Source: Metabacillus litoralis
Lineage (GTDB): Bacteria; Bacillota; Bacilli; Bacillales; Bacillaceae
Direction: 5' to 3'
NCBI RefSeq assembly: GCF_007994985.1
Contig: NZ_VOQF01000016.1
Span: 1 to 64,000 of the forward strand
Length of the DNA stretch: 64,000 bases
Notes under the pieces: model-generated
Told to the model about the DNA's origin: nothing
Databases searched by the model: none
Seen by the model: only the letters and a program-made list of their open reading frames with translations
Part shown: positions 1 to 64,000 of the stretch, in pieces
Layout: each line of letters opens with the position of its first letter
Numbering within the stretch: the first letter of the stretch is position 1
Program-made: the position numbers and the translations under genes

Positions 1-52
<52 letters not shown>

Positions 53-63
53 TAAAGAGTGGG

Positions 64-97
64 AAAGATCAGTAGAGATACTGGTCTTTTTTTGTTT
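64..97 (+). terminator. Rho-independent terminator of the rRNA operon
   Basis: AAAGATCAGTA pairs with TACTGGTCTTT (one G-U) around a GAGA loop and is followed by a run of seven T. It lies about 12 nt after the 5S end, as expected for an rrn terminator. Confidence 0.9.
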
Positions 98-201
98 CTA
101 AAAAAGCATTAACATAGTAAATTAATAATAATGAATTACAATAATATACTCTATATTTTTTCTTGGAAAATTACCCACAAACTAAAAAAGAAGGTGAACA
201 G

Positions 202-624
202 ATGAAAATTAAAGGTATTAATCATTTATTATATTCCGTATCTAATTTAGATAAGTCGATCGAATTTTATAAACAGGTTTTTGATGCAAAGCTATTAGTC
301 AAAGGAGTATCAACTGCTTATTTTGATTTAAACGGATTATGGCTTGCTCTTAATGAGGAAAGTGATATTCCACGTAATGAGATTGAACATTCTTACACTC
401 ATTTAGCATTCACGATTGAAGAAAAGGATTTTACAGCTATTTATAACAAATTGGTTGAATTAAAGGTGAATATATTAACAGGTCGTGAGAGAGATAAACG
501 AGATAAGAAATCTATATATTTTACTGATTTAGATGGACATAAGTTTGAGTTTCATACTGGTACTTTACAGGATCGATTAGATTATTATCAAAATGAAAAA
601 TCTCATATGCAATTTTATAATTGA
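202..624 (+). CDS. fosB: FosB-type metallothiol transferase (fosfomycin resistance)
   Basis: A 140-residue vicinal-oxygen-chelate (glyoxalase-fold) protein. FosB enzymes are Mn2+-dependent cytosolic transferases that open the fosfomycin epoxide with a thiol, bacillithiol in Bacillaceae. The three metal ligands are in the expected places: His8 (GINH), His67 (SYTH) and Glu116 (KFEFH). The fosfomycin-contact segments [20 protein letters not shown] and [10 protein letters not shown] are also recognisable. I chose the ATG at 202 because AAGAAGGTGA precedes it and the protein then starts MKIKGINH as in the family; an upstream in-frame start at 163 would add a tail without a ribosome site. It stands alone between an rRNA operon and yebG. 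FosB is near certain from length and motifs. Confidence 0.92.
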
Positions 625-924
625 GGTTATCGTACAAGGCGCTATACTCCATTATTCCTTCTGTTGTTGGTTAACACTATAGTGAAGCGTATTGAAATGA
701 TTTCATTTCTACTAACTTAAAGTATAAAAAACAAGCAATAATCAAATACTAAATTTATTTCGTAGAAAAGCACAAGGGAATTTGTTAGATGTTGTTGATT
801 TTGAGGATAGTAATTGTTACTCTATATAAACTAAAGTGAAGACAACTATCTACATACTATTAATACCAAGGGAAATCTATAATGATTTATACATAATCAG
901 GATCAGATAAAGGGAGTAGAAAAG
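625..924. other. Intergenic, nothing recognised
   Basis: AT-rich gap of 300 bases between fosB and yebG. No open frame with a ribosome site, no convincing terminator and no known repeat was seen. The yebG promoter must lie in its right part, but no clear -35/-10 pair stands out. Confidence 0.5.
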
Positions 925-1125
925 ATGACAAGTAAACCAAGTAAGAAGAAATTTATTGTTGAAGAAAATGAAACAATTGATGATTGTTTGCAAAGAATGA
1001 GTGATGAAGGCTATTTTCCTGTGAGAAGAACTGAGCAGCCGATATTCAAGGAAGAAATGAAAGAAAATATGGTAGAAAATGTACCATGTGGTAGAAAGAT
1101 CGTTTTTGAAGGAAAGTTAGTGTAA
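925..1125 (+). CDS. yebG: NETI motif-containing protein YebG
   Basis: A 66-residue charged, soluble protein of unknown biochemical role. It carries the family's eponymous Asn-Glu-Thr-Ile in the stretch VEENETIDDCLQRM (residues 12-25), followed by EGYFPVRRTEQPIF. In B. subtilis the homologue yebG also sits immediately upstream of purE, so position supports the call. Ribosome site AAAGGGAG lies 9-13 nt before the ATG. The stop codon is followed within 5 nt by the first putative PurBox of the pur operon, so transcription from yebG would run through the pur control region. A link with purine metabolism is only suggested by this synteny. Confidence 0.85.
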   Translation: MTSKPSKKKFIVEENETIDDCLQRMSDEGYFPVRRTEQPIFKEEMKENMVENVPCGRKIVFEGKLV

Positions 1126-1167
1126 AAGACGAACATTAAATTATATATTAAATAAATCGTTCGATTT
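1126..1167 (+). promoter_or_regulatory. Pair of inverted PurBoxes (PurR operator)
   Basis: A forward box AAGACGAACATTA (core CGAA at 1130-1133) faces an inverted box TAAATCGTTCGATTT (TTCG at 1160-1163). The two cores are 26 nt apart, matching the arrangement known for B. subtilis PurR, which binds two inverted boxes about 16-17 nt apart upstream of pur promoters. The operator ends just upstream of the -35 element. Confidence 0.75.
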
Positions 1168-1171
1168 TACG

Positions 1172-1200
1172 TTGACATCGAATAGCTTCATTGTTAATAT
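1172..1200 (+). promoter_or_regulatory. Probable sigma-A promoter of the pur operon
   Basis: A perfect -35 TTGACA (1172-1177), a 17-nt spacer, then TAATAT (1195-1200) as -10. It sits between the PurBoxes and the guanine aptamer, where the pur promoter is expected. Confidence 0.72.
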
Positions 1201-1227
1201 AAAACATGTAAATAATAATTAACGGTA

Positions 1228-1299
1228 ACCTCATATAAAATTGGGAATATGGCCCAGAAGTTTCTACCCGCTGACCGTAAATCATCGGACTATGAGGGA
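1228..1299 (+). promoter_or_regulatory. Guanine (purine) riboswitch aptamer
   Basis: All conserved purine-aptamer blocks are present in order: P1 strand CCTCATATAA, GGGAATATGG, AGTTTCTACC, ACCGTAAAT and the closing GGACTATGAGG. The nucleotide that reads the ligand by Watson-Crick pairing is C (GGACTATG), which specifies guanine/hypoxanthine; adenine aptamers have U. It lies 130 nt upstream of purE and is followed by a strong terminator, so it should switch the operon off when guanine is plentiful. Confidence 0.96.
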
Positions 1300-1338
1300 A
1301 AGTGTAAGTATAAACGATTCGGTATTTAGTTAGATCCG

Positions 1339-1397
1339 AGCCCGATATACTAGCTTTCTCTTTTTTTATGAGAAAGTTAGGTATCGGGCTATTTTTA
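1339..1397 (+). terminator. Riboswitch-controlled terminator upstream of purE
   Basis: AGCCCGATA plus TAGCTTTCTC pairs with GAGAAAGTTA plus TATCGGGCT around a T-rich loop, giving a ~20-bp stem followed by ATTTTTAT. It is the off-state expression platform of the guanine riboswitch. An antiterminator must compete with it using the segment after P1 (about 1295-1335). Confidence 0.88.
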
Positions 1398-1430
1398 TAG
1401 GATGAAGATATGTAAAAGGTGGGGAATAGA

Positions 1431-1919
1431 TTGGATCCGGTTGTTGGAGTTATTATGGGAAGTACATCTGATTGGGAAACAATGAAGCATACTTGTGACA
1501 TACTTGATGAATTAAATGTTCCTTATGAAAAAAAGGTAGTTTCTGCTCATCGTACTCCTGATTATATGTTTGAATATGCTGAGACTGCTAGAGATAGAGG
1601 ATTAAAGGTTATTGTTGCTGGTGCGGGTGGTGCAGCACATTTACCAGGAATGGTTGCAGCAAAAACGACGTTACCAGTTATCGGAATTCCGGTTCAGTCA
1701 AAAGCATTAAATGGTATGGATTCATTGCTTTCAATTGTTCAGATGCCTGGTGGTGTACCAGTTGCAACTGTAGCGATTGGTAAGGCAGGTGCTACAAATG
1801 CAGGCTTGTTAGCAGCACAATTTCTCTCAGCGTTTGATGAGCAATTAGCAGCTGTATTAGATAATAGAAGAAACGAGCTGCGTGTAAAGGTACTAGAAAG
1901 TAGTGATGAGCTTGAATAA
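1431..1919 (+). CDS. purE: N5-carboxyaminoimidazole ribonucleotide mutase PurE
   Basis: PurE (class I) moves the carboxyl group of N5-CAIR to carbon, giving CAIR in the sixth stage of IMP synthesis; it acts with PurK. The conserved phosphate loop GSTSDWETM (residues 9-17), SAHRTPD and [11 protein letters not shown] segments are present. I chose the TTG at 1431, giving 162 residues like the B. subtilis enzyme, because AAAGGTGG lies 8-9 nt upstream. An in-frame GTG at 1419 would overlap that ribosome site. It is the first gene of the operon and overlaps purK by 14 nt. Confidence 0.96.
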
Positions 1920-3033
1920 GCAAATTCTACCTGGTCAAACAATAGGAATCATTGGTGGCGGTCAATTAGGTCGTATGATGGCAATTGCTGCTAGACAGCT
2001 AGGTTATAAGATTGCTGTACTAGATCCAACAGAGGATTGTCCTTGTGGCCAACTAGCAGATATAGAGATTACTGCAAGTTACGATGATTTAGCTGCTATA
2101 AAAAAATTAGCGAGCGTAAGTGATGTGATCACATACGAGTTTGAAAATATAGATTATACAGCACTGAAATGGTTAGAGGAGCATGCATATCTTCCTCAAA
2201 AAAGCTCTTTATTATTATTAACTCAGGATCGTGAAACTGAGAAGGCTGCGATTGTAAATGCTGGCTGTGAAGTAGCTCCTTACCGAATTGTTCAAAATGA
2301 AGATGAATTAACTGACGCTGTAGAGCTTCTTCAATACCCAAGTGTGCTTAAAACGTGCAGAGGTGGCTATGATGGTAAAGGTCAAGTTGTTCTCCGTTCA
2401 GACCATGATTTAGCAGAAGCAATCCAATTACTTAACCAAGGAACTTGTATTTTAGAAAAATGGGTTCCTTTTGAAAAAGAAATTTCAGTTATTGTGACAA
2501 GATCTGTTAATGGTGAAACAAAAACATTTCCGGTGGCTGAAAATATTCATAAAGAAAATATTTTATATCAAAGTATTGTACCAGCTCGTGTTGAAGAAGA
2601 GGTTATTTCTAACGCAGAGAAGCTAGCAATTAAGCTTTCACATAGCTTTGAATTAGTAGGGACATTGGCAGTTGAAATGTTCTTGACGGAGACTGGAGAG
2701 CTTTATATTAATGAATTAGCTCCACGTCCTCATAATTCGGGTCATTATTCGATTGATTTATGTGAAACAGATCAGTTTGAACAGCATGTTCGTGCTATTT
2801 GTAATCTACCATTGGGTCATACTACGTTAAGACAGAGTGGTGTGATGGTGAATTTGTTAGGTGACGATTTATCGGTGGTTAATGAACATCTTTACTTATT
2901 GGAAAGATCTAAGCTTCATCTTTATGGTAAAAAAGAGCCAATCGCTAAGCGTAAGATGGGACATATAACGGTTATGAGTGATTTTATTGAAAAAGAAATA
3001 GAATTGATAGATCAAATTTGGGGTTTAAAATAG
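1906..3033 (+). CDS. purK: N5-carboxyaminoimidazole ribonucleotide synthase PurK
   Basis: ATP-grasp ligase that makes N5-CAIR from AIR, ATP and bicarbonate, the substrate for PurE. The N-terminal [12 protein letters not shown] nucleotide loop, the ATP-grasp lysine segment [16 protein letters not shown], and the metal-binding [26 protein letters not shown] are all visible. Length (375 residues from this ATG) is typical. The start is not settled: ATG 1906 overlaps the end of purE, while TTG 1912 aligns better with the B. subtilis N-terminus (NKQI...PG). Neither has a strong ribosome site, which suggests translational coupling to purE. Confidence 0.94.
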
Positions 3034-3048
3034 GACGGAGGCAAATTA

Positions 3049-4341
3049 ATGATTGAGCGTTATACTAGACCAGAAATGGGTGCAATTTGGACTGAAGAAA
3101 ACAAATTTAAAGCATGGCTAGAGGTTGAAATTTTAGCATGTGAAGCTTGGGCAGAGTTAGGTGTTATTCCTAAAGAAGATGTTGAGCTTCTTCGTAAAAA
3201 TGCATCATTCGATGTGGATCGTATTAATGAAATTGAATTAGAAACTCGTCATGATGTTGTGGCATTTACTAGAGCAGTTTCTGAAACACTTGGAGAAGAG
3301 CGTAAATGGGTACATTATGGATTAACATCAACTGATGTTGTAGATACAGCTCTTTCTTATTTATTAAAGCAAGCAAACGACATTCTTTTAAAAGATATTG
3401 AGAACTTTGTGCAAATCTTAAAAGAAAAAGCTCAAGAACATAAATATACAGTGATGATGGGCCGTACTCATGGTGTTCATGCAGAGCCTACTACTTTTGG
3501 TTTAAAGCTTGGTCTTTGGTATGAAGAAATGAAGCGTAATTTAGATCGCTTCAAGCGTGCAGCAACTGGCGTAGAGTTTGGGAAGATTTCTGGAGCAGTT
3601 GGCACATATGCAAACATCGATCCATTTGTTGAAAAATATGTTTGTGAAAAATTAGGTACACAACCAGCACCAATTTCAACTCAAACATTACAACGTGATC
3701 GTCATGCAGAATATATGGCAGCTATCGCATTAGTTGCAACATCTATTGAAAAGTTTGCTGTAGAAATTCGCGGATTACAAAAAAGTGAAACGCGTGAAGT
3801 GGAAGAAGCATTTGCTAAAGGTCAAAAAGGATCTTCTGCAATGCCACATAAACGTAATCCAATTGGCTCTGAAAACATGACAGGTCTTGCACGTGTGATT
3901 CGTGGCTATATGTTAACAGCTTATGAAAATGTTCCTTTATGGCATGAAAGAGATATCTCACATTCATCTGCTGAGCGTATAATCTTACCAGATGCTACGA
4001 TTGCTCTTAACTATATGTTAAATCGTTTTGGAAACATCGTGAAAAACTTAACAGTATTCCCTGAAAATATGAAGCGTAATATGGATCGTACACAAGGGTT
4101 GATCTACTCACAACGTGTGTTACTTGCTTTAATCGATACAGGCATGACAAGAGAAGAAGCGTATGATCTTGTTCAACCAAAAGCAATGGAAGCTTGGGAA
4201 AAGCAAGTTCCATTCCGTGGACTAGTTGAAGGAGAAGAGAAAATCACTTCTCGTTTATCTGCTGAAAAAATAGAAGATTGCTTTGATTATAACTACCATC
4301 TAAAAGGTGTAGACGCAATTTTTGAACGTCTAGGTCTTTAA
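3049..4341 (+). CDS. purB: Adenylosuccinate lyase PurB
   Basis: A 430-residue member of the fumarase/aspartase superfamily that releases fumarate twice in purine synthesis, from SAICAR and from adenylosuccinate. The superfamily signature [16 protein letters not shown] is intact, as are [11 protein letters not shown] and the histidine region [14 protein letters not shown]. Ribosome site ACGGAGG lies 7 nt before the ATG, 15 nt after purK. The gene is followed by a stable hairpin and a 126-nt gap, the largest break in the first half of the operon. Confidence 0.97.
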
Positions 4342-4348
4342 AACAGAA

Positions 4349-4378
4349 ATAGCAAGGGTCTACGAAAGCCCTTGCTAT
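4349..4378 (+). terminator. Hairpin between purB and purC
   Basis: ATAGCAAGGG pairs perfectly with CCCTTGCTAT around a 10-nt loop. Only CTATTTGATC follows, so there is no proper T-tract. It may pause polymerase, give partial termination or protect a processed 3' end, rather than stop transcription fully. Confidence 0.55.
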
Positions 4379-4467
4379 CTATTTGATCAAAAAACTTGGT
4401 TAGAAAATGTAACAGTATCATCATTTTTAAAGTGAATGTTCCCAAAATTCTGTTTAGGAGGGCTTTT

Positions 4468-5199
4468 ATGAACACAGAAAAGCTTGAATTATTATACGAA
4501 GGAAAAGCAAAGCGTATTTATAAAACAAATGAGCCTAATATTTTACTAGTTTCTTATAAAGATTCTGCTACAGCCTTTAATGGTGTGAAAAAAGAAGAAA
4601 TTACTGGTAAGGGTCGTCTAAACAATGAGATTTCAACATTGATTTTTGAAAAGCTTACAGCGAACAATATTGAAAATCATTTTGTGAAAAGATTATCTGA
4701 AACAGAGCAGCTTGTGAAATCAGTAACGATTATCCCACTTGAAGTTGTTGTAAGAAATGTTGTGGCAGGAAGTCTTTCTAAGCGAATTGGAATTGAAGAG
4801 GGAACAGAAATTAAAAACCCACTTGTTGAGTTTTACTATAAAGATGATGAATTAGGTGATCCATTGCTTACTGAGGATCATATTGCACTTTTAGAAGTGG
4901 CAACACCTGAGCAAGTAGCAACATTAAAAACACTTGCTAGAAAAGTAAATGACGTGCTAAAAGCACATTTCCAAGCTTGTGATGTTCGTTTAATTGACTT
5001 TAAGCTTGAGTTTGGTATCACTGAGGATGGAAACATTATTTTAGCTGATGAAGTTTCACCAGACACATGTCGTTTATGGGATATCAATACAAATGAGAAA
5101 TTTGATAAAGATGTTTTTAGAAGAGATATTGGTAGTTTAACAGATGCATATGAAGTTATTTTAACTAGACTTGGAGGACAATCAACATGTACAAAGTAA
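4468..5199 (+). CDS. purC: SAICAR synthetase PurC
   Basis: Phosphoribosylaminoimidazole-succinocarboxamide synthase joins aspartate to CAIR using ATP. The family start LLYEGKAKRIY, the IIPLEVVVRNVVAGS block and ILADEVSPDTCRLWD are clear. I chose the ATG at 4468, giving 243 residues, because TAGGAGGG lies 5 nt upstream; an in-frame start at 4396 would add 24 residues unlike the family. The 3' end overlaps purS by 13 nt, so these two are probably translationally coupled. Confidence 0.96.
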   Translation: MNTEKLELLYEGKAKRIYKTNEPNILLVSYKDSATAFNGVKKEEITGKGRLNNEISTLIFEKLTANNIENHFVKRLSETEQLVKSVTIIPLEVVVRNVVAGSLSKRIGIEEGTEIKNPLVEFYYKDDELGDPLLTEDHIALLEVATPEQVATLKTLARKVNDVLKAHFQACDVRLIDFKLEFGITEDGNIILADEVSPDTCRLWDINTNEKFDKDVFRRDIGSLTDAYEVILTRLGGQSTCTK

Positions 5200-5441
5200 A
5201 AGTTTATGTCACGTTAAGAGAAAGTGTATTAGATCCACAAGGAACAGCGGTTAAGAGTGCTCTACACAGTATGTCATATAATGAAGTACAAGACGTTCGT
5301 ATCGGTAAATATATGGAATTAACAATCGAGAAAGCTGATCGTGATTTAGATGTGATTGTTCGTGAAATGTGTGAGAAATTACTTGCTAATACAGTGATTG
5401 AAGACTTTAGCTATGAGGTACAGGAGGTTGTCACAAAGTGA
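5187..5441 (+). CDS. purS: Phosphoribosylformylglycinamidine synthase subunit PurS
   Basis: An 84-residue small subunit of FGAM synthase. In Gram-positive bacteria it bridges PurQ and PurL and is needed for ammonia transfer between them. The sequence has the characteristic [18 protein letters not shown] start and [14 protein letters not shown] end. GGAGGA precedes the ATG. It overlaps purC upstream and purQ by 4 nt downstream. Confidence 0.95.
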
Positions 5442-6121
5442 AATTCGCTGTGATTGTTTTCCCAGGATCTAATTGTGATGTTGATATGTACCATGCTATT
5501 AAAGATGAGCTAGGTGAAGAAGTAGAATATGTATGGCATGATGCAACAGACTTAAGTGACTTTGACGGAATTCTTTTACCTGGTGGTTTCTCTTATGGAG
5601 ATTACTTACGTTCAGGTGCTATTGCTGGATTTTCTAATGTAATGAAGGAAGTGGTAAAAGCAGCTGAAGCTGGTAAGCCAGTTCTAGGTGTGTGTAATGG
5701 ATTCCAGATTTTATTAGAAGTAGGTCTGCTTCCTGGTGCTATGAAAAGAAATGAAAATTTAAAGTTTATGTGTAGACCAGTTCATTTAAAGGTTGCAAAT
5801 AATAACACTGCCTTTACTTCAGCTTATGATAAGGATGAGGTTATCTCAGTTCCTATCGCACATGGAGAAGGGAATTATTATTGTGATGAAGAAACACTTC
5901 AAACGCTTAAAGAAAACAATCAAATTGTGTTTACGTACGAAGAAAATCCAAATGGCAGTTTAGTAGATATTGCTGGAATCACAAATGAGCGCGGAAATGT
6001 ATTAGGGATGATGCCACATCCTGAGCGTGCAGTTGATGAATTACTTGGAAGTGCTGACGGATTAAAATTATTTCAATCGATCGTGAAAAACTGGAGGGAA
6101 TCTCATGTCACTACTGCTTGA
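5438..6121 (+). CDS. purQ: Phosphoribosylformylglycinamidine synthase subunit PurQ
   Basis: Glutaminase subunit (class I amidotransferase) that supplies ammonia to PurL. The nucleophile elbow [11 protein letters not shown] with the catalytic Cys, and the [11 protein letters not shown] segment with catalytic His, are intact. The 227-residue length is typical. Translation starts at GTG 5438, overlapping the purS stop in GTGA; AGGAGG lies 10 nt upstream, inside purS. Confidence 0.96.
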
Positions 6122-8333
6122 ACCAACTAACCAGATGATTAAAGATGAAAAAGTTTACAGACAAATGGGTGTAAGTGATGACGAGTTTGCTCTGATTGAA
6201 AAAATAATTGGTCGTTTACCAAATTACACAGAAATCGGTATTTTTTCTGTTATGTGGTCTGAGCACTGCAGTTATAAAAACTCTAAGCCTATTTTAAAGA
6301 AATTTCCTGTTACAGGTGAAAAGGTTCTACAAGGACCTGGAGAAGGAGCGGGGATTGTCGATATTGGTGACAATCAAGCGGTTGTTTTCAAAATTGAAAG
6401 TCATAACCATCCATCAGCTATTGAGCCTTACCAAGGAGCTGCAACGGGTGTAGGTGGAATAATCCGTGATGTATTCTCGATGGGAGCAAGACCAATTGCA
6501 ATCTTAAATTCTCTACGTTTTGGAGAGCTAAAAACTCCACGTGTGAAGTATTTGTTTGAAGAGGTTGTTGCTGGTATTGCAGGATATGGTAACTGTATTG
6601 GAATTCCAACTGTTGGTGGAGAAATTCAATTTGATGATTCTTATGAAGGAAATCCCCTTGTTAACGCTATGTGCGTAGGGTTGATTAACCATGAAGATAT
6701 TAAAAAAGGTCAAGCAAAAGGTGTTGGCAATACTGTGATGTATGTTGGTGCTAGAACTGGTCGTGATGGAATTCATGGTGCAACATTTTCTTCTGAAGAG
6801 TTATCCGACGATTCTGGTGCAGATCGTTCAGCAGTCCAAGTTGGCGATCCATTTATGGAGAAGCTATTATTAGAAGCTTGCTTGGAAGTTATTAAAAATG
6901 ATGCGTTAGTTGGGATCCAAGACATGGGAGCGGCTGGATTAACAAGTTCTTCAGCAGAGATGGCAAGTAAAGCTGGTTCTGGTATGGAAATGGACCTTGA
7001 TCTTATTCCACAACGTGAAGCAGGAATGACTCCTTATGAAATGATGCTTTCTGAATCTCAAGAAAGAATGCTACTTGTTATTGAAAAAGGCAGAGAGCAA
7101 GAAATCGTTGACCTTTTCGAAAAATATGATTTAGAAGCAGTTTCAGTTGGTAAAGTAACAGACGACAAAATGCTTCGTCTTTTCCATAATGGTGAAGTGG
7201 TATGTGAGCTTCCAGTAGATGCATTAGCTGAAGAAGCACCTGTTTATCATAAACCTTCAAAAGTACCTGCGTATTATGAAGAGTTCCAGCAAATGGACGT
7301 AGCGCCTATTACAGTAGATAACTATAAAGAAACTCTTATCAATTTATTACAACAACCAACAATTGCAAGTAAAGAATGGGTTTATGATCAGTATGATTAT
7401 ATGGTTCGCACAAACACAGTTGTTGCACCAGGATCAGATGCTGCCGTTGTTCGTATACGTGATACAAAGAAAGCTTTAGCAATGACAACTGACTGTAACT
7501 CTCGTTATCTTTATTTAGATCCAGAGGTTGGTGGAAAAATTGCCGTAGCAGAAGCTGCTCGTAACATCGTATGTTCAGGTGCAACACCACTTGCGATTAC
7601 AGATAACTTAAACTTTGGTAATCCTGAAAAGCCTGAAATTTTCTGGCAGATTGAAAAATCAGCAGATGGAATCAGTGAAGCATGTCGCGTGTTAGATACA
7701 CCTGTTATTGGTGGAAACGTATCTTTATACAATGAAACAAACGGAACAGCAATCTATCCAACACCTGTAATCGGTATGGTTGGTTTAATTGAAGATACAG
7801 ATTATATTACAACGCAAGACTTTAAAGAAGCTGGAGATCTTATTTATTTAATCGGTGAAACAAAGCCTGAGTTCGGTGGAAGTGAGCTTCAAAAGCTTAC
7901 TTATGGTAAAATCTTTGGTCAATCTCCAGAGCTTGATTTAGCAAAAGAAAGAAAAACGTTGAATCAGCTACTATCAGCGATTCATGCTAAAACTGTCGCA
8001 TCAGCTCATGATGTTTCAGAAGGTGGAGTAGCTGTTGCACTAGCAGAGCCATTATTTGGTGCTAAAAACTTAGGAGCTGAAGTGACACTTACTGGTGATG
8101 CAACTGCAGCACTATTCAGTGAATCACAAACTCGTTTTATCATATCAGTGAAAAAAGAAAATCAACAAGCATTTGAACAATTGGTTGATGCTGTATGTAT
8201 TGGTGAAGTAACTGATTCTGGCAAGCTTGTTATTACAAACACAAACAATGAAACTCTTGTAGATGCATCTGTAGAAGAACTTAAGGCTGCATGGAAAGGG
8301 GCTATCCCGTGCTTACTGAAATCAAAGGATTAA
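6105..8333 (+). CDS. purL: Phosphoribosylformylglycinamidine synthase subunit PurL
   Basis: The 742-residue ATP-dependent synthetase subunit, the short Gram-positive type that works with PurS and PurQ, converts FGAR to FGAM. The [15 protein letters not shown] motif, [23 protein letters not shown] and [10 protein letters not shown] are present. The ATG overlaps purQ by 17 nt and is preceded by TGGAGGGA; the 3' end overlaps purF by 25 nt. No lesion seen. Confidence 0.97.
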
Positions 8334-9721
8334 ATGAAGAATGTGGTGTCTTCGGAATTTGGGGTCATAAAGACGCTGCTCAAATTACGTATTATGGCTT
8401 ACACAGTCTACAGCATAGAGGTCAAGAAGGCGCAGGGATTGTTACAACTGATGGTGAAAAGCTAACAAGTGCAAAAGGTCTAGGTCTGATCTCAGAGGTT
8501 TTTGCTAATGGAAGACTAAATGAATTATCAGGTAAGGCAGCTATTGGTCATGTTCGTTATGCAACGGCAGGTGGGGGCGGTTATGAAAATGTTCAGCCCC
8601 TTTTCTTTAAATCACATAGTGGTGGCTTAGCGCTTGCTCATAACGGTAATCTTGTGAATGCTACACAGCTTAAGCATCAGCTTGAGAGCCAGGGGAGTAT
8701 TTTCCAAACAACTTCAGATACAGAGGTGTTAGCTCATCTTATTAGAAGAAGTGGCTATCAAGATATGAAGGAAGCTGTGAAAAGTGCATTAACAGTCATT
8801 AAAGGAGCATATGCTTTTTTAATCATGACAGAAACGGAAATGATGGTTGCGCTAGATCCTAATGGATTGCGCCCATTGTCTATTGGAGTTTTGGGAGATG
8901 CTTATGTGATTGCTTCTGAAACATGTGCATTTGATGTAGTTGGAGCAAAATATGAAAGAGATGTTCAACCAGGTGAATTATTAATAATTAATGACGAAGG
9001 AATTCGCTCTGAGCGTTTTTCAATGAATATTAATCGTTCAATTTGTAGTATGGAATACATCTATTTCTCTCGTCCAGATAGCAATATTGATGGAATTAAT
9101 GTTCATACAGCACGTAAAAACTTAGGCAAACGTTTAGCGGTTGAATCTGAGGTTGCTGCTGATGTTGTGACAGGTGTTCCTGATTCAAGTATATCAGCTG
9201 CGATAGGGTTTGCTGAATTAACAGGCATTCCATATGAGCTCGGATTAATCAAGAATCGTTATGTTGGTCGAACGTTTATTCAGCCTTCACAAGAACTACG
9301 TGAACAAGGTGTGAAAATGAAGCTTTCAGCCGTTCGTGGTGTTGTAGAAGGAAAACGTGTTGTTATGGTTGATGACTCAATTGTCCGTGGCACAACAAGT
9401 AAACGAATCGTAACAATGCTTCGCGAAGCAGGTGCTAAAGAGGTTCATGTTCGTATTAGTTCACCACCAATTGAAAATCCTTGTTTTTACGGAATTGATA
9501 CATCAACACATGAAGAATTAATTGCTTCAAATCATTCAGTAGAAGAAATTCGTAAGCTTATCGGTGCAGACAGCCTTGCCTTTTTAAGTGTAGAGGGATT
9601 ATTAGAAGGAATTGGTCGTCCATATGAAGGTGAATTCAAAGGACAATGCTTAGCATGCTTCACAGGTCGTTATCCTACTGAAATTTACCCAGATACAGTT
9701 TTACCGCACGAAAAAGCTTAA
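8309..9721 (+). CDS. purF: Amidophosphoribosyltransferase PurF (with propeptide)
   Basis: First committed enzyme of the pathway: it makes phosphoribosylamine from PRPP and glutamine. I chose GTG 8309 because GGAAAGGGG lies 6 nt upstream and the protein then begins with an 11-residue propeptide ending in Glu-Glu before CGVFGIWG. Cys12 is the N-terminal nucleophile after cleavage, exactly as in B. subtilis. The phosphoribosyltransferase loop [13 protein letters not shown] is intact. The FYGID and [10 protein letters not shown] cysteines match those that carry the oxygen-sensitive 4Fe-4S cluster in the Bacillus enzyme. It is followed by an unusual 378-nt gap filled with repeats before purM. Confidence 0.96.
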
Positions 9722-9722
9722 A

Positions 9723-9989
9723 TAGAAAAGCGGAAGCGCCTTGATCAGCTCCGACAAGCATAAGAAGCACATGAAAGGAAGGCGTTCTTTGCCTGCCATT
9801 CATGTGAAGCTTATGACCTCGAGGAGCTAGGCGCTGGAGCTGGACAAAATAGAAAAGCGGAAGCGCCTTGATCAGCTCCGACAAGCATAAGAAGCACATG
9901 AAAGGAAGGCGTTCTTTGCCTGCCATTCATGTGAAGCAAATGACCGCGGGGGAGCTAGGCGCTAGCTAGACAATAGAGAAGCGGAAGCC
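9723..9989. repeat. Tandem 127-bp interspersed repeat, two copies plus a stub
   Basis: Copy 1 starts at 9723 and copy 2 at 9850 (period 127). Both begin TAGAAAAGCGGAAGCGCC, continue AGCTCCGACAAGCATAAG and end GGAGCTAGGCGCT. A third start (ATAGAGAAGCGGAAGC) is cut off at 9989. Each copy folds: GCGCC/AGCTCC near the left pair with GGAGCT/GGCGC near the right, and CACATGAA pairs with TTCATGTG in the middle. Elements with these ends are common in Bacillaceae intergenic DNA. An apparent reverse-strand frame here has an internal repeat only because it crosses both copies. Confidence 0.88.
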
Positions 9990-10099
9990 ATAAGGTTTTC
10001 ACAATAATAAAAAATTGATAGGAATCGATATTTCGATTCCTGTTCTACATTAGATGAGAGTTAGTTGTATTTACTAAGGTTTTTAAGGAGGAAGCAGGC

Positions 10100-11140
10100 A
10101 TGTCTGACGTTTATAAGCAAGCTGGTGTCGACATTGAAGCAGGCTATGAAGCTGTTTCAAGAATGAAGAAGCATGTTGAAAAAACAATGCGTTTAGGTGT
10201 AATGGGTGGTCTTGGCGGTTTTGGTGGAATGTTTGATTTAAGTGAGTTAAATTATAAGAAGCCAGTACTTGTGTCTGGTACAGATGGTGTCGGGACGAAG
10301 TTAAAGCTTGCTTTTATGGCTGACAAGCATGATTCCATAGGTGTTGATGCTGTTGCTATGTGTGTCAATGATATATTAGCTCAAGGTGCGGAACCACTAT
10401 TTTTCTTAGATTATTTGGCTTTAGGTAAAGCGATCCCAGAGAAAATCGAGCAAATCGTTAAAGGAATTGCTGATGGTTGTGAGCAATCTGGTTGTGCCTT
10501 AGTTGGTGGCGAAACTGCTGAAATGCCTGGGCTATATGAAGAAGATGAATATGATGTGGCAGGATTTTCTGTGGGTGTTGTTGAAAAAGACAATATTGTA
10601 ACAGGACAGAATATTGAACCAGGTCATGTATTAATTGGTCTTACATCAAGTGGTATTCATAGCAATGGTTTCTCATTAGTTCGTAAAGTTTTATTAGAAG
10701 ATCAAAAGCTCGATTTACAAAAAGTATATGAGCCGTTCACTGAAACGTTAGGTGAAGTGCTACTCACACCAACGAGAATTTATGTTAAACCAGTTCTTGA
10801 TGTGATTAAAAAGTATCAAGTTGATGGTATGGCACATATTACTGGTGGCGGTTTTATCGAAAACATCCCAAGAATGTTACCTGAAGGAACGGGTGCTGAA
10901 ATCGATTATGGTTCATGGCCAATACCGAAGATTTTCGATTTCTTAAAAGAACAAGGACAGCTTAAAGGTGAAGATTTATTTAATGTCTTTAATATGGGAA
11001 TCGGTTTTGTTCTTGCGATAAAAGAAGAGCTTTTACATGATGTGATTGGACAATTAGAGGAAAATGGTGAGAAGGCTTATATAATTGGTCGTGTGACAAA
11101 GGGCACTGGTGTTACATTTGGCGGAGGCTCGATTGCATGA
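10100..11140 (+). CDS. purM: Phosphoribosylformylglycinamidine cyclo-ligase PurM
   Basis: AIR synthetase closes the imidazole ring of FGAM using ATP. Family landmarks are the start [53 protein letters not shown] and [13 protein letters not shown]. The 346-residue length is normal. AAGGAGGAAG lies 8 nt before the ATG. The gap before it is unusually long because of the repeat insertion; the gene overlaps purN by 4 nt (ATGA). Confidence 0.97.
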
Positions 11141-11703
11141 AAAAACTAGCTGTTTTTGCATCAGGAAATGGCAGCAATTTTCAAGCAATTTTTGATTCGA
11201 TAAAGCTTGGTGAAACAGACGCAGAGATTAGTCTTGTTGTTAGTGATAAACCACAAGCTGGTGTGATTGAGCGAGCTAAATCTGTCAATGTTCCTGCGTA
11301 TTGTTTTATTCCTAAAGAATACGAAGCAAAAGCGGATTACGAACATGCAATCTTATCTGTTTTAGAAAACAACAAGATTGATTTTGTGATTTTAGCTGGG
11401 TATATGAGGTTAATTGGAGATACTCTTTTAAATGCCTACGAAAATAGAATTGTCAATATTCACCCTTCCTTATTGCCTGCATTTCCTGGTAAAGATGCTG
11501 TAGGACAAGCATTTCAAGCCGGTGTAAAGGTAACAGGTGTTACGGTTCATTTTGTTGATGCAGGAATGGACACAGGCCCGATTATTGCCCAAAAAGCAAT
11601 TGAGATTGAAGCTGAAGATACAATAGAAGCAATAGCTAAGAAGATCCATAAAGTTGAACATATGTTATACCCTAAGGTTATCAAAGAATTGGTGTCAAAA
11701 TAA
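11137..11703 (+). CDS. purN: Phosphoribosylglycinamide formyltransferase PurN
   Basis: Transfers the formyl group of 10-formyl-tetrahydrofolate to GAR. It has the [10 protein letters not shown] phosphate loop at the N-terminus, the [12 protein letters not shown] motif with the catalytic Asn-His pair, and [19 protein letters not shown] containing the catalytic Asp. 188 residues, typical. ATG overlaps the purM stop; GGCGGAGG is 7 nt upstream inside purM. Confidence 0.96.
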
Positions 11704-11721
11704 AGCTAGAGGTGAAAAAAT

Positions 11722-13260
11722 ATGTCAGTGAAACGTGCGCTTGTTAGTGTGTCTAATAAAGAAAATCTTGTTCCTTTTGTAAAAGAATTAATCGATTTAG
11801 GTGTTGAGGTTATCTCAACTGGTGGGACGAAATCATTACTTGAGGAAAACGGATTAAACGTAATCGGTATTTCTGAAGTAACTGGATTCCCAGAAATTAT
11901 GGACGGACGTGTTAAAACACTACACCCTAATATTCATGGTGGATTATTAGCTGTTCGTAACAATCCTAGTCATATGGATCAATTAAAAGAAAACAACATT
12001 GAAACAATTGACTTGGTTGTTGTGAATCTTTATCCATTTAAAGAAACGATTTCAAAGCCTGATGTTGAGTTCCAGGATGCAATTGAGAACATCGATATCG
12101 GTGGTCCTTCAATGCTACGCTCTGCTGCAAAAAATCATGAAGATGTAACAGTACTTGTTGATCCACAAGATTACAGTGGAGTTTTAGAAGAATTAAAAGC
12201 TTCTGGAGAAGTTTCATTAAATCAAAAGCAACGTTTAGCAGCAAAGGTATTTAGACATACAGCTGCATACGATGCTTTAATTGCTGAATTCTTAACAAAT
12301 AAAATTGGTGAAGAAGATCCAGAAACAGTTACATATACGTTTGAGAAAAAGCAATCTCTACGTTATGGTGAAAATCCTCATCAAAAAGCAACGTTCTATC
12401 AAAAGCCATTTGTTCCAGTAGCATCAATTGCAAATGCAAAACAGCTTCATGGAAAAGAGCTTTCTTTTAACAACATTAAAGACGCAGATGCTGCTTTACA
12501 AATTGTTCGTGAATTTACAGAGCCAGCAGCAGTTGCCGTTAAGCATATGAATCCATGTGGAGTTGGTGTTGGAACATCAGTGTTTGAAGCATTTACTCGT
12601 TGTTATGCTGCAGATCCAACATCTATTTTTGGCGGAATTGTAGCAGTAAATCATGAGGTTGATGCCCAAACAGCTCATAAGCTTCATGAAATTTTCTTAG
12701 AAATCGTTATTGCTCCATCATTTAGCCAAGAAGCATTAGATATTTTAACAAGCAAGAAAAACCTTCGTTTGTTAACAATTGATGTAACGGCAGCTTCTAA
12801 GGCAGATAAACAGCTTCAATCAGTTCACGGTGGTTTACTAGTACAAGACGAGGATACACTTTCACTTGATGATGTAGAAGTAACAATTCCAACAAAACGC
12901 GAGCCTTCAGAAGATGAGTGGAAGGATCTTAAGTTAGCTTGGAAGGTTGTTAAGCATGTTAAATCAAATGCGATTGTGTTAGCAAAAGATGAAATGACAG
13001 TTGGTGTTGGTGCAGGTCAAATGAATCGTGTAGGCGCAGCGAAAATTGCGATTGAACAAGCAGGTGAAAAAGCACAGGGTAGTGCACTAGGCTCTGACGC
13101 ATTTTTCCCTATGAGTGATACAGTTGAAGCGGCAGCTAAAGCTGGGGTTACAGCTATTATTCAACCAGGTGGATCAATTCGTGATGAAGATTCAATTCGT
13201 ATGGCTGATGAATATGGAATAACAATGGTCTTTACAGGAGTACGTCATTTTAAACATTAA
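11722..13260 (+). CDS. purH: Bifunctional AICAR transformylase / IMP cyclohydrolase PurH
   Basis: Catalyses the last two steps to IMP. The N-terminal ~195 residues are the cyclohydrolase (MGS-like fold; [30 protein letters not shown]). The C-terminal part is the formyltransferase ([26 protein letters not shown] with the Lys-His pair, and ending [10 protein letters not shown]). 512 residues as in B. subtilis. GAGGTG lies 8 nt before the ATG and 8 nt after purN. Confidence 0.97.
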
Positions 13261-13272
13261 GAAGAGGTGTAA

Positions 13273-14629
<1,357 letters not shown>

Positions 14630-14708
14630 AGTAATACCTCCATATTTAAATTGTATGGTGATTGTTGCTACCGACTTTTAGGAAACGTTGTATAGTATAT
14701 GAAAGAAA

Positions 14709-14738
14709 AGGGGCTGGTGTTAACCAGTCCCATTTTTT
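14709..14738 (+). terminator. Terminator of the pur operon
   Basis: GGGGCTGGT and ACCAGTCCC form a 9-bp stem (one G-U) around a GTTA loop, followed by ATTTTTTA. It is the first strong terminator after purD on the + strand. Confidence 0.85.
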
Positions 14739-14749
14739 ACTTAGTTCGA

Positions 14750-14857
14750 TGTCTAGCTCCAGCTGAAGGGAAAAATAAAGAAATAGCTTAGGGAGCCAGC
14801 TATTTCAAAGAGCGATTTTTCCTGCTTGTCGGGGCTGTTTAAGGTGCTTGTGCTTTT
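14750..14857. repeat. Diverged inverted copy of the purF-purM repeat family
   Basis: TGTCTAGCTCCAGC at the left and CTTGTCGGGGCTG...TGCTTGTGCTTTTA at the right are the reverse complement of the ends of the repeat at 9723-9989 with several changes. The middle is different and holds its own inverted repeat, GAAATAGCT/AGCTATTTC. It lies between the pur terminator and a reverse-strand membrane gene. Confidence 0.7.
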
Positions 14858-14861
14858 ATTA

Positions 14862-15143
14862 TTAAGAAGGATTGTATGACTCTTCAAATTCTTCATCTTC
14901 CTCATCATCATAATCATCGTCTTCATCTACGAAAAATGTTTCTGTGTTGTTTTCGAATAAATATGTGATCGGACAGAAGCGGAGGATCCCTTCGCCAACT
15001 TTCATTGCAGCAAGAACGATAACAATGATATATGAATCTCTCCAAGGCTTCTTGCAATACTTGGATGTAGCCCAAGATAGTAGTGAAAGTCCACATGTTA
15101 TTCGGATTAATGCGTTAACTATACCAATGTTTGGTCTAATCAT
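14862..15143 (-). CDS. Small membrane protein, DUF2892/YgaP-like domain with acidic tail
   Basis: 93 residues from the ATG at 15143, which has GGGAGG 8 nt upstream; a longer in-frame extension to 15209 lacks such a site. The N-terminus MIRPNIGIVNALIRITCGL and two hydrophobic segments (about residues 10-25 and 35-55) resemble the DUF2892 inner-membrane domain. The last ~25 residues are almost all Asp and Glu (VDEDDDYDDEEDEEFEE), so the cytoplasmic tail would be strongly acidic. Divergent from yerA with a 112-nt shared promoter region. Family assignment is moderate; role unknown. Confidence 0.7.
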   Translation of the reverse strand: MIRPNIGIVNALIRITCGLSLLSWATSKYCKKPWRDSYIIVIVLAAMKVGEGILRFCPITYLFENNTETFFVDEDDDYDDEEDEEFEESYNPS

Positions 15144-15255
15144 ATTACAATCCTCCCAGAAATTTGTCATGAAAATGCAATAAAACGTTAATGCGTTAAT
15201 AATTTCCATATGTTAACATAGTAATAAGCTACAAACTACAAATGGAGGGTTTACT

Positions 15256-16998
15256 ATGCCCGAAAAAAAATTCAGATGGAAAAACAGTACAATACGGAAA
15301 CAAATTGATGTTTTATCAAATAAATTAGCACCAACTGTTGTATTGAAAAACGCAACATATTTGAACTCTTATTTACGACAATGGATAAAAGCAAATATTT
15401 GGATCTTAGAAGATCGTATTATTTATGTGGGAAACAATTTTCCTGAAATCACAACTAATACTGAGGTTATTGATTGCTCAACAAAAGTCGTAGTACCAGG
15501 ATATATTGAACCACATGCTCATCCATTTCAATTATATAATCCCCATACTTTAGCAAGTTATGTGTCACAAACAGGGACAACAACATTAATCAATGATAAT
15601 CTTTTTTTACTTTTACAATGCCAGAAAAAGAAAGCGCTTACTTTAATCGATGCTTTAGAGAAGCATCATTTTCATTATTATTGGTGGGCACGCTTCGATT
15701 TGCAAACAGAAATCCATTCAGAAGAAAAAGTACTCTCACATGATTTTGTCAAGAAATGGCTAGAACATGACTCCGTTTTACAAGGTGGAGAATTAACAGG
15801 ATGGCCAAAGCTGGCCGATGGTGATGATTGGTTTTTATACTGGTTACAAGAAACAAAGAGAAAGGGAAAAAGAATGGAAGGACACTTCCCAGGGGCTTCA
15901 GAGAATACATTAACGAAGATGAAGCTTTTTGGTGTAGATAGTGATCACGAATCATTGACTGGTAAAGATGTAATTAAGCGGTTGAAAATGGGCTATACAG
16001 CTGCTTTAAGACATTCTTCTATACGTCCTGACTTAGAGAAATTATTAATGGAACTTGAGAATGAAGGATTAACAACTTATGATTTCTTGTATTATACAAC
16101 AGATGGAGCAACTCCTTCTTTTTATGAAGAAGGAATGATTAATCGTTGTATAGATATTGCATTAGAGTGCAATGTGCCTTCAATAGATGCGTATAATATG
16201 AGCTCTTTTAATGTGGCAAAATATTATCAAATTGACGACCAAATTGGTGTGATAGCTCCTGGTAAAGTGGCAACACTAAATATTTTATCAAGCATTGATC
16301 AACCTGATCCAATAAGTGTTATGTCAAAAGGAGTTTGGCTTCGTAAAGATAACGAAAAAATAGAAGAGAAAGAAGAATTTAATTGGGGAGATTATGGATT
16401 ACAGAAGGCAGATATAAATTGGGAGCTAACATTAGATGATTTACAGTTTTCTATGCCTTTAGGTATGAAAATGAGAAATGCGGTCATCATGGAACCATAC
16501 TCAATTACAATTGATGGATCTGCAAATGACCTATCATATCATCATGATGAAAGCTTTTTAGCACTCATTGATCGATATGGTGAATGGAGAATCAACACCT
16601 TTATTAAAGGCTTTGCTAATAAAGTGCAAGGCTTTGCAAGCTCCTATTCAACAACTGGTGATATCATTATTATAGGTAAAAATAAAAAGGAAATGGTATT
16701 AGCTTTTCGTCGGATGAAAGAAATTGGTGGTGGGATTGTCCTAACTGAAAATGATGAAGTGATCTTTGAAATGCCATTGCATTTAAATGGAAGTGCATCA
16801 AATGATCAGCTTAAAGATGTGATTCACAAGCAGAAAGAATTGAACGCACTTTTGATTGATCGAGGCTATACATTTGATGATCCGGTATATTCTTTGTTGT
16901 TTTTATCATCAACACATCTACCATATATAAGAATTACACCAAGAGGTATTTTTGATGTGATGAAAAAAACGGTACTCTTTCCATCGATAATGCGTTAA
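15256..16998 (+). CDS. yerA: Putative adenine deaminase, YerA type
   Basis: A 580-residue amidohydrolase-superfamily protein homologous to B. subtilis YerA, which also follows purD. It shows the adenine-deaminase domain plan: short N-terminal sandwich, the TIM-barrel metal motif EPHAHPF (residues 93-99), then a C-terminal domain with KGFANKVQGFASSYSTTGDIIIIGKN. The classic motif reads PGFIDxHxH; here an EP precedes HAH. Predicted reaction is adenine to hypoxanthine plus ammonia, a salvage step that fits the neighbouring IMP operon, but YerA-type paralogues are less well characterised than AdeC. Start ATG is preceded by TGGAGGG. Confidence 0.82.
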   Translation: MPEKKFRWKNSTIRKQIDVLSNKLAPTVVLKNATYLNSYLRQWIKANIWILEDRIIYVGNNFPEITTNTEVIDCSTKVVVPGYIEPHAHPFQLYNPHTLASYVSQTGTTTLINDNLFLLLQCQKKKALTLIDALEKHHFHYYWWARFDLQTEIHSEEKVLSHDFVKKWLEHDSVLQGGELTGWPKLADGDDWFLYWLQETKRKGKRMEGHFPGASENTLTKMKLFGVDSDHESLTGKDVIKRLKMGYTAALRHSSIRPDLEKLLMELENEGLTTYDFLYYTTDGATPSFYEEGMINRCIDIALECNVPSIDAYNMSSFNVAKYYQIDDQIGVIAPGKVATLNILSSIDQPDPISVMSKGVWLRKDNEKIEEKEEFNWGDYGLQKADINWELTLDDLQFSMPLGMKMRNAVIMEPYSITIDGSANDLSYHHDESFLALIDRYGEWRINTFIKGFANKVQGFASSYSTTGDIIIIGKNKKEMVLAFRRMKEIGGGIVLTENDEVIFEMPLHLNGSASNDQLKDVIHKQKELNALLIDRGYTFDDPVYSLLFLSSTHLPYIRITPRGIFDVMKKTVLFPSIMR

Positions 16999-17035
16999 AA
17001 TATAAAAGTGGAAAAAACGATAAGGTTGTGTTAGT

Positions 17036-18082
17036 TTGTTTAAGGGAAAATTATCTTTTATTATTCTTTCTATGCTCATAGTGAGTGCATGTAGTAATGA
17101 TGAGGAAAAAACCTCCACTAAAGAAAAAGAACCGATTCAAGTGAAGGAAGAACCGGTAGCAGTTGAAGTTGAAGAAAGCGTTTCATTTCCTCTAACAGGA
17201 TTAGAAGCAGATGAACAAGAGCTGACTCAGCGTCCTGTAGCGGTAATGATTAATAATCATCCTAGCGCAAGACCACAATCAGGTTTATATAAAGCTGATG
17301 TTGTGTATGAAGTTCTTGCTGAGGGTAATATAACGAGATTTTTAGCTGTATTTCAAAGTGAAATACCAGATATTATAGGACCTGTTAGAAGTGCAAGAGA
17401 TTATTATATTGATTTAAGTAAAGGATTTAATTCTCTATATGTTAGTCATGGATGGAGCCCAGATGCAAAAGAGATGCTTGAAGCTGGAGAAGCGGACTAT
17501 ATAAATGGTTTGTTTTATGATGGCACTCTGTTTTGGAGAGCAGATCACCGTAAAGCACCACATAATTCATATATTTCAAAAGAAAACATCTTAAAGGGTG
17601 CAGATAAATTAGGTTATGAAGTAACTGCAGAAGTTGAGCCTTTTGAGTTTCTTTCAAAAGAAGATGTGGAAAATGTACAAGGAGAAGCTCTGAACAAGTT
17701 TGTCATAAAATATGACAACTCCGCTACATGGCAAGCAACTTACGAGTATAATCAAGCTGAACAAGTCTATACCCGTTATAGTGGTGATGAACAATCAATC
17801 GATTTGGAAAGTGGAGAACCTGTTACATTAGCAAATGTGTTCGTTGTTGAGATGGAACACAGAATTATAGATGATTATGGTAGAAGAGGACTTAATTTAA
17901 CTTCTGGAGGAAATGCAATTCTCCTTCAAAATGGAACAAAACAGGAAATACAATGGGAAAACCACGATGGACGAATCGTTCCTGTTAAAGACGGAGAAGT
18001 TGTGAAACTAGCTCCAGGTAGAACGTGGATCAATATTGTCCCTGATTTAACGAAATCATTTATATCACAATCGCAAAATTAA
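17036..18082 (+). CDS. yerB: DUF3048 lipoprotein YerB
   Basis: 348 residues starting at TTG with TAAGGTTG upstream. A lipoprotein signal runs through the hydrophobic segment FIILSMLIVSAC, with lipobox Val-Ser-Ala-Cys and modified Cys19, so the protein should be anchored outside the membrane. A charged linker follows, then the DUF3048 domain (RPVAVMINNHPSARPQSG, VGPVRSAR-like IIGPVRSARDYYIDL, HRKAPHNSYIS). Biochemical role unknown. It lies 13 nt before yerC and follows yerA, the same order as in B. subtilis. Confidence 0.88.
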   Translation: MFKGKLSFIILSMLIVSACSNDEEKTSTKEKEPIQVKEEPVAVEVEESVSFPLTGLEADEQELTQRPVAVMINNHPSARPQSGLYKADVVYEVLAEGNITRFLAVFQSEIPDIIGPVRSARDYYIDLSKGFNSLYVSHGWSPDAKEMLEAGEADYINGLFYDGTLFWRADHRKAPHNSYISKENILKGADKLGYEVTAEVEPFEFLSKEDVENVQGEALNKFVIKYDNSATWQATYEYNQAEQVYTRYSGDEQSIDLESGEPVTLANVFVVEMEHRIIDDYGRRGLNLTSGGNAILLQNGTKQEIQWENHDGRIVPVKDGEVVKLAPGRTWINIVPDLTKSFISQSQN

Positions 18083-18095
18083 AAGGAGAATGAAT

Positions 18096-18407
18096 ATGCA
18101 AATAGAAAAGCTACGTGGCAAAGAACTAGATCAGCTTTTTCAATCTGTTTTATCTTTAAAAGATTTAGAGGAATGCTATCGTTTTTTTGATGATCTTTGT
18201 ACAGTTAATGAGATTCAATCTTTAGCTCAAAGACTTGAGGTTGCTAGAATGCTACGTGACGGAAATACGTATCATAAAATTGAAACAGAAACAGGTGCTA
18301 GCACAGCAACAATTTCTCGAGTGAAGCGTTGTTTGAATTATGGTAATGATGCTTATACAATGGCGTTAGAGCGTGTTCATGGGGAAAAGGAAGTTAAAGA
18401 AGAATAG
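18096..18407 (+). CDS. yerC: TrpR-like DNA-binding protein YerC
   Basis: 103 residues of the YerC/YecD TrpR-related family. The helix-turn-helix is ETETGASTATISRVKRCL (about residues 66-83), preceded by EIQSLAQRLEVARMLRDG. I chose ATG 18096 over ATG 18090 because AAAGGAG ends 7 nt before the former but only 1-2 nt before the latter, and because the protein then starts MQIEKLRGKEL as in B. subtilis. DNA target unknown. Confidence 0.9.
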   Translation: MQIEKLRGKELDQLFQSVLSLKDLEECYRFFDDLCTVNEIQSLAQRLEVARMLRDGNTYHKIETETGASTATISRVKRCLNYGNDAYTMALERVHGEKEVKEE

Positions 18408-18444
18408 AAAGCTCATGTTGGTTTGAGTTTATATAGAGGGAGCA

Positions 18445-18476
18445 AGGAGCATTAGGTTGATAATGCTTCTTTTTTA
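18445..18476 (+). terminator. Terminator after yerC
   Basis: GAGCATTA/TAATGCTTC stem with a GGTTGA loop followed by six T. It ends the yerA-yerB-yerC unit. Confidence 0.85.
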
Positions 18477-18582
18477 TTGTTAATAAAAATTTTAAAAAAC
18501 AATTATTGGATTGGTACAGGGGTTGTGAAACATTTAAAGTGTTTAGCAAACTTAATAAGTTGTTATTAGATAGAAATAAATC

Positions 18583-18708
18583 CGTTGCATTTCGCTGCAG
18601 ACACTTGCTTTCCGCGGGGAGGAAGTCAAGCCTCCTCGGCTGCGCCTGCGGGGTCTCGACCTTTCCTCTGCACCCGCAGGAGTCAAGTGTCTTCCGCTGC
18701 ATTCCACT
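18583..18708. repeat. GC-rich dyad repeat, copy 1
   Basis: A GC-rich island in AT-rich DNA. It contains CTTTCCGCGGGG, CCTCCTCGGCTGCGCCTGCGG and CGCAGGAGTC, with GACACTTG (18600) pairing CAAGTGTC (18684). It is the same family as 19497-19625 (opposite orientation) and 40670-40800. Such elements are common between genes in Bacillaceae. Open frames crossing it on both strands are artefacts of its composition. Confidence 0.85.
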
Positions 18709-18967
18709 ATAGTGTACTTTACAAGGATATAATCTTTGAAAAAACAACTTTCATTTATTAGTTATTGTTATATTAGGGAAATATACTACACAAGTCGTGT
18801 GATTATTAAATTGTTATGTAGCAACAAATAAGCTTAATTTGCTTATTGCTCCACTATGTGTGTACTTACAAGCTCAACCTGTGAAGAACAGCTCAAATTA
18901 AAAGTCAGTTGCATATCTGTTATTAGTAGTTGAGATATTAGAAAGAAAAAGACAAGGTGGATAACAA

Positions 18968-19327
18968 ATGAAAAAGTGTCTTGTTATTTCTTTAATGGTA
19001 ATAAGCTTAATATTACTTTCACCAACTAATTTGAAAGCGGAAAATGATGAGTTCATACTTCCCGATGCATTTCTTACCACACTATCCCCACATATAGACA
19101 ATGCTGTAGTTGAACATTATGGAGGACTTACTCAATATGCTCTTTACGATATAGAAATAATTAGTATCCAAAGAATGCAGGTTGGGAGGTCCTTTAGTTT
19201 TACAGTAGCTATAAAAATATTCCCCTTTGAGAAAGCACACAACTATATTGGAGAGGATACATTAACTCTAGAAATTGTACCTTCAGGTATAAATGTTACG
19301 AGTTATAAACATCAAAAATATAAATAG
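18968..19327 (+). CDS. Secreted DUF3888 domain protein
   Basis: 119 residues: an N-terminal Sec signal (MKKCLVISLMVISLILLSP, cut probably after LKA), then a domain starting LPDAFLTTLSPHIDNAVVEHYGG and containing QYALYDIEIISI, which fits DUF3888 as I remember it. Role unknown. ACAAGGTGG lies 6 nt before the ATG. It occupies the place where B. subtilis has yerD, and both sides carry inverted copies of a GC-rich repeat, so it may be a local insertion. Confidence 0.75.
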   Translation: MKKCLVISLMVISLILLSPTNLKAENDEFILPDAFLTTLSPHIDNAVVEHYGGLTQYALYDIEIISIQRMQVGRSFSFTVAIKIFPFEKAHNYIGEDTLTLEIVPSGINVTSYKHQKYK

Positions 19328-19496
19328 TTATTAATACCAAGTTGTTACTATTAAAAATTAAGAAAGTAATAGTAATTCTTTTTTCTTGGTTAAACATATG
19401 TGTGTCGTTGAACTTGTATCTTATTAACCTCTGTACATTGTAAAAAGTTGTGAATAATTTTATATATTGAATGCTTAATACTCTATATCAGCACTA

Positions 19497-19625
19497 TGTT
19501 GATTGTAGTGGAAGGTGTGAGACTCCTGCGGGATTGCGAGTCAGAGGGAGACCCCGCAAGTGCAAAGCACTGAGGAGGCTCCCGGACCGCCCGCGGAAAG
19601 CGAACACCTGCAACGGAAATCAACA
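19497..19625. repeat. GC-rich dyad repeat, copy 2 (inverted)
   Basis: Reverse-oriented copy of the 18583 element: GACTCCTGCGGG...GGGAGACCCCGC...GAGGAGGCTCC...CCGCGGAAAGCG. Ends TGTTGATT (19497) and AATCAACA (19618) are inverted repeats. It lies downstream of the DUF3888 gene. Confidence 0.85.
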
Positions 19626-19825
19626 GGCAAATTTAAGCGAGCTAAAAAAAGTAAGCCTGCTTTTGGTTGTAAAGTAATAGATTGTTTGCTCATAAAACTT
19701 TACGTTCTACTAAAATGAACAAACTTAGCAAATTATCCATTTAATACATCTCTATTTAAGTTTTTGTGCCTACTAGTAATTTGCTATAATAAAAATTGGA
19801 TGTTTTTGAATGGAGGAGTCCAGCA

Positions 19826-20509
19826 ATGTATGATATTAACGAGTGGAAGCATGTCTTTAAACTCGATCCCGATAAAGAAATCAGTGATGAAGACCTAGAA
19901 AAAGTATGTGAATCTGGCACAGATGCTATTCTTGTTGGTGGAAGTGACAATATTACAGAAGATAATGTGTTAAACTTAATGGCTAGAATCAGACGGTATT
20001 TAATACCTTGTGTTTTAGAAGTTTCAACTGTAGAATCTATTCTTCCAGGCTTTGATTTATACTTTATCCCATCTGTCATGAATAGTAACAGCACAAAATG
20101 GCTAATCAATTTACACCAAGAAGCAGTTAAAGAATATGGTGAAATTATGAACTGGGATGAAATTGTAGTTGAAGGCTATTGTATATTAAATCCTGACTGT
20201 AAAGCTGCAAAACTAACAGAAGCCGCAACAGATCTATCAATAGAAGACGTTAAAGCATATGCCCGTGTCGCAGAAAACATGTTTCACTTACCAATCTTCT
20301 ATTTAGAATACAGTGGGAAATTAGGAGATTTAGAAGTTGTGAAAGAAACAAAGAAGGTACTATCTAATACAAAGCTATTTTATGGTGGAGGAATATCATC
20401 TGCTGATGAAGCAAAAAGCTTTGCAGAGCATGCTGATGTAGTGGTGGTAGGAAACGTAATTTACACCGATTTGAAAGCTGCGTTACAAACTGTTTCAGCT
20501 GTAAAATAG
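19826..20509 (+). CDS. pcrB: Heptaprenylglyceryl phosphate synthase PcrB
   Basis: 227-residue TIM-barrel prenyltransferase of the GGGP-synthase family. In Bacillus, PcrB couples heptaprenyl diphosphate to sn-glycerol-1-phosphate, giving an archaeal-type ether lipid. Visible are the start [45 protein letters not shown] and the phosphate-binding [13 protein letters not shown] plus [16 protein letters not shown] lies 8 nt before ATG 19826; an earlier in-frame start at 19796 would include that site. First gene of the pcrB-pcrA-ligA cluster. Confidence 0.95.
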
Positions 20510-20594
20510 AATTTTATGGTAAAACATTGAACATAGATTAGAAAAAGGGTAAAATCAATTATAGAACATACGTTTGATTAAGGTGGTGGAGAAG

Positions 20595-22832
20595 TTGCAA
20601 TTCCTATCAAATCAATTACTTTCAGGTTTGAATGACATGCAACAAAAGGCAGTAAAAACAACCGACGGCCCATTATTATTAATGGCAGGTGCCGGTAGTG
20701 GGAAAACACGTGTTTTGACACATCGAATTGCTTATTTAATGATAGAAAAACAAGTAGCTCCTTGGAATATCCTTGCGATTACTTTTACAAATAAAGCGGC
20801 AAGAGAGATGAAAGAAAGAATTCAAGGAATCCTTGGACCTGGTTCAGATGATATATGGATCTCAACATTTCACTCTATGTGTGTGCGAATATTACGTCGA
20901 GATATTGATAGAATGGGGATAAATCGTAACTTTTCGATCCTAGATACGACAGATCAATTGTCTGTAATAAAAACAGTATTAAAGGAAAAGAATTTAGATC
21001 CCAAAAAGTATGATCCTAGAAGTATGCTAGGTGCTATTAGTAGTGCAAAAAATGAACTGATTACACCTGAAGAATATGATAAAACAGCTAGTAGTCATCA
21101 TGAGCAAATGATAAGTGATATTTACAGAGAATATCAAAAAAAGCTTCGTAAAAATCAATCACTAGATTTTGATGATCTTATTATGACGACAATCCAGTTA
21201 TTCCAACGCGTGCCTGAAGTACTTGAATCTTATCAACGAAAATTTCAGTATATTCATGTTGATGAGTATCAAGATACAAATAGAGCACAATATATGCTTG
21301 TAAAGCTTATGGCTGCACGCTTTAAGAATCTATGTGTTGTTGGTGATTCAGATCAGTCAATTTATCGCTGGCGTGGAGCTGATATTGCCAATATTCTTTC
21401 GTTTGAGAAGGATTATCCGAATGCAAGCGTGATTTTACTTGAACAAAACTATCGATCAACGAAGTTAATTTTACAAGCAGCAAATGAAGTAATAAAAAAT
21501 AATTCAAATCGTAAGCCGAAGAAGCTTTGGACTGAAAATCAGCAGGGTGCAAAAATTACTTATTATCGAGCTGACAGTGAATCAGCTGAAGGTCAATTTG
21601 TTGCAGGTAAAATCAAGCAGCTTATTGATTCAGGTGAAAAGAAGCTTTCCGAAATTGCGATTCTTTATCGTACAAATGCACAATCTCGTATTATAGAGGA
21701 AGTTCTTCTTAAATCTAATTTGAATTATACAATTGTCGGCGGTATTAAGTTCTATGATCGTAAAGAGATTAAGGACTTGCTTGCTTATTTAAGATTAATA
21801 TCAAATCCAGATGATGACATTAGTTTAACAAGAGTAATCAATGTACCAAAACGTGGAGTTGGTTCCACTTCTTTTGATAAAATTGCGAACTATGCTGTTA
21901 ATAATGATTTATCTCTTTTCAGTGCATTATATGAAATCGAGCAAATTGGTGTAAGTGCAAGAGTAACAAATGCCATTATTGAATTTAGAGAAATGATTAG
22001 TAACTTAGTAAATATGCAGGACTATTTATCAGTAACAGAGCTTGCAGAAGAGATTATTGAAAAATCAGGCTATCGTGAAATGCTTAAGCAGGAAAAAACA
22101 CTTGAAGCTCAAAGTAGACTAGAGAATATTGATGAGTTTCTGTCTGTAACACAGTCGTTTGAGAAAACAAATGATGACAAAAGTCTTATTGCCTTTTTAA
22201 CTGACTTAGCACTTGTAGCAGATATAGACAAGCTAGAGGAAGATGATCAAGAGCAAAAGGATTCTGTTGTATTAATGACTCTCCACTCTGCTAAAGGGCT
22301 GGAGTTTCCTGTTGTCTTCTTAATAGGACTTGAGGAAGGTGTTTTCCCTCATAGTCGTTCGTTAATGGAAGAGGACGAGATGGAGGAGGAACGCCGTCTT
22401 GCATATGTTGGAATAACTAGAGCTGAAAAAGATCTGTTTATTACAAATGCACAAATGCGTACTTTATTTGGTCGGACAAGCATGAATCCAGAGTCTCGCT
22501 TTATTTCTGAAATTCCTAGTGAGTTAATTGAGAACTTAAATGAAAAAGTAAAAGCTGCTGCTAAGCAATCTAGGCAGTCTACCTCTTCTCCTTTCAGTTC
22601 ATCACGAACTACTGAAAAACGTCCGCCTGTATCAAGACCAATTGCGGCTTCAACAGGTGGAGATGAAATTGGTTGGGCAGTTGGCGATAAAGCGGCACAC
22701 AAAAAATGGGGTACAGGAACAGTTGTAAGTGTTAAAGGAGCTGGAGAAGGAAAGGAGCTAGATATTGCCTTTCCAAGTCCAGTTGGTATAAAGAGACTAC
22801 TTGCAAAATTTGCTCCAATTTCTAAAGTTTAA
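20595..22832 (+). CDS. pcrA: ATP-dependent DNA helicase PcrA
   Basis: Essential superfamily 1A 3'-5' helicase for repair, rolling-circle replication and clearing RNA polymerase/RecA. All motifs are intact: Walker [15 protein letters not shown] near residue 37, motif [21 protein letters not shown] (III), QNYRSTK (IV), [16 protein letters not shown] (V) and [13 protein letters not shown] (VI). A C-terminal linker and Tudor-like RNAP-binding segment ([18 protein letters not shown]) end the protein. I chose TTG 20595 (745 residues) because GGTGGTGGAG lies just upstream, and [13 protein letters not shown] matches the B. subtilis start; a TTG at 20574 precedes the ribosome site. Confidence 0.96.
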
Positions 22833-22840
22833 TAGAACCT

Positions 22841-22880
22841 AATATAACCATCATTCGTATATAAGAATGGTGGTTATATT
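22841..22880 (+). repeat. Long perfect hairpin between pcrA and ligA
   Basis: AATATAACCATCATTC pairs with GAATGGTGGTTATATT (16 bp, one G-U) around an 8-nt loop. No T-tract follows on the + strand. It may be a bidirectional weak terminator, an mRNA stabiliser or a protein site; pcrA and ligA are otherwise read together. Confidence 0.7.
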
Positions 22881-22931
22881 GAACCTACGTTTAAGTAAAA
22901 TTAAGCTCAGTAGAAAGGGTTGGACATCTGA

Positions 22932-24938
<2,007 letters not shown>

Positions 24939-24953
24939 GAGGTGTGTAATCAC

Positions 24954-26147
24954 TTGAAGAAAATATCATTTATGGTGCTCGCTAGTATTCTGTTATTATC
25001 AGCTTGTGCACCTAATTTTGGAGAGCAAGAAGAAATCGTGCAGGAAACAGAAGATGAGTCAAAGGAAAAAGCGATTATCCCAAAGTACAATATTTCTGAT
25101 TCGTACTATAAGATGATTTTGCCTTTTAAGCCTGGGGAAGCTAGAGGACTTGTGTCAAAGCAATTGAATACAAGGTTAGATATTGATGAATTTGAAACAG
25201 GATTAATGAGAGTCGCTCAAGATACATTTTCACCAGATAATTATGTGTATCAAGAAGGTCAATATATTAAGAGTGATGTGATCAGAAGCTGGGTGAGCCG
25301 TAAGAAAACGGGTGAAGCTCTAAAAATTGCTCAAGCAGAGGCAAAAAAGGCTGGAAAAGAATACAAAGAGCTTGGGTTAAATCCCGCATTACCGGAGCCT
25401 GCTAATGGCGCTGGCTTAGAAGAGCTTAATTCTGAAAATCCAATTTATTTAGCTCATATGTTAGAACACAATTACTTAATTCGTAAAGATGAAACAGCAG
25501 AATTAGGTGGTGTTGTTATTGGTCTAGCAATGAATTCTGTTCATTATTATAAACAGGAAGATGGGTATGCACGTGAGTATAACATTGATCGCGCAGAGCT
25601 TTTATCTAAAGGTAAGGAGATAGCTCAGGAAGTGATTAACCGTGTGAGAAGCACGCAAGGTTTAGAGAAAGTTCCGATTACGATCGCTATTTTTGAACAA
25701 GAAAAGAAATCATCGATCGTTCCAGGGAATTTTGTTGCAAAGGCAGTTGTAAAAGAAGGTAGTAGAGATCTTGGTAAATGGGTTGATGTTGATGAAGAAT
25801 ATTTCTTTTTTCCTTCAAATGACGCAACAAGTGCTTATCGAGATGACGCCCAAATGTTTAATCGATTTAAATCAGATATAGAGGAATTTTTCCCGAATTA
25901 CACAGGTGTGATCGGTAAAGCCTTTTATAAAAATGGTGAGCTAAGTCATTTAGATATTGAAATCCCAATGCAATTTTACAGTAAAGCTGAGGTTATTGCC
26001 TTCACTCAGTTCGTAACAGGCAAGGTAATGGAGTACTTTCCAGATTATATTGATTTAGAAGTGAACGTGATGTCAACAGATAACCAAGAAGCGCTTATTC
26101 TAAAAGAACCAAATCAAGAAGAGCCGACTGTTCATATTTATAAATAG
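24954..26147 (+). CDS. camS: CamS family lipoprotein (YerH)
   Basis: 397 residues. A lipoprotein signal with lipobox Leu-Ser-Ala-Cys and Cys18 marks it as membrane-anchored on the outside. The rest is the CamS domain; in Staphylococcus and Enterococcus the processed signal peptide of such proteins gives sex-pheromone activity (cAM373), but the domain's own function is unclear. I chose TTG 24954 because GAGGTG lies 9 nt upstream and the signal begins MKKISF; GTG 24942 lies within the ribosome site. Directly after ligA as in B. subtilis. Confidence 0.9.
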   Translation: MKKISFMVLASILLLSACAPNFGEQEEIVQETEDESKEKAIIPKYNISDSYYKMILPFKPGEARGLVSKQLNTRLDIDEFETGLMRVAQDTFSPDNYVYQEGQYIKSDVIRSWVSRKKTGEALKIAQAEAKKAGKEYKELGLNPALPEPANGAGLEELNSENPIYLAHMLEHNYLIRKDETAELGGVVIGLAMNSVHYYKQEDGYAREYNIDRAELLSKGKEIAQEVINRVRSTQGLEKVPITIAIFEQEKKSSIVPGNFVAKAVVKEGSRDLGKWVDVDEEYFFFPSNDATSAYRDDAQMFNRFKSDIEEFFPNYTGVIGKAFYKNGELSHLDIEIPMQFYSKAEVIAFTQFVTGKVMEYFPDYIDLEVNVMSTDNQEALILKEPNQEEPTVHIYK

Positions 26148-26154
26148 AATAACT

Positions 26155-26206
26155 AAAAAGGATGACTTAAAGTATGTATCAACTTTGAGTCATCCTTTTT
26201 TTATTA
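26155..26206 (+). terminator. Terminator after camS
   Basis: AAAAGGATGACTTAAAGT pairs with ACTTTGAGTCATCCTTTT (one G-U), followed by a T-tract. Strong, and probably active in both directions given the A-run on the left. Confidence 0.9.
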
Positions 26207-26265
26207 CATTAAAGATAAAGCACAACCAAACACTTGCGCTAATAGATTTCCATTGTTTCTAAAAG

Positions 26266-26343
26266 TTAATCATTTCTAAATAACAATAAGCATACGAATG
26301 AACCAAGAATGATAAATAGCCAAACCAAAAAGCTTTTTGTCAT
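26266..26343 (-). CDS. Possible 25-residue membrane peptide
   Basis: Reverse-strand Met-Thr-Lys followed by a single hydrophobic helix (SFLVWLFIILGSFVCLLLF) and ending Arg-Asn-Asp. The composition is typical of tiny Bacillus membrane peptides, but no ribosome site is visible before the ATG. The frame also stays open upstream to 26481, across the rocA start, where it looks random. Low confidence. Confidence 0.2.
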   Translation of the reverse strand: MTKSFLVWLFIILGSFVCLLLFRND

Positions 26344-26460
26344 TTGTGGATTGATATGTAGGCTTTTTGTGTGTGCTCTCGTTTTGTTTAAAGGTAAAAG
26401 ATGATTGACTGAGAAGGAATCGAAGAGGTTTTTCTCACTATCTACGGGGAGGCGAAGGAA

Positions 26461-28008
26461 ATGGTTGTACCTTACAAACATGAACCGTTTACTGATTTTA
26501 AAGTTGAAGAAAACAAATTGGAATTTGAGAAAGGATTAATGGTGGTCCAATCTTATTTAAATAAGAATTATGATTTAGTGATCGGTGGCGAGCGGATTTC
26601 AACAAAGGATAAAATTGTATCGGTGAATCCAGCAAACAAACAAGAAGTAATAGGTACAGTTTCTAAGGCAACACAAGAGCATGCTGAAAAAGCAATGAAC
26701 ATTGCTGATGAAACCTTTGAAGTGTGGAGAAAATCAAAGCCTGAGATGAGAGCTGATATATTATTTCGTGCGTCTGCTATTGTTCGTCGACGTAAACATG
26801 AATTTTCAGCGCTTTTAGTAAAAGAAGCTGGAAAGCCATGGAATGAGGCTGATGCGGATACAGCTGAGGCAATTGATTTTATGGAATATTACGGGCGCCA
26901 AATGCTATCACTGAAGAACGGAGTGAAAATTGAAAGTCGCCCTATTGAGTATAACCGGTTTAATTACATACCGTTAGGCGTCGGTGTGATTATATCGCCT
27001 TGGAATTTTGCGTTTGCGATCATGGCTGGTATGACAGCTGCAGCAGTGGTTTCTGGCAATACAGTTCTTTTAAAGCCAGCTAGTACAACACCAGTAGTTG
27101 CAGCTAAATTTATTGAAGTACTAGAGGAAGCGGGTCTTCCCGCTGGTGTTGTTAATTATGTACCAGGAAGTGGTGCGGAGGTTGGGGATTATTTAGTTGA
27201 CCACCCACGAACACGCTTTATAAGCTTTACAGGCTCTCGCGATGTAGGAGTGAGAATTTATGAAAGAGCAGCGAAAGTACATGAAGGTCAAATCTGGTTA
27301 AAGCGTGTTATTGCAGAGATGGGTGGAAAAGATACGGTTGTTGTTGATTCATCTGCTGATATAGAATTAGCTGCTCAATCAATTGTTGCGTCAGCGTTTG
27401 GTTTTTCTGGCCAAAAATGCTCGGCTTGTTCGAGAGCAGTTATATTAGAAGATGTGTATGATCAGGTGTTAGATCGTGCTGTTCAATTAACGAAAAATTT
27501 ATCATTAGGTGAAACGATATCTCCATCTGTTTATATGGGACCTGTTATTGATCAAGCAGCTTTTGATAAAATCATGAGTTATATTGAAATAGGGAAAAAA
27601 GAAGGAGAATTAGTTGCAGGAGGTCATGGTGATAATTCACAAGGTTTTTTCATTGAACCCACTATTTTTGCTGATGTGGATGAAAATGCACGGTTAATGA
27701 AGGAAGAAATTTTTGGTCCTGTTGTGGCTTTTTGCAAAGCAAAGGACTTTGATCATGCGCTAAAGATAGCCAACAACACAGATTATGGCTTAACAGGTGC
27801 AGTGCTAACAAACAACCGAGCTCATATTGAGAAAGCAAGAGAAGACTTCCATGTAGGAAATCTTTATTTTAACCGTGGCTGCACAGGAGCAATTGTTGGG
27901 TATCAGCCGTTTGGTGGCTTTAATATGTCTGGAACTGACTCTAAAGCAGGCGGACCAGATTATTTATTGCTTCATATGCAAGCAAAAACAACATCTGAAA
28001 TGCTTTAA
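26461..28008 (+). CDS. rocA: L-glutamate gamma-semialdehyde (P5C) dehydrogenase
   Basis: 515-residue aldehyde dehydrogenase of the RocA/PutC/PruA clade; oxidises glutamate semialdehyde from proline or arginine catabolism to glutamate with NAD+. Key parts: the NAD-binding [26 protein letters not shown] with the general-base Glu, [13 protein letters not shown] with the nucleophilic Cys, and [17 protein letters not shown] lies upstream of the ATG. The segment reading QKCSACSRA has Ala-Cys-Ser where relatives have Ala-Gly-Ser, a second Cys two residues after the catalytic one region. A proline symporter follows, so proline degradation is the likely context; RocA versus PutC cannot be separated here. 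Confidence 0.92.
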
Positions 28009-28017
28009 AGTTTAACT

Positions 28018-28065
28018 AAAAAAATCCTTAGTGCACCATGTAATGGGAGTACTAAGGATTTTTTC
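28018..28065 (+). terminator. Terminator after the P5C dehydrogenase gene
   Basis: AAAAAATCCTTAGT pairs perfectly with ACTAAGGATTTTTT around an 18-nt loop. Symmetrical A/T tracts allow action in both directions, serving the convergent gene at 28097 only if read through. Confidence 0.85.
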
Positions 28066-28096
28066 TTGGAATGTACTAATTCTTTGCACTTTTAGT

Positions 28097-28537
<441 letters not shown>

Positions 28538-28982
28538 ATCCACTCCTGATTTTATTAATCTTGTACAAATTTTATCATGTAATCATATTTTCTTCTATAA
28601 TTTCAAAAAATCCCCATCTTATATTGAGATTATTTTAAGAAAATTATGGTGCAAAATTTTTAATTTTTTTAAGGTGGATCTGACATGAATCTGCAAAAAA
28701 ATAATGGGTTTTTATAGATTTTGTAAATTTAATTTTATTAATTTTTATGAATAGATATAACTTAAAATAGGCTATTATGCCTAAATAATTCGTTTTTGTG
28801 TATATTTATGCAATTTGCATTTTTTTAACAAGCCTTTGATTTGTTGTGCTTGTCAAATTGTGTTACGATTATTAAGGGTTATGCCAATGTGGTACTACTA
28901 ATCTATTTTTTATCATCCATCATTAAATTGCATAAGCTTGCATAGAGATTTGTTGACAGCAATTTTAGGAGGTGACTACTCA
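28538..28982. other. Long AT-rich promoter region for the symporter pair
   Basis: About 445 bases of very AT-rich DNA between divergent genes. GGAGGTGA at 28969 is the ribosome site of the small accessory peptide. TTGTCA near 28852 could serve as a -35 but no good -10 at proper spacing was found. B. subtilis opuE, the syntenic symporter, has an extra sigma-B promoter; I could not find one here with confidence. Confidence 0.4.
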
Positions 28983-29087
28983 ATGGATTACGCACTTACA
29001 GGAGCAACTTGGTTTTGGTTATTTGTACCAATGTTAGTGTTAGTTGTAATTTCAATTATTACAAACTTTACGGAGAGGAGTGACTAA
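28983..29087 (+). CDS. Symporter small accessory protein
   Basis: A 34-residue peptide: MDYALTGATWFWLFVPMLVL, then VVISIITNF and the tail TERSD. One transmembrane helix (about residues 9-28). AGGAGGTGA lies 6 nt before its ATG, a far stronger site than that of the downstream symporter. Its stop lies 3 nt before the putP GTG, and its last codons contain the GGAGAGGAG used by putP, so the two are coupled. I recall a family of that name encoded directly upstream of Na+/solute symporters; I infer that it binds or stabilises PutP. Confidence 0.8.
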   Translation: MDYALTGATWFWLFVPMLVLVVISIITNFTERSD

Positions 29088-29090
29088 TTA

Positions 29091-30554
29091 GTGGAAACAG
29101 GTGTATTAATTACGTTTATAATTTATTTAGTGGGTATGTTAGGTATCGGTGTCGCTGCCTACAAAATGACTAGTAATCTTTCAGACTATGTATTAGGTGG
29201 AAGAAGATTAGGTCCTGGTGTTGCCGCACTAAGTGCTGGTGCATCAGATATGAGTAGTTGGTTATTATTAGGTTTACCTGGTGCAGTATACGCATCTGGT
29301 GGTATGAATCAAATTTGGATTGCAGTAGGTTTAGCTGTCGGTGCTTATCTTAACTGGCAATTTGTTGCAAGACGTTTACGTAGCTATACGGAGGTTGCTA
29401 ATGACTCTATTACAATCCCGGATTTCTTTGAAAATCGATTTAAAGATGGATCAAAGCTTTTACGTGTTATCTCAGCTTTAGTTATTTTACTATTCTTTAC
29501 GTTCTACACGTCATCAGGTATGGTTGGGGGAGCGAAATTATTTGAAGCTTCATTTGGCCTATCTTATACACAAGCACTTTGGATTGGTGCAATTGTTATC
29601 ATTTCGTACACATTCCTTGGTGGTTTCTTAGCAGTTAGTTGGACTGATTTTATTCAAGGAATTCTAATGTTCTTAGCATTGATCATTGTTCCAATCGTAG
29701 CAGTTAATAAAATTGGTGGTTGGAGTGAAACAGTTAATCAAGTAGGTGAAATTGACCCAATTTATCTTGATGCATTTTCAGGAATGTCAGCATTAGCGAT
29801 TATTTCTTTACTTGCATGGGGATTAGGTTACTTTGGTCAACCACATATCTTAACTCGTTTTATGGCATTACGTTCTGTTAAAGATGTACCTAAAGCACGT
29901 ATGATCGGTACAATCTGGATGGTATTTGCTTTATTCGGAGCAATCTTCACAGGATTTGCAGGTATTTCATACTTCGCAGATAATCCAATTGCAGATGGAG
30001 AGCAAGTATTTATTCTCTTCACACAAGTATTATTTGACCCTTGGGTTTCTGGTATTCTATTAGCGGCAATTTTAGCTGCAATCATGAGTACAATTGATTC
30101 TCAGCTATTAGTTTCATCAAGTGCTGTAGCAGAGGATTTCTATAAAGCTATTTTAAAGAAAGATGCTTCTGAGAAAGAACTAGTATGGGTTGGTCGTATT
30201 TCAGTTGCGGCGATTGCATTAATTGCGATTTTACTAGCTTCAAATCCAGATAGCTCAGTATTAGATTTAGTAAGTTATGCGTGGGCAGGATTCGGCGCTG
30301 CATTTGGTCCTGTAATCATTCTCTCTCTTTTCTGGAAACGTATGAATCGTTGGGGAGCTCTGGCAGGAATGATCGTAGGAGCAGTTACAGTAGTAGTATG
30401 GAAGCAATTAACGACTTCAGGGGCTATTGGATTCAGCCTTTATGAAATCGTACCAGGATTTATCTTCGCATGGATTGCAGTAATGGTTGTGAGCTTAGTA
30501 ACAGAAGCTCCATCAAAAGAAATCGAAGAAGAGTTCGAGCAAGCCAAAGCATAA
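29091..30554 (+). CDS. putP: Sodium/proline symporter PutP/OpuE
   Basis: 487-residue SSS-family transporter with about 13 hydrophobic helices. Family segments: LSDYVLGGRRLGPGVAALSAGASDMSSWLLLGLPG (Na+ and substrate site), SYTFLGGFLAVSWTDFIQG, LAAILAAIMSTIDSQLLVSSSAV. Starts at GTG with GGAGAGG upstream. Proline import next to P5C dehydrogenase suggests catabolic use, but in B. subtilis the gene at this locus (opuE, after camS) is for osmoprotective proline uptake; the sequence does not decide between the two. Confidence 0.93.
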   Translation: METGVLITFIIYLVGMLGIGVAAYKMTSNLSDYVLGGRRLGPGVAALSAGASDMSSWLLLGLPGAVYASGGMNQIWIAVGLAVGAYLNWQFVARRLRSYTEVANDSITIPDFFENRFKDGSKLLRVISALVILLFFTFYTSSGMVGGAKLFEASFGLSYTQALWIGAIVIISYTFLGGFLAVSWTDFIQGILMFLALIIVPIVAVNKIGGWSETVNQVGEIDPIYLDAFSGMSALAIISLLAWGLGYFGQPHILTRFMALRSVKDVPKARMIGTIWMVFALFGAIFTGFAGISYFADNPIADGEQVFILFTQVLFDPWVSGILLAAILAAIMSTIDSQLLVSSSAVAEDFYKAILKKDASEKELVWVGRISVAAIALIAILLASNPDSSVLDLVSYAWAGFGAAFGPVIILSLFWKRMNRWGALAGMIVGAVTVVVWKQLTTSGAIGFSLYEIVPGFIFAWIAVMVVSLVTEAPSKEIEEEFEQAKA

Positions 30555-30566
30555 TCTTAAATAATA

Positions 30567-30612
30567 GGAGGGGTCAGACACCTTTATGGGGTCAGACCCC
30601 TTCTTTTTTTGA
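30567..30612 (+). terminator. Terminator/REP-like palindrome after putP
   Basis: GAGGGGTC...GACCCCTTC enclose GGGGTCAGACACC and GGGGTCAGACCCC, two related half-elements, followed by CTTTTTTT. The GGGGTCAGACCCC core resembles REP-type palindromes often seen in Bacillaceae, so a repeat may have been recruited as terminator. Confidence 0.75.
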
Positions 30613-30672
30613 GGCAAAATCCCACTTTCTTCATATTATATAGGAAGTAAGGATATGAGGAGGATATGTGGG

Positions 30673-31050
30673 ATGTCGGATCCAATGAAAATGATGAATG
30701 ATTTTTTTCAAAAGCGACCTAAGCGTACGCTTTTAGATACGATAGATGGCGCTTTTAGAAAGCCTGATTATGCTAGTTTTGGGGTTGAGATTGTAGAAAC
30801 TGATTCTAAATTTAAAGTTCTAGCGGAACTACCAGGTGTAGCGAAAGAAAGCATTGATGTGGAAATTCGCGGTGATGAATTAGTTATTAAAGTGAAAGAA
30901 AGGGCAGATCAAACACGGAAAATAGGCGGTGTGCGTGAGGTTCATTTGCCTGATTATGTGATTAAGCGAAATATGAAGGCTGTTTATCGTCATGGATTAC
31001 TTGAGATTACATTAGATAAGAAGAAGCCGACGAAGATTGAGATTGAGTAG
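30673..31050 (+). CDS. Hsp20/alpha-crystallin family small heat shock protein
   Basis: 125 residues with an alpha-crystallin domain: FKVLAELPGVAKESIDVEIRGDELVIKVKE, then GLLEITLDKKKP, the conserved G-x-L signature strand. The C-terminal Ile-Glu-Ile-Glu resembles the I-x-I assembly motif. ATP-independent holdase that binds unfolding proteins. I chose ATG 30673 because AGGAGG lies 9 nt upstream; the ATG at 30655 overlaps that site. No CIRCE or CtsR box was seen, so heat control is not evident. Confidence 0.85.
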   Translation: MSDPMKMMNDFFQKRPKRTLLDTIDGAFRKPDYASFGVEIVETDSKFKVLAELPGVAKESIDVEIRGDELVIKVKERADQTRKIGGVREVHLPDYVIKRNMKAVYRHGLLEITLDKKKPTKIEIE

Positions 31051-31072
31051 AGATAGGAAGTGTAGTGCTCTG

Positions 31073-31091
31073 CCGCTAGCTGAGCTAGCGG
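31073..31091. terminator. Short GC-rich hairpin after hsp20
   Basis: CCGCTAGC and GCTAGCGG form an 8-bp perfect stem with a TGA loop. No T-tract, so a factor-independent terminator is unlikely; it may stabilise the hsp20 mRNA 3' end. Confidence 0.5.
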
Positions 31092-31132
31092 TGAGCGTGA
31101 AACTAATGTGGTGATGGGTGTTGGTCGGATTG

Positions 31133-31253
31133 TGTCGAAAAACTAATATATTGCGGGATTGAGCAAATATAACGCTAAAAAGGGCAAATATAGTATGAGA
31201 AGCAGCAAATATATAAGTCCCAACAACAAATAAACATTACAAATTAGCAAATA
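31133..31253. repeat. 21-bp periodic array A
   Basis: After TGTCGAAA, a heptamer recurs exactly every 21 bp: ACTAATA 31142, then GCAAATA at 31163, 31184, 31205, ACAAATA 31226, GCAAATA 31247. The 14-nt spacers differ in sequence but not in length. Lies between hsp20 and gatC, ending about 135 nt before gatC. The second array at 34673 has the same leader, the same six-unit length and the same period. Function unknown. Confidence 0.9.
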
Positions 31254-31389
31254 AGTCGAAATCCACAATTTAATTTCAACCCAGCTCCTCATTAAATGCA
31301 GGCTTTTTATACGAATTGTTGATTAACTATGCACTATTTTGGTATCATCAGAGTATTGTGATTGTACGATTTTTTGGAGGTGAGAGGAA

Positions 31390-31680
31390 ATGTCTAGAAT
31401 TTCAACAGATCAAGTAAAACACGTGGCAAATTTGGCTCGTTTAGCAATTACTGATGATGAAGCAGTGCTTTTAACACAACAATTAGATGCGATCATTACA
31501 TTTGCTGAACAGTTAAATGAAGTGGATACAGAAAATGTGAAACCAACATCTCATGTTTTAGATATGAAGAACATCATGCGAGAAGATATTCCGAAAAAGG
31601 GATTAGATAATGAAGAGGTTGTGAAAAACGCGCCAGATCATGCTGATGGTTATATTCGCGTACCATCAATTTTAGAATAA
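31390..31680 (+). CDS. gatC: Glu/Asp-tRNA amidotransferase subunit C
   Basis: 96-residue GatC, the small stabilising subunit of GatCAB, which converts Glu-tRNA(Gln) and Asp-tRNA(Asn) to the correctly charged forms. The start [23 protein letters not shown] and end YIRVPSILE are diagnostic. TGGAGGTGAGAGG precedes the ATG. First gene of a tight gatC-gatA-gatB operon. Confidence 0.95.
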
Positions 31681-31693
31681 GGGAGGGACAAGC

Positions 31694-33151
31694 ATGGAGC
31701 TTTTTGATCGTAAAATATCTGAATTAAAAGAACTTTTACATAAAAAAGAAATTACAGTTACTGATTTAGTTGATACTTCTTATAAACGTATTCAAGAGGT
31801 TGATGACAAGGTTGGAGCATTTTTAACATTAAATGAAGAAAATGCACGTACATATGCGAAAGAATTAGATGAGGCACTAGATAGTCGTAGTGAATTCGGA
31901 CTTTTATTTGGAATGCCAATCGGTGTGAAGGATAATATTGTAACGAAAAATCTACGTACAACTTGTGCAAGTAAAATTCTAGAAAACTTTGATCCTATTT
32001 ATGATGCAACTGTTGTAAAACATCTGAAAAGTGCTGAGACCGTAACAATTGGTAAATTAAATATGGACGAGTTTGCGATGGGTTCTTCTAATGAAAACTC
32101 AGGTTTTAAGCCTACGAAAAATCCTTGGAATCTTGAAACTGTTCCTGGTGGATCTAGTGGTGGGTCAGCAGCAGCTGTTGCAGCAGGAGAAGTCCTATTT
32201 TCTTTAGGATCTGATACTGGTGGTTCAATTCGTCAGCCTGCATCATTTTGTGGAGTTGTTGGATTAAAGCCTACATATGGTCGTGTATCACGCTTTGGTT
32301 TAGTAGCGTTTGCATCTTCTTTAGATCAAATTGGACCAATCACACGTAATGTAGAAGATAATGCCTTTCTTCTTCAAGCGATTTCAGGTGTGGATGAAAT
32401 GGATTCCACTTCTGCAAATGTTGATGTACCTGATTTTCTTTCTTCATTAACAGGTGATGTGAAGGGCTTAAAAATTGCTGTACCTAAAGAATATTTAGGT
32501 GAAGGTGTTCAAGAAGAAGTGAAGCAATCTGTATTGAATTCGTTAAAAGTGTTAGAAGGACTTGGTGCAACATGGGAAGAGGTTTCATTACCACACTCGA
32601 AATATGCTCTAGCTACCTACTATTTACTTTCTTCATCAGAAGCTTCAGCAAACCTTTCTCGCTTTGATGGTGTTCGTTATGGACATCGCTCAGATAATGC
32701 TGAAAACTTAATAGATTTGTACAAGCAAAGCCGTGCAGAAGGCTTTGGTAACGAAGTGAAGCGTCGTATTATGCTTGGAACATTTGCTTTAAGCTCTGGT
32801 TATTATGATGCTTACTATAAAAAAGCACAAAAAGTACGTACTTTAATTAAAAAGGATTTCGAAGATGTGTTTGAAAAATATGATGTCATCATCGGACCTA
32901 CAACACCAACACCTGCATTTAAGATTGGTGAAAATGTAAAAGATCCATTAACAATGTATGCAAACGATATTTTAACCATTCCAGTAAACTTGGCGGGTGT
33001 ACCAGGAATTTCAGTACCATGTGGTTTATCAAACGGATTACCACTAGGCTTACAAATTATCGGAAAGCATTTTGATGAAAGCACAATCTACCGCGTTGCA
33101 CATGCATTTGAGCAAGCAACAGATCATCATAAAGCAAAACCTGAACTTTAA
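31694..33151 (+). CDS. gatA: Glu/Asp-tRNA amidotransferase subunit A
   Basis: 485-residue amidase-signature glutaminase that delivers ammonia to GatB. The Ser-cisSer-Lys triad parts are visible: [11 protein letters not shown] (Lys), [13 protein letters not shown] (cis-Ser) and [13 protein letters not shown] (nucleophile Ser). GGGAGG lies 7 nt before the ATG; 13 nt after gatC and 15 nt before gatB. Confidence 0.96.
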
Positions 33152-33166
33152 AAGGGGTGAAAAACA

Positions 33167-34597
33167 ATGGAATATGAAACGGTCATCGGACTTGAGGTCC
33201 ATGTTGAGTTAAAAACAGAATCTAAAATATTTTCAAGTGCACCAAACCACTTCGGTGCTGAGCCTAACACAAACACAACAGTTGTTGAGCTAGGTTATCC
33301 TGGTGTATTGCCTGTTTTAAATAAAAAGGTTGTTGATTTTGCAATGAAGGCTTGTATGGCTCTGAATTGTGAAGTTGCAACAGAAACAAAGTTCGATCGT
33401 AAAAATTACTTTTATCCAGATAATCCAAAAGCATATCAAATTTCTCAGTTTGACAAACCAATCGGAGAAAATGGCTGGATTGATATTGAAGTAAACGGTG
33501 AAACAAAGCGTATCGGAATTACCCGCATTCATATGGAAGAAGATGCAGGTAAGCTTGTTCACTCTGGTGATGGCTATTCATTAGTTGACTTAAACCGTCA
33601 AGGTACTCCACTTGTGGAAATTGTATCTGAGCCAGATATTCGCACACCTGAAGAAGCATATGCTTATTTAGAAAAATTAAAGGCGATCATTCAATACACA
33701 GAGGTTTCGGATTGTAAAATGGAAGAAGGCTCACTACGTTGTGATGCGAATATTTCATTACGTCCAGTAGGACAAGAAGAGTTCGGAACAAAAACAGAGC
33801 TTAAAAATCTAAACTCATTTGCATTTGTACAAAAAGGCCTTGAGTATGAAGAAAAGCGTCAAGAAAAGGTGCTTCGCTCTGGTGGAGTGATTGATCAAGA
33901 AACACGTCGTTATGATGAAGCTACGAAAAAGACAATTTTAATGCGTGTAAAAGAAGGCTCTGACGATTATCGTTATTTCCCAGAACCAGATCTTCTTGAG
34001 CTATACATTGATGACGAGTGGAAAGAGCGTATCCGTGCTTCAATTCCTGAGCTTCCAGATGCACGCCGCAAGCGTTATATGAGCGACCTTGGTTTACCAG
34101 AATATGACGCACAGGTATTAACAATGACAAAAGAAATGTCTGATTTCTTTGAGCAAACTTTAGCAGCAGGTGCTGAAGCTAAGCAAGCATCAAACTGGAT
34201 CATGGGTGAAGTGTCAGCGTATTTAAATGCTGAAGGAAAAGAGCTTAAAGATGTTGCTCTAACAGCAGAAGGATTAGCAGGCATGATCAAGCTAATCGAA
34301 AATGGCACAATTTCGTCTAAAATTGCTAAGCAGGTTTTCAAAGAGCTAATTGAAAACGGTGGAGACGCTGAGAAAATCGTCAAAGAAAAAGGATTAGTCC
34401 AAATTTCTGATGATGAAACTCTACGTAAATTTGTAAACGACGCACTTGACGCAAATCCTCAATCTGTTGATGATTTCAAAAATGGTAAACAAAAAGCAAT
34501 CGGCTTCCTTGTTGGCCAAATTATGAAAGCAACAAAAGGACAAGCCAACCCACCATTGGTGAATAAGCTGTTGATGGAAGAAATTCAAAAAAGATAA
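33167..34597 (+). CDS. gatB: Glu/Asp-tRNA amidotransferase subunit B
   Basis: 476-residue kinase/transamidase subunit. The start [28 protein letters not shown] and [11 protein letters not shown] are the phosphorylation and metal-site region. The C-terminal YqeY-like tail domain ([20 protein letters not shown]) binds tRNA. AAGGGGTG before the ATG. Ends the operon, followed by a terminator. Confidence 0.96.
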
Positions 34598-34604
34598 GTT
34601 AGAG

Positions 34605-34636
34605 GGGATGAAATCTTAGTGATTTCATCCTTTTTG
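34605..34636 (+). terminator. Terminator of the gatCAB operon
   Basis: GGATGAAATC pairs perfectly with GATTTCATCC around TTAGT, followed by TTTTT. Confidence 0.92.
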
Positions 34637-34672
34637 GTTTGGTGGGATCCTGATGTGTGTGTTTCGTTTTTT

Positions 34673-34792
34673 GTCGAAAAACTAATATATTCCGGAAAAC
34701 AGCAAATAAAAGAGCTGGAGTAGCAAATAAAAAGGGGGAAGCAGCAAATATATGGATCAAATCAGCAAATAAAAAGGTGAAAAGAGCAAATA
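34673..34792. repeat. 21-bp periodic array B
   Basis: Leader TGTCGAAA then ACTAATA at 34681 and GCAAATA at 34702, 34723, 34744, 34765 and 34786: six heptamers exactly 21 bp apart. Spacers differ from each other and from array A, except near the leader (ACTAATATATT shared). It starts about 40 nt after the gatB terminator and ends 65 nt before the next gene. Confidence 0.9.
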
Positions 34793-34856
34793 AATAGAAT
34801 CAAGACTACAGCTAGGAATAGAATACACGCCTAAGTATGAGCATTAGGAGGACAAA

Positions 34857-35339
34857 ATGAATACAGAAGACAAAAAAGCTGCTTTAAATGTACTAAATTT
34901 CCTATGTAAAGGAGCAACAATTGAAGGTCTTAATTTTTACGGACTGAAATTACTCCTTTCAGAAACAGAAACAAATTCCGAGAGAATAAACGGTCAGGTG
35001 TATCTGAATATTGAGAGTGAATTTTGCCTTTATCAAACAATGCCGAAAGATATTCCTCATCTTAATGAATTGCCGAAGCTAGATTGGGTTGACTCAGCCA
35101 AGGTACTTTGTGAGTTACGATTGAAAAAAATTACCGAGGTTTCATTACATGATGAAAGTCCACATCTTTTTTTTACGTTTGAATCTGGTGAAGTCCTTTT
35201 TATATGGGGGCATCATCATAAATATGAAAGCTGGCAGGTTGATATTATGAAGGAATCAGGTGAGGAGACTTGGTTAGTGGTTGCATGTCCGGGAGATCAA
35301 CTGGCGGTTTGGGGAGCTGAGGATGTTATTGGACAGTAA
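34857..35339 (+). CDS. Uncharacterised soluble protein
   Basis: 160 residues, no signal peptide or membrane helix. An alternating hydrophobic pattern in the second half (LFFTFESGEVLFIWGHHHKYESWQV) suggests beta strands, with a Gly-His-His-His cluster at about 117-120 that could bind metal. Ends VWGAEDVIGQ. TAGGAGG lies 7 nt before the ATG. I do not recognise the family. It is separated from gatB by the 21-bp array and is convergent with the antiporter gene. Confidence 0.6.
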   Translation: MNTEDKKAALNVLNFLCKGATIEGLNFYGLKLLLSETETNSERINGQVYLNIESEFCLYQTMPKDIPHLNELPKLDWVDSAKVLCELRLKKITEVSLHDESPHLFFTFESGEVLFIWGHHHKYESWQVDIMKESGEETWLVVACPGDQLAVWGAEDVIGQ

Positions 35340-35385
35340 TAGAAGGTGAATTTTAAGTACATTGCTATTTTCTAAACTCGAAATA

Positions 35386-35418
35386 AAAAGAGCTCGGACT
35401 ACTCCAAGCTCTTATCAA
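35386..35418 (-). terminator. Terminator of the antiporter gene
   Basis: On the - strand AAGAGCTTGGA pairs with TCCGAGCTCTT (one G-U) around GTAG, followed by TTTAT. Lies just after the antiporter stop. Confidence 0.8.
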
Positions 35419-35422
35419 TTAA

Positions 35423-36934
35423 TCAGATTCTTTTGTTTTCCTCAACTCCCTCAACTTCCTGCTCCTTCTTTTCCTCAAGAAGCTTCTTCAACGACTGCTT
35501 ACTTTTCTTCGACGTCAGAATATAGAGGAAATCACCAGGTTTAATTTTCGTATTACCTGTTGGGGTGATGAGCTGGTCATAACGAATGACCGCATTTACG
35601 ATTGCCCCTTCAGGAAACTCGATATCGAGCAATGTTTGGCCGGCGATCACGGAGTCTTCTTCGATTTCGTATTCGATCATTTCTGTGTTCACTTTTCCTA
35701 ATGACACAAGTTCGAGTGAATGCATCGGTGTTGTTTTTTTAGGACCTGTTAAGCCTAGCTTTTCAGCAAGGTTGGTGATTGTTGCACCTTGGATAAGACA
35801 GCTTGTTAAAACAACGAAGAACACAACGTTGAAGATTAATTGGCTACCTTCTATGCCTGCTAATAATGGGAATGTGGCAAGAACGATTGGTACTGCACCT
35901 TTTAACCCTGCCCATGATAGAAAAATAAGCTCTTTGTTTGTATATTTCAAATTGATTGTTGAAGCAAATACCGCGATTGGTCTCGCGACGAAAATAAGAA
36001 TAAATGAAAGTAATAATCCTTTTAAAATAACATCCCATGTAAATAGATCAGAAGGGAAAACGAGTAGTCCTAGTATCACAAACATTGAAATCTGCATCAT
36101 CCATGCAAAACCTTCGGAAAAACGGAAAATAGAATGTCTGTAGGCAATTTCTGAATTACCAATCACGATCGCTAAAATGTAAACAGCAAGTAATCCACTA
36201 CCATTCATAAATGCGGTTACTCCATAAGTGAGTAGAGCAAAGGCAATTGCAAAAATTGGGTAAAGACCACTCGAATCCAGATTGATACGGTTTAATGCTT
36301 TTACGACTAACTTTCCGGCAAGAAAACCAATAATCACACCTAATCCCATTTGTAAAATAAATGTGCCAATTAACGAAATGATACTCGTATCAGGCATTGT
36401 GATGAGCTCGATCATAGCAACGGTTAGAAACACAGCCATCGGGTCATTTGAGCCAGATTCTGCTTCTAATGTTGTGCCAATTCGTTCATTTATGTTTTGG
36501 TCTTTTAACACCGCAAATACGGCAGCGGCATCTGTTGATCCTACGATTGCACCAAATAATAACGATTCAAGCAAGCCTAAATCTAAAATAAACCAAGCAG
36601 CACTAGCAACGATTCCAGAGGTTAACAGAACTCCAAATGTTGCTAAAGAAAGTGAAGGTAAAATCACAGGACGTAATGTTTTCCACTTCGTCTGCAAACC
36701 ACCCTCAAACAAAATGATCACAAGAGCAAACACACCAATCATTTGTGCGGTGCTTGCATTATTAAAATGAATAAATCCTAATCCATCACTTCCCATGACC
36801 ATTCCGATCACGATAAAGAGAACAAGTGCTGGAACACCGAGTCTAGCAGAAAACTTGGTTGTTACAACACCGGCAATTAAGAGGATACTTGTTAATAATA
36901 CAAATGTGTCTGTGTGAATGATTTCTTCAAACAT
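35423..36934 (-). CDS. CPA1-family potassium/proton antiporter with RCK_C (TrkA_C) domain
   Basis: 503 residues: about 12-13 transmembrane helices (residues 8-395) and a cytosolic C-terminal domain (about 405-485, MHSLELVSLGKVNTEMIEYEIEEDSVIAGQTL...) of TrkA_C type ending in a highly charged tail. The transport-site region reads GAIVGSTDAAAVFAVL (Asp of the CPA1 type) and AESGSNDPMAVFL (Asn-Asp pair). The layout matches the NhaP2/CvrA K+/H+ antiporters, in which the C-terminal domain senses nucleotide or pH. No obvious ribosome site except AGTGAGTTG upstream of the ATG. Ion preference cannot be read with certainty. Confidence 0.87.
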   Translation of the reverse strand: MFEEIIHTDTFVLLTSILLIAGVVTTKFSARLGVPALVLFIVIGMVMGSDGLGFIHFNNASTAQMIGVFALVIILFEGGLQTKWKTLRPVILPSLSLATFGVLLTSGIVASAAWFILDLGLLESLLFGAIVGSTDAAAVFAVLKDQNINERIGTTLEAESGSNDPMAVFLTVAMIELITMPDTSIISLIGTFILQMGLGVIIGFLAGKLVVKALNRINLDSSGLYPIFAIAFALLTYGVTAFMNGSGLLAVYILAIVIGNSEIAYRHSIFRFSEGFAWMMQISMFVILGLLVFPSDLFTWDVILKGLLLSFILIFVARPIAVFASTINLKYTNKELIFLSWAGLKGAVPIVLATFPLLAGIEGSQLIFNVVFFVVLTSCLIQGATITNLAEKLGLTGPKKTTPMHSLELVSLGKVNTEMIEYEIEEDSVIAGQTLLDIEFPEGAIVNAVIRYDQLITPTGNTKIKPGDFLYILTSKKSKQSLKKLLEEKKEQEVEGVEENKRI

Positions 36935-36951
36935 TTACAACAACTCACTTT

Positions 36952-37509
36952 TTATAAATTTACATCAAGTCTGATTTCAATAGAAGAATCGTTCATGATC
37001 CCAATGTATTGTTTTGTTTCGGAGGGAGATGATTGCTGAAGTCGCTTTTGTATCAATGAAATAGCGATACCCTTTTTATATGCGTGATAACCAAATGTTT
37101 TTCTTAATGTATGTGTACCGATTGCTTCAGTAAGACCTGCTTGTTTTGCTGAATCATTAATAATTCGGTAGGCCTGCTGTCGTGTAATCGGCTCTGAAGT
37201 CTTTTTTGATTTAAATAAATAATCTTCTGGCTGAAGAGATCGATGTGATATACAAGCAACAACTGCGTCACGTACTCTTTCATTAAGATAAATAGGAGGG
37301 CTTTTATAAGTTGAATAATATAAAAATTCATTGATTTCATGATCTTCGTTTAAAAACTCATCCACACGAAGGTGCAAAAGATCATAAATTCTTATTCCTG
37401 TATTAATGCCTAACAAAAGTAAACAATAATCACGATGAGAACGAGCTTTTAAATAAGCTTGCATAGAAGCTAGTTGTTCTTCACTTTTTATTGCTTCAAC
37501 GTTTTTCAT
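36952..37509 (-). CDS. Single-domain tyrosine recombinase/integrase
   Basis: 185 residues that contain only the catalytic half of a phage-type integrase. Candidate catalytic residues: Arg40 (NTGIRIYDLL), Lys69 (STYKS), His133 and Arg136 (GTHTLRKTFG), and nucleophile Tyr168 (TKQYIGI). The usual sixth residue (His/Trp in LGHSS) is Gln here (RLQQSS, 157-161). The N-terminal arm and core-binding domains are absent, as in several small chromosomal Bacillus recombinase-like proteins. GGGAG lies 9 nt before the ATG. Its promoter contains an 11-bp direct repeat, suggesting autoregulation. It could act as a DNA-binding regulator rather than an active recombinase. Confidence 0.8.
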   Translation of the reverse strand: MKNVEAIKSEEQLASMQAYLKARSHRDYCLLLLGINTGIRIYDLLHLRVDEFLNEDHEINEFLYYSTYKSPPIYLNERVRDAVVACISHRSLQPEDYLFKSKKTSEPITRQQAYRIINDSAKQAGLTEAIGTHTLRKTFGYHAYKKGIAISLIQKRLQQSSPSETKQYIGIMNDSSIEIRLDVNL

Positions 37510-37522
37510 TATGAAAACTCCC

Positions 37523-37564
37523 TTATGTTACATATTATGATTATACAATAGGGTTATGTTACAT
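37523..37564 (-). promoter_or_regulatory. Integrase promoter with 11-bp direct repeats (operator)
   Basis: On the - strand TTGATG, a 16-nt spacer and TATAAT form a promoter. TTATGTTACAT (+ strand) occurs twice, at 37523-37533 and 37554-37564, 31 bp apart, about three helical turns. One copy lies within the spacer and the other just downstream of the -10. This placement is typical of repressor sites. Confidence 0.65.
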
Positions 37565-37656
37565 CAAAGGAATTTGCTTCAATTAAAAAACCCAGAGTTC
37601 ATGGCTCTGAGCTTCTGTTTGTTGTTTTATGTAATGATCATAGAGCTAATAGAGGC

Positions 37657-38310
37657 TTATAAAATGCGGGAAGACTTCCCATCAATAAGTTTGATATTGA
37701 TATAATATGATGTTCCACTATGGATATGATTGGGAACATCATATAATTCGAGGTATTCCTTCATTTGAAGTGTCTCTTTATGATTGGCTTCAATCGTAAT
37801 CATATGCGGTCCATTTATATTCATTAGAGATTCCATTCGCAGATCATCTTCAAAATGATAGGAATCTAAAAATTCTAATTCAAAGGATATCGCTTCATTA
37901 CTACGGTTATGTAGGACAAGTTTACATTCCCCATTTAATACGTCATCTTTTACAGAATCAAAATTGCATGTCCCATTGCCATCATATGAAACAGCTGAAA
38001 TACCACTTGCAAAAGTTTCTTGGTAAATCGATATGAGGAAATTAGGTAAAATTGAGTAAACAATCATAACTAATACTATCGTTCGGAAATGATATTTCTT
38101 CATACCTATAACGAGTAAAATCAAGGCGATTAAAAATAATAGTGACCCAATTATACCAAGGGGCAGATAGCCATCCTGATTTCTGATTGGGAAGGACATG
38201 ACTGTTTCACGTGCATCTAATGTTTGGTTGTTAGGAAACGGGAAGTATAAACACATACATACACTGAAAATCACAGCTGAAGCAATGAGGGCGGCTTTAT
38301 TTCTTATCAT
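37657..38310 (-). CDS. Membrane protein of unknown function
   Basis: 217 residues. Three hydrophobic helices (about 5-24, 52-70 and 76-95) are followed by a ~120-residue beta-rich domain, predicted outside, with Cys115 and Cys128 (GTCNFD, GECKLV) spaced so that they could form a disulfide. AAGGAG lies 8 nt before the ATG. No family recognised. It follows a small two-helix protein by 22 nt, probably one transcript. Confidence 0.6.
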   Translation of the reverse strand: MIRNKAALIASAVIFSVCMCLYFPFPNNQTLDARETVMSFPIRNQDGYLPLGIIGSLLFLIALILLVIGMKKYHFRTIVLVMIVYSILPNFLISIYQETFASGISAVSYDGNGTCNFDSVKDDVLNGECKLVLHNRSNEAISFELEFLDSYHFEDDLRMESLMNINGPHMITIEANHKETLQMKEYLELYDVPNHIHSGTSYYINIKLIDGKSSRIL

Positions 38311-38331
38311 TTTGATATCTCCTTAAAAAAG

Positions 38332-38520
38332 TTATCCTTTTTGTTTATAAGGTATACTATCGAAAATCTTGTTAATTAGTAGGTAACTAAAAAATAGACC
38401 TAGAAATCCTAAAACAAGGTACCAAATGTTTTTTGGCATAAAGATATCAAGGTAATAAAGAAATGCTACTGCCCATATGAATATTGTTGAGTATTTAAAC
38501 GTTTTTCTCAGTTTTATCAT
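38332..38520 (-). CDS. Small two-helix membrane protein
   Basis: 62 residues from ATG 38520: basic start MIKLRKTFKYS, two hydrophobic segments (12-27 and 33-50) and a polar end. The frame is open back to TTG 38577, but that TTG belongs to a TTGACA with AATAAT 17 nt downstream, a likely promoter, so the longer start is unlikely. The ribosome site is weak (AAGG touches the ATG), leaving the start unsure. Downstream gene 37657-38310 is 22 nt away. Confidence 0.5.
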   Translation of the reverse strand: MIKLRKTFKYSTIFIWAVAFLYYLDIFMPKNIWYLVLGFLGLFFSYLLINKIFDSIPYKQKG

Positions 38521-38548
38521 CCTTAATGTTAAAAATTGGTTATTATTT

Positions 38549-38577
38549 ATTATTGAATTGAGAAGATACTTTGTCAA
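38549..38577 (-). promoter_or_regulatory. Probable promoter of the two membrane-protein genes
   Basis: On the - strand a perfect TTGACA, 17-nt spacer and AATAAT. Transcription would begin near 38542, leaving a short leader before ATG 38520. Confidence 0.55.
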
Positions 38578-38609
38578 TCTATTTTAAAGTCATCGTGCTA
38601 TCTACCTTT

Positions 38610-39368
38610 TCATTCTCTTAGCAAATGATGAAGCATCCGATCTTTGTCATCAAAAAATTGCTTCATAATTGTATAGTGATTAGTGTCTTCGAGCTTTGTT
38701 TCACGAAGACCTGTTTCTGTTAATTCGATGATTTTTGCAGAAGGGAAGGCCATAATAATTGGTGAGTGTGTAGCGATAATAAATTGAGATTTTTCCTTCA
38801 CTAGATCTTGAATTCTTGTTAACATGGACAATTGTCTTAGTGGAGAAAGTGCTGCTTCTGGTTCATCTAAAATATATATGCCGTTTCCACGAAATCGATT
38901 GTTAAAGGTGGCGAAGAAGGCTTCACCATGTGATTGTTCATGAAGAGAGACTCCACCAAATGAATCGATCACACGTGGTCCTTGACCAGGCTCACTATCC
39001 ATTGCTTCAATACTTGAGGCAACATTATAAAAGCTCTCCGCACGGAGGAAGAAACCATCTTTAGGTCTAGCGATACCTCTGACGATTTTAAGGTAATTTT
39101 CAAGGGTTGAGTGGGAGTCATAGGTAGAAAAGTTAAAGTTGAGAGAACCACCTTCTGGATTAAAGCCAATAGATAATGCGATTGCTTCTAACAATGTGGA
39201 TTTTCCCATCCCATTTTCACCGATAATAAATGTTACATTAGGATGTAAAGCCAATTCTGTAAGAGACTTTATACTTGGTAAATGAAATGGATATGTTTGA
39301 TATGATGGAACTTCATCTCTTTTTAAATAAATGCTTCTAATGTATTGGGTATTATATTCTCTGTCCAT
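38610..39368 (-). CDS. AAA-family ATPase (SMC/ABC-like, COG3910 type)
   Basis: 252-residue stand-alone ATPase. Walker A is GENGMGKST (residues 50-58), a signature-like segment is LHEQSHGEAFF (about 142-152), Walker B is IYILDEPEAALS, and the switch His is in IIATHSPI. The coiled-coil insertion of SMC proteins and any nuclease (TOPRIM) domain are absent. GGAGG lies 7 nt before the ATG. Such small ATPases occur widely, some beside defence genes, but no partner effector is evident here; neighbours are two unknown membrane proteins and a recombinase. Confidence 0.78.
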   Translation of the reverse strand: MDREYNTQYIRSIYLKRDEVPSYQTYPFHLPSIKSLTELALHPNVTFIIGENGMGKSTLLEAIALSIGFNPEGGSLNFNFSTYDSHSTLENYLKIVRGIARPKDGFFLRAESFYNVASSIEAMDSEPGQGPRVIDSFGGVSLHEQSHGEAFFATFNNRFRGNGIYILDEPEAALSPLRQLSMLTRIQDLVKEKSQFIIATHSPIIMAFPSAKIIELTETGLRETKLEDTNHYTIMKQFFDDKDRMLHHLLRE

Positions 39369-39597
39369 TTACAATCCTCCGCTTAAAAGTGACTAGTTTT
39401 ATTTTAACAAAAAGTTTAACTATTTGAGTTTAAAGCTTTACATTTATTTTAAAACATGATGATAATATTAATTGGGAATAAAAAGAAATGAATTGATCAA
39501 TTCAAAAAGATTTCTACAAATTGTAAATTTTACATATAGCCAAGGGAAAATAAATGTTTCATTGTTTGTAAAATAGGACAAAGTAAGATAGAGATAC

Positions 39598-39625
39598 TTG
39601 CGATATTTTTACATAGAGGTATAAT
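39598..39625 (+). promoter_or_regulatory. Probable dgkB promoter
   Basis: TTGCGA (39598-39603), 16-nt spacer and a perfect TATAAT (39620-39625), about 50 nt upstream of the dgkB ATG. The remaining gap from 39369 holds nothing else recognisable. Confidence 0.6.
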
Positions 39626-39677
39626 TATTGCTTGTTCAGTGTTAGAAATACATTCTTAGATAATAGGATGATGGGGA

Positions 39678-40589
39678 ATGAAAAGAGCGAGAATCATTTA
39701 TAATCCAACTTCAGGTCGGGAGCTTTTTAAGAAACACCTACCAGAGGTTTTACAAAAATTCGAGCAAGCAGGCTACGAAACGTCTTGCCATGCGACAACA
39801 TGTGAAGGAGATGCAATAGAAGCAGCAAAGATCGCTGCTGAACGTAACTTTGATTTGATTGTTGCAGCTGGTGGAGATGGTACGATAAATGAAGTAATTA
39901 ACGGGATCGCTAATTTAGATTATCGACCACAGATCGCTGTTATTCCAGTTGGAACAACAAATGATTTTGCCAGAGCGATAGGCATACCATTAAATAATGT
40001 TCTTCAAGCTGTTGAAGTGATTTTAAATGGAGAAACGAAGAAAATAGATATCGGTAAAGTGAATGATCATTATTTCATTAATATTGCCGGTGGAGGTCGC
40101 TTAACAGAATTAACGTATGAAGTGCCAAGTAAGCTAAAAACAGTTGTTGGACAACTTGCTTATTATTTAAAAGGTATGGAAATGCTTCCTTCGATTCGAC
40201 CTGCCGAGGTAGAGATTGAATATGATGGCAAGCTTTTTCAAGGAGAAATCATGTTATTCCTCGTTTCGCTTACAAATTCAGTTGGTGGCTTTGAGAAGCT
40301 TGCACCTGATTCGAAGCTAAATGATGGGATGTTTGATTTGTTAATTTTGAAAAAAGCTAATCTAGCGGAATTCATTCGAGTGGCGAGTTTAGCACTAAGA
40401 GGCGAGCATATTAATGATGAGCATGTGATTTATACGAAGGCCAATAGAGTTAAGGTTTCGAATAAGGATAAAATGCAGCTTAATTTAGATGGTGAATATG
40501 GCGGTATGCTTCCGGGTGAATTTGTTAATATGTATCAGCATATTGATATTGTTGTGTCATCTGATAAGGCGAGACAAATGGAAGAGTAG
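39678..40589 (+). CDS. dgkB: Diacylglycerol kinase DgkB (YerQ)
   Basis: 303-residue soluble lipid kinase that rephosphorylates diacylglycerol released during lipoteichoic acid synthesis, returning it to phospholipid synthesis. The nucleotide motif is AAGGGDGTINEV-like (VAAGGDGTINEVINGI, about 65-80), followed by PVGTTNDFARAIGIP. It is very close to B. subtilis DgkB along its length. ATGGGGA before the ATG. Next to rlmCD as in B. subtilis. Confidence 0.95.
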   Translation: MKRARIIYNPTSGRELFKKHLPEVLQKFEQAGYETSCHATTCEGDAIEAAKIAAERNFDLIVAAGGDGTINEVINGIANLDYRPQIAVIPVGTTNDFARAIGIPLNNVLQAVEVILNGETKKIDIGKVNDHYFINIAGGGRLTELTYEVPSKLKTVVGQLAYYLKGMEMLPSIRPAEVEIEYDGKLFQGEIMLFLVSLTNSVGGFEKLAPDSKLNDGMFDLLILKKANLAEFIRVASLALRGEHINDEHVIYTKANRVKVSNKDKMQLNLDGEYGGMLPGEFVNMYQHIDIVVSSDKARQMEE

Positions 40590-40590
40590 G

Positions 40591-40625
40591 AAACTTGGCT
40601 TAGTGATATTGCCAAGTTTTTTTAT
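40591..40625 (+). terminator. Terminator after dgkB
   Basis: AAACTTGGC pairs with GCCAAGTTT around an 11-nt loop, followed by TTTTATAG. Confidence 0.88.
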
Positions 40626-40669
40626 AGTTCATTGAAACAAATAAACTATTGTAGCTTTGGTATAGGGAA

Positions 40670-40800
40670 GGGTTGATTGTGCTCCAGGATGCTCGCTTTC
40701 CGCGGGGCGGGCGGTGAGCTTCCTCGGCGCATAGCGCCTGTGGGATCTCACCTGTCCCGCTGCGCCCGCAGGAGTCTCGCACCTTCCGCACAATCAACCC
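40670..40800. repeat. GC-rich dyad repeat, copy 3, with 12-bp terminal inverted repeats
   Basis: GGGTTGATTGTG (40670) and CACAATCAACCC (40789) are perfect inverted ends. Inside lie GCTTTCCGCGGGG, TTCCTCGG and CGCCCGCAGGAGTC, shared with copies at 18583 and 19497. Its GC content is far above the surroundings. Open frames on both strands through it are not genes. Confidence 0.88.
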
Positions 40801-41021
40801 TTGGTATGATACCTAGTCTTAAAAAGCTAAAATATAAAGTAGTCTTTCTTATTGAATATATCAAGGTGATTTATCGATAAGTAGTATTGTTCGAATTTAC
40901 ACATGAGGAAGATTTGAAAAGACTTATATTTAATAGGGCAAATAGACCTTACTCGAAGATTTTTTTATAGAGAATGAGTATGGTAATATAGATGAAAGAA
41001 GTAAGGTAGAAAAGGAAGAAC

Positions 41022-42413
41022 ATGATGCCAAAAATACAAGCACCAGTAATGAAGAATGAATATTATGATGTGACTTTTGAGGACCTAACACATGAAGGTG
41101 CTGGAGTTGCTAAAATAGAAGGCTTTCCAATTTTTGTAGAGAATGCATTGCCTGATGAAAAAGCGAAAATCAAAGTTATCGGTATCAAGAAAGGTTTTGC
41201 ATTTGGTAAATTGATTGAGATCTATGAAGAAAGTAAAAATCGTATTGAAGCTCCTTGTCCGATTTACTCACAATGTGGGGGCTGTCAATTACAGCATGTG
41301 AGCTATGAGGGACAGCTTGATTTTAAACGAAAACAAGTAGAGCAGGTTCTAGCTCGTATCGGAAAGCTAGATTTAACAAAGGTAAAGGTTCATCAAACAC
41401 TAGGAATGAAGGATCCTTGGAATTACAGAAATAAAGCACAGGTGCCTGTTGGTGAACGTGAAGGTGGACTTGTTGCAGGCTTCTATCAAAAGCGAAGTCA
41501 TGACATCATTGATATGGAGCGTTGTCTTATTCAGCAAGCTGAAAATGACGAAATCGTTCAATACGTTAAAACAATATGTGAAGAATATGGAATACGTGCT
41601 TATAACGAAGAAAAGCACAAAGGCTGGCTTCGTCACATTATGGTTCGTTATGGACTCGTGACAAAAGAATTAATGGTTGTATTCGTTACTAAAACAGCTG
41701 ACTTTCCACACAAAAATGAAATTCTGTCAAAAATAACAGAGCAATTTCCGCAGATTAAATCAGTTGTTCAAAACATAAACAATAAACGAACAAATGTCAT
41801 TTTCGGTGACGATACAAAGGTGCTATGGGGCGAAGAATATATTTATGACAAAATCGGTGATATCAAATTCGCCATTTCAGCACGTTCCTTCTACCAAGTT
41901 AACCCTGAGCAAACAAATGTGCTTTATGACAAAGCACTAGAATATGCAAAGCTTACAGGTGAAGAATCAGTAATTGACGCCTATTGTGGAATTGGAACGA
42001 TCTCACTATTTCTTGCTCAAAAAGCAAAAAAGGTATTTGGTGTTGAAATTGTTCCAGAAGCAATTGAGGATGCGAAACGAAATGCAGAGCTTAATGGAAT
42101 TGAGAACGCTGAGTTTGCTGTTGGTGAAGCAGAGGTTGTTATTCCTGAATGGTACAAGCAAGGCAATACGGCAGATGTGATTGTTGTTGATCCGCCGCGC
42201 AAGGGCTGTGATGAGGCACTGCTAAAGACGATTTTGGATATGAAGCCAAAGCGTGTTGTTTATGTTTCATGTAATCCAGGGACATTGGCGAGAGATTTGC
42301 AGTTGCTGGAGCAGGGTGGATATGAGACGGTTGAGGTTCAGCCAGTTGATATGTTTCCGCATACGACGCATGTGGAGTGTGTAGCGCAACTCATTTTAAA
42401 AGAAGGCAACTAA
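41022..42413 (+). CDS. rlmCD: 23S rRNA (uracil-C5)-methyltransferase RlmCD
   Basis: 463 residues; homologue of B. subtilis YefA/RlmCD, which methylates U747 and U1939 of 23S rRNA with SAM. N-terminal TRAM domain (residues 12-70). The 4Fe-4S ligands are Cys79, Cys85, Cys88 and Cys168. SAM fold [30 protein letters not shown] and the catalytic-Cys segment [12 protein letters not shown] are intact. AAGGAAG lies 5-6 nt before the first ATG. Confidence 0.94.
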
Positions 42414-42431
42414 CCCTTGTGGTTGTTGCCC
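42408..42431 (+). terminator. Hairpin at the rlmCD stop
   Basis: GGCAACTAACC and GGTTGTTGCC pair with one bulge around CTTGT. It begins within the last codons and lacks a T-tract, so termination is uncertain. Confidence 0.4.
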
Positions 42432-42635
42432 ATTCTTGTCCCTCCCCCTTTGTCCATCAGTCTTTATTTCAAAGCAAAACATAAAAAAATATGATTCTTA
42501 CCAGAAAGAGTCTCTTAATTTATGAGAATTGTTAACCCTTTTGGTATTTATTGCGAGGACAAAATCCCTTGAATAAAAGATAAGTGATTCATGTTATAAT
42601 ACAATTTTCATTTATTATTATTGAGGTGTTACTAG

Positions 42636-44246
42636 TTGAACGAAAAGGAACCACGTTATATCACACTTTCTAAGCAAAAGTGTAAAGAAATAGGGATGGA
42701 TCCCGATGAGATCGTTCGTCCCATAGTCACTTTATCCAAACAAGAGATTCAAAGGAGACAAGAAATTTATAATGAAATCTTGTCCGTTGTTCGTTTCTTT
42801 TCAGAAAAACTAATTCATTCTTTACCAGAAACTAATATATTAGTCGTAATCTCTGATTCTGACGGTTACTTATTAGAATTAGCAGGGGACGAACAAATGA
42901 AAACTAATATCGATCATTTAGGTATCACAATAGGAAGTTTGTTTAGACAAGAAGATACTGGAACTAATGTAGTTAGTTTGGCTTTAGAACAGCGACATCC
43001 GGTACAGGTGATTGGTGAGAACCATTACCACACGTTTCTACACGAAATTGCATGTTACGGTGCTCCGTTTCATTACAAAGACGAGGATAATTTACTTGGA
43101 AGTATAAGTATCATGGTCCCAATTAACTTTCATAACTCCATGTTTATGCCTATGCTTAGTCAACTAGTAGATTCCATTGAACGAGAGTTGCTATTAAGAA
43201 AACAAAATCGAAAGCTTAATATATTTAATCAAGTGATGCTTAGTGGAGCTAGAAACGGAATCATTATTACTAATGAAACTGGGATTATTATAGAGTTTAC
43301 TGACTTTGCGAAGCAAATCTTTTATCATACTTTTACTAATTCTAGTAGTTATGAACTTCCTATTATAGGAGACTATTTCAAATATGTCCTAACTTCTGAA
43401 GTAAGTTATGATAGTAAAGAAGTCGTTTTTCATAACTCTACTGGTGATCCCATCATTTGTCTCTTTGATGCCCAACCTATTTATGAGGGTGAAATGGTTA
43501 TTGGTGCATACGGACAACTACGTGACATGACTGATCGCTATATAATGGAGGAAAAGATTAAGGCAGCTGAAAAGCAAGTACTAGCAGGCCGAATTGCTGC
43601 GGGAATTGCGCACGAAATTCGAAATCCACTTACAACTGTTCGTGGGTATCTTCAATATTTTGAAAAAGAAGTGAGGAGAGACATCGGGCAAATGTTTACC
43701 GAATTACTAATTCCCGAAATTGATCGTGCAAATAAAATCATTACTGATTTTCTAAGTATTGCAAAGCCTTCAGAGAAAGCGTTTGAGAAGATTCAAGTTA
43801 AATATTTTTTTACAGATTACTTATGGAATTTCCTTAAAAGTGAAGCGCTGCTTTACAATGTAGAATTAGATTTTGATATACCTTCACATGCGGAAAAACA
43901 CTATATCTTCTGTAATCGTGAAGAACTTCTTCAAGTATTTATTAATTTATTTCAAAATTCATTACAAGCAGAAGGTGATAACCCACTTACTGTAAGAATT
44001 TGTACGGACATTAAAGATCACACTATCCAGATTATGTTCAGGGACAATGGGAAGGGTATTCAACCAGCTATTCTGATGAATATTTTTGAACCTTTCTTTT
44101 CAACAAAGGACTTAGGCACAGGTTTAGGACTTTCCGTTTCTCAAAAAATCATTGAGAATCATAGTGGTCAAATCACGGCTAAAAGTATTGAAAATACAGG
44201 GACAACGTTTGTAATTGAGCTCCCTCTTCACAAGGAAACAAATTAA
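42636..44246 (+). CDS. Orphan sensor histidine kinase (GAF-PAS-HisKA-HATPase)
   Basis: 536 residues, no membrane helix. A GAF-like sensor lies at about 45-190 (ILVVISDSDGYLLELAG), a PAS-like domain at about 200-305 (GIIITNETGIIIEFTDFA), then HisKA with His326 in AAGIAHEIRNPLTTVRGYLQYF. The ATP domain follows: N box NLFQNSLQAEG, G1 FRDNGKGI, G2 GTGLGLS. HEIRNPLTTVRG plus orphan location without a response regulator matches the sporulation/phosphorelay kinases (KinA-E type) that phosphorylate Spo0F. TTG start with GAGGTG 7 nt upstream. Signal unknown; cytoplasmic sensing inferred. Confidence 0.85.
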   Translation: MNEKEPRYITLSKQKCKEIGMDPDEIVRPIVTLSKQEIQRRQEIYNEILSVVRFFSEKLIHSLPETNILVVISDSDGYLLELAGDEQMKTNIDHLGITIGSLFRQEDTGTNVVSLALEQRHPVQVIGENHYHTFLHEIACYGAPFHYKDEDNLLGSISIMVPINFHNSMFMPMLSQLVDSIERELLLRKQNRKLNIFNQVMLSGARNGIIITNETGIIIEFTDFAKQIFYHTFTNSSSYELPIIGDYFKYVLTSEVSYDSKEVVFHNSTGDPIICLFDAQPIYEGEMVIGAYGQLRDMTDRYIMEEKIKAAEKQVLAGRIAAGIAHEIRNPLTTVRGYLQYFEKEVRRDIGQMFTELLIPEIDRANKIITDFLSIAKPSEKAFEKIQVKYFFTDYLWNFLKSEALLYNVELDFDIPSHAEKHYIFCNREELLQVFINLFQNSLQAEGDNPLTVRICTDIKDHTIQIMFRDNGKGIQPAILMNIFEPFFSTKDLGTGLGLSVSQKIIENHSGQITAKSIENTGTTFVIELPLHKETN

Positions 44247-44783
44247 GATAATCTTAATTTTTAAGCTGACACGATATGATGAATAGAGCATAAGATGCTA
44301 TGGACTATAATGTTAATTTCTAAGGATTCTCCTAACATTGAGCACCTGTTAAATAAAAAAATATCTATTTATCTATGTGCCTGTTGGAATAGTGATAATA
44401 GTTACCAGTCAGACCTTGATTTCGTTAAACAATTTTTACGATTTCGGGTCTTTTTCCTGTTATATCCTTGTCAATTCAATTTTCGTTTAAGGCTATTAAG
44501 CAAAACTTTATCATACTGAAACAGCGATATGATCGTTAACGGAATGAGCGATTGTGTTTTGATGCATGGGGACAGTTCTACTGCTTCTGAAACAACAGAA
44601 CCTTTGCCTCTCTGCGTATGCATTAAGATGTGCTTCCTTTTATTGTAAGCTATAGCTATTATCAAATCACTTTTTTTAATGAATTATATTCTTATGGCTA
44701 GTAAGGAATAATGAGGAAACTTTAGTAAACACAGAAGAAACACTAGAACCGTTCATATGTTATACCTATGTTATAAACTAATA
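44247..44783. other. Intergenic region without convincing genes
   Basis: About 540 bases of AT-rich DNA between the kinase gene and the duplicated ABC-F fragment. Frames of 60-75 codons on both strands have no ribosome site and no family resemblance. It looks like decayed sequence. Confidence 0.5.
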
Positions 44784-45304
44784 TTGAAATAAGACAAAAA
44801 GGGTACCCCAGTACAATTCAACTGGGACATCCTTAAACTTTATTTAAAACACTTTTGTAGTCCAATCCTCACAATATCAAATATCAGTCGCAATTACACG
44901 ATAGAAATCTGGATCGTGTGATACCATCGAGATACTTCCGCGGTATGCCTTTAATGCACGCTTCAGTTCTTCTTTAGCGTCCACATCTAAGTGATTGGTA
45001 GGTTCGTCTAATATTAATAGATGTGTTTCTGTGTTTAAAATTTCGCATAAATGAATTTTGGCTTTTTCGCCAACAGAAAGGACTTCAACTATATTTTCAG
45101 TATGTTTCGTCGTTAATTCACATTTTGCTAGAGCAGCACGGACTTCAGCATGAGTCATACTTGGGAACTCGCTCCAAATCTCTTCAGTACAAGTGTTATA
45201 GTTAGACTGATTAACTTCCTGCTCGAAGTAGCCGATTTGTTGATACTCACTGTGTTCAACTTTACCCGAAATTAGATCAATTAAGCCAAGAATACTTTTT
45301 AAAA
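44784..45304. repeat. Segmental duplication, left copy (ABC-F 3' end)
   Basis: About 521 bp, from TTGAAATAAGA to AATACTTTTTAAAA, matches 45940-46461 in the same orientation, including the terminator and last ~150 codons of the ABC-F gene, with scattered substitutions. The two copies flank the methyltransferase gene. Confidence 0.93.
44844..45304 (-). pseudogene. Truncated ABC-F ATPase copy
   Basis: C-terminal ~150 codons of a YfmM-type protein, starting abruptly within the second Walker A region (KSILGL). It has lost the N-terminal ABC domain. Further damage: the ABC signature LSGGE is LSVGE, and TGG of the terminal WNCEDWTTKVF is TGA, a premature stop ten codons early. The Walker B LLILDEPTNHLD remains. 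It has no start of its own except an internal ATG; not expected to be functional. Confidence 0.9.
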
Positions 45305-45832
45305 ATAGTAGTAAAAGTAAATCTTCGTTTGATATAGATCATTAGCTATAATTGTTTTGTTAGGTTTTCGGTTTGGGAGAGCAAAGGTATGTGAAATGAC
45401 AATGGTTTCTTTGGTTAGCTGCTTGTGAAATTGTTTTTCTAAACGAGTCATGGCATCAGGATACAAGTAACAAACGATTAAGTGATAATTTGAAAAATCG
45501 GCTTTATAAAAATTTTTTCGTGAAACAATCAGATTGTTTTGAGAGAATAAAAATTTTCTAATGACCATAAATGTGTATGGTATGAGTGAATTTTCAAAAG
45601 CTGTAATCGTTGCACTAGGATATTTTTTTGTAAGTTGAAAAGCTAATGTTCCCCATCCCGCACCAAGCTCAGCAATTTGAGTTACAGAATGAGAAGGGAG
45701 ATTAACAACCAAAACCTTCTTAACTTTTGGTGATGTCGGCATAGGTGAAATCCCATTTTTTATGGTCGAATATACAATGGAAATAAATGCGAAAAACACT
45801 ATAGAAATAACAATGATAGCAAGTATAAACAT
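45299..45832 (-). CDS. Membrane-anchored class I SAM methyltransferase
   Basis: 177 residues from ATG 45832, which has AGGAG 5 nt upstream; an ATG at 45856 lacks one. An N-terminal helix (MFILAIIVISIVFFAFISIVY) anchors it. The SAM motif I is IAELGAGWGTLAF and a motif II-like acidic residue is in ITAFENS. The substrate is unknown. The last residues (YFYYYF) and the stop run into the left copy of the ABC-F duplication, so the true C-terminus may have been replaced at the breakpoint. Confidence 0.72.
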   Translation of the reverse strand: MFILAIIVISIVFFAFISIVYSTIKNGISPMPTSPKVKKVLVVNLPSHSVTQIAELGAGWGTLAFQLTKKYPSATITAFENSLIPYTFMVIRKFLFSQNNLIVSRKNFYKADFSNYHLIVCYLYPDAMTRLEKQFHKQLTKETIVISHTFALPNRKPNKTIIANDLYQTKIYFYYYF

Positions 45833-45939
45833 TTTAGCTCCTGGTTTTTCTCTCATTGTACCAAATGGTCATGTGAAAGTAATAAGATATCAAAAATCCC
45901 CCAAAAATTAAGGTGCTGTCGTAGAGGCTAAACCCCATG

Positions 45940-46461
45940 TTGAAATAAGAGAAAAAGGGTACCCCAGTAAAATCCAACTGAGATACCCCTTAAACTTTAT
46001 TTAAAATACTTTCGTCGTCCAATCCTCACAATTCCAAATGTCAGTCGCAATTTCACGATAGAAATCAGGTTCGTGTGATACCATCAAGATACTTCCGCGG
46101 TATGCCTTTAATGCACGTTTCAGTTCTTCTTTTGCATCTACATCCAAGTGATTGGTAGGTTCGTCTAGAATTAATAAATTCGTTTCTGTGTTTAAAATTT
46201 TACATAATCGAACTTTGGCTTTTTCGCCTCCAGAGAGGACTTCGATTTTACTTTCAATATGTTTCGTCGTTAATCCACATTTTGCAAGAGCAGCACGGAC
46301 TTCAGCCTGATTCAAGCTTGGGAACTCGCTCCAGATCTCTTCAATACAAGTGTTATAGTTGGACTGTTTAACTTCCTGTTCAAAGTATCCGATGTGTTGA
46401 TACTCACCACGTTCCACTTTACCCGAAATCGGATTAGTCAACCCAAGAATACTTTTTAAAA
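45940..46461. repeat. Segmental duplication, right copy (within the intact ABC-F gene)
   Basis: Source-like copy of the 44784-45304 segment, contiguous with the complete ABC-F gene, so this is probably the original. Confidence 0.92.
45952..45990 (-). terminator. Terminator of the ABC-F gene
   Basis: On the - strand GGGGTATCTCAGT pairs with ACTGGGGTACCC (G-U pairs allowed), followed by TTTTTC. A second copy lies in the duplication at 44796-44832. Confidence 0.75.
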
Positions 46462-47554
46462 GGGTAGATTTTCCAATACCGTTTGCCCCAACGAATGCAA
46501 TTTTTTGTCCACGTTCCATTTTTAAATTCAGTGGACGAGAAAGTGGTTCGTTGTATCCAATAACAAGATCTTCCGTCTCGAAAATCCAACGACTAGCTGC
46601 GCGAGCTTCTTTGAAGTTAAACTCTGGTTTTGGCTTCTCTTTACCTAATTCGATAACTTCCATTTTGTCGAGCTTCTTTTGACGAGACATTGCCATATTA
46701 CGAGTCGCAACACTTGCCTTGTTACGAGCAACGAAATCTTTCAAATCAGCAATTTCTTGTTGTTGACGCTTGTAAGCAGACTCTAGCTGTTGCTTCTTCA
46801 TTTCATGTATTTTTAAGAAGTTATCATAGTCACCAACATAGCGATTTAACTCTTGGTTTTCCATGTGATAGATCAAGTTCACAACACTGTTTAAGAATGG
46901 AATATCATGTGAAATTAAGATAAATGCATTCTCATATTCCTGTAAATATCGCTTCAACCATTCGATATGCTGTTCATCCAAATAGTTTGTAGGCTCGTCT
47001 AGTAATAGAATTTCTGGTTTTTCTAGCAAAAGCTTAGCTAGCAAAACTTTCGTACGTTGCCCACCGCTAAGATCATCTATATCTCGATCGAGTCCAACAT
47101 CGTCTAATCCTAGACCACGAGCAACTTCTTCAACTTTTGCATTAATTTGATAGAAATCATTACTATCTAAAGTTTCTTGTAGCTCTCCAACTTCAGTAAG
47201 TAATGCATCGATATCAGCACCTTCTTCACCCATTTTTGCATAAAGTTCATTGATCTCTGCTTCAGCATTAAATAGATATTGAAAAGCAGTACTCAAAACG
47301 TCACGCATCGTAGTACCTTTCTGCAGTACAGCATGCTGATCTAGATAACCAACACGAACTTTTCGTGACCACTCCACTTTCCCGTCGTCGGGTTGCAACT
47401 TACCAGTAATAATATTCATGAAAGTAGACTTACCCTCACCATTTGCCCCAACTAATCCAACGTGTTCGCCTTTTAAAAGTCGAAAAGACACATCATTAAA
47501 AATTGCACGATCACCGAATCCATGACTTAAATTTTGTACGTTTAATACGCTCAT
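46001..47554 (-). CDS. yfmM: ABC-F family ATPase, YfmM type
   Basis: 517 residues, two ABC domains on one chain and no membrane part. Domain 1: Walker A GANGEGKST, signature LSGGQRTK, Walker B LLLDEPTNYLD. Linker (about 235-310, KKQQLESAYKRQQQEIADLKDF) is the ABC-F tRNA-interaction region. Domain 2: Walker A GANGIGKST, LSGGEKAK, LLILDEPTNHLD. ABC-F proteins act on the ribosome; close YfmM relatives are housekeeping factors, while other clades protect against antibiotics, and a role here cannot be fixed. A possible promoter (TATAAT at 47687-47692, - strand) would give a ~130-nt leader. Confidence 0.9.
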   Translation of the reverse strand: MSVLNVQNLSHGFGDRAIFNDVSFRLLKGEHVGLVGANGEGKSTFMNIITGKLQPDDGKVEWSRKVRVGYLDQHAVLQKGTTMRDVLSTAFQYLFNAEAEINELYAKMGEEGADIDALLTEVGELQETLDSNDFYQINAKVEEVARGLGLDDVGLDRDIDDLSGGQRTKVLLAKLLLEKPEILLLDEPTNYLDEQHIEWLKRYLQEYENAFILISHDIPFLNSVVNLIYHMENQELNRYVGDYDNFLKIHEMKKQQLESAYKRQQQEIADLKDFVARNKASVATRNMAMSRQKKLDKMEVIELGKEKPKPEFNFKEARAASRWIFETEDLVIGYNEPLSRPLNLKMERGQKIAFVGANGIGKSTLLKSILGLTNPISGKVERGEYQHIGYFEQEVKQSNYNTCIEEIWSEFPSLNQAEVRAALAKCGLTTKHIESKIEVLSGGEKAKVRLCKILNTETNLLILDEPTNHLDVDAKEELKRALKAYRGSILMVSHEPDFYREIATDIWNCEDWTTKVF

Positions 47555-48052
47555 TTTTTAACCCCTTATCTTCTAATATCACATGTGGATATCTTACTAG
47601 ATTTAGACTAGGTTTTCTATCTTGAATTTATTTTTTTGCAAAATTTCATTCAATTCTCGGACTAAATTGAGGTCTGCCCCTTCACTATTATAAGAATAGG
47701 TTCACTAAATCAACTACATATATTATAGATTTTAGAGGGACTCTTTTGCTACTAGAAGATAATTACTGCGCATCCTAAATAATTTCTTAAAGTAAAAAAA
47801 TTGGTTTATTCTTTTAGTGTTTACTTGAGCTTAGAATGCTAGTTAATGGGATAGATGATTGTGTAGTGAAAACAAACATTCCCGATACAACATCCGACTT
47901 GGTAAAAACAAACAACCCCAATCCATTTGATAAAAAGCACTCAACCATGGTATAAGTGTAAAAGAAGAAAAATAAGCATAGGCATTTTTCTGTGTAATTT
48001 TGGGACAAGCGTTTGTAATGATATCCCATTTTGAGAGGATTTGAATTTAATT
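47555..48052. other. Divergent promoter region, yfmM and dus
   Basis: About 500 bases between divergent genes. It holds a TATAAT (- strand, 47687-47692) with an imperfect -35 at 15 nt spacing. No ORF with a ribosome site, repeat or riboswitch recognised. Confidence 0.45.
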
Positions 48053-49036
48053 ATGAAAGAAAATTTCTGGCGTGAATTACCACGACCATTTTTTATATTG
48101 GCACCAATGGAAGAAGTGACGGATGTTGTTTTTCGTCATGTAGTGAGTGAGGCAGCGAGACCTGATGTGTTTTTTACAGAGTTTACAAATACGGAGAGTT
48201 ATTGTCATCCAGAGGGGCGCAAAAGTGTACGAGGACGTTTGACTTTTACAGAGGATGAACAACCGATTGTAGCCCATATATGGGGTGATAAGCCTGAGTT
48301 CTTTCGTGAAATGAGTATTGATATGGCGAAGCTTGGGTTTAAGGGAATCGATATCAATATGGGCTGTCCTGTACCTAATGTGACGCAACATGGAAAGGGA
48401 AGTGGCCTTATCCTTCGTCCGGAAGTTGCAGCAGATTTAATCCAAGCTGCAAAAGCAGGAGGGTTGCCAGTAAGTGTAAAGACAAGGCTTGGATTCTCAG
48501 AAGTAGACGAATGGCGCGACTGGCTGACGCACATCTTGAAACAAGACATTGCGAATCTATCTATTCATCTGCGTACTAGGAAGGAAATGAGTAAAGTAGA
48601 TGCTCATTGGGAGCTGATTCCTGAGATTAAGAAGCTTCGTGATGAGGTGGCACCAGATACACTTCTGACAATCAATGGAGATATCCCTGACTATCAAACT
48701 GGCTTAAAGCTTGCAGAGGAGTACGATATTGATGGAGTGATGATTGGCCGTGGTATTTTCCATAATCCATTTGCTTTTGAAAAAGAGCCGAAAGATCATA
48801 GTAGTAAGGAATTGCTTGATCTCTTAAGATTGCATATGGAGCTTCATGATAAATATTCAGGGTTAGAGCTACGTAAGTTCACTGCCCTTCATCGTTTCTT
48901 TAAGATATATGTAAAAGGATTTCGAGGGGCTGGCGAATTAAGAAATCAATTAATGAATACAAAATCAACAGATGAAGTGCGTGCATTGCTTGATAATTTT
49001 GAATCTAAGAATTTTGATGTAGTGGCGGAACAGTAG
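48053..49036 (+). CDS. dus: tRNA-dihydrouridine synthase
   Basis: 327 residues from ATG 48053. FMN-dependent reductase of uridines in tRNA D-loops. Motifs: [15 protein letters not shown] (FMN site), [20 protein letters not shown] with the catalytic Cys, [18 protein letters not shown] and [13 protein letters not shown]. The start is uncertain: AGAGG is 14 nt from this ATG but only 2 nt from an in-frame TTG at 48041. This clade (divergent from DusB1 beside lysS) is common as a second Dus in Bacillaceae. Which U it reduces is unknown. Confidence 0.88.
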
Positions 49037-49106
49037 AAGTTTCCTCATTCAAAGTAATAGCAAAGTGGCTAGTAAACAAGGGTCTAAAAGAATTGAAGTT
49101 TATGTG

Positions 49107-49162
49107 AATTGGCGGGTGTGAAGGACGGTGTTGAACCGGACTCATTCCCGCCAATTTTTGCT
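49107..49162 (+). terminator. Terminator after dus
   Basis: AATTGGCGGG pairs perfectly with CCCGCCAATT across a 30-nt loop with internal pairing, followed by TTTG. The 30-nt loop is unusually long for a plain terminator. Confidence 0.75.
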
Positions 49163-49326
49163 TTATATGTTTGTTATGTAAAAATTTTAAGTGTAATATT
49201 TCAGAATATTATAATTATATGATAATCATATTACGAAAACCATTAATTCCCATAATTGTTATATGATAAATATGTAATCTTAACTGGCTAGTAGAGTTTA
49301 CAATTTATTTGGAGAGGGATGGGAGA

Positions 49327-50439
49327 ATGAAGAAACTTGTTTCAGTATTTGTTGTTTTAGGTTTACTATTATCAATGCTAGTAGTAACAGAACCCGCATT
49401 TGCAGCAAGCTACGATCATAGTAAAAAGTACAAGCTTGTGAACCGCCATAGTGGGAAAGCGTTAGAAGTTTATGGGTGGTCAACTGCAAATGGTGGGAAC
49501 ATTGCACAATATGATGACTTGGGTGGTACAAGCCAACAATGGACAGTCATTGATGTTGGTCAAGGCTATCATAAATTTGTAAACGTATTCAGCGGTAAGG
49601 CCATGGAAGTAAGTAATTGGGATAATGCCAATGGTGCAAATGTTGCACAATGGACGGATTGGAATGGAGAAAGTCAACAATGGAAAATTGTTGATGTGGG
49701 AAATGGTTACGTGAAAATTATTAATCGTTTTAGCAACAAAGTACTTGAAGTTTATGAGAGGTCTATGGCTAACGGTGCAAATGTTGTACAATATGATGAT
49801 TTAGGTGGAGCGAATCAACAATGGAAGCTTGTTGAAGTAAAGCCAAAAGAAACAATTGTTGTTAACAACACAATTGTAGTAAAAGCCGGAGAAGTATTTG
49901 ACGGTGCGGGAAATAGATATGTTGCAAATCCTACAACGGTTGGTGATGGAAGTCAAAAAGAAGGTCAAAAACCGGTCTTCCGATTAGAAGATGGAGCAAC
50001 ATTAAAAAATGTAGTATTAGGTGTACCAGCAGCTGATGGTGTACATACCTATGGTGATGCTTTAATAGAAAATGTAGTTTGGGAAGATATTGGAGAGGAC
50101 GCAATGACGATTAAAGATGAAGGACATGTTGTCATACGTGGTGGTTCTGCTCAACATGGTAGTGACAAAATGTTTCAAATCAACGCACCTTCACAATTAG
50201 ATATCATAAACTTTACAGCGAGAGATGCGGGAAAAATGATTCGTCAATTAGGCGGTTCTACTTTTCATACAGAGGTTTATATTGAAGGCTCCGTCATTAC
50301 TGATATGAACGAGGCAATTTTCCGGACTGATAGCAGCACTAGTAAAGTTAGAATGGTGAATACACGTTATTCTAATGTAGGAAATAAATGGTATGGTGTG
50401 AAGTATGTATCAGAAAGTGGCAATGTAGAATTCAATTAG
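49327..50439 (+). CDS. Secreted pectate lyase (PL3) with N-terminal ricin-type lectin domain
   Basis: 370 residues. Sec signal MKKLVSVFVVLGLLLSMLVV ending AFA-AS. Then a ricin B/CBM13-like domain with three ~45-residue repeats, each with a QW-type end (SQQWTVIDVG, SQQWKIVDVG, NQQWKLVEV; residues 26-163). Then the PL3 beta-helix (about 170-370: LKNVVLGVPAADGVHTYGDALIENV, WEDIGEDAMTIKDEG, GGSAQHGSDKMFQIN, DAGKMIRQLGG), the calcium-dependent pectate lyase core. I chose ATG 49327, where GGGAG lies upstream and the signal starts cleanly. It would cleave polygalacturonate outside the cell; plant-matter use is inferred. Confidence 0.92.
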   Translation: MKKLVSVFVVLGLLLSMLVVTEPAFAASYDHSKKYKLVNRHSGKALEVYGWSTANGGNIAQYDDLGGTSQQWTVIDVGQGYHKFVNVFSGKAMEVSNWDNANGANVAQWTDWNGESQQWKIVDVGNGYVKIINRFSNKVLEVYERSMANGANVVQYDDLGGANQQWKLVEVKPKETIVVNNTIVVKAGEVFDGAGNRYVANPTTVGDGSQKEGQKPVFRLEDGATLKNVVLGVPAADGVHTYGDALIENVVWEDIGEDAMTIKDEGHVVIRGGSAQHGSDKMFQINAPSQLDIINFTARDAGKMIRQLGGSTFHTEVYIEGSVITDMNEAIFRTDSSTSKVRMVNTRYSNVGNKWYGVKYVSESGNVEFN

Positions 50440-50520
50440 TAGAGGTTTAAAAGACTCCATGAACAAACGAGAGGTAACCTAATATAATAGAATGAAATTT
50501 ATTCGAATAAGCTTTATGTA

Positions 50521-50550
50521 AAGGACCGCCAATAAGGCTGTCCTTCTTTT
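50521..50550 (+). terminator. Terminator after the pectate lyase gene
   Basis: AAGGACCGCC pairs with GGCTGTCCTT (one mismatch) around AATAA, then CTTTTTGG. Confidence 0.8.
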
Positions 50551-50588
50551 TGGCTTCTGTGAAGATAGAAGATAACACTAAATAAACT

Positions 50589-51680
50589 CTAATTTTTACC
50601 TAACTTTAACCTAATATGTAAAACAAAAAACAACAAAATTGGAATGCCAAACTGAAAAGGTAAATGAATATACTCAGGTATCACCTTTAGCCCAATATAA
50701 AAATGCTGTGGCAAGCTGGACGAGTTAAACACGGCCATTAAAAATAAGATGCTGGCAAATAGTAAAATTAGTTTCGTTCTATCAAACTTAACTAAAGAGT
50801 GTGCGCTATATAATGCTGCTTTAAAAAAGATAGAAACCTTTATAAAGCCTACAAAAAAGAAGGTGAATACAGACAAAATTTCTAAATGCTGGATAAATTC
50901 CCATATGTCAATTTGTTCGATTGCTTTCACTAATGGAAATGTATATATTGCTGCTACCTTAGCTCCAAGCATTGCAATTGTGATCTCTGTTAATACAAGG
51001 ATCAGGAAGGTGACGATTGGAATGGCAATCCATGTTTTTTTTACTAAGGCTTTTTTGTCATTTATTAATGGAAATATAAGAGTGAAGGCAATTAGTTCTC
51101 CATACGGGAAAGTAATTCGCTCTGGGAACATGGACTGAAAAATGGCTCCCCAGTTGTTTGAAAAGAAAGGAAGTAGGTTACTCAAATCAAAGGGATCAGA
51201 TAAAATGCTAAATGCAATTATCGTGAGAAGCATTAATATGACTAAGAAAAGCAGAATCTCAGAGGTTCTAGCTAATGCTTCAATTCCTAACGAGGAACCG
51301 TATGCCACAATGCATATAAATGTGATTGAAATCAGCCAAAATTCTACTTGATAGAATAGGATTTGAGCAATGAAATAGGTGAAATCTTTTACAACTCTAC
51401 TCGCAATATATAAAAAATAGAAAATGTATAAAAAGACAAAGAATTTCCCTATATATTTTCCAAATCCTTTAATGAGTAATTCAGCCAAATTGAGCTCGTG
51501 CTTTGCAATAAGATAAATATAAAAAAGTAGAATGAGTATGCCAATTGAAGAAGAAAGTAGAGTCACAATCCATGCATCCTCTTCCACCTCTAATCCTAAT
51601 CCTAGAACAACCGTACTTCCTAGGAGAAATAAGCAAAGTAGAGCATTTAGTTGGAAAGGGGTAATCGTTTGTTTTTTCAT
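50589..51680 (-). CDS. Spore germinant receptor permease subunit (GerAB/GerKB family)
   Basis: 363 residues with about ten transmembrane helices, an APC-superfamily-like subunit that binds the germinant (amino acid or sugar) in the spore inner membrane. Start MKKQTITPFQLNALLCLFLLGSTVV is typical. I chose ATG 51680 because AAAGGTGGG lies 6 nt upstream; an upstream in-frame start would overlap the gerAC-type gene. Last gene of a three-gene A-C-B operon, 13 nt after the C subunit. Confidence 0.9.
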   Translation of the reverse strand: MKKQTITPFQLNALLCLFLLGSTVVLGLGLEVEEDAWIVTLLSSSIGILILLFYIYLIAKHELNLAELLIKGFGKYIGKFFVFLYIFYFLYIASRVVKDFTYFIAQILFYQVEFWLISITFICIVAYGSSLGIEALARTSEILLFLVILMLLTIIAFSILSDPFDLSNLLPFFSNNWGAIFQSMFPERITFPYGELIAFTLIFPLINDKKALVKKTWIAIPIVTFLILVLTEITIAMLGAKVAAIYTFPLVKAIEQIDIWEFIQHLEILSVFTFFFVGFIKVSIFFKAALYSAHSLVKFDRTKLILLFASILFLMAVFNSSSLPQHFYIGLKVIPEYIHLPFQFGIPILLFFVLHIRLKLGKN

Positions 51681-51693
51681 ATCAACCCACCTT

Positions 51694-52890
51694 TTATGGA
51701 GATACATTAGACATCGAGTCACCGGTTAAAGGAATATTCACATCTACATTTATCTTTATCGTAGATTCTTTATAGCTTTGATCCCAGTTTTTTACTAATT
51801 CCTCCCACTTTTTTGGATTTGCTAAGTAGATACTTTTACCAAAGCCAATGAAATCACTATTCATTTCTTTGCTTTTGGTGATCAGCTGCTCTATATCTTT
51901 TTTCATTTCATCTTCATAGCGCTTTTTGATCTTATCTAAATTGGGATAATCAACAGATTTAGAACATTGACTTTCTCTTATTTCTCCTTCTACTTTAACG
52001 TCCACAGTAAATGTTGGTTTTGTTGATTCCTCAAAAGTAATTTTAGAATTTAAATCTGTCACATTTAGACCAACAAATTTATCTTCTTCATCTGGATTTG
52101 GGCACGTAACTGTTAGTAAGGTTCTAGTTATTTTCTTTTGAAACATGGAATAAATCATACTTTCTTTATCATCAAGAAAACCAATAAGCTTATTTTCTTT
52201 GAAGACTGCCATACCACTCAATTTGAAGGTCGTAGAGGGGCTGTATTCCTCAATGTTTTCCTTTTTTAATCCCTTTTCAATATCTCCCTGGATGGTGATA
52301 TAAGGTAATGCTGTTTGCTTAATGTTATTTAGTAAATCATTTTGCACATTGGATGGATACATTTTAAATGATGTACCTGAATTAAGCTGGTTGTTTGCTA
52401 CTATTTCTTTAATTCGTAGAGCTGATACTTTTTGTATAGGAGTAACGGTTCTTAATATGGTATTGGCTGTTACATCCTTGCTTACTAGTATTTCTATATT
52501 AGAAGAGACGAGTGGATTTAAAATTAAATAGTCAGTAATATCCGTGATTCCCTTCGTTTCTAATAGTTTATCTTGTAAAATCAAAAGATCAGTATCGTCG
52601 AAAAATAAGGTCCTCGATATTGAGGTATTCAGCTTACGAAACGCTTCTGTGATTGTTCTCCCTTTTTCTTTATAAACAACCGCACCCAACTCCTCTGATG
52701 CACCTTTTTGATCTGAGGAGGGACTTACCACCTGTACACTAACTACATATTGCTCTTCATCCACGTCTACGCCTATAGCGGAAACAATAGCTAGTTTATT
52801 TATTAACTGACTTTCAACAGTATTACCGATTACAAAGAAGGCGATTAAGCTAATAAACATGATAATAAATACGATTTTACTATGCTTCAT
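51694..52890 (-). CDS. Spore germinant receptor C subunit (Ger(x)C), without lipobox cysteine
   Basis: 398 residues of the GerAC family: an N-terminal hydrophobic segment, then INKLAIVSAIGVDVDEEQYVVSVQVVSPS, typical of the N-domain, and a C-terminal domain with NSDFIGFGKSIY. Family members are lipoproteins ending the signal in a Cys followed by WD; here the equivalent stretch reads FFVIGNTVESQL with no Cys. It would remain as an uncleaved membrane-anchored protein unless the anchor differs. Between the A and B genes, as in gerK-type operons. Confidence 0.88.
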   Translation of the reverse strand: MKHSKIVFIIMFISLIAFFVIGNTVESQLINKLAIVSAIGVDVDEEQYVVSVQVVSPSSDQKGASEELGAVVYKEKGRTITEAFRKLNTSISRTLFFDDTDLLILQDKLLETKGITDITDYLILNPLVSSNIEILVSKDVTANTILRTVTPIQKVSALRIKEIVANNQLNSGTSFKMYPSNVQNDLLNNIKQTALPYITIQGDIEKGLKKENIEEYSPSTTFKLSGMAVFKENKLIGFLDDKESMIYSMFQKKITRTLLTVTCPNPDEEDKFVGLNVTDLNSKITFEESTKPTFTVDVKVEGEIRESQCSKSVDYPNLDKIKKRYEDEMKKDIEQLITKSKEMNSDFIGFGKSIYLANPKKWEELVKNWDQSYKESTIKINVDVNIPLTGDSMSNVSP

Positions 52891-52900
52891 ATCACACCAC

Positions 52901-54379
52901 TTATTTGCGTTTTTTTGTTGGTTCTTCTAAAGTGAATTTCTTCGGATTATTCATAATATTATCAAGGTCCATTCTTAGGATATTATCCTTTTGATCTGTC
53001 ATATTGAACGGAGCGATTGGAGACAAATAGGGAATACCAAATGAACGTAGAGAAGTCAAATGAAGTAAAAGATATAAAATGCCTAGCATGATTCCATATA
53101 TACCAAGCAACCCTGATAAAATAATAAACCTTAATGTTAGTCGATTAGCTACAGGTCTTAGAGAATATACTGGGATAACACTAGCTAATATATAACTGGC
53201 ACTCATTACAACCAGTGTCGTAGGTTGAACTAATTTAGCATCAACAACAGATTGTCCAAGAATGATTGCTCCAAAAACAGAAACCGTGAGCACCATAGAT
53301 TGTGGTAAGCGTAGGGAGCTTTCTGTGATTATCTGTATCAAAATGAAAAAAATCAGAACTTCAAGCACTGTTGGAAAAGGGACGATCTCGCGTTGAGCGA
53401 CAATACTGATTAGCAGCTTAGATGGGACAAGACCTGGATGGTGAACGGTAAAGGAAATATATAGTCCTGGAAGTATGATGGATAACGCATAAAAGATCAC
53501 GCGATAAACACGTTTAAAGCTGACCCCTTTTGTTAAAGTGTAGTAGTCTTCAGGAGATTGGAAAAATTGTGATAGTACTGTTGGAAGAGTAATCACAAAG
53601 GGACTTCCGTCAACAATGATGGAAGCTTTTCCTTCTAGCAGTTCACTACATACCACATCTGGTCGATCAGAAGAAAGAGTAAGTGGAAAATCTGTAAATA
53701 CTTCACTCGTCATCATTTCCTCTAAATAGCTAGAATCTAACAGTATCTCTACTTCGACTTCCTTCATTTTTTTCTTAATTTCTTGTAATACTTCAGGTTG
53801 AATTTTCCCTTCAATATAAAGAAGAGTAACCTGTGTTTTTACTTTAGAAGAACAAAGATCCGTCTCTACACGAAGCTTGGGATTACGTAATATCCTACGT
53901 ATCAGGCCTATATTTTGAGAGGTCGACTCATTAAAAGCGACATTTGGTCCTTTTGGAATACGCTGTGCTTGTGGAGCTTCCAGGCTTCTTTCTGGCCATT
54001 TTGTCGTATTGGCAATAATACTACTATCAGTGCCATCTACTAAAATAACAGTATTACCAACTATGAGCTCATCAATGAGATCTGTTAGCTTTGACGTGAG
54101 CTTAACTGTTTTTGTCTCAACTAATTCAGATAGGTAACTAATTTGGTTTTTACTATCTGTTTGATCTGTCTTATTGTTTCTCAATGGTTTGATCACTTGT
54201 TCTTCAATGGTCTCGGAGTTGCTGATGCCATCAATGAAAAGTATTGCGTATTTTATTTTTGCATCAGTTGTCTGCTGATTGCGTATTTGGATATCTTGGC
54301 TATTGCCAAACTGGTTTAATATAGTTGTTACATTTTCCGTTAATGATTGATTTAACTCGTTTAAACTAGGACTGCTCAT
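52901..54379 (-). CDS. Spore germinant receptor A subunit (GerAA family)
   Basis: 492 residues: N-terminal cytosolic domain (about 1-280) with KYAILFIDGISNSETIEEQVIKPL, GNTVILVDG and RVIRGPREGF-type replacement QRIPKGPNVAFNEST; then five or so helices (PGLYISFTVHHPGLVPSKLLISI, ESSLRLPQSM) and a charged tail EEPTKKRK. Part of the inner-membrane Ger receptor of spores. The ribosome site is weak (TTGGTG). A CATACTA about 35 nt upstream (+ strand TAGTATG at 54410) resembles a forespore sigma-G -10 but the -35 is poor. First gene of the operon. Confidence 0.91.
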   Translation of the reverse strand: MSSPSLNELNQSLTENVTTILNQFGNSQDIQIRNQQTTDAKIKYAILFIDGISNSETIEEQVIKPLRNNKTDQTDSKNQISYLSELVETKTVKLTSKLTDLIDELIVGNTVILVDGTDSSIIANTTKWPERSLEAPQAQRIPKGPNVAFNESTSQNIGLIRRILRNPKLRVETDLCSSKVKTQVTLLYIEGKIQPEVLQEIKKKMKEVEVEILLDSSYLEEMMTSEVFTDFPLTLSSDRPDVVCSELLEGKASIIVDGSPFVITLPTVLSQFFQSPEDYYTLTKGVSFKRVYRVIFYALSIILPGLYISFTVHHPGLVPSKLLISIVAQREIVPFPTVLEVLIFFILIQIITESSLRLPQSMVLTVSVFGAIILGQSVVDAKLVQPTTLVVMSASYILASVIPVYSLRPVANRLTLRFIILSGLLGIYGIMLGILYLLLHLTSLRSFGIPYLSPIAPFNMTDQKDNILRMDLDNIMNNPKKFTLEEPTKKRK

Positions 54380-54695
54380 AAAACACCAACTTTTCTAGAA
54401 GGTTATTCATAGTATGCGCTAGTAATAGTTGGATAATGTATGTTGCTTAGAAAAATATATAAAATGATGAATCCTTCCTAGTTGATAAATTACATTTAAA
54501 ATCCTAAAGGTGGTAGTTCAATACATTGAATCTAGCAGTTGAGTACTAATTGTTTTACAAAATGTATATTAGGTTTCTTTATTTTTAATAATGTATACCA
54601 ATCTGCTTAATAATTTATAGAAAGATAGAAAGGGTATTCTGAGCATCATGGAGAATAAAAAAGAAAGCATTTTATGTAATTTCAGGGGGATCTGT

Positions 54696-55427
54696 ATGAA
54701 ACCAACTTGTGATGGTTGTAATATTAAAGCTTGGCTAGAAGAAAATAGAAAATCACTAATAAAACTAGTATCTGAAAAAGACAATATACTGAATGAAACG
54801 GTAGTTAATAAAAGTCAACTGTTAGACCAATTTATTGTAGAGTGTGTCAAATGTGATAAAAGAAAAATGGATAGCAAAATAATGACTTTAGACGATATCT
54901 TTGGCATTCATTCAACATTTTATTATTATGGACGTGAACACCTCTTAATAAATTTATTACCCTATATCAAACACGGGGTAGATAATAATGAACTTATAAC
55001 TGTCTCCTTAAGTAAAGATATATATGATCAATTGATGGAATTGTTAGATTTCCATGGAATTAGTAGAAGCGGTGTGAAGTTTTTTCCCGTAAAAAACATG
55101 GTTATTGCGAATAATAAAAATGGTCTTGAAGGTGTAAGGCAATTGCTGTCGGCTTTATTAGAAGAAGTGGAGAGCAATAAATATAAAGGAGCAAGAGTTA
55201 TAGGACAACCTTCTTTTGCTATTGGAGAAACCTCAAAAGAAGATTTTCTCGAGCTAGAAAAAGTTTTAACAGAAGCAATTATAGGTTTGAATGCTTCAGG
55301 ACTTTGCTTATACGATGCATTTGATTATATCCATAATAGAGAGTTTATAGATGAAGATATCATTAATCATTCATTAGAAACACATTCTCATCTTTTATAT
55401 AGTAACTCTTTATTTAAAATAAATTGA
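54696..55427 (+). CDS. Spo0E-like / MEDS-domain fusion protein
   Basis: 243 residues from ATG 54696, which has AGGGGG 6 nt upstream; ATG 54648 would add 16 residues without a good site. Residues 13-47 form the two-helix Spo0E-like fold, with the signature SQLLD at 40-44 (Spo0E SQELD). Residues 66-240 resemble the MEDS sensory domain (FGIHSTFYYYGREHLLINLLPYIKHGVDNNELITV; RVIGQPSFA; GLCLYDAFDY). Cys5/Cys8 (CDGC) and Cys50/Cys53 (CVKC) frame the Spo0E part and could bind a metal. Spo0E phosphatases remove phosphate from Spo0A; I infer a sensor-controlled version, in an area with germination genes. Confidence 0.8.
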   Translation: MKPTCDGCNIKAWLEENRKSLIKLVSEKDNILNETVVNKSQLLDQFIVECVKCDKRKMDSKIMTLDDIFGIHSTFYYYGREHLLINLLPYIKHGVDNNELITVSLSKDIYDQLMELLDFHGISRSGVKFFPVKNMVIANNKNGLEGVRQLLSALLEEVESNKYKGARVIGQPSFAIGETSKEDFLELEKVLTEAIIGLNASGLCLYDAFDYIHNREFIDEDIINHSLETHSHLLYSNSLFKIN

Positions 55428-55997
55428 ATGATAAAGAGATGCTTTTGTTGCTTGAGAACGTTGAAACAATTAAGCTTAATGGCATGAGGAAACAGTAAAG
55501 TGTGCTAATTTCTAATTTAAGGTAGAAGTGAAGTGGGGAGTTTGATGGCCCAAAAAATTTAGAGTTTATACTAATAAGTTAATTGGCTCTTGTGATGGTG
55601 GTATAGAATCTGATTCATACCTAACGCTTATATATATATTTTCTATTAAATAATCTTTATAGGGTTATCAATTTGTAAGTTAAAAGTATGCATTATGTGC
55701 CTTCCGTCGCCATCGAGGCCATGTGGATTTGTCTCAAGGCTAGAATTGAATTAGGTATGTTATCGAGTAAGCATCTGTACGTTCCATGTATAGATGCTTT
55801 TTAGTATTCCAAAAATTAGACAACATTTTTATGTTTTGAAGAACAAATGAATATCAATGATTTTGGAGTTATATTGATAAGGAAATTTAAATAGAGGGTA
55901 TTGCCATATTAATTGATAAATATGTTAAAAAGCGATTTAGAATATGATTGTGTACGGATGTACCGTTGAATTACTTTAAAAGGCAGGTTAATCATAT
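55428..55997. other. Intergenic region with one terminator
   Basis: About 570 bases. Apart from the terminator at 55769 I see no gene: the frames are short and lack ribosome sites. A gene may have decayed here. Confidence 0.45.
55769..55804 (+). terminator. Orphan terminator
   Basis: AAGCATCTGTAC pairs with GTATAGATGCTT (one G-T) around GTTCCAT, followed by TTTA. No recognisable gene ends just before it, so it may be left from a lost gene or end a small RNA. Confidence 0.7.
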
Positions 55998-57173
55998 ATG
56001 AGTTCTCATCAAATTATTTTACTTGTTTTTATTGGCTATATTGTATTTGCGATTGATAAGAAAAAAGAAGCGTTTCCTGTTCCTGTGGTGTTACTACTGT
56101 TAGGGATCTCTTTTTCGTTTATTCCTTATTTTTCCGATTTGAAAATAACGAAGGAGATTATATTTGATTGGTTTTTACCTGCTGTATTATTTGTATCAGC
56201 TTATCAATTTCCGATATCAGATTTTAAAAAATATTTTAAAGTGATTACAGTACTTGGAACTTTTGGGCTTATTGGGATGTTCTTGTTATTAGGTGTTAGC
56301 CTTTATGGAATTAGTGGATTTTTTACTCAACTTTCATTTCTTGAATGCTTGCTGCTTGCGATCATACTGATGCCTACTGATCCTGTTTCAGTTGTTCCAA
56401 TTTTGAAAAAGTCCTCTAAATCATCTAAAGTTGCTGATGTTGTAGAGGGAGAATCGATGCTTAATGATGGGACGAGCTTAGTGCTGTTTACAGTCGTTTT
56501 AGGAATGCTAGTAACCGGTGAGTCTTTTTCATTTATAAACTTTGTGTCGGAATTTTTCCTCGTATCGTTAGGTGGAATTGGAATTGGAGTTATTTTTGGT
56601 TGGTTTGTATTAAAAGGGCTACATTTAACATCACATTCACAATACAAAGTAATGGTCAGCATCACACTTGCATACGGAAGCTTTTACATTGCAGAGCATT
56701 TTCATTTTTCAGGGGTATTAGCATCAGTAGCATCAGGAATTATCTTTTCCTGGAAATTAGGACAATCTGAAGAAGAAACAGAGCTAAGACGTTCATTGGA
56801 TGGCTTTTGGGAGGTTATTGACCCTACAATTTTATCCATTCTTTTTATTGTCATTGGCATCCAAGCAACACAGCATCTAAGCTTAGCATATTGGGAGTTT
56901 ATATTACTTATTTTCGTTTTAACACTTCTTGTACGATTTATTGTGTTAAAAGTCATTTTTAAGCCAATATCATATTTCACGCTCAATGAAATTTCTTTAA
57001 TTACATGGTCAGGATTAAAAGGCACGATGTCTATTGTGTTTATATTAAGCTTAAAAGCAAATAGTGTAGGCATTAACGATCTATTAATCTCCCTTTCATT
57101 TGGTGTTGTTGTTTTATCTCTCGTTATTCAAAGTGTTTTCATTTATCCGTTATCAAATAAGTTGAAAAGCTGA
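55998..57173 (+). CDS. CPA1-family cation/proton antiporter
   Basis: 391 residues, about 12 transmembrane helices and no soluble C-terminal domain. The transport-site region is LMPTDPVSVVPIL (Asp) and EGESMLNDGTSLVLFTVV (Asn-Asp), as in Na+/H+ exchangers of the NhaP type. AAGGCAGG lies 9 nt upstream of the ATG. It differs from the antiporter at 35423 by lacking TrkA_C. Probably Na+(or Li+)/H+ exchange. Confidence 0.85.
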   Translation: MSSHQIILLVFIGYIVFAIDKKKEAFPVPVVLLLLGISFSFIPYFSDLKITKEIIFDWFLPAVLFVSAYQFPISDFKKYFKVITVLGTFGLIGMFLLLGVSLYGISGFFTQLSFLECLLLAIILMPTDPVSVVPILKKSSKSSKVADVVEGESMLNDGTSLVLFTVVLGMLVTGESFSFINFVSEFFLVSLGGIGIGVIFGWFVLKGLHLTSHSQYKVMVSITLAYGSFYIAEHFHFSGVLASVASGIIFSWKLGQSEEETELRRSLDGFWEVIDPTILSILFIVIGIQATQHLSLAYWEFILLIFVLTLLVRFIVLKVIFKPISYFTLNEISLITWSGLKGTMSIVFILSLKANSVGINDLLISLSFGVVVLSLVIQSVFIYPLSNKLKS

Positions 57174-57520
57174 GGTAGTGAAGGCCGGAAGTGAAATTTT
57201 TGCTCCGGTCTTTTGTTCGTTCTATTAGAATGTATAAACGGTAAACTAAGATTTTCTAATCTATTATATTTCAGTAGGTTACCCTATGAACCATGGAAGT
57301 ATTTTATTGAAATACTAAAAGGAAGATAGATATTTGTGTCACTGTAAGGTATAGCTCTGTAATCGCTTTTAATAATAAGATTATTCTGAATAAATTAAAT
57401 AGTATTGTAATATATCAACAAACTGAATATAATACTATTTATGCAAAAGACATTTGTGCGCTTACGGTGGACTATTATAATATTTTGTTCGTCTATTGAA
57501 TAAATCTAGGGGGATATTCT

Positions 57521-58759
57521 GTGAAAAATATACTAAATACATGGAGTAAATTGAGTTTGGTTAAACAAATAATAATAGGTTTAGTTATTGGGATTATTCT
57601 AGCTACAACAATGCCAAACATAGCACAACCTGTGACAATTTTAGGTTCTTTATTTGTAGGTGCATTAAAAGGAATTGCCCCTATTTTAGTGTTTTTCTTA
57701 GTTATGTCGGCAATTACACAACATAAGAGAGGGAAACAGACAAATATGAAGTTCATTGTTGTCCTCTATCTTATTGGAACCTTCTTAGCGGGTTTAACGG
57801 CGGTAGTAGCGAGTTTCATTTTCCCAGTAGGCTTAACACTTGTTAATAGTCCAGAGGGATTTTCAGCTCCTGGAGGTGTATCAGAGGTACTCAAAACATT
57901 GTTGTTAAACATTGTTGATAATCCGGTGAACGCTATTGCTAACGCAAACTATATTGGTATTTTAGCATGGGCGATTCTTCTTGGACTTGCTTTAAGGAGT
58001 GCTCCAGATACAACAAAAACGCTCATTTCTAACTTATCAGAAGCGGTATCGAAAATTGTGAAATGGGTCATTAAGTTTGCACCATTAGGTATTTTGGGGT
58101 TAGTGTTTGAAGCAATATCTACAAACGGAATTGACTCACTACTAAGTTATGGGAAACTTTTGGCTGTTTTACTTGGTTGTATGGCTTTTGTTGCTTTTGT
58201 TATTAATCCTATCCTTGTATTTTTAGCTATTAAGCAAAATCCTTATCCACTTGTATTTAAGTGTATAAAAGAGAGTGGGATCACAGCGTTCTTTACGAGA
58301 AGTTCTGCGGCAAACATTCCTGTAAATATGAAATTATGTGAAAATCTAGGCTTAAATAAAGATAGTTATTCGATTTCTATTCCGTTGGGTGCAACAATTA
58401 ATATGGCTGGAGCAGCGGTGACGATTTCTGTGTTAACTTTGGCAGCAGTTCATACATTGGGTATTCAAGTTGATTTCCCTACAGCACTTATTCTTAGTGT
58501 GCTTGCAGCTGTATGTGCATGTGGAGCTTCTGGGGTTGCAGGTGGGTCCTTATTACTTATTCCTCTAGCATGTAGCTTATTTGGAATTCCAGCAGAAGTT
58601 GCAATGCAAGTTGTTGGAGTAGGCTTTATCATCGGTGTTTTACAAGATTCGTTTGAAACAGCTCTTAACTCCTCAACAGACGCACTTTTTACAGCAACAG
58701 CTGAATTTAAAGAGTGGCGTAAAGAAGGTAAGAAAATAGAGATTCGTAAAGTAGTATAA
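57521..58759 (+). CDS. sstT: Sodium/serine-threonine symporter SstT
   Basis: 412-residue DAACS (glutamate-transporter fold) protein. Diagnostic: [22 protein letters not shown] (SstT hairpin HP1), [28 protein letters not shown] and [20 protein letters not shown], and C-terminal [21 protein letters not shown]. Imports Ser/Thr with Na+. GTG start; AGGGGGAT is upstream. Monocistronic, with a 347-nt upstream gap in which no promoter was identified, and a strong terminator. Confidence 0.94.
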
Positions 58760-58774
58760 AGAAAGCAGATAAAA

Positions 58775-58824
58775 ATGCATCTCTGGTGTTAGCGATAGCT
58801 ATCGGTGAGGTGCATTTTTTTATA
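58775..58824 (+). terminator. Terminator after sstT
   Basis: AAAATGCATCTC pairs with GAGGTGCATTTT (one G-U), with an inner GCGATAGC/GCTATCG element, followed by TTTTATA. Confidence 0.85.
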
Positions 58825-58838
58825 CTAATAGAGAGTAT

Positions 58839-58858
58839 AAGTTCATATTAATAACTAA
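58839..58858 (+). repeat. 20-bp direct repeat, left copy
   Basis: AAGTTCATATTAATAACTAA, identical to 62377-62396, same orientation. Each copy lies just outside an inverted REP-like sequence. Confidence 0.92.
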
Positions 58859-58872
58859 TAGAAAATAGAAAA

Positions 58873-58934
58873 GGTGCCTGTCACGCCCCGGAATTTGTCG
58901 AATTCTTTTCGGTATATTCGGATAGTGACAGTGG
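58873..58934. repeat. REP-like sequence, left copy
   Basis: GGTGCCTGTCAC followed by CCCCGGAATTTGTCGAA, closing with GTGACAG (58926 area), which pairs with CTGTCAC. The right element at 62344-62371 is its inverted, diverged counterpart. Confidence 0.75.
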
Positions 58935-59058
58935 TTGCCCGCCTTATAAAGGACATAAAGGTTTTGGTAAAGATACGATAAATCTTTCTTTCCTATGGGG
59001 ATATTATGAAGAATAAGAAATCTCAAGAAAAGTTATCGGAAGCCGACATCAAAAAAGG

Positions 59059-59445
59059 TTAGAAGACTTTGGACTTGAGGGATACAAATATCAATCTGCT
59101 AACGAGGCTGCAATGTTTGCGGAAGCAAAGCGTGCTATTATTGCCAAAGAGCCAATTATTTTCTTAGGTTGGAGACCTCACTCAATGTTTACACAATTTG
59201 ACCTTAAGTTCTTAGAAGGACAGGACAATTATTTCAAAAAAGACAATGTTTATGTTATTTCTTATAAAGGAATTGAAGAGGAATTCCCAGAAGCATATGA
59301 GATTCTTTCAAATAGGAGTATCGATGTATCTGACTTAGAGGAAATGCTGTAAGAAAATGAAGAAAATGGTACTTCATTTGAGGATTTAGCTGCAAAATGG
59401 ATTGAAGAAAACCGTGATAAAGTAGATGCAATGTTAGGTAAGTAA
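59059..59445 (+). pseudogene. Remnant of a glycine betaine/choline ABC transporter substrate-binding protein
   Basis: The frame reads LEDFGLEGYKYQSANEAAMF, then EPIIFLGWRPHSMFTQFDLKFLEG, KGIEEEFPEAYEILSN and, past an in-frame TAA at 59350, AAKWIEENRDKVDAMLGK. This is the C-terminal lobe of OpuAC/ProX-like betaine-binding proteins (GWxPHxMF, Trp-His in the ligand pocket). The N-terminal two thirds and the signal are missing and a nonsense codon interrupts, so it is a dead fragment. Confidence 0.85.
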
Positions 59446-59455
59446 TGATTCTATA

Positions 59456-59496
59456 AAAATAGACCAAATCTATGATATGATTTGGTCTATTTTTTG
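59456..59496 (+). terminator. Terminator of the betaine-binding-protein remnant
   Basis: AAATAGACCAAATC pairs perfectly with GATTTGGTCTATTT around TATGATAT, followed by TTT. Still intact although the gene is not. Confidence 0.9.
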
Positions 59497-60032
59497 TACC
59501 ATGAATGATCATCCTAGATGGTGAAATTTCGTTAGAGGCATTGGTGTATGCGGGCCATTAATTGAAATCATGGTTTCTATGGACATAAATTTTAATGCAA
59601 TCTATTCAGAGTCAAAAGACCTTCTTTTTTCAAAACAGATTGAGAGGATATTGAAAGATGTTGAAAGAGACTCAGAGTTTTCAAAGTTAGATTTATCTAG
59701 CGGTTTATATTTTTTATTATTATGTTAAGAAAATACAGGGAGCTGAAAAATCAACAATCAATGTGAAGCAATTATGACAAGGTAAGACCAGTGGTTGAGT
59801 GGTTAGAATTTGCCTGACAACATTGGATAAATCGAGATGGCTCAAAAAGCGAGTATGTACCCACAAAACTTAAGTGCTCTTTTTAGGAGTACATTCGGGA
59901 CAAATCGTTATGAAAAAATAATAGTTATTATATACGGTACGTTACTTTAAGGTAGTTTTGCATAGCGAGGGATTTAGTAAAGTAAAGGAGTTTTGAACCT
60001 TTCCAAAATGAGCCAATACATTCGTTTCAAGG
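59497..60032. other. Gene debris, nothing identifiable
   Basis: About 530 bases with short broken frames on the + strand (for example around 59580-59720, lysine- and glutamate-rich). No start-plus-ribosome-site combination or known family recognised. Confidence 0.45.
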
Positions 60033-60311
60033 TTATGGTTTGTGAGAGCTTGAGATTGTTACATTTTTATCCGTTAAGATTTCGTTTTTAAAATCCATCG
60101 GCATGCTTGTTACGAATTGCTCATAGTTCTCATTTTTATTTAATCTTAAAACGCACTCAGCATAAGTAATGACCTCAATCAAATTCACAATCTCCTTAAC
60201 TACTGTCTCTATCCTATTATTACCCTGTAGATTATCTATTTTTCGAGTAAAAGAGAAGTATCTAGCTTTATATGGAAGCGAAGTACAGGATTTGAGAAAT
60301 TGCTTTACTAA
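60033..60311 (-). pseudogene. Unidentified open frame, possibly a gene remnant
   Basis: A 92-codon stop-free reverse frame without ATG. The content looks coding: charged, helical RIETVVKEIVNLIEVITYAECVLRLNKNE, ending TISSSHKP. Internal TTG (near 60179) has AAGGAG 9 nt upstream and would give a ~49-residue peptide. Family not recognised. Either a 5'-truncated remnant or a small gene with TTG start. Confidence 0.35.
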
Positions 60312-60462
60312 TTAGAAATATAGACATGAATATGGGTTTTTTTCATTAATGCATTAGAAAGAGGGTTGGTATTTTTGACCTATATTTTTTGTAGTATTTT
60401 GTAGAAAGAAGGAACTAGTTAGGATACTATTATAGTATGGAAATAATGTTTAGGAGGTTAAG

Positions 60463-61203
60463 ATGGCTACTTTATATCGAACGAAGCATACAGGAGCTCA
60501 GCAAAACATCAAGAAATTAAGAAAGAGTCGTAATCTATTAATAGTCTTCATTTTAATCTGTTTGTATTTTTCCTTAGCAATTGAGGAAACGATTTTGTCA
60601 CTGTCTGGCATTATTGCTGGTATATTTGTGGTTATTTTACTATTTCGAAATCATGAAATTTCAAAGGCGAAGGAGTTAGATGAGTTAGAAAAGCGTGTGC
60701 TAGGTACATTTGCTGATCTTCCAGATACATTTCATGTTTTTCAAGGCGTTCCAGTCATGTTTGAAAATCGCGGTTATACCGTTGATTATTTAGTGATCTC
60801 TCCTAACAGTTGCTTTACAATTTTCGAAAATCATGAAGTGGGTGATTTTGTCGGAGATACAGATGCTGATATATGGGATATGACCACGGTTCATAAAGGG
60901 AAAACGATTCAGAAAGAAGTTTATTTTCCCGTTTCTATTTTACGTCAACAAACGTGGCATACATCACAAATGCTAAAAGCGGATGGGATGATTGACATGT
61001 GGGTTCAAGGGATTGTTTATTTTTCAAATAAAGATGCGACAGCGGAAGGAACGGGAAAAAACACTGTTGTCATTGATGATCTAGGAGAATTGTACAAATT
61101 CCTTATGAAATTCTCCCCTCGTATGAAACCAGGTCCTGATAAATATAAAGAGGCTGTCTCATTCATTAAGAAAAGATCAAAAGCAAAGATATTTAATCAA
61201 TAG
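60463..61203 (+). CDS. Membrane protein with NERD-like domain
   Basis: 246 residues. A basic N-terminus is followed by two close hydrophobic helices (about 27-43 and 47-62). The soluble part (about 75-235) has the pattern of nuclease-related NERD domains: YTVDYLVISPNSCFTIFENHEVGDF (D-L-V+G-P...F-I-E), then a Trp-containing segment and PVSILRQQTWHTSQ, ending NTVVIDDLGELYKFL. TAGGAGG lies 6 nt before the ATG. Catalytic Lys of the E-x-K core is not obvious (FENHE), so nuclease activity is doubtful. Function unknown. Confidence 0.6.
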   Translation: MATLYRTKHTGAQQNIKKLRKSRNLLIVFILICLYFSLAIEETILSLSGIIAGIFVVILLFRNHEISKAKELDELEKRVLGTFADLPDTFHVFQGVPVMFENRGYTVDYLVISPNSCFTIFENHEVGDFVGDTDADIWDMTTVHKGKTIQKEVYFPVSILRQQTWHTSQMLKADGMIDMWVQGIVYFSNKDATAEGTGKNTVVIDDLGELYKFLMKFSPRMKPGPDKYKEAVSFIKKRSKAKIFNQ

Positions 61204-61225
61204 CCTTTTAAGCAGCGTACTTATA

Positions 61226-61673
61226 TTGAGTGAAAAATATGTTGGCTACTATCATTCCCCGATTGGAATTTTAGAAATAGTTACAACAAGAGATGCAGTA
61301 CTGTCTGCGACTTTTGTTGAAAAGGAAGAAGAAATTGTTAGTGATACAAAAATCTTGAGGGAAGTGATTCGTCAGGTTGATGAGTATTTTAAGGGGAAGA
61401 GAAGAGATCTTGAGATTGAGTGTGAGATAGAAGGAAAGGGTTTCCAAAAAAGAGCTTGGAATGCTCGGACTGATCAGATCTTATAAACAACAAGCCATTT
61501 TTATCGGAAATGAAAAAGCAACAAGAGCAGTAGGTCATGCAAATAGCAAAAATAAAATAAGTATTATCATTCCTTGTCACAGAGTCATCGGTTCAAATCA
61601 GAGTTTAACAGGATATGCAGGTGGACTTGATCGTAAACAGTGGTTGTTGGCGCATGTAAAATCGCAACTGTAA
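61226..61673 (+). pseudogene. Frameshifted methylated-DNA-[protein]-cysteine S-methyltransferase
   Basis: Two overlapping frames make up one Ogt-like protein. Frame 1 (61226-61486) has the N-terminal domain and ends FQKRAWNARTDQIL. Frame 2 (61461-61673) resumes with RSYKQQAIFIGNEKATRAVGHANSKN, the active-site IIPCHRVIGSN and TGYAGGLDRKQWLL. Between them the usual IPYG.T. segment is missing, so a small deletion shifted the frame near 61465-61480. The acceptor Cys and Asn hinge survive but cannot be joined to the N-domain without frameshifting. Repair of O6-alkylguanine is probably lost unless the sequence has an error here. Confidence 0.85.
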
Positions 61674-61700
61674 TCAAAGGGACATAACAGTTAGGAAAGT

Positions 61701-61728
61701 GACAGGCTTATTGTACTAGTAGCCTGTC
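61701..61728. terminator. Hairpin between convergent genes
   Basis: GACAGGCT pairs with AGCCTGTC around a 12-nt loop. It separates the ogt remnant and the DinB-family gene. T-tracts are weak on both sides. Confidence 0.5.
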
Positions 61729-62202
61729 TCAACTTGTTTTTACAAGCTTAAGTATAGACTTCATTATGCCGATATGCATGCCTTCATGATAAAATCCAAA
61801 GCGGAAAAATTCATTTGCCGTGTTTAAAGTGTAACCAGATGAAGTTGTATACGGATCTTGAACTTGTTGATCAAGGGTGGTTTGATCAACCGCTTTATAG
61901 CGCTCTAGCTGATTTTCTAGTAATTGAATAATTGTTTCAATGCTTGGGACGGAAGAATCCCAACCTGCTGGAGATGTTCCAGGTTCAAAATATGTATGGA
62001 TGCGATCAGGAAAATACGGCTCTGAATTGGTAATTCTCGCATAAAACCTCTCACTAATAACGTAAATATGCCCAATATTCCAGTGGATATTATGTGGAAA
62101 TCCAGAAGGAATCTTTTCAATTTGCTCTTCTGTTAACCCACTCACAATTCGAATAGTTCCTTTGCGAATAAAGGTGAATTCTGAAAAAAGTGCTTGGCTC
62201 AT
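61729..62202 (-). CDS. DinB-family protein
   Basis: 157 residues, four-helix-bundle DinB/YfiT type. Putative metal-binding histidines appear in NIHWNIGHIYVISERFY (His41/His45 region) and in FYHEGMHIGIMKSILK near the C-terminus. AAAGGAAG lies 9 nt before ATG 62202; GTG 62205 is adjacent. Family members often use bacillithiol or other thiols as cofactor, or act as damage-inducible metal proteins; the substrate is unknown. Confidence 0.82.
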   Translation of the reverse strand: MSQALFSEFTFIRKGTIRIVSGLTEEQIEKIPSGFPHNIHWNIGHIYVISERFYARITNSEPYFPDRIHTYFEPGTSPAGWDSSVPSIETIIQLLENQLERYKAVDQTTLDQQVQDPYTTSSGYTLNTANEFFRFGFYHEGMHIGIMKSILKLVKTS

Positions 62203-62343
62203 CACTGATAACTTCCTTTCATTTAGAACAGACTAAGTTGCTTAATTTCCATTATATAGTAGATTTTTATTTCAAGGAAGTCAGAAACCTTACATTCAGT
62301 TTAATGTTGTTCTTCAGTCAAAAAAGATCTAATCGGCAAATTT

Positions 62344-62371
62344 CGAGCTATTTCGGGTGGTGACAGGCACC
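62344..62371. repeat. REP-like sequence, right copy (inverted)
   Basis: GTGACAGGCACC (62360-62371) is the exact reverse complement of the first 12 bp of the left element. The match continues imperfectly outward (CGAGCTATTTCGGGTG versus the left's CCCCGGAATTTGTCG). Confidence 0.75.
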
Positions 62372-62376
62372 ATTAC

Positions 62377-62396
62377 AAGTTCATATTAATAACTAA
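62377..62396 (+). repeat. 20-bp direct repeat, right copy
   Basis: Identical to 58839-58858. The two copies bracket 3.5 kb. Confidence 0.92.
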
Positions 62397-62664
62397 GGTT
62401 TTCGCCATTATGACTTGGAGATAAGCCAAGTTTTTCTACTGGGAAACGAATGTAAAAACAGCTTGTAGCCTTATATTTAAATAGATTGATAGTTTATAGA
62501 AGCTTTAGTGGTCTTCCGAATATGGTCGACCACTTTTTGTTTATTCTAGATAAACAATCTTCTTGTATTTGTTAAATCTATCATTCATCAACTTCCATTT
62601 AAAAGAAAATAAATGATAAAATAGAATATATTTACAAAAATGAATACGAATTAGAAGGGTACAT

Positions 62665-62757
62665 ATGAAAGAATTAATGCAGAAAATTATTGAGTTTAGA
62701 GATTATGATGCATTAGTACAAACAGAGCTTAAGACTTTTTACGGAATCTTTAAATAA
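62665..62757 (+). CDS. Possible 30-residue peptide
   Basis: ATG with AGAAGGG 5 nt upstream; encodes MKELMQKIIEFRDYDALVQT and ELKTFYGIFK. Charged, helical, no family recognised. It may be the truncated start of a lost gene. 41 nt separate it from the next gene. Confidence 0.35.
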   Translation: MKELMQKIIEFRDYDALVQTELKTFYGIFK

Positions 62758-62798
62758 GGTGAATATGAATGAAAACTAAAAAATTGGAGGTGGCTTAC

Positions 62799-64000
62799 AT
62801 GGAAAAAGAAGAATTAAGAAAACGAGCGTTATCAATAGTCCAAATTCCTGTTAATTTTCAAGCGATCATAGAAGAATATGTTGAGGGGGAGAACGGAGAA
62901 GGCGAGGCTATGTTTGTATGGATTAACGAAGAAAGCAATGAGGGAATTACGATAAATCTTGATCTGGATGGTCATTTGAATTCTTTAACGATTGATTTAA
63001 ATGATAAAGATTCCAATGAGATTCCGCTAAATATAGAAGAACGAAAGAAACGAGCGGAACACTTTTTCCTTAGTCATTATCCAGATGCTTTAGAAGAGTT
63101 AACTCTTTATGAAATGAAAAAAATGAATCAAACCTATCGTTACTATTATGAAAAAATTGTTATGGATTTACCGCTTAATTCTGCTGGTTGTTTTATTGAT
63201 GTGGATCCAATGGGGGAAATAGTTAAATTCTCTTATAAAGCTGTGAAGAGGATACCTGAGATACCTAGGACGCTGATTTCTAAAGAAAAGCTGATTGAAC
63301 ATGTACAAAATAGCCTTGATTTTCAGCCGACGATTAAAAATCTATATACTATTATATATAATGTTGCAGAAGACGGGCTTCGTCTTGTTTATGAACCAGA
63401 GGAATCTATCATGAAGTTTAAAGCGGATGTATTGACCCCAACATTGAGCATTATACATGATGAAGATGTTCCAGAGACTTGTGTTCCACTTCCACCTCCT
63501 TCGAATACAGTCCTTCAAAAAGATTTAACGATTAAAGAGGTAGTTGGTATTACAGAGGAAATGGACATCATTCGAGAAGTCGATATGGGGGAAGAAACAG
63601 GCATTGTATGGCGTGATCGAAATTGGGAGATGAACGAAGAAGATTTATCAATTGATGGATACCTCAAGAGGCAAACGAAAGATACAGTTAAAGCTTTTAT
63701 TTCAAAGGAAACTGGTAAAGTTAGAAGCTTTATGTGGTTTAATGAACGAAGTGGCAATCTTCAGCTTAGTCATGAAGATTGTTATCAAAAAGCAATTAAC
63801 TTTCTTCAAATGATTATTCCAGATTACCATAAATATTTGCAATTGATTGTTCGAGAGAATGAAGAAGATGAGCAAGACGAAGCTAGAAACACAGAAGTAT
63901 TTACCTTCCGTATGCATAACAGTGAAGGTATACCTGTTCAGTTAGAAATAGTAGTAGTGGCAGTTAATAATAAAACAGGACATATTGATCATTATAGCGG
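62799..64000 (+). CDS. YcdB/YcdC-like (DUF4901) protein, 5' part
   Basis: Open from ATG 62799 to the window end (400 codons, no stop), with TTGGAGGTGG 6 nt upstream. Soluble, acidic, no signal peptide at the start. The pattern ITINLDLDGHLNSLTIDLN...RKKRAEHFFLSHYPDALEELTL, then a second round ISKETGKVRSFMWFNE...SHEDCYQKAINFLQMIIPDYHKYL, shows two PepSY-like repeats (strand-turn-strand then helix), the arrangement of YcdB/YcdC domain proteins in B. subtilis. Function unknown. The 3' end lies outside. Confidence 0.72.
   Translation, partial: MEKEELRKRALSIVQIPVNFQAIIEEYVEGENGEGEAMFVWINEESNEGITINLDLDGHLNSLTIDLNDKDSNEIPLNIEERKKRAEHFFLSHYPDALEELTLYEMKKMNQTYRYYYEKIVMDLPLNSAGCFIDVDPMGEIVKFSYKAVKRIPEIPRTLISKEKLIEHVQNSLDFQPTIKNLYTIIYNVAEDGLRLVYEPEESIMKFKADVLTPTLSIIHDEDVPETCVPLPPPSNTVLQKDLTIKEVVGITEEMDIIREVDMGEETGIVWRDRNWEMNEEDLSIDGYLKRQTKDTVKAFISKETGKVRSFMWFNERSGNLQLSHEDCYQKAINFLQMIIPDYHKYLQLIVRENEEDEQDEARNTEVFTFRMHNSEGIPVQLEIVVVAVNNKTGHIDHYS

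Follow-up and report, generated by a model that had tools for sequence, protein, structure and literature searches.

Leader-headed heptamer arrays phased at 21 bp in Metabacillus and their possible link to a NERD-domain protein

REP/BIME elements are made of palindromic units and are associated with RAYT, a Y1 transposase. The arrays in this study resemble them in being dispersed intergenic repeats with genome-specific variants and a linked enzyme gene, but are built of short direct repeats with a 21-bp phase, are linked to a NERD protein rather than a Y1 transposase, and have cores (GCAAATA, CGAAGATA and CGAAAATA) that are not palindromes, unlike the REP unit. Neisseriaceae DNA uptake sequences exist as dialects of one genomic word, and share with the arrays their species-specific spellings, whereas the Neisseriaceae words are neither arrayed nor phased. 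CRISPR loci, with long near-identical repeats and acquired spacers, are similar in that a leader is followed by repeats with different spacers; the core here, however, is 7 bp and not a long repeat, and the spacers, ~80% identical between species and drifting, are inherited. Plasmid iterons are direct repeats about 21 bp apart, and the likeness lies in this distance and in the placement on one face of the helix. The arrays, in contrast, are chromosomal, occupy many loci and conserve 7–8 bp, and no replication initiator gene was seen by eye beside array B described below, where the flanking ORFs are gatB and a 160-aa ORF. The right ends of Tn7-like transposons have a TGT terminus, several phased direct sites and a position behind a gene in common with the arrays, which differ in their 21-bp spacing (~20 bp in Tn7-like ends), in their five or six sites (four in Tn7-like ends) and in having no transposase linked to them. 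The TAACTGA heptamer direct repeats of Beggiatoaceae are intergenic, present at many loci, of unknown function and in the majority located just before start codons; the arrays are likewise intergenic heptamers at many loci, but with another heptamer and in other lineages (PMC4679880). No publication on these arrays was found in the open literature, where result lists were covered in part and subscription papers lay mostly outside, and their novelty is provisional. The arrays and their NERD link point to an undescribed DNA-marking system.

The window, that is, the whole 64-kb stretch of Metabacillus litoralis DNA that was analysed (genome G000), contains two such arrays. Array B follows gatB (33167–34597, + strand; an ORF named from the sequence-only reading and by eye), which runs in the same direction and whose protein has a match in 21/21 genus genomes. 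A terminator-like hairpin with a T run, read from the sequence, lies between gatB and the array (34606–34636, +). Leader alignments place the array B leader at 34662–34678 (+), with two boxes at 10 bp (TTTCG-TTTTT-TGTCGAA; general form TGTCGNNTTTTGTCGAA). The conserved leader part TGTCGAAAAACTAATA, including the first unit ACTAATA (34681–34687), occupies 34672–34687 (+); its identity and the units are as the sequence-only reading had them, but its start lies one base to the left of the 34673 given there. Direct reading and the pair count both support the remaining units, each GCAAATA on the + strand: unit 2 at 34702–34708, unit 3 at 34723–34729, unit 4 at 34744–34750, unit 5 at 34765–34771 and unit 6 at 34786–34792, with a period of exactly 21 bp. 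The leader of array A, GGTCG-GATTG-TGTCGAAAAACTAATA, is at 31123–31148 (+; the TGTCGAAAAACTAATA part at 31133–31148), and its units 2–6 span 31163–31253 (+), starting at 31163, 31184, 31205, 31226 (here ACAAATA) and 31247. Upstream of array A, and in the same direction, is a 131-aa ORF (30655–31050, +) that by eye looks like a small heat-shock protein. The leaders of the two arrays are 3539 bp apart, and direct reading of both bears out the earlier statement that they share leader, six units and period whilst their spacers differ.

The window contains six GCAAATA pairs at 21 bp, where 100 dinucleotide shuffles predict 0.01, and the reversed-pattern control for the triple pattern found 0 matches across the genome. 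Chance was thereby ruled out, in agreement with the sequence-only reading, which had called it very unlikely. Coding heptapeptide repeats were dropped by eye because spacers and frames change. An Rfam search of the window gave no match on the arrays, the sole match being a purine riboswitch (RF00167, 86 bits) at 1211–1312 (+). The window also holds an ORF at 28097–28543 (−) with about ten AGT units (28154–28184), read on that strand as a threonine tract, and a 185-aa ORF at 36952–37509 (−), ~2 kb behind array B, that by eye resembles a short tyrosine recombinase.

Aligned elements have the general layout TGTCG-NN-TTT-TGTCG, with the two TGTCG boxes 10 bp apart, followed by the first unit and, in most cases, five more at 21 bp. 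The genome of the window has ~12 arrays, 11 of them accounting for 22 overlapping triple matches and a twelfth found via its leader, and seven exact copies of TGTCGAAAAACTAATA plus three with one mismatch. That the pair brackets an essential operon is true in this genome but probably incidental, as G006 has the gatC-side array only and arrays lie behind many unrelated genes and rRNA operons. Steps of exactly 21 bp make up 104/128 for GCAAATA, 93/145 for CGAAGATA, 55/66 for CGAAAATA and 6/7 for GTTGANNGATT in genus loci, and the others are mostly 20 bp or multiples. A step of 21 bp would equal two helix turns at 10.5 bp, which would place all sites on one face of the helix.

The strict GCAAATA triple was found in 4/21 genus genomes and 12/299 order genomes, counting the genome of the window. 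A scan of named genomes, yielding at least 118 stretches, added Neobacillus, Cytobacillus, Mesobacillus, Gottfriedia, Fictibacillus, Lysinibacillus, Ureibacillus and others, and one array of the window's genome recurs with unchanged spacers in M. crassostreae (L081). Bacteroidales and Bacteroidaceae loci (L079, L132, L136, L139) also show GCAAATA at 21 bp with differing spacers, possibly an independent parallel. A leader search matched 19/21 genomes, but reversed controls matched too; of 30 leader loci read by eye, ~21 had an array and nine did not. Among virus contigs, 36 stretches fit the triple pattern. Searches for array copies on plasmids returned weak matches only (E 0.5 or more in one search, 3 or more in the other), and one 23-bp plasmid match (E 9) lies inside an annotated TnsA gene.

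Across 14 ortholog pairs taken from G000, G002 and G007, agreement is seen at 433/441 heptamer positions, 217/224 leader positions and 710/882 spacer positions (Fisher p 2e-23 for heptamers vs spacers), figures to be read with the knowledge that the pairs share three genomes and are not independent, that arrays were ended at the first unit with <5/7 matches, favouring heptamers somewhat, and that pair L030/L316 was not included and the gcv pair is reported apart. The latter array, in the gcvT-gcvPA gap (names by eye; L006 ~1450–1595, G000:C12 near 41887; also L307 and L081), is set against the operon direction; its spacers are 69/70 identical between G000 and G007, with flanking DNA at ~94%, a selection pattern unlike that of the other pairs. 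Five pairs of the CGAAGATA dialect gave 160/168 for units vs 177/208 for spacers (p 0.001). Since the heptamers are kept while the spacers drift, it is concluded from these alignments that the heptamer units are under selection and that something reads them, and the spacers are, on the same comparison, inherited and drifting between species rather than free inserts. This conservation, together with the repetition of leader and six 21-bp units across the genome, agrees with the earlier description of a defined element. It also contradicts the view that the arrays are a neutral tandem repeat without function. Such a view would be in keeping with the existence of long arrays (61 units in Ureibacillus) and with the nearly uniform spacers in 9/67 Bacilli loci among the matches listed, but arrays with varying spacers (mean identity under 0.7) account for 58/67 Bacilli loci vs 9/51 other loci among the same matches, the other loci being mostly ordinary tandem repeats, with uniform spacers (identity 0.7 or more) in 42, and neutrality is considered highly improbable.

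In relatives, the leader described above precedes arrays with different cores, namely CGAAGATA, CGAAAATA and GTTGANNGATT. Triple matches of the CGWARATA type number 10 in G003, 33 in G006, 11 in G016 and 37 in G020, with 0 in the remaining 17 genomes (reversed control: 2 in G020, 0 elsewhere), all of them lower bounds given that exact patterns were used and that the CGAAGATA arrays of G000 were missed by this pattern. G000 has three dialects under one leader, CGAAGATA arrays included, and the leader search added the spellings CGCTGATA and GTTGAATGATT there and others in G001, G008–G012, G014 and G018. The third dialect, also at 21 bp, is AAAGTTGAATGATT, spelled AAAGTTGAATGATTAT or AAAGTTGACAGATTT (L392 near 1480 (−) and L393 near 1490 (+), corresponding to G000:C75:73805 and C4:85890; also L367, L375, L384 and L399). 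Dialects also change at orthologous sites: between metC and NERD, GCAAATA in G000 is replaced by CGAAAATA in G020 at the same offset, and at gatC, GCAAATA in G000, G002, G007 and G006 corresponds by eye to CGAAGATA in G005, G010, G012 and G014.

The sequence-only reading had proposed a mobile or templated element, and one clear case of copying was identified, although it is a single one. A second array in M. litoralis G007 (L306) copies that genome's own gatC array, with a spacer identity of 0.84 vs an all-pair median of 0.44, and the homology is limited to leader and array, extending from a few bases before the leader to ~12 bp past the last unit. In G002 the corresponding gene pair has no array in between, and the flanks of the G002 and G007 site are too divergent for an exact junction; at this approximate junction, terminal inverted repeats and a target duplication were not evident by eye. 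Judging from this case, leader and array can together come to occupy a new site. Where G007 has the copied array, G000:C1 carries a ~375-bp inverted-repeat element with ends GAGGCTGGGACATAA (L482 ~2520–2900).

In an alternative view, the arrays would represent single ends of TnsB-type (Tn7-like) transposons that were either left over or retained to mark target immunity. Ends in this bacterial order have the TGT terminus and four direct sites at ~20 bp (e.g., AAAGTTnnACCGTTTATAAA), stand right behind a host gene in the two cases read, and have TnsB sites which the third dialect AAAGTTGAATGATT resembles. No TnsB-type gene was found in G000, G003, G016 or G020, however, and the leader followed by units was not seen in 58 stretches around TnsB-type genes (18 + 20 + 20; leader scanned in 38). 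None of the transposons seen there combined this leader with a 21-bp array. The sites of the Tn7-like ends are spaced at 20 bp, one end (L454) scoring equally at 19, 20 and 21, and the one 21-bp repeat in these stretches (L439) is a uniform tandem repeat without the leader. The units, moreover, are conserved despite having no transposase. An origin as transposon ends is judged improbable. Within the stretches of ~3 kb read around them, matches to leader and array are single. Tn7-like elements do occur in two genus members, behind nrdJ and glmS (by eye; L424 17341 to L425 4309, and the glmS side of L426), and there tnsA is preceded by four TnsB-like sites spaced at 20 bp.

The neighbours of the arrays were compared at 67 loci, chosen by organism name from the at least 118 stretches, including one labelled Pseudomonas (L147) and several from the same genome. 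Among the matches listed, with 116 array-adjacent and 358 non-adjacent ORFs, NERD is the only family beside arrays in three or more loci, occurring in four, one of whose ORFs is a 90-aa remnant that lacks the NERD domain and another cut by the locus end. No NERD relatives were found away from arrays in those 67 loci among the matches listed, and a rough hand estimate puts the probability of this adjacent-only split among them near 0.004. An array directly precedes the NERD gene with GCAAATA in G000, G002, G007 and G006, with CGAAAATA in G020 and with CGAAGATA in G001, where a second array lies behind the gene; the same position is seen in Ureibacillus acetophenoni and Paenibacillus sp. FSL R5-0490. 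Most arrays do not adjoin NERD. A search for NERD on plasmids or phages gave no match.

A staphylococcal NERD protein, SmdA, has been described in a paper that calls the domain previously unstudied in any bacterial protein (PMC9040797). PF08378 scored above the cut-off in 6/6 proteins given (E 2e-15 to 3e-23). Residues E45, D78 and K93, which fit a PD-(D/E)XK-like active site and are presumably catalytic, are invariant in 8/8 NERD proteins, and four cysteines common to the eight are zinc-ribbon-like. The structure model of one of these proteins is poor overall (mean pLDDT 59) and in its NERD part, and the helices and strands predicted for its C-terminus (blocks with pLDDT 74–88) resemble those of a winged helix. 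The presumed recognition helix starts with SIY, SPY or SID in proteins beside GCAAATA, with STM beside CGAAAATA, with SSA beside CGAAGATA and with SVF in the remnant, an agreement between helix and dialect drawn from few proteins, some of them near-identical.

At the metC locus, G006 has the order metC, terminator, leader and array, NERD. In G003 and G016 the same neighbours are present, and array and NERD are both missing at the syntenic place, where the absence was scored and where no convincing remnant of either was found (best E 0.06). The GCAAATA array at gatC has 0 mismatches and only 21-bp steps in G006, and in G003 and G016 three mismatches each and steps of up to 23–24 bp, a decay that fits the loss of that dialect's reader; as G003 and G016 are close, the absence of NERD and the decay count as one evolutionary event. 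These observations suggest that the arrays may be docking sites for a co-evolving NERD protein, to which we assign a probability of roughly 45%. Counting against it are the NERD-side arrays of G006, with three mismatches in 35, and of G007, with a last unit that is not recognisable, as well as the three dialects noted in G000 vs the one NERD gene seen there.

In the first list, from four genomes with a near-complete chromosome contig, 36/43 arrays lie in the dnaA-based origin half (p 4e-6) and 40/43 on the leading strand. With eight more arrays (five found by leader and three gatC arrays), of which three are lagging, the counts are 43/51 and 45/51. The origin bias holds after these additions. 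The leading-strand background of genes is 0.75, against which the strand bias goes from p 0.002 to p 0.016, and it may only follow gene direction. The upstream ORF shares the array direction at 10/11 scorable arrays in G000, and by eye some loci have a hairpin behind the array, both of which would suit arrays that act as RNA in 3' untranslated regions. Other loci, however, have a terminator-like hairpin before the array, an unstructured RNA would not be expected to have exact 21-bp spacing, and some arrays (e.g., L006, L268 and L287) oppose both neighbouring ORFs, making a role as RNA a decidedly improbable one. Arrays follow rRNA operons, housekeeping genes and many unrelated genes; of 13 loci picked for grouping together or having unclear neighbours, eight are preceded by a co-oriented 23S rRNA and a ninth (L304) by a 5S rRNA.

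This placement, with most arrays far from NERD, would also suit binding of the arrays by a different host protein, one with a role in organising the origin region of the chromosome, with NERD as no more than a frequent neighbour. The coexistence of several dialects behind a common leader within a single genome would agree with such a protein, and the leader resembles tandem Spo0A boxes, the Spo0A box being TGTCGAA. The second leader box of the CGAAGATA dialect is TGTCTAA or TGTAGAA, however, which departs from a strict Spo0A box; of the eight added arrays, three lie on the lagging strand; and NERD, the only recurrent neighbour among the matches listed, is missing together with its array. A host protein of this kind is regarded as a rather unlikely binder.

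If the arrays are docking sites for the NERD protein, each would be bound by one sequence-specific DNA-binding protein, with binding started by the TGTCG boxes of the leader at 10 bp and the six same-face sites at 21 bp allowing protein units to bind side by side. The most likely binder would be the NERD–zinc ribbon–winged helix protein, docking via its winged helix; its gene neighbours an array in several genera, and the two are present or missing jointly. The protein may regulate its own expression from the array that precedes its gene, and the scattered arrays could anchor, titrate or receive it; any nuclease action would be a further property that we infer. Changes in the winged helix would be followed by changes in the units, giving rise to species dialects, and new copies would arise by duplication of leader and array. 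Taken further, array and NERD gene may form an undescribed self-spreading two-part system of Bacillaceae, made up of a nuclease-like protein whose winged helix evolves and of the 21-bp phased array read by it. In such a system the cassette would come and go as one, array copies would be placed near the origin, for the most part in the leading-strand direction, and the dialects of protein and array would change together into a chromosome code of the species' own, a proposal that is tentative and somewhat doubtful. Should the NERD link be true, a widespread domain would gain a DNA target whose code can be read, the matched pairs of protein and site would offer a natural series for watching protein-DNA specificity evolve, and a well-studied bacterial group would be found to have an origin-biased system for marking its chromosome.
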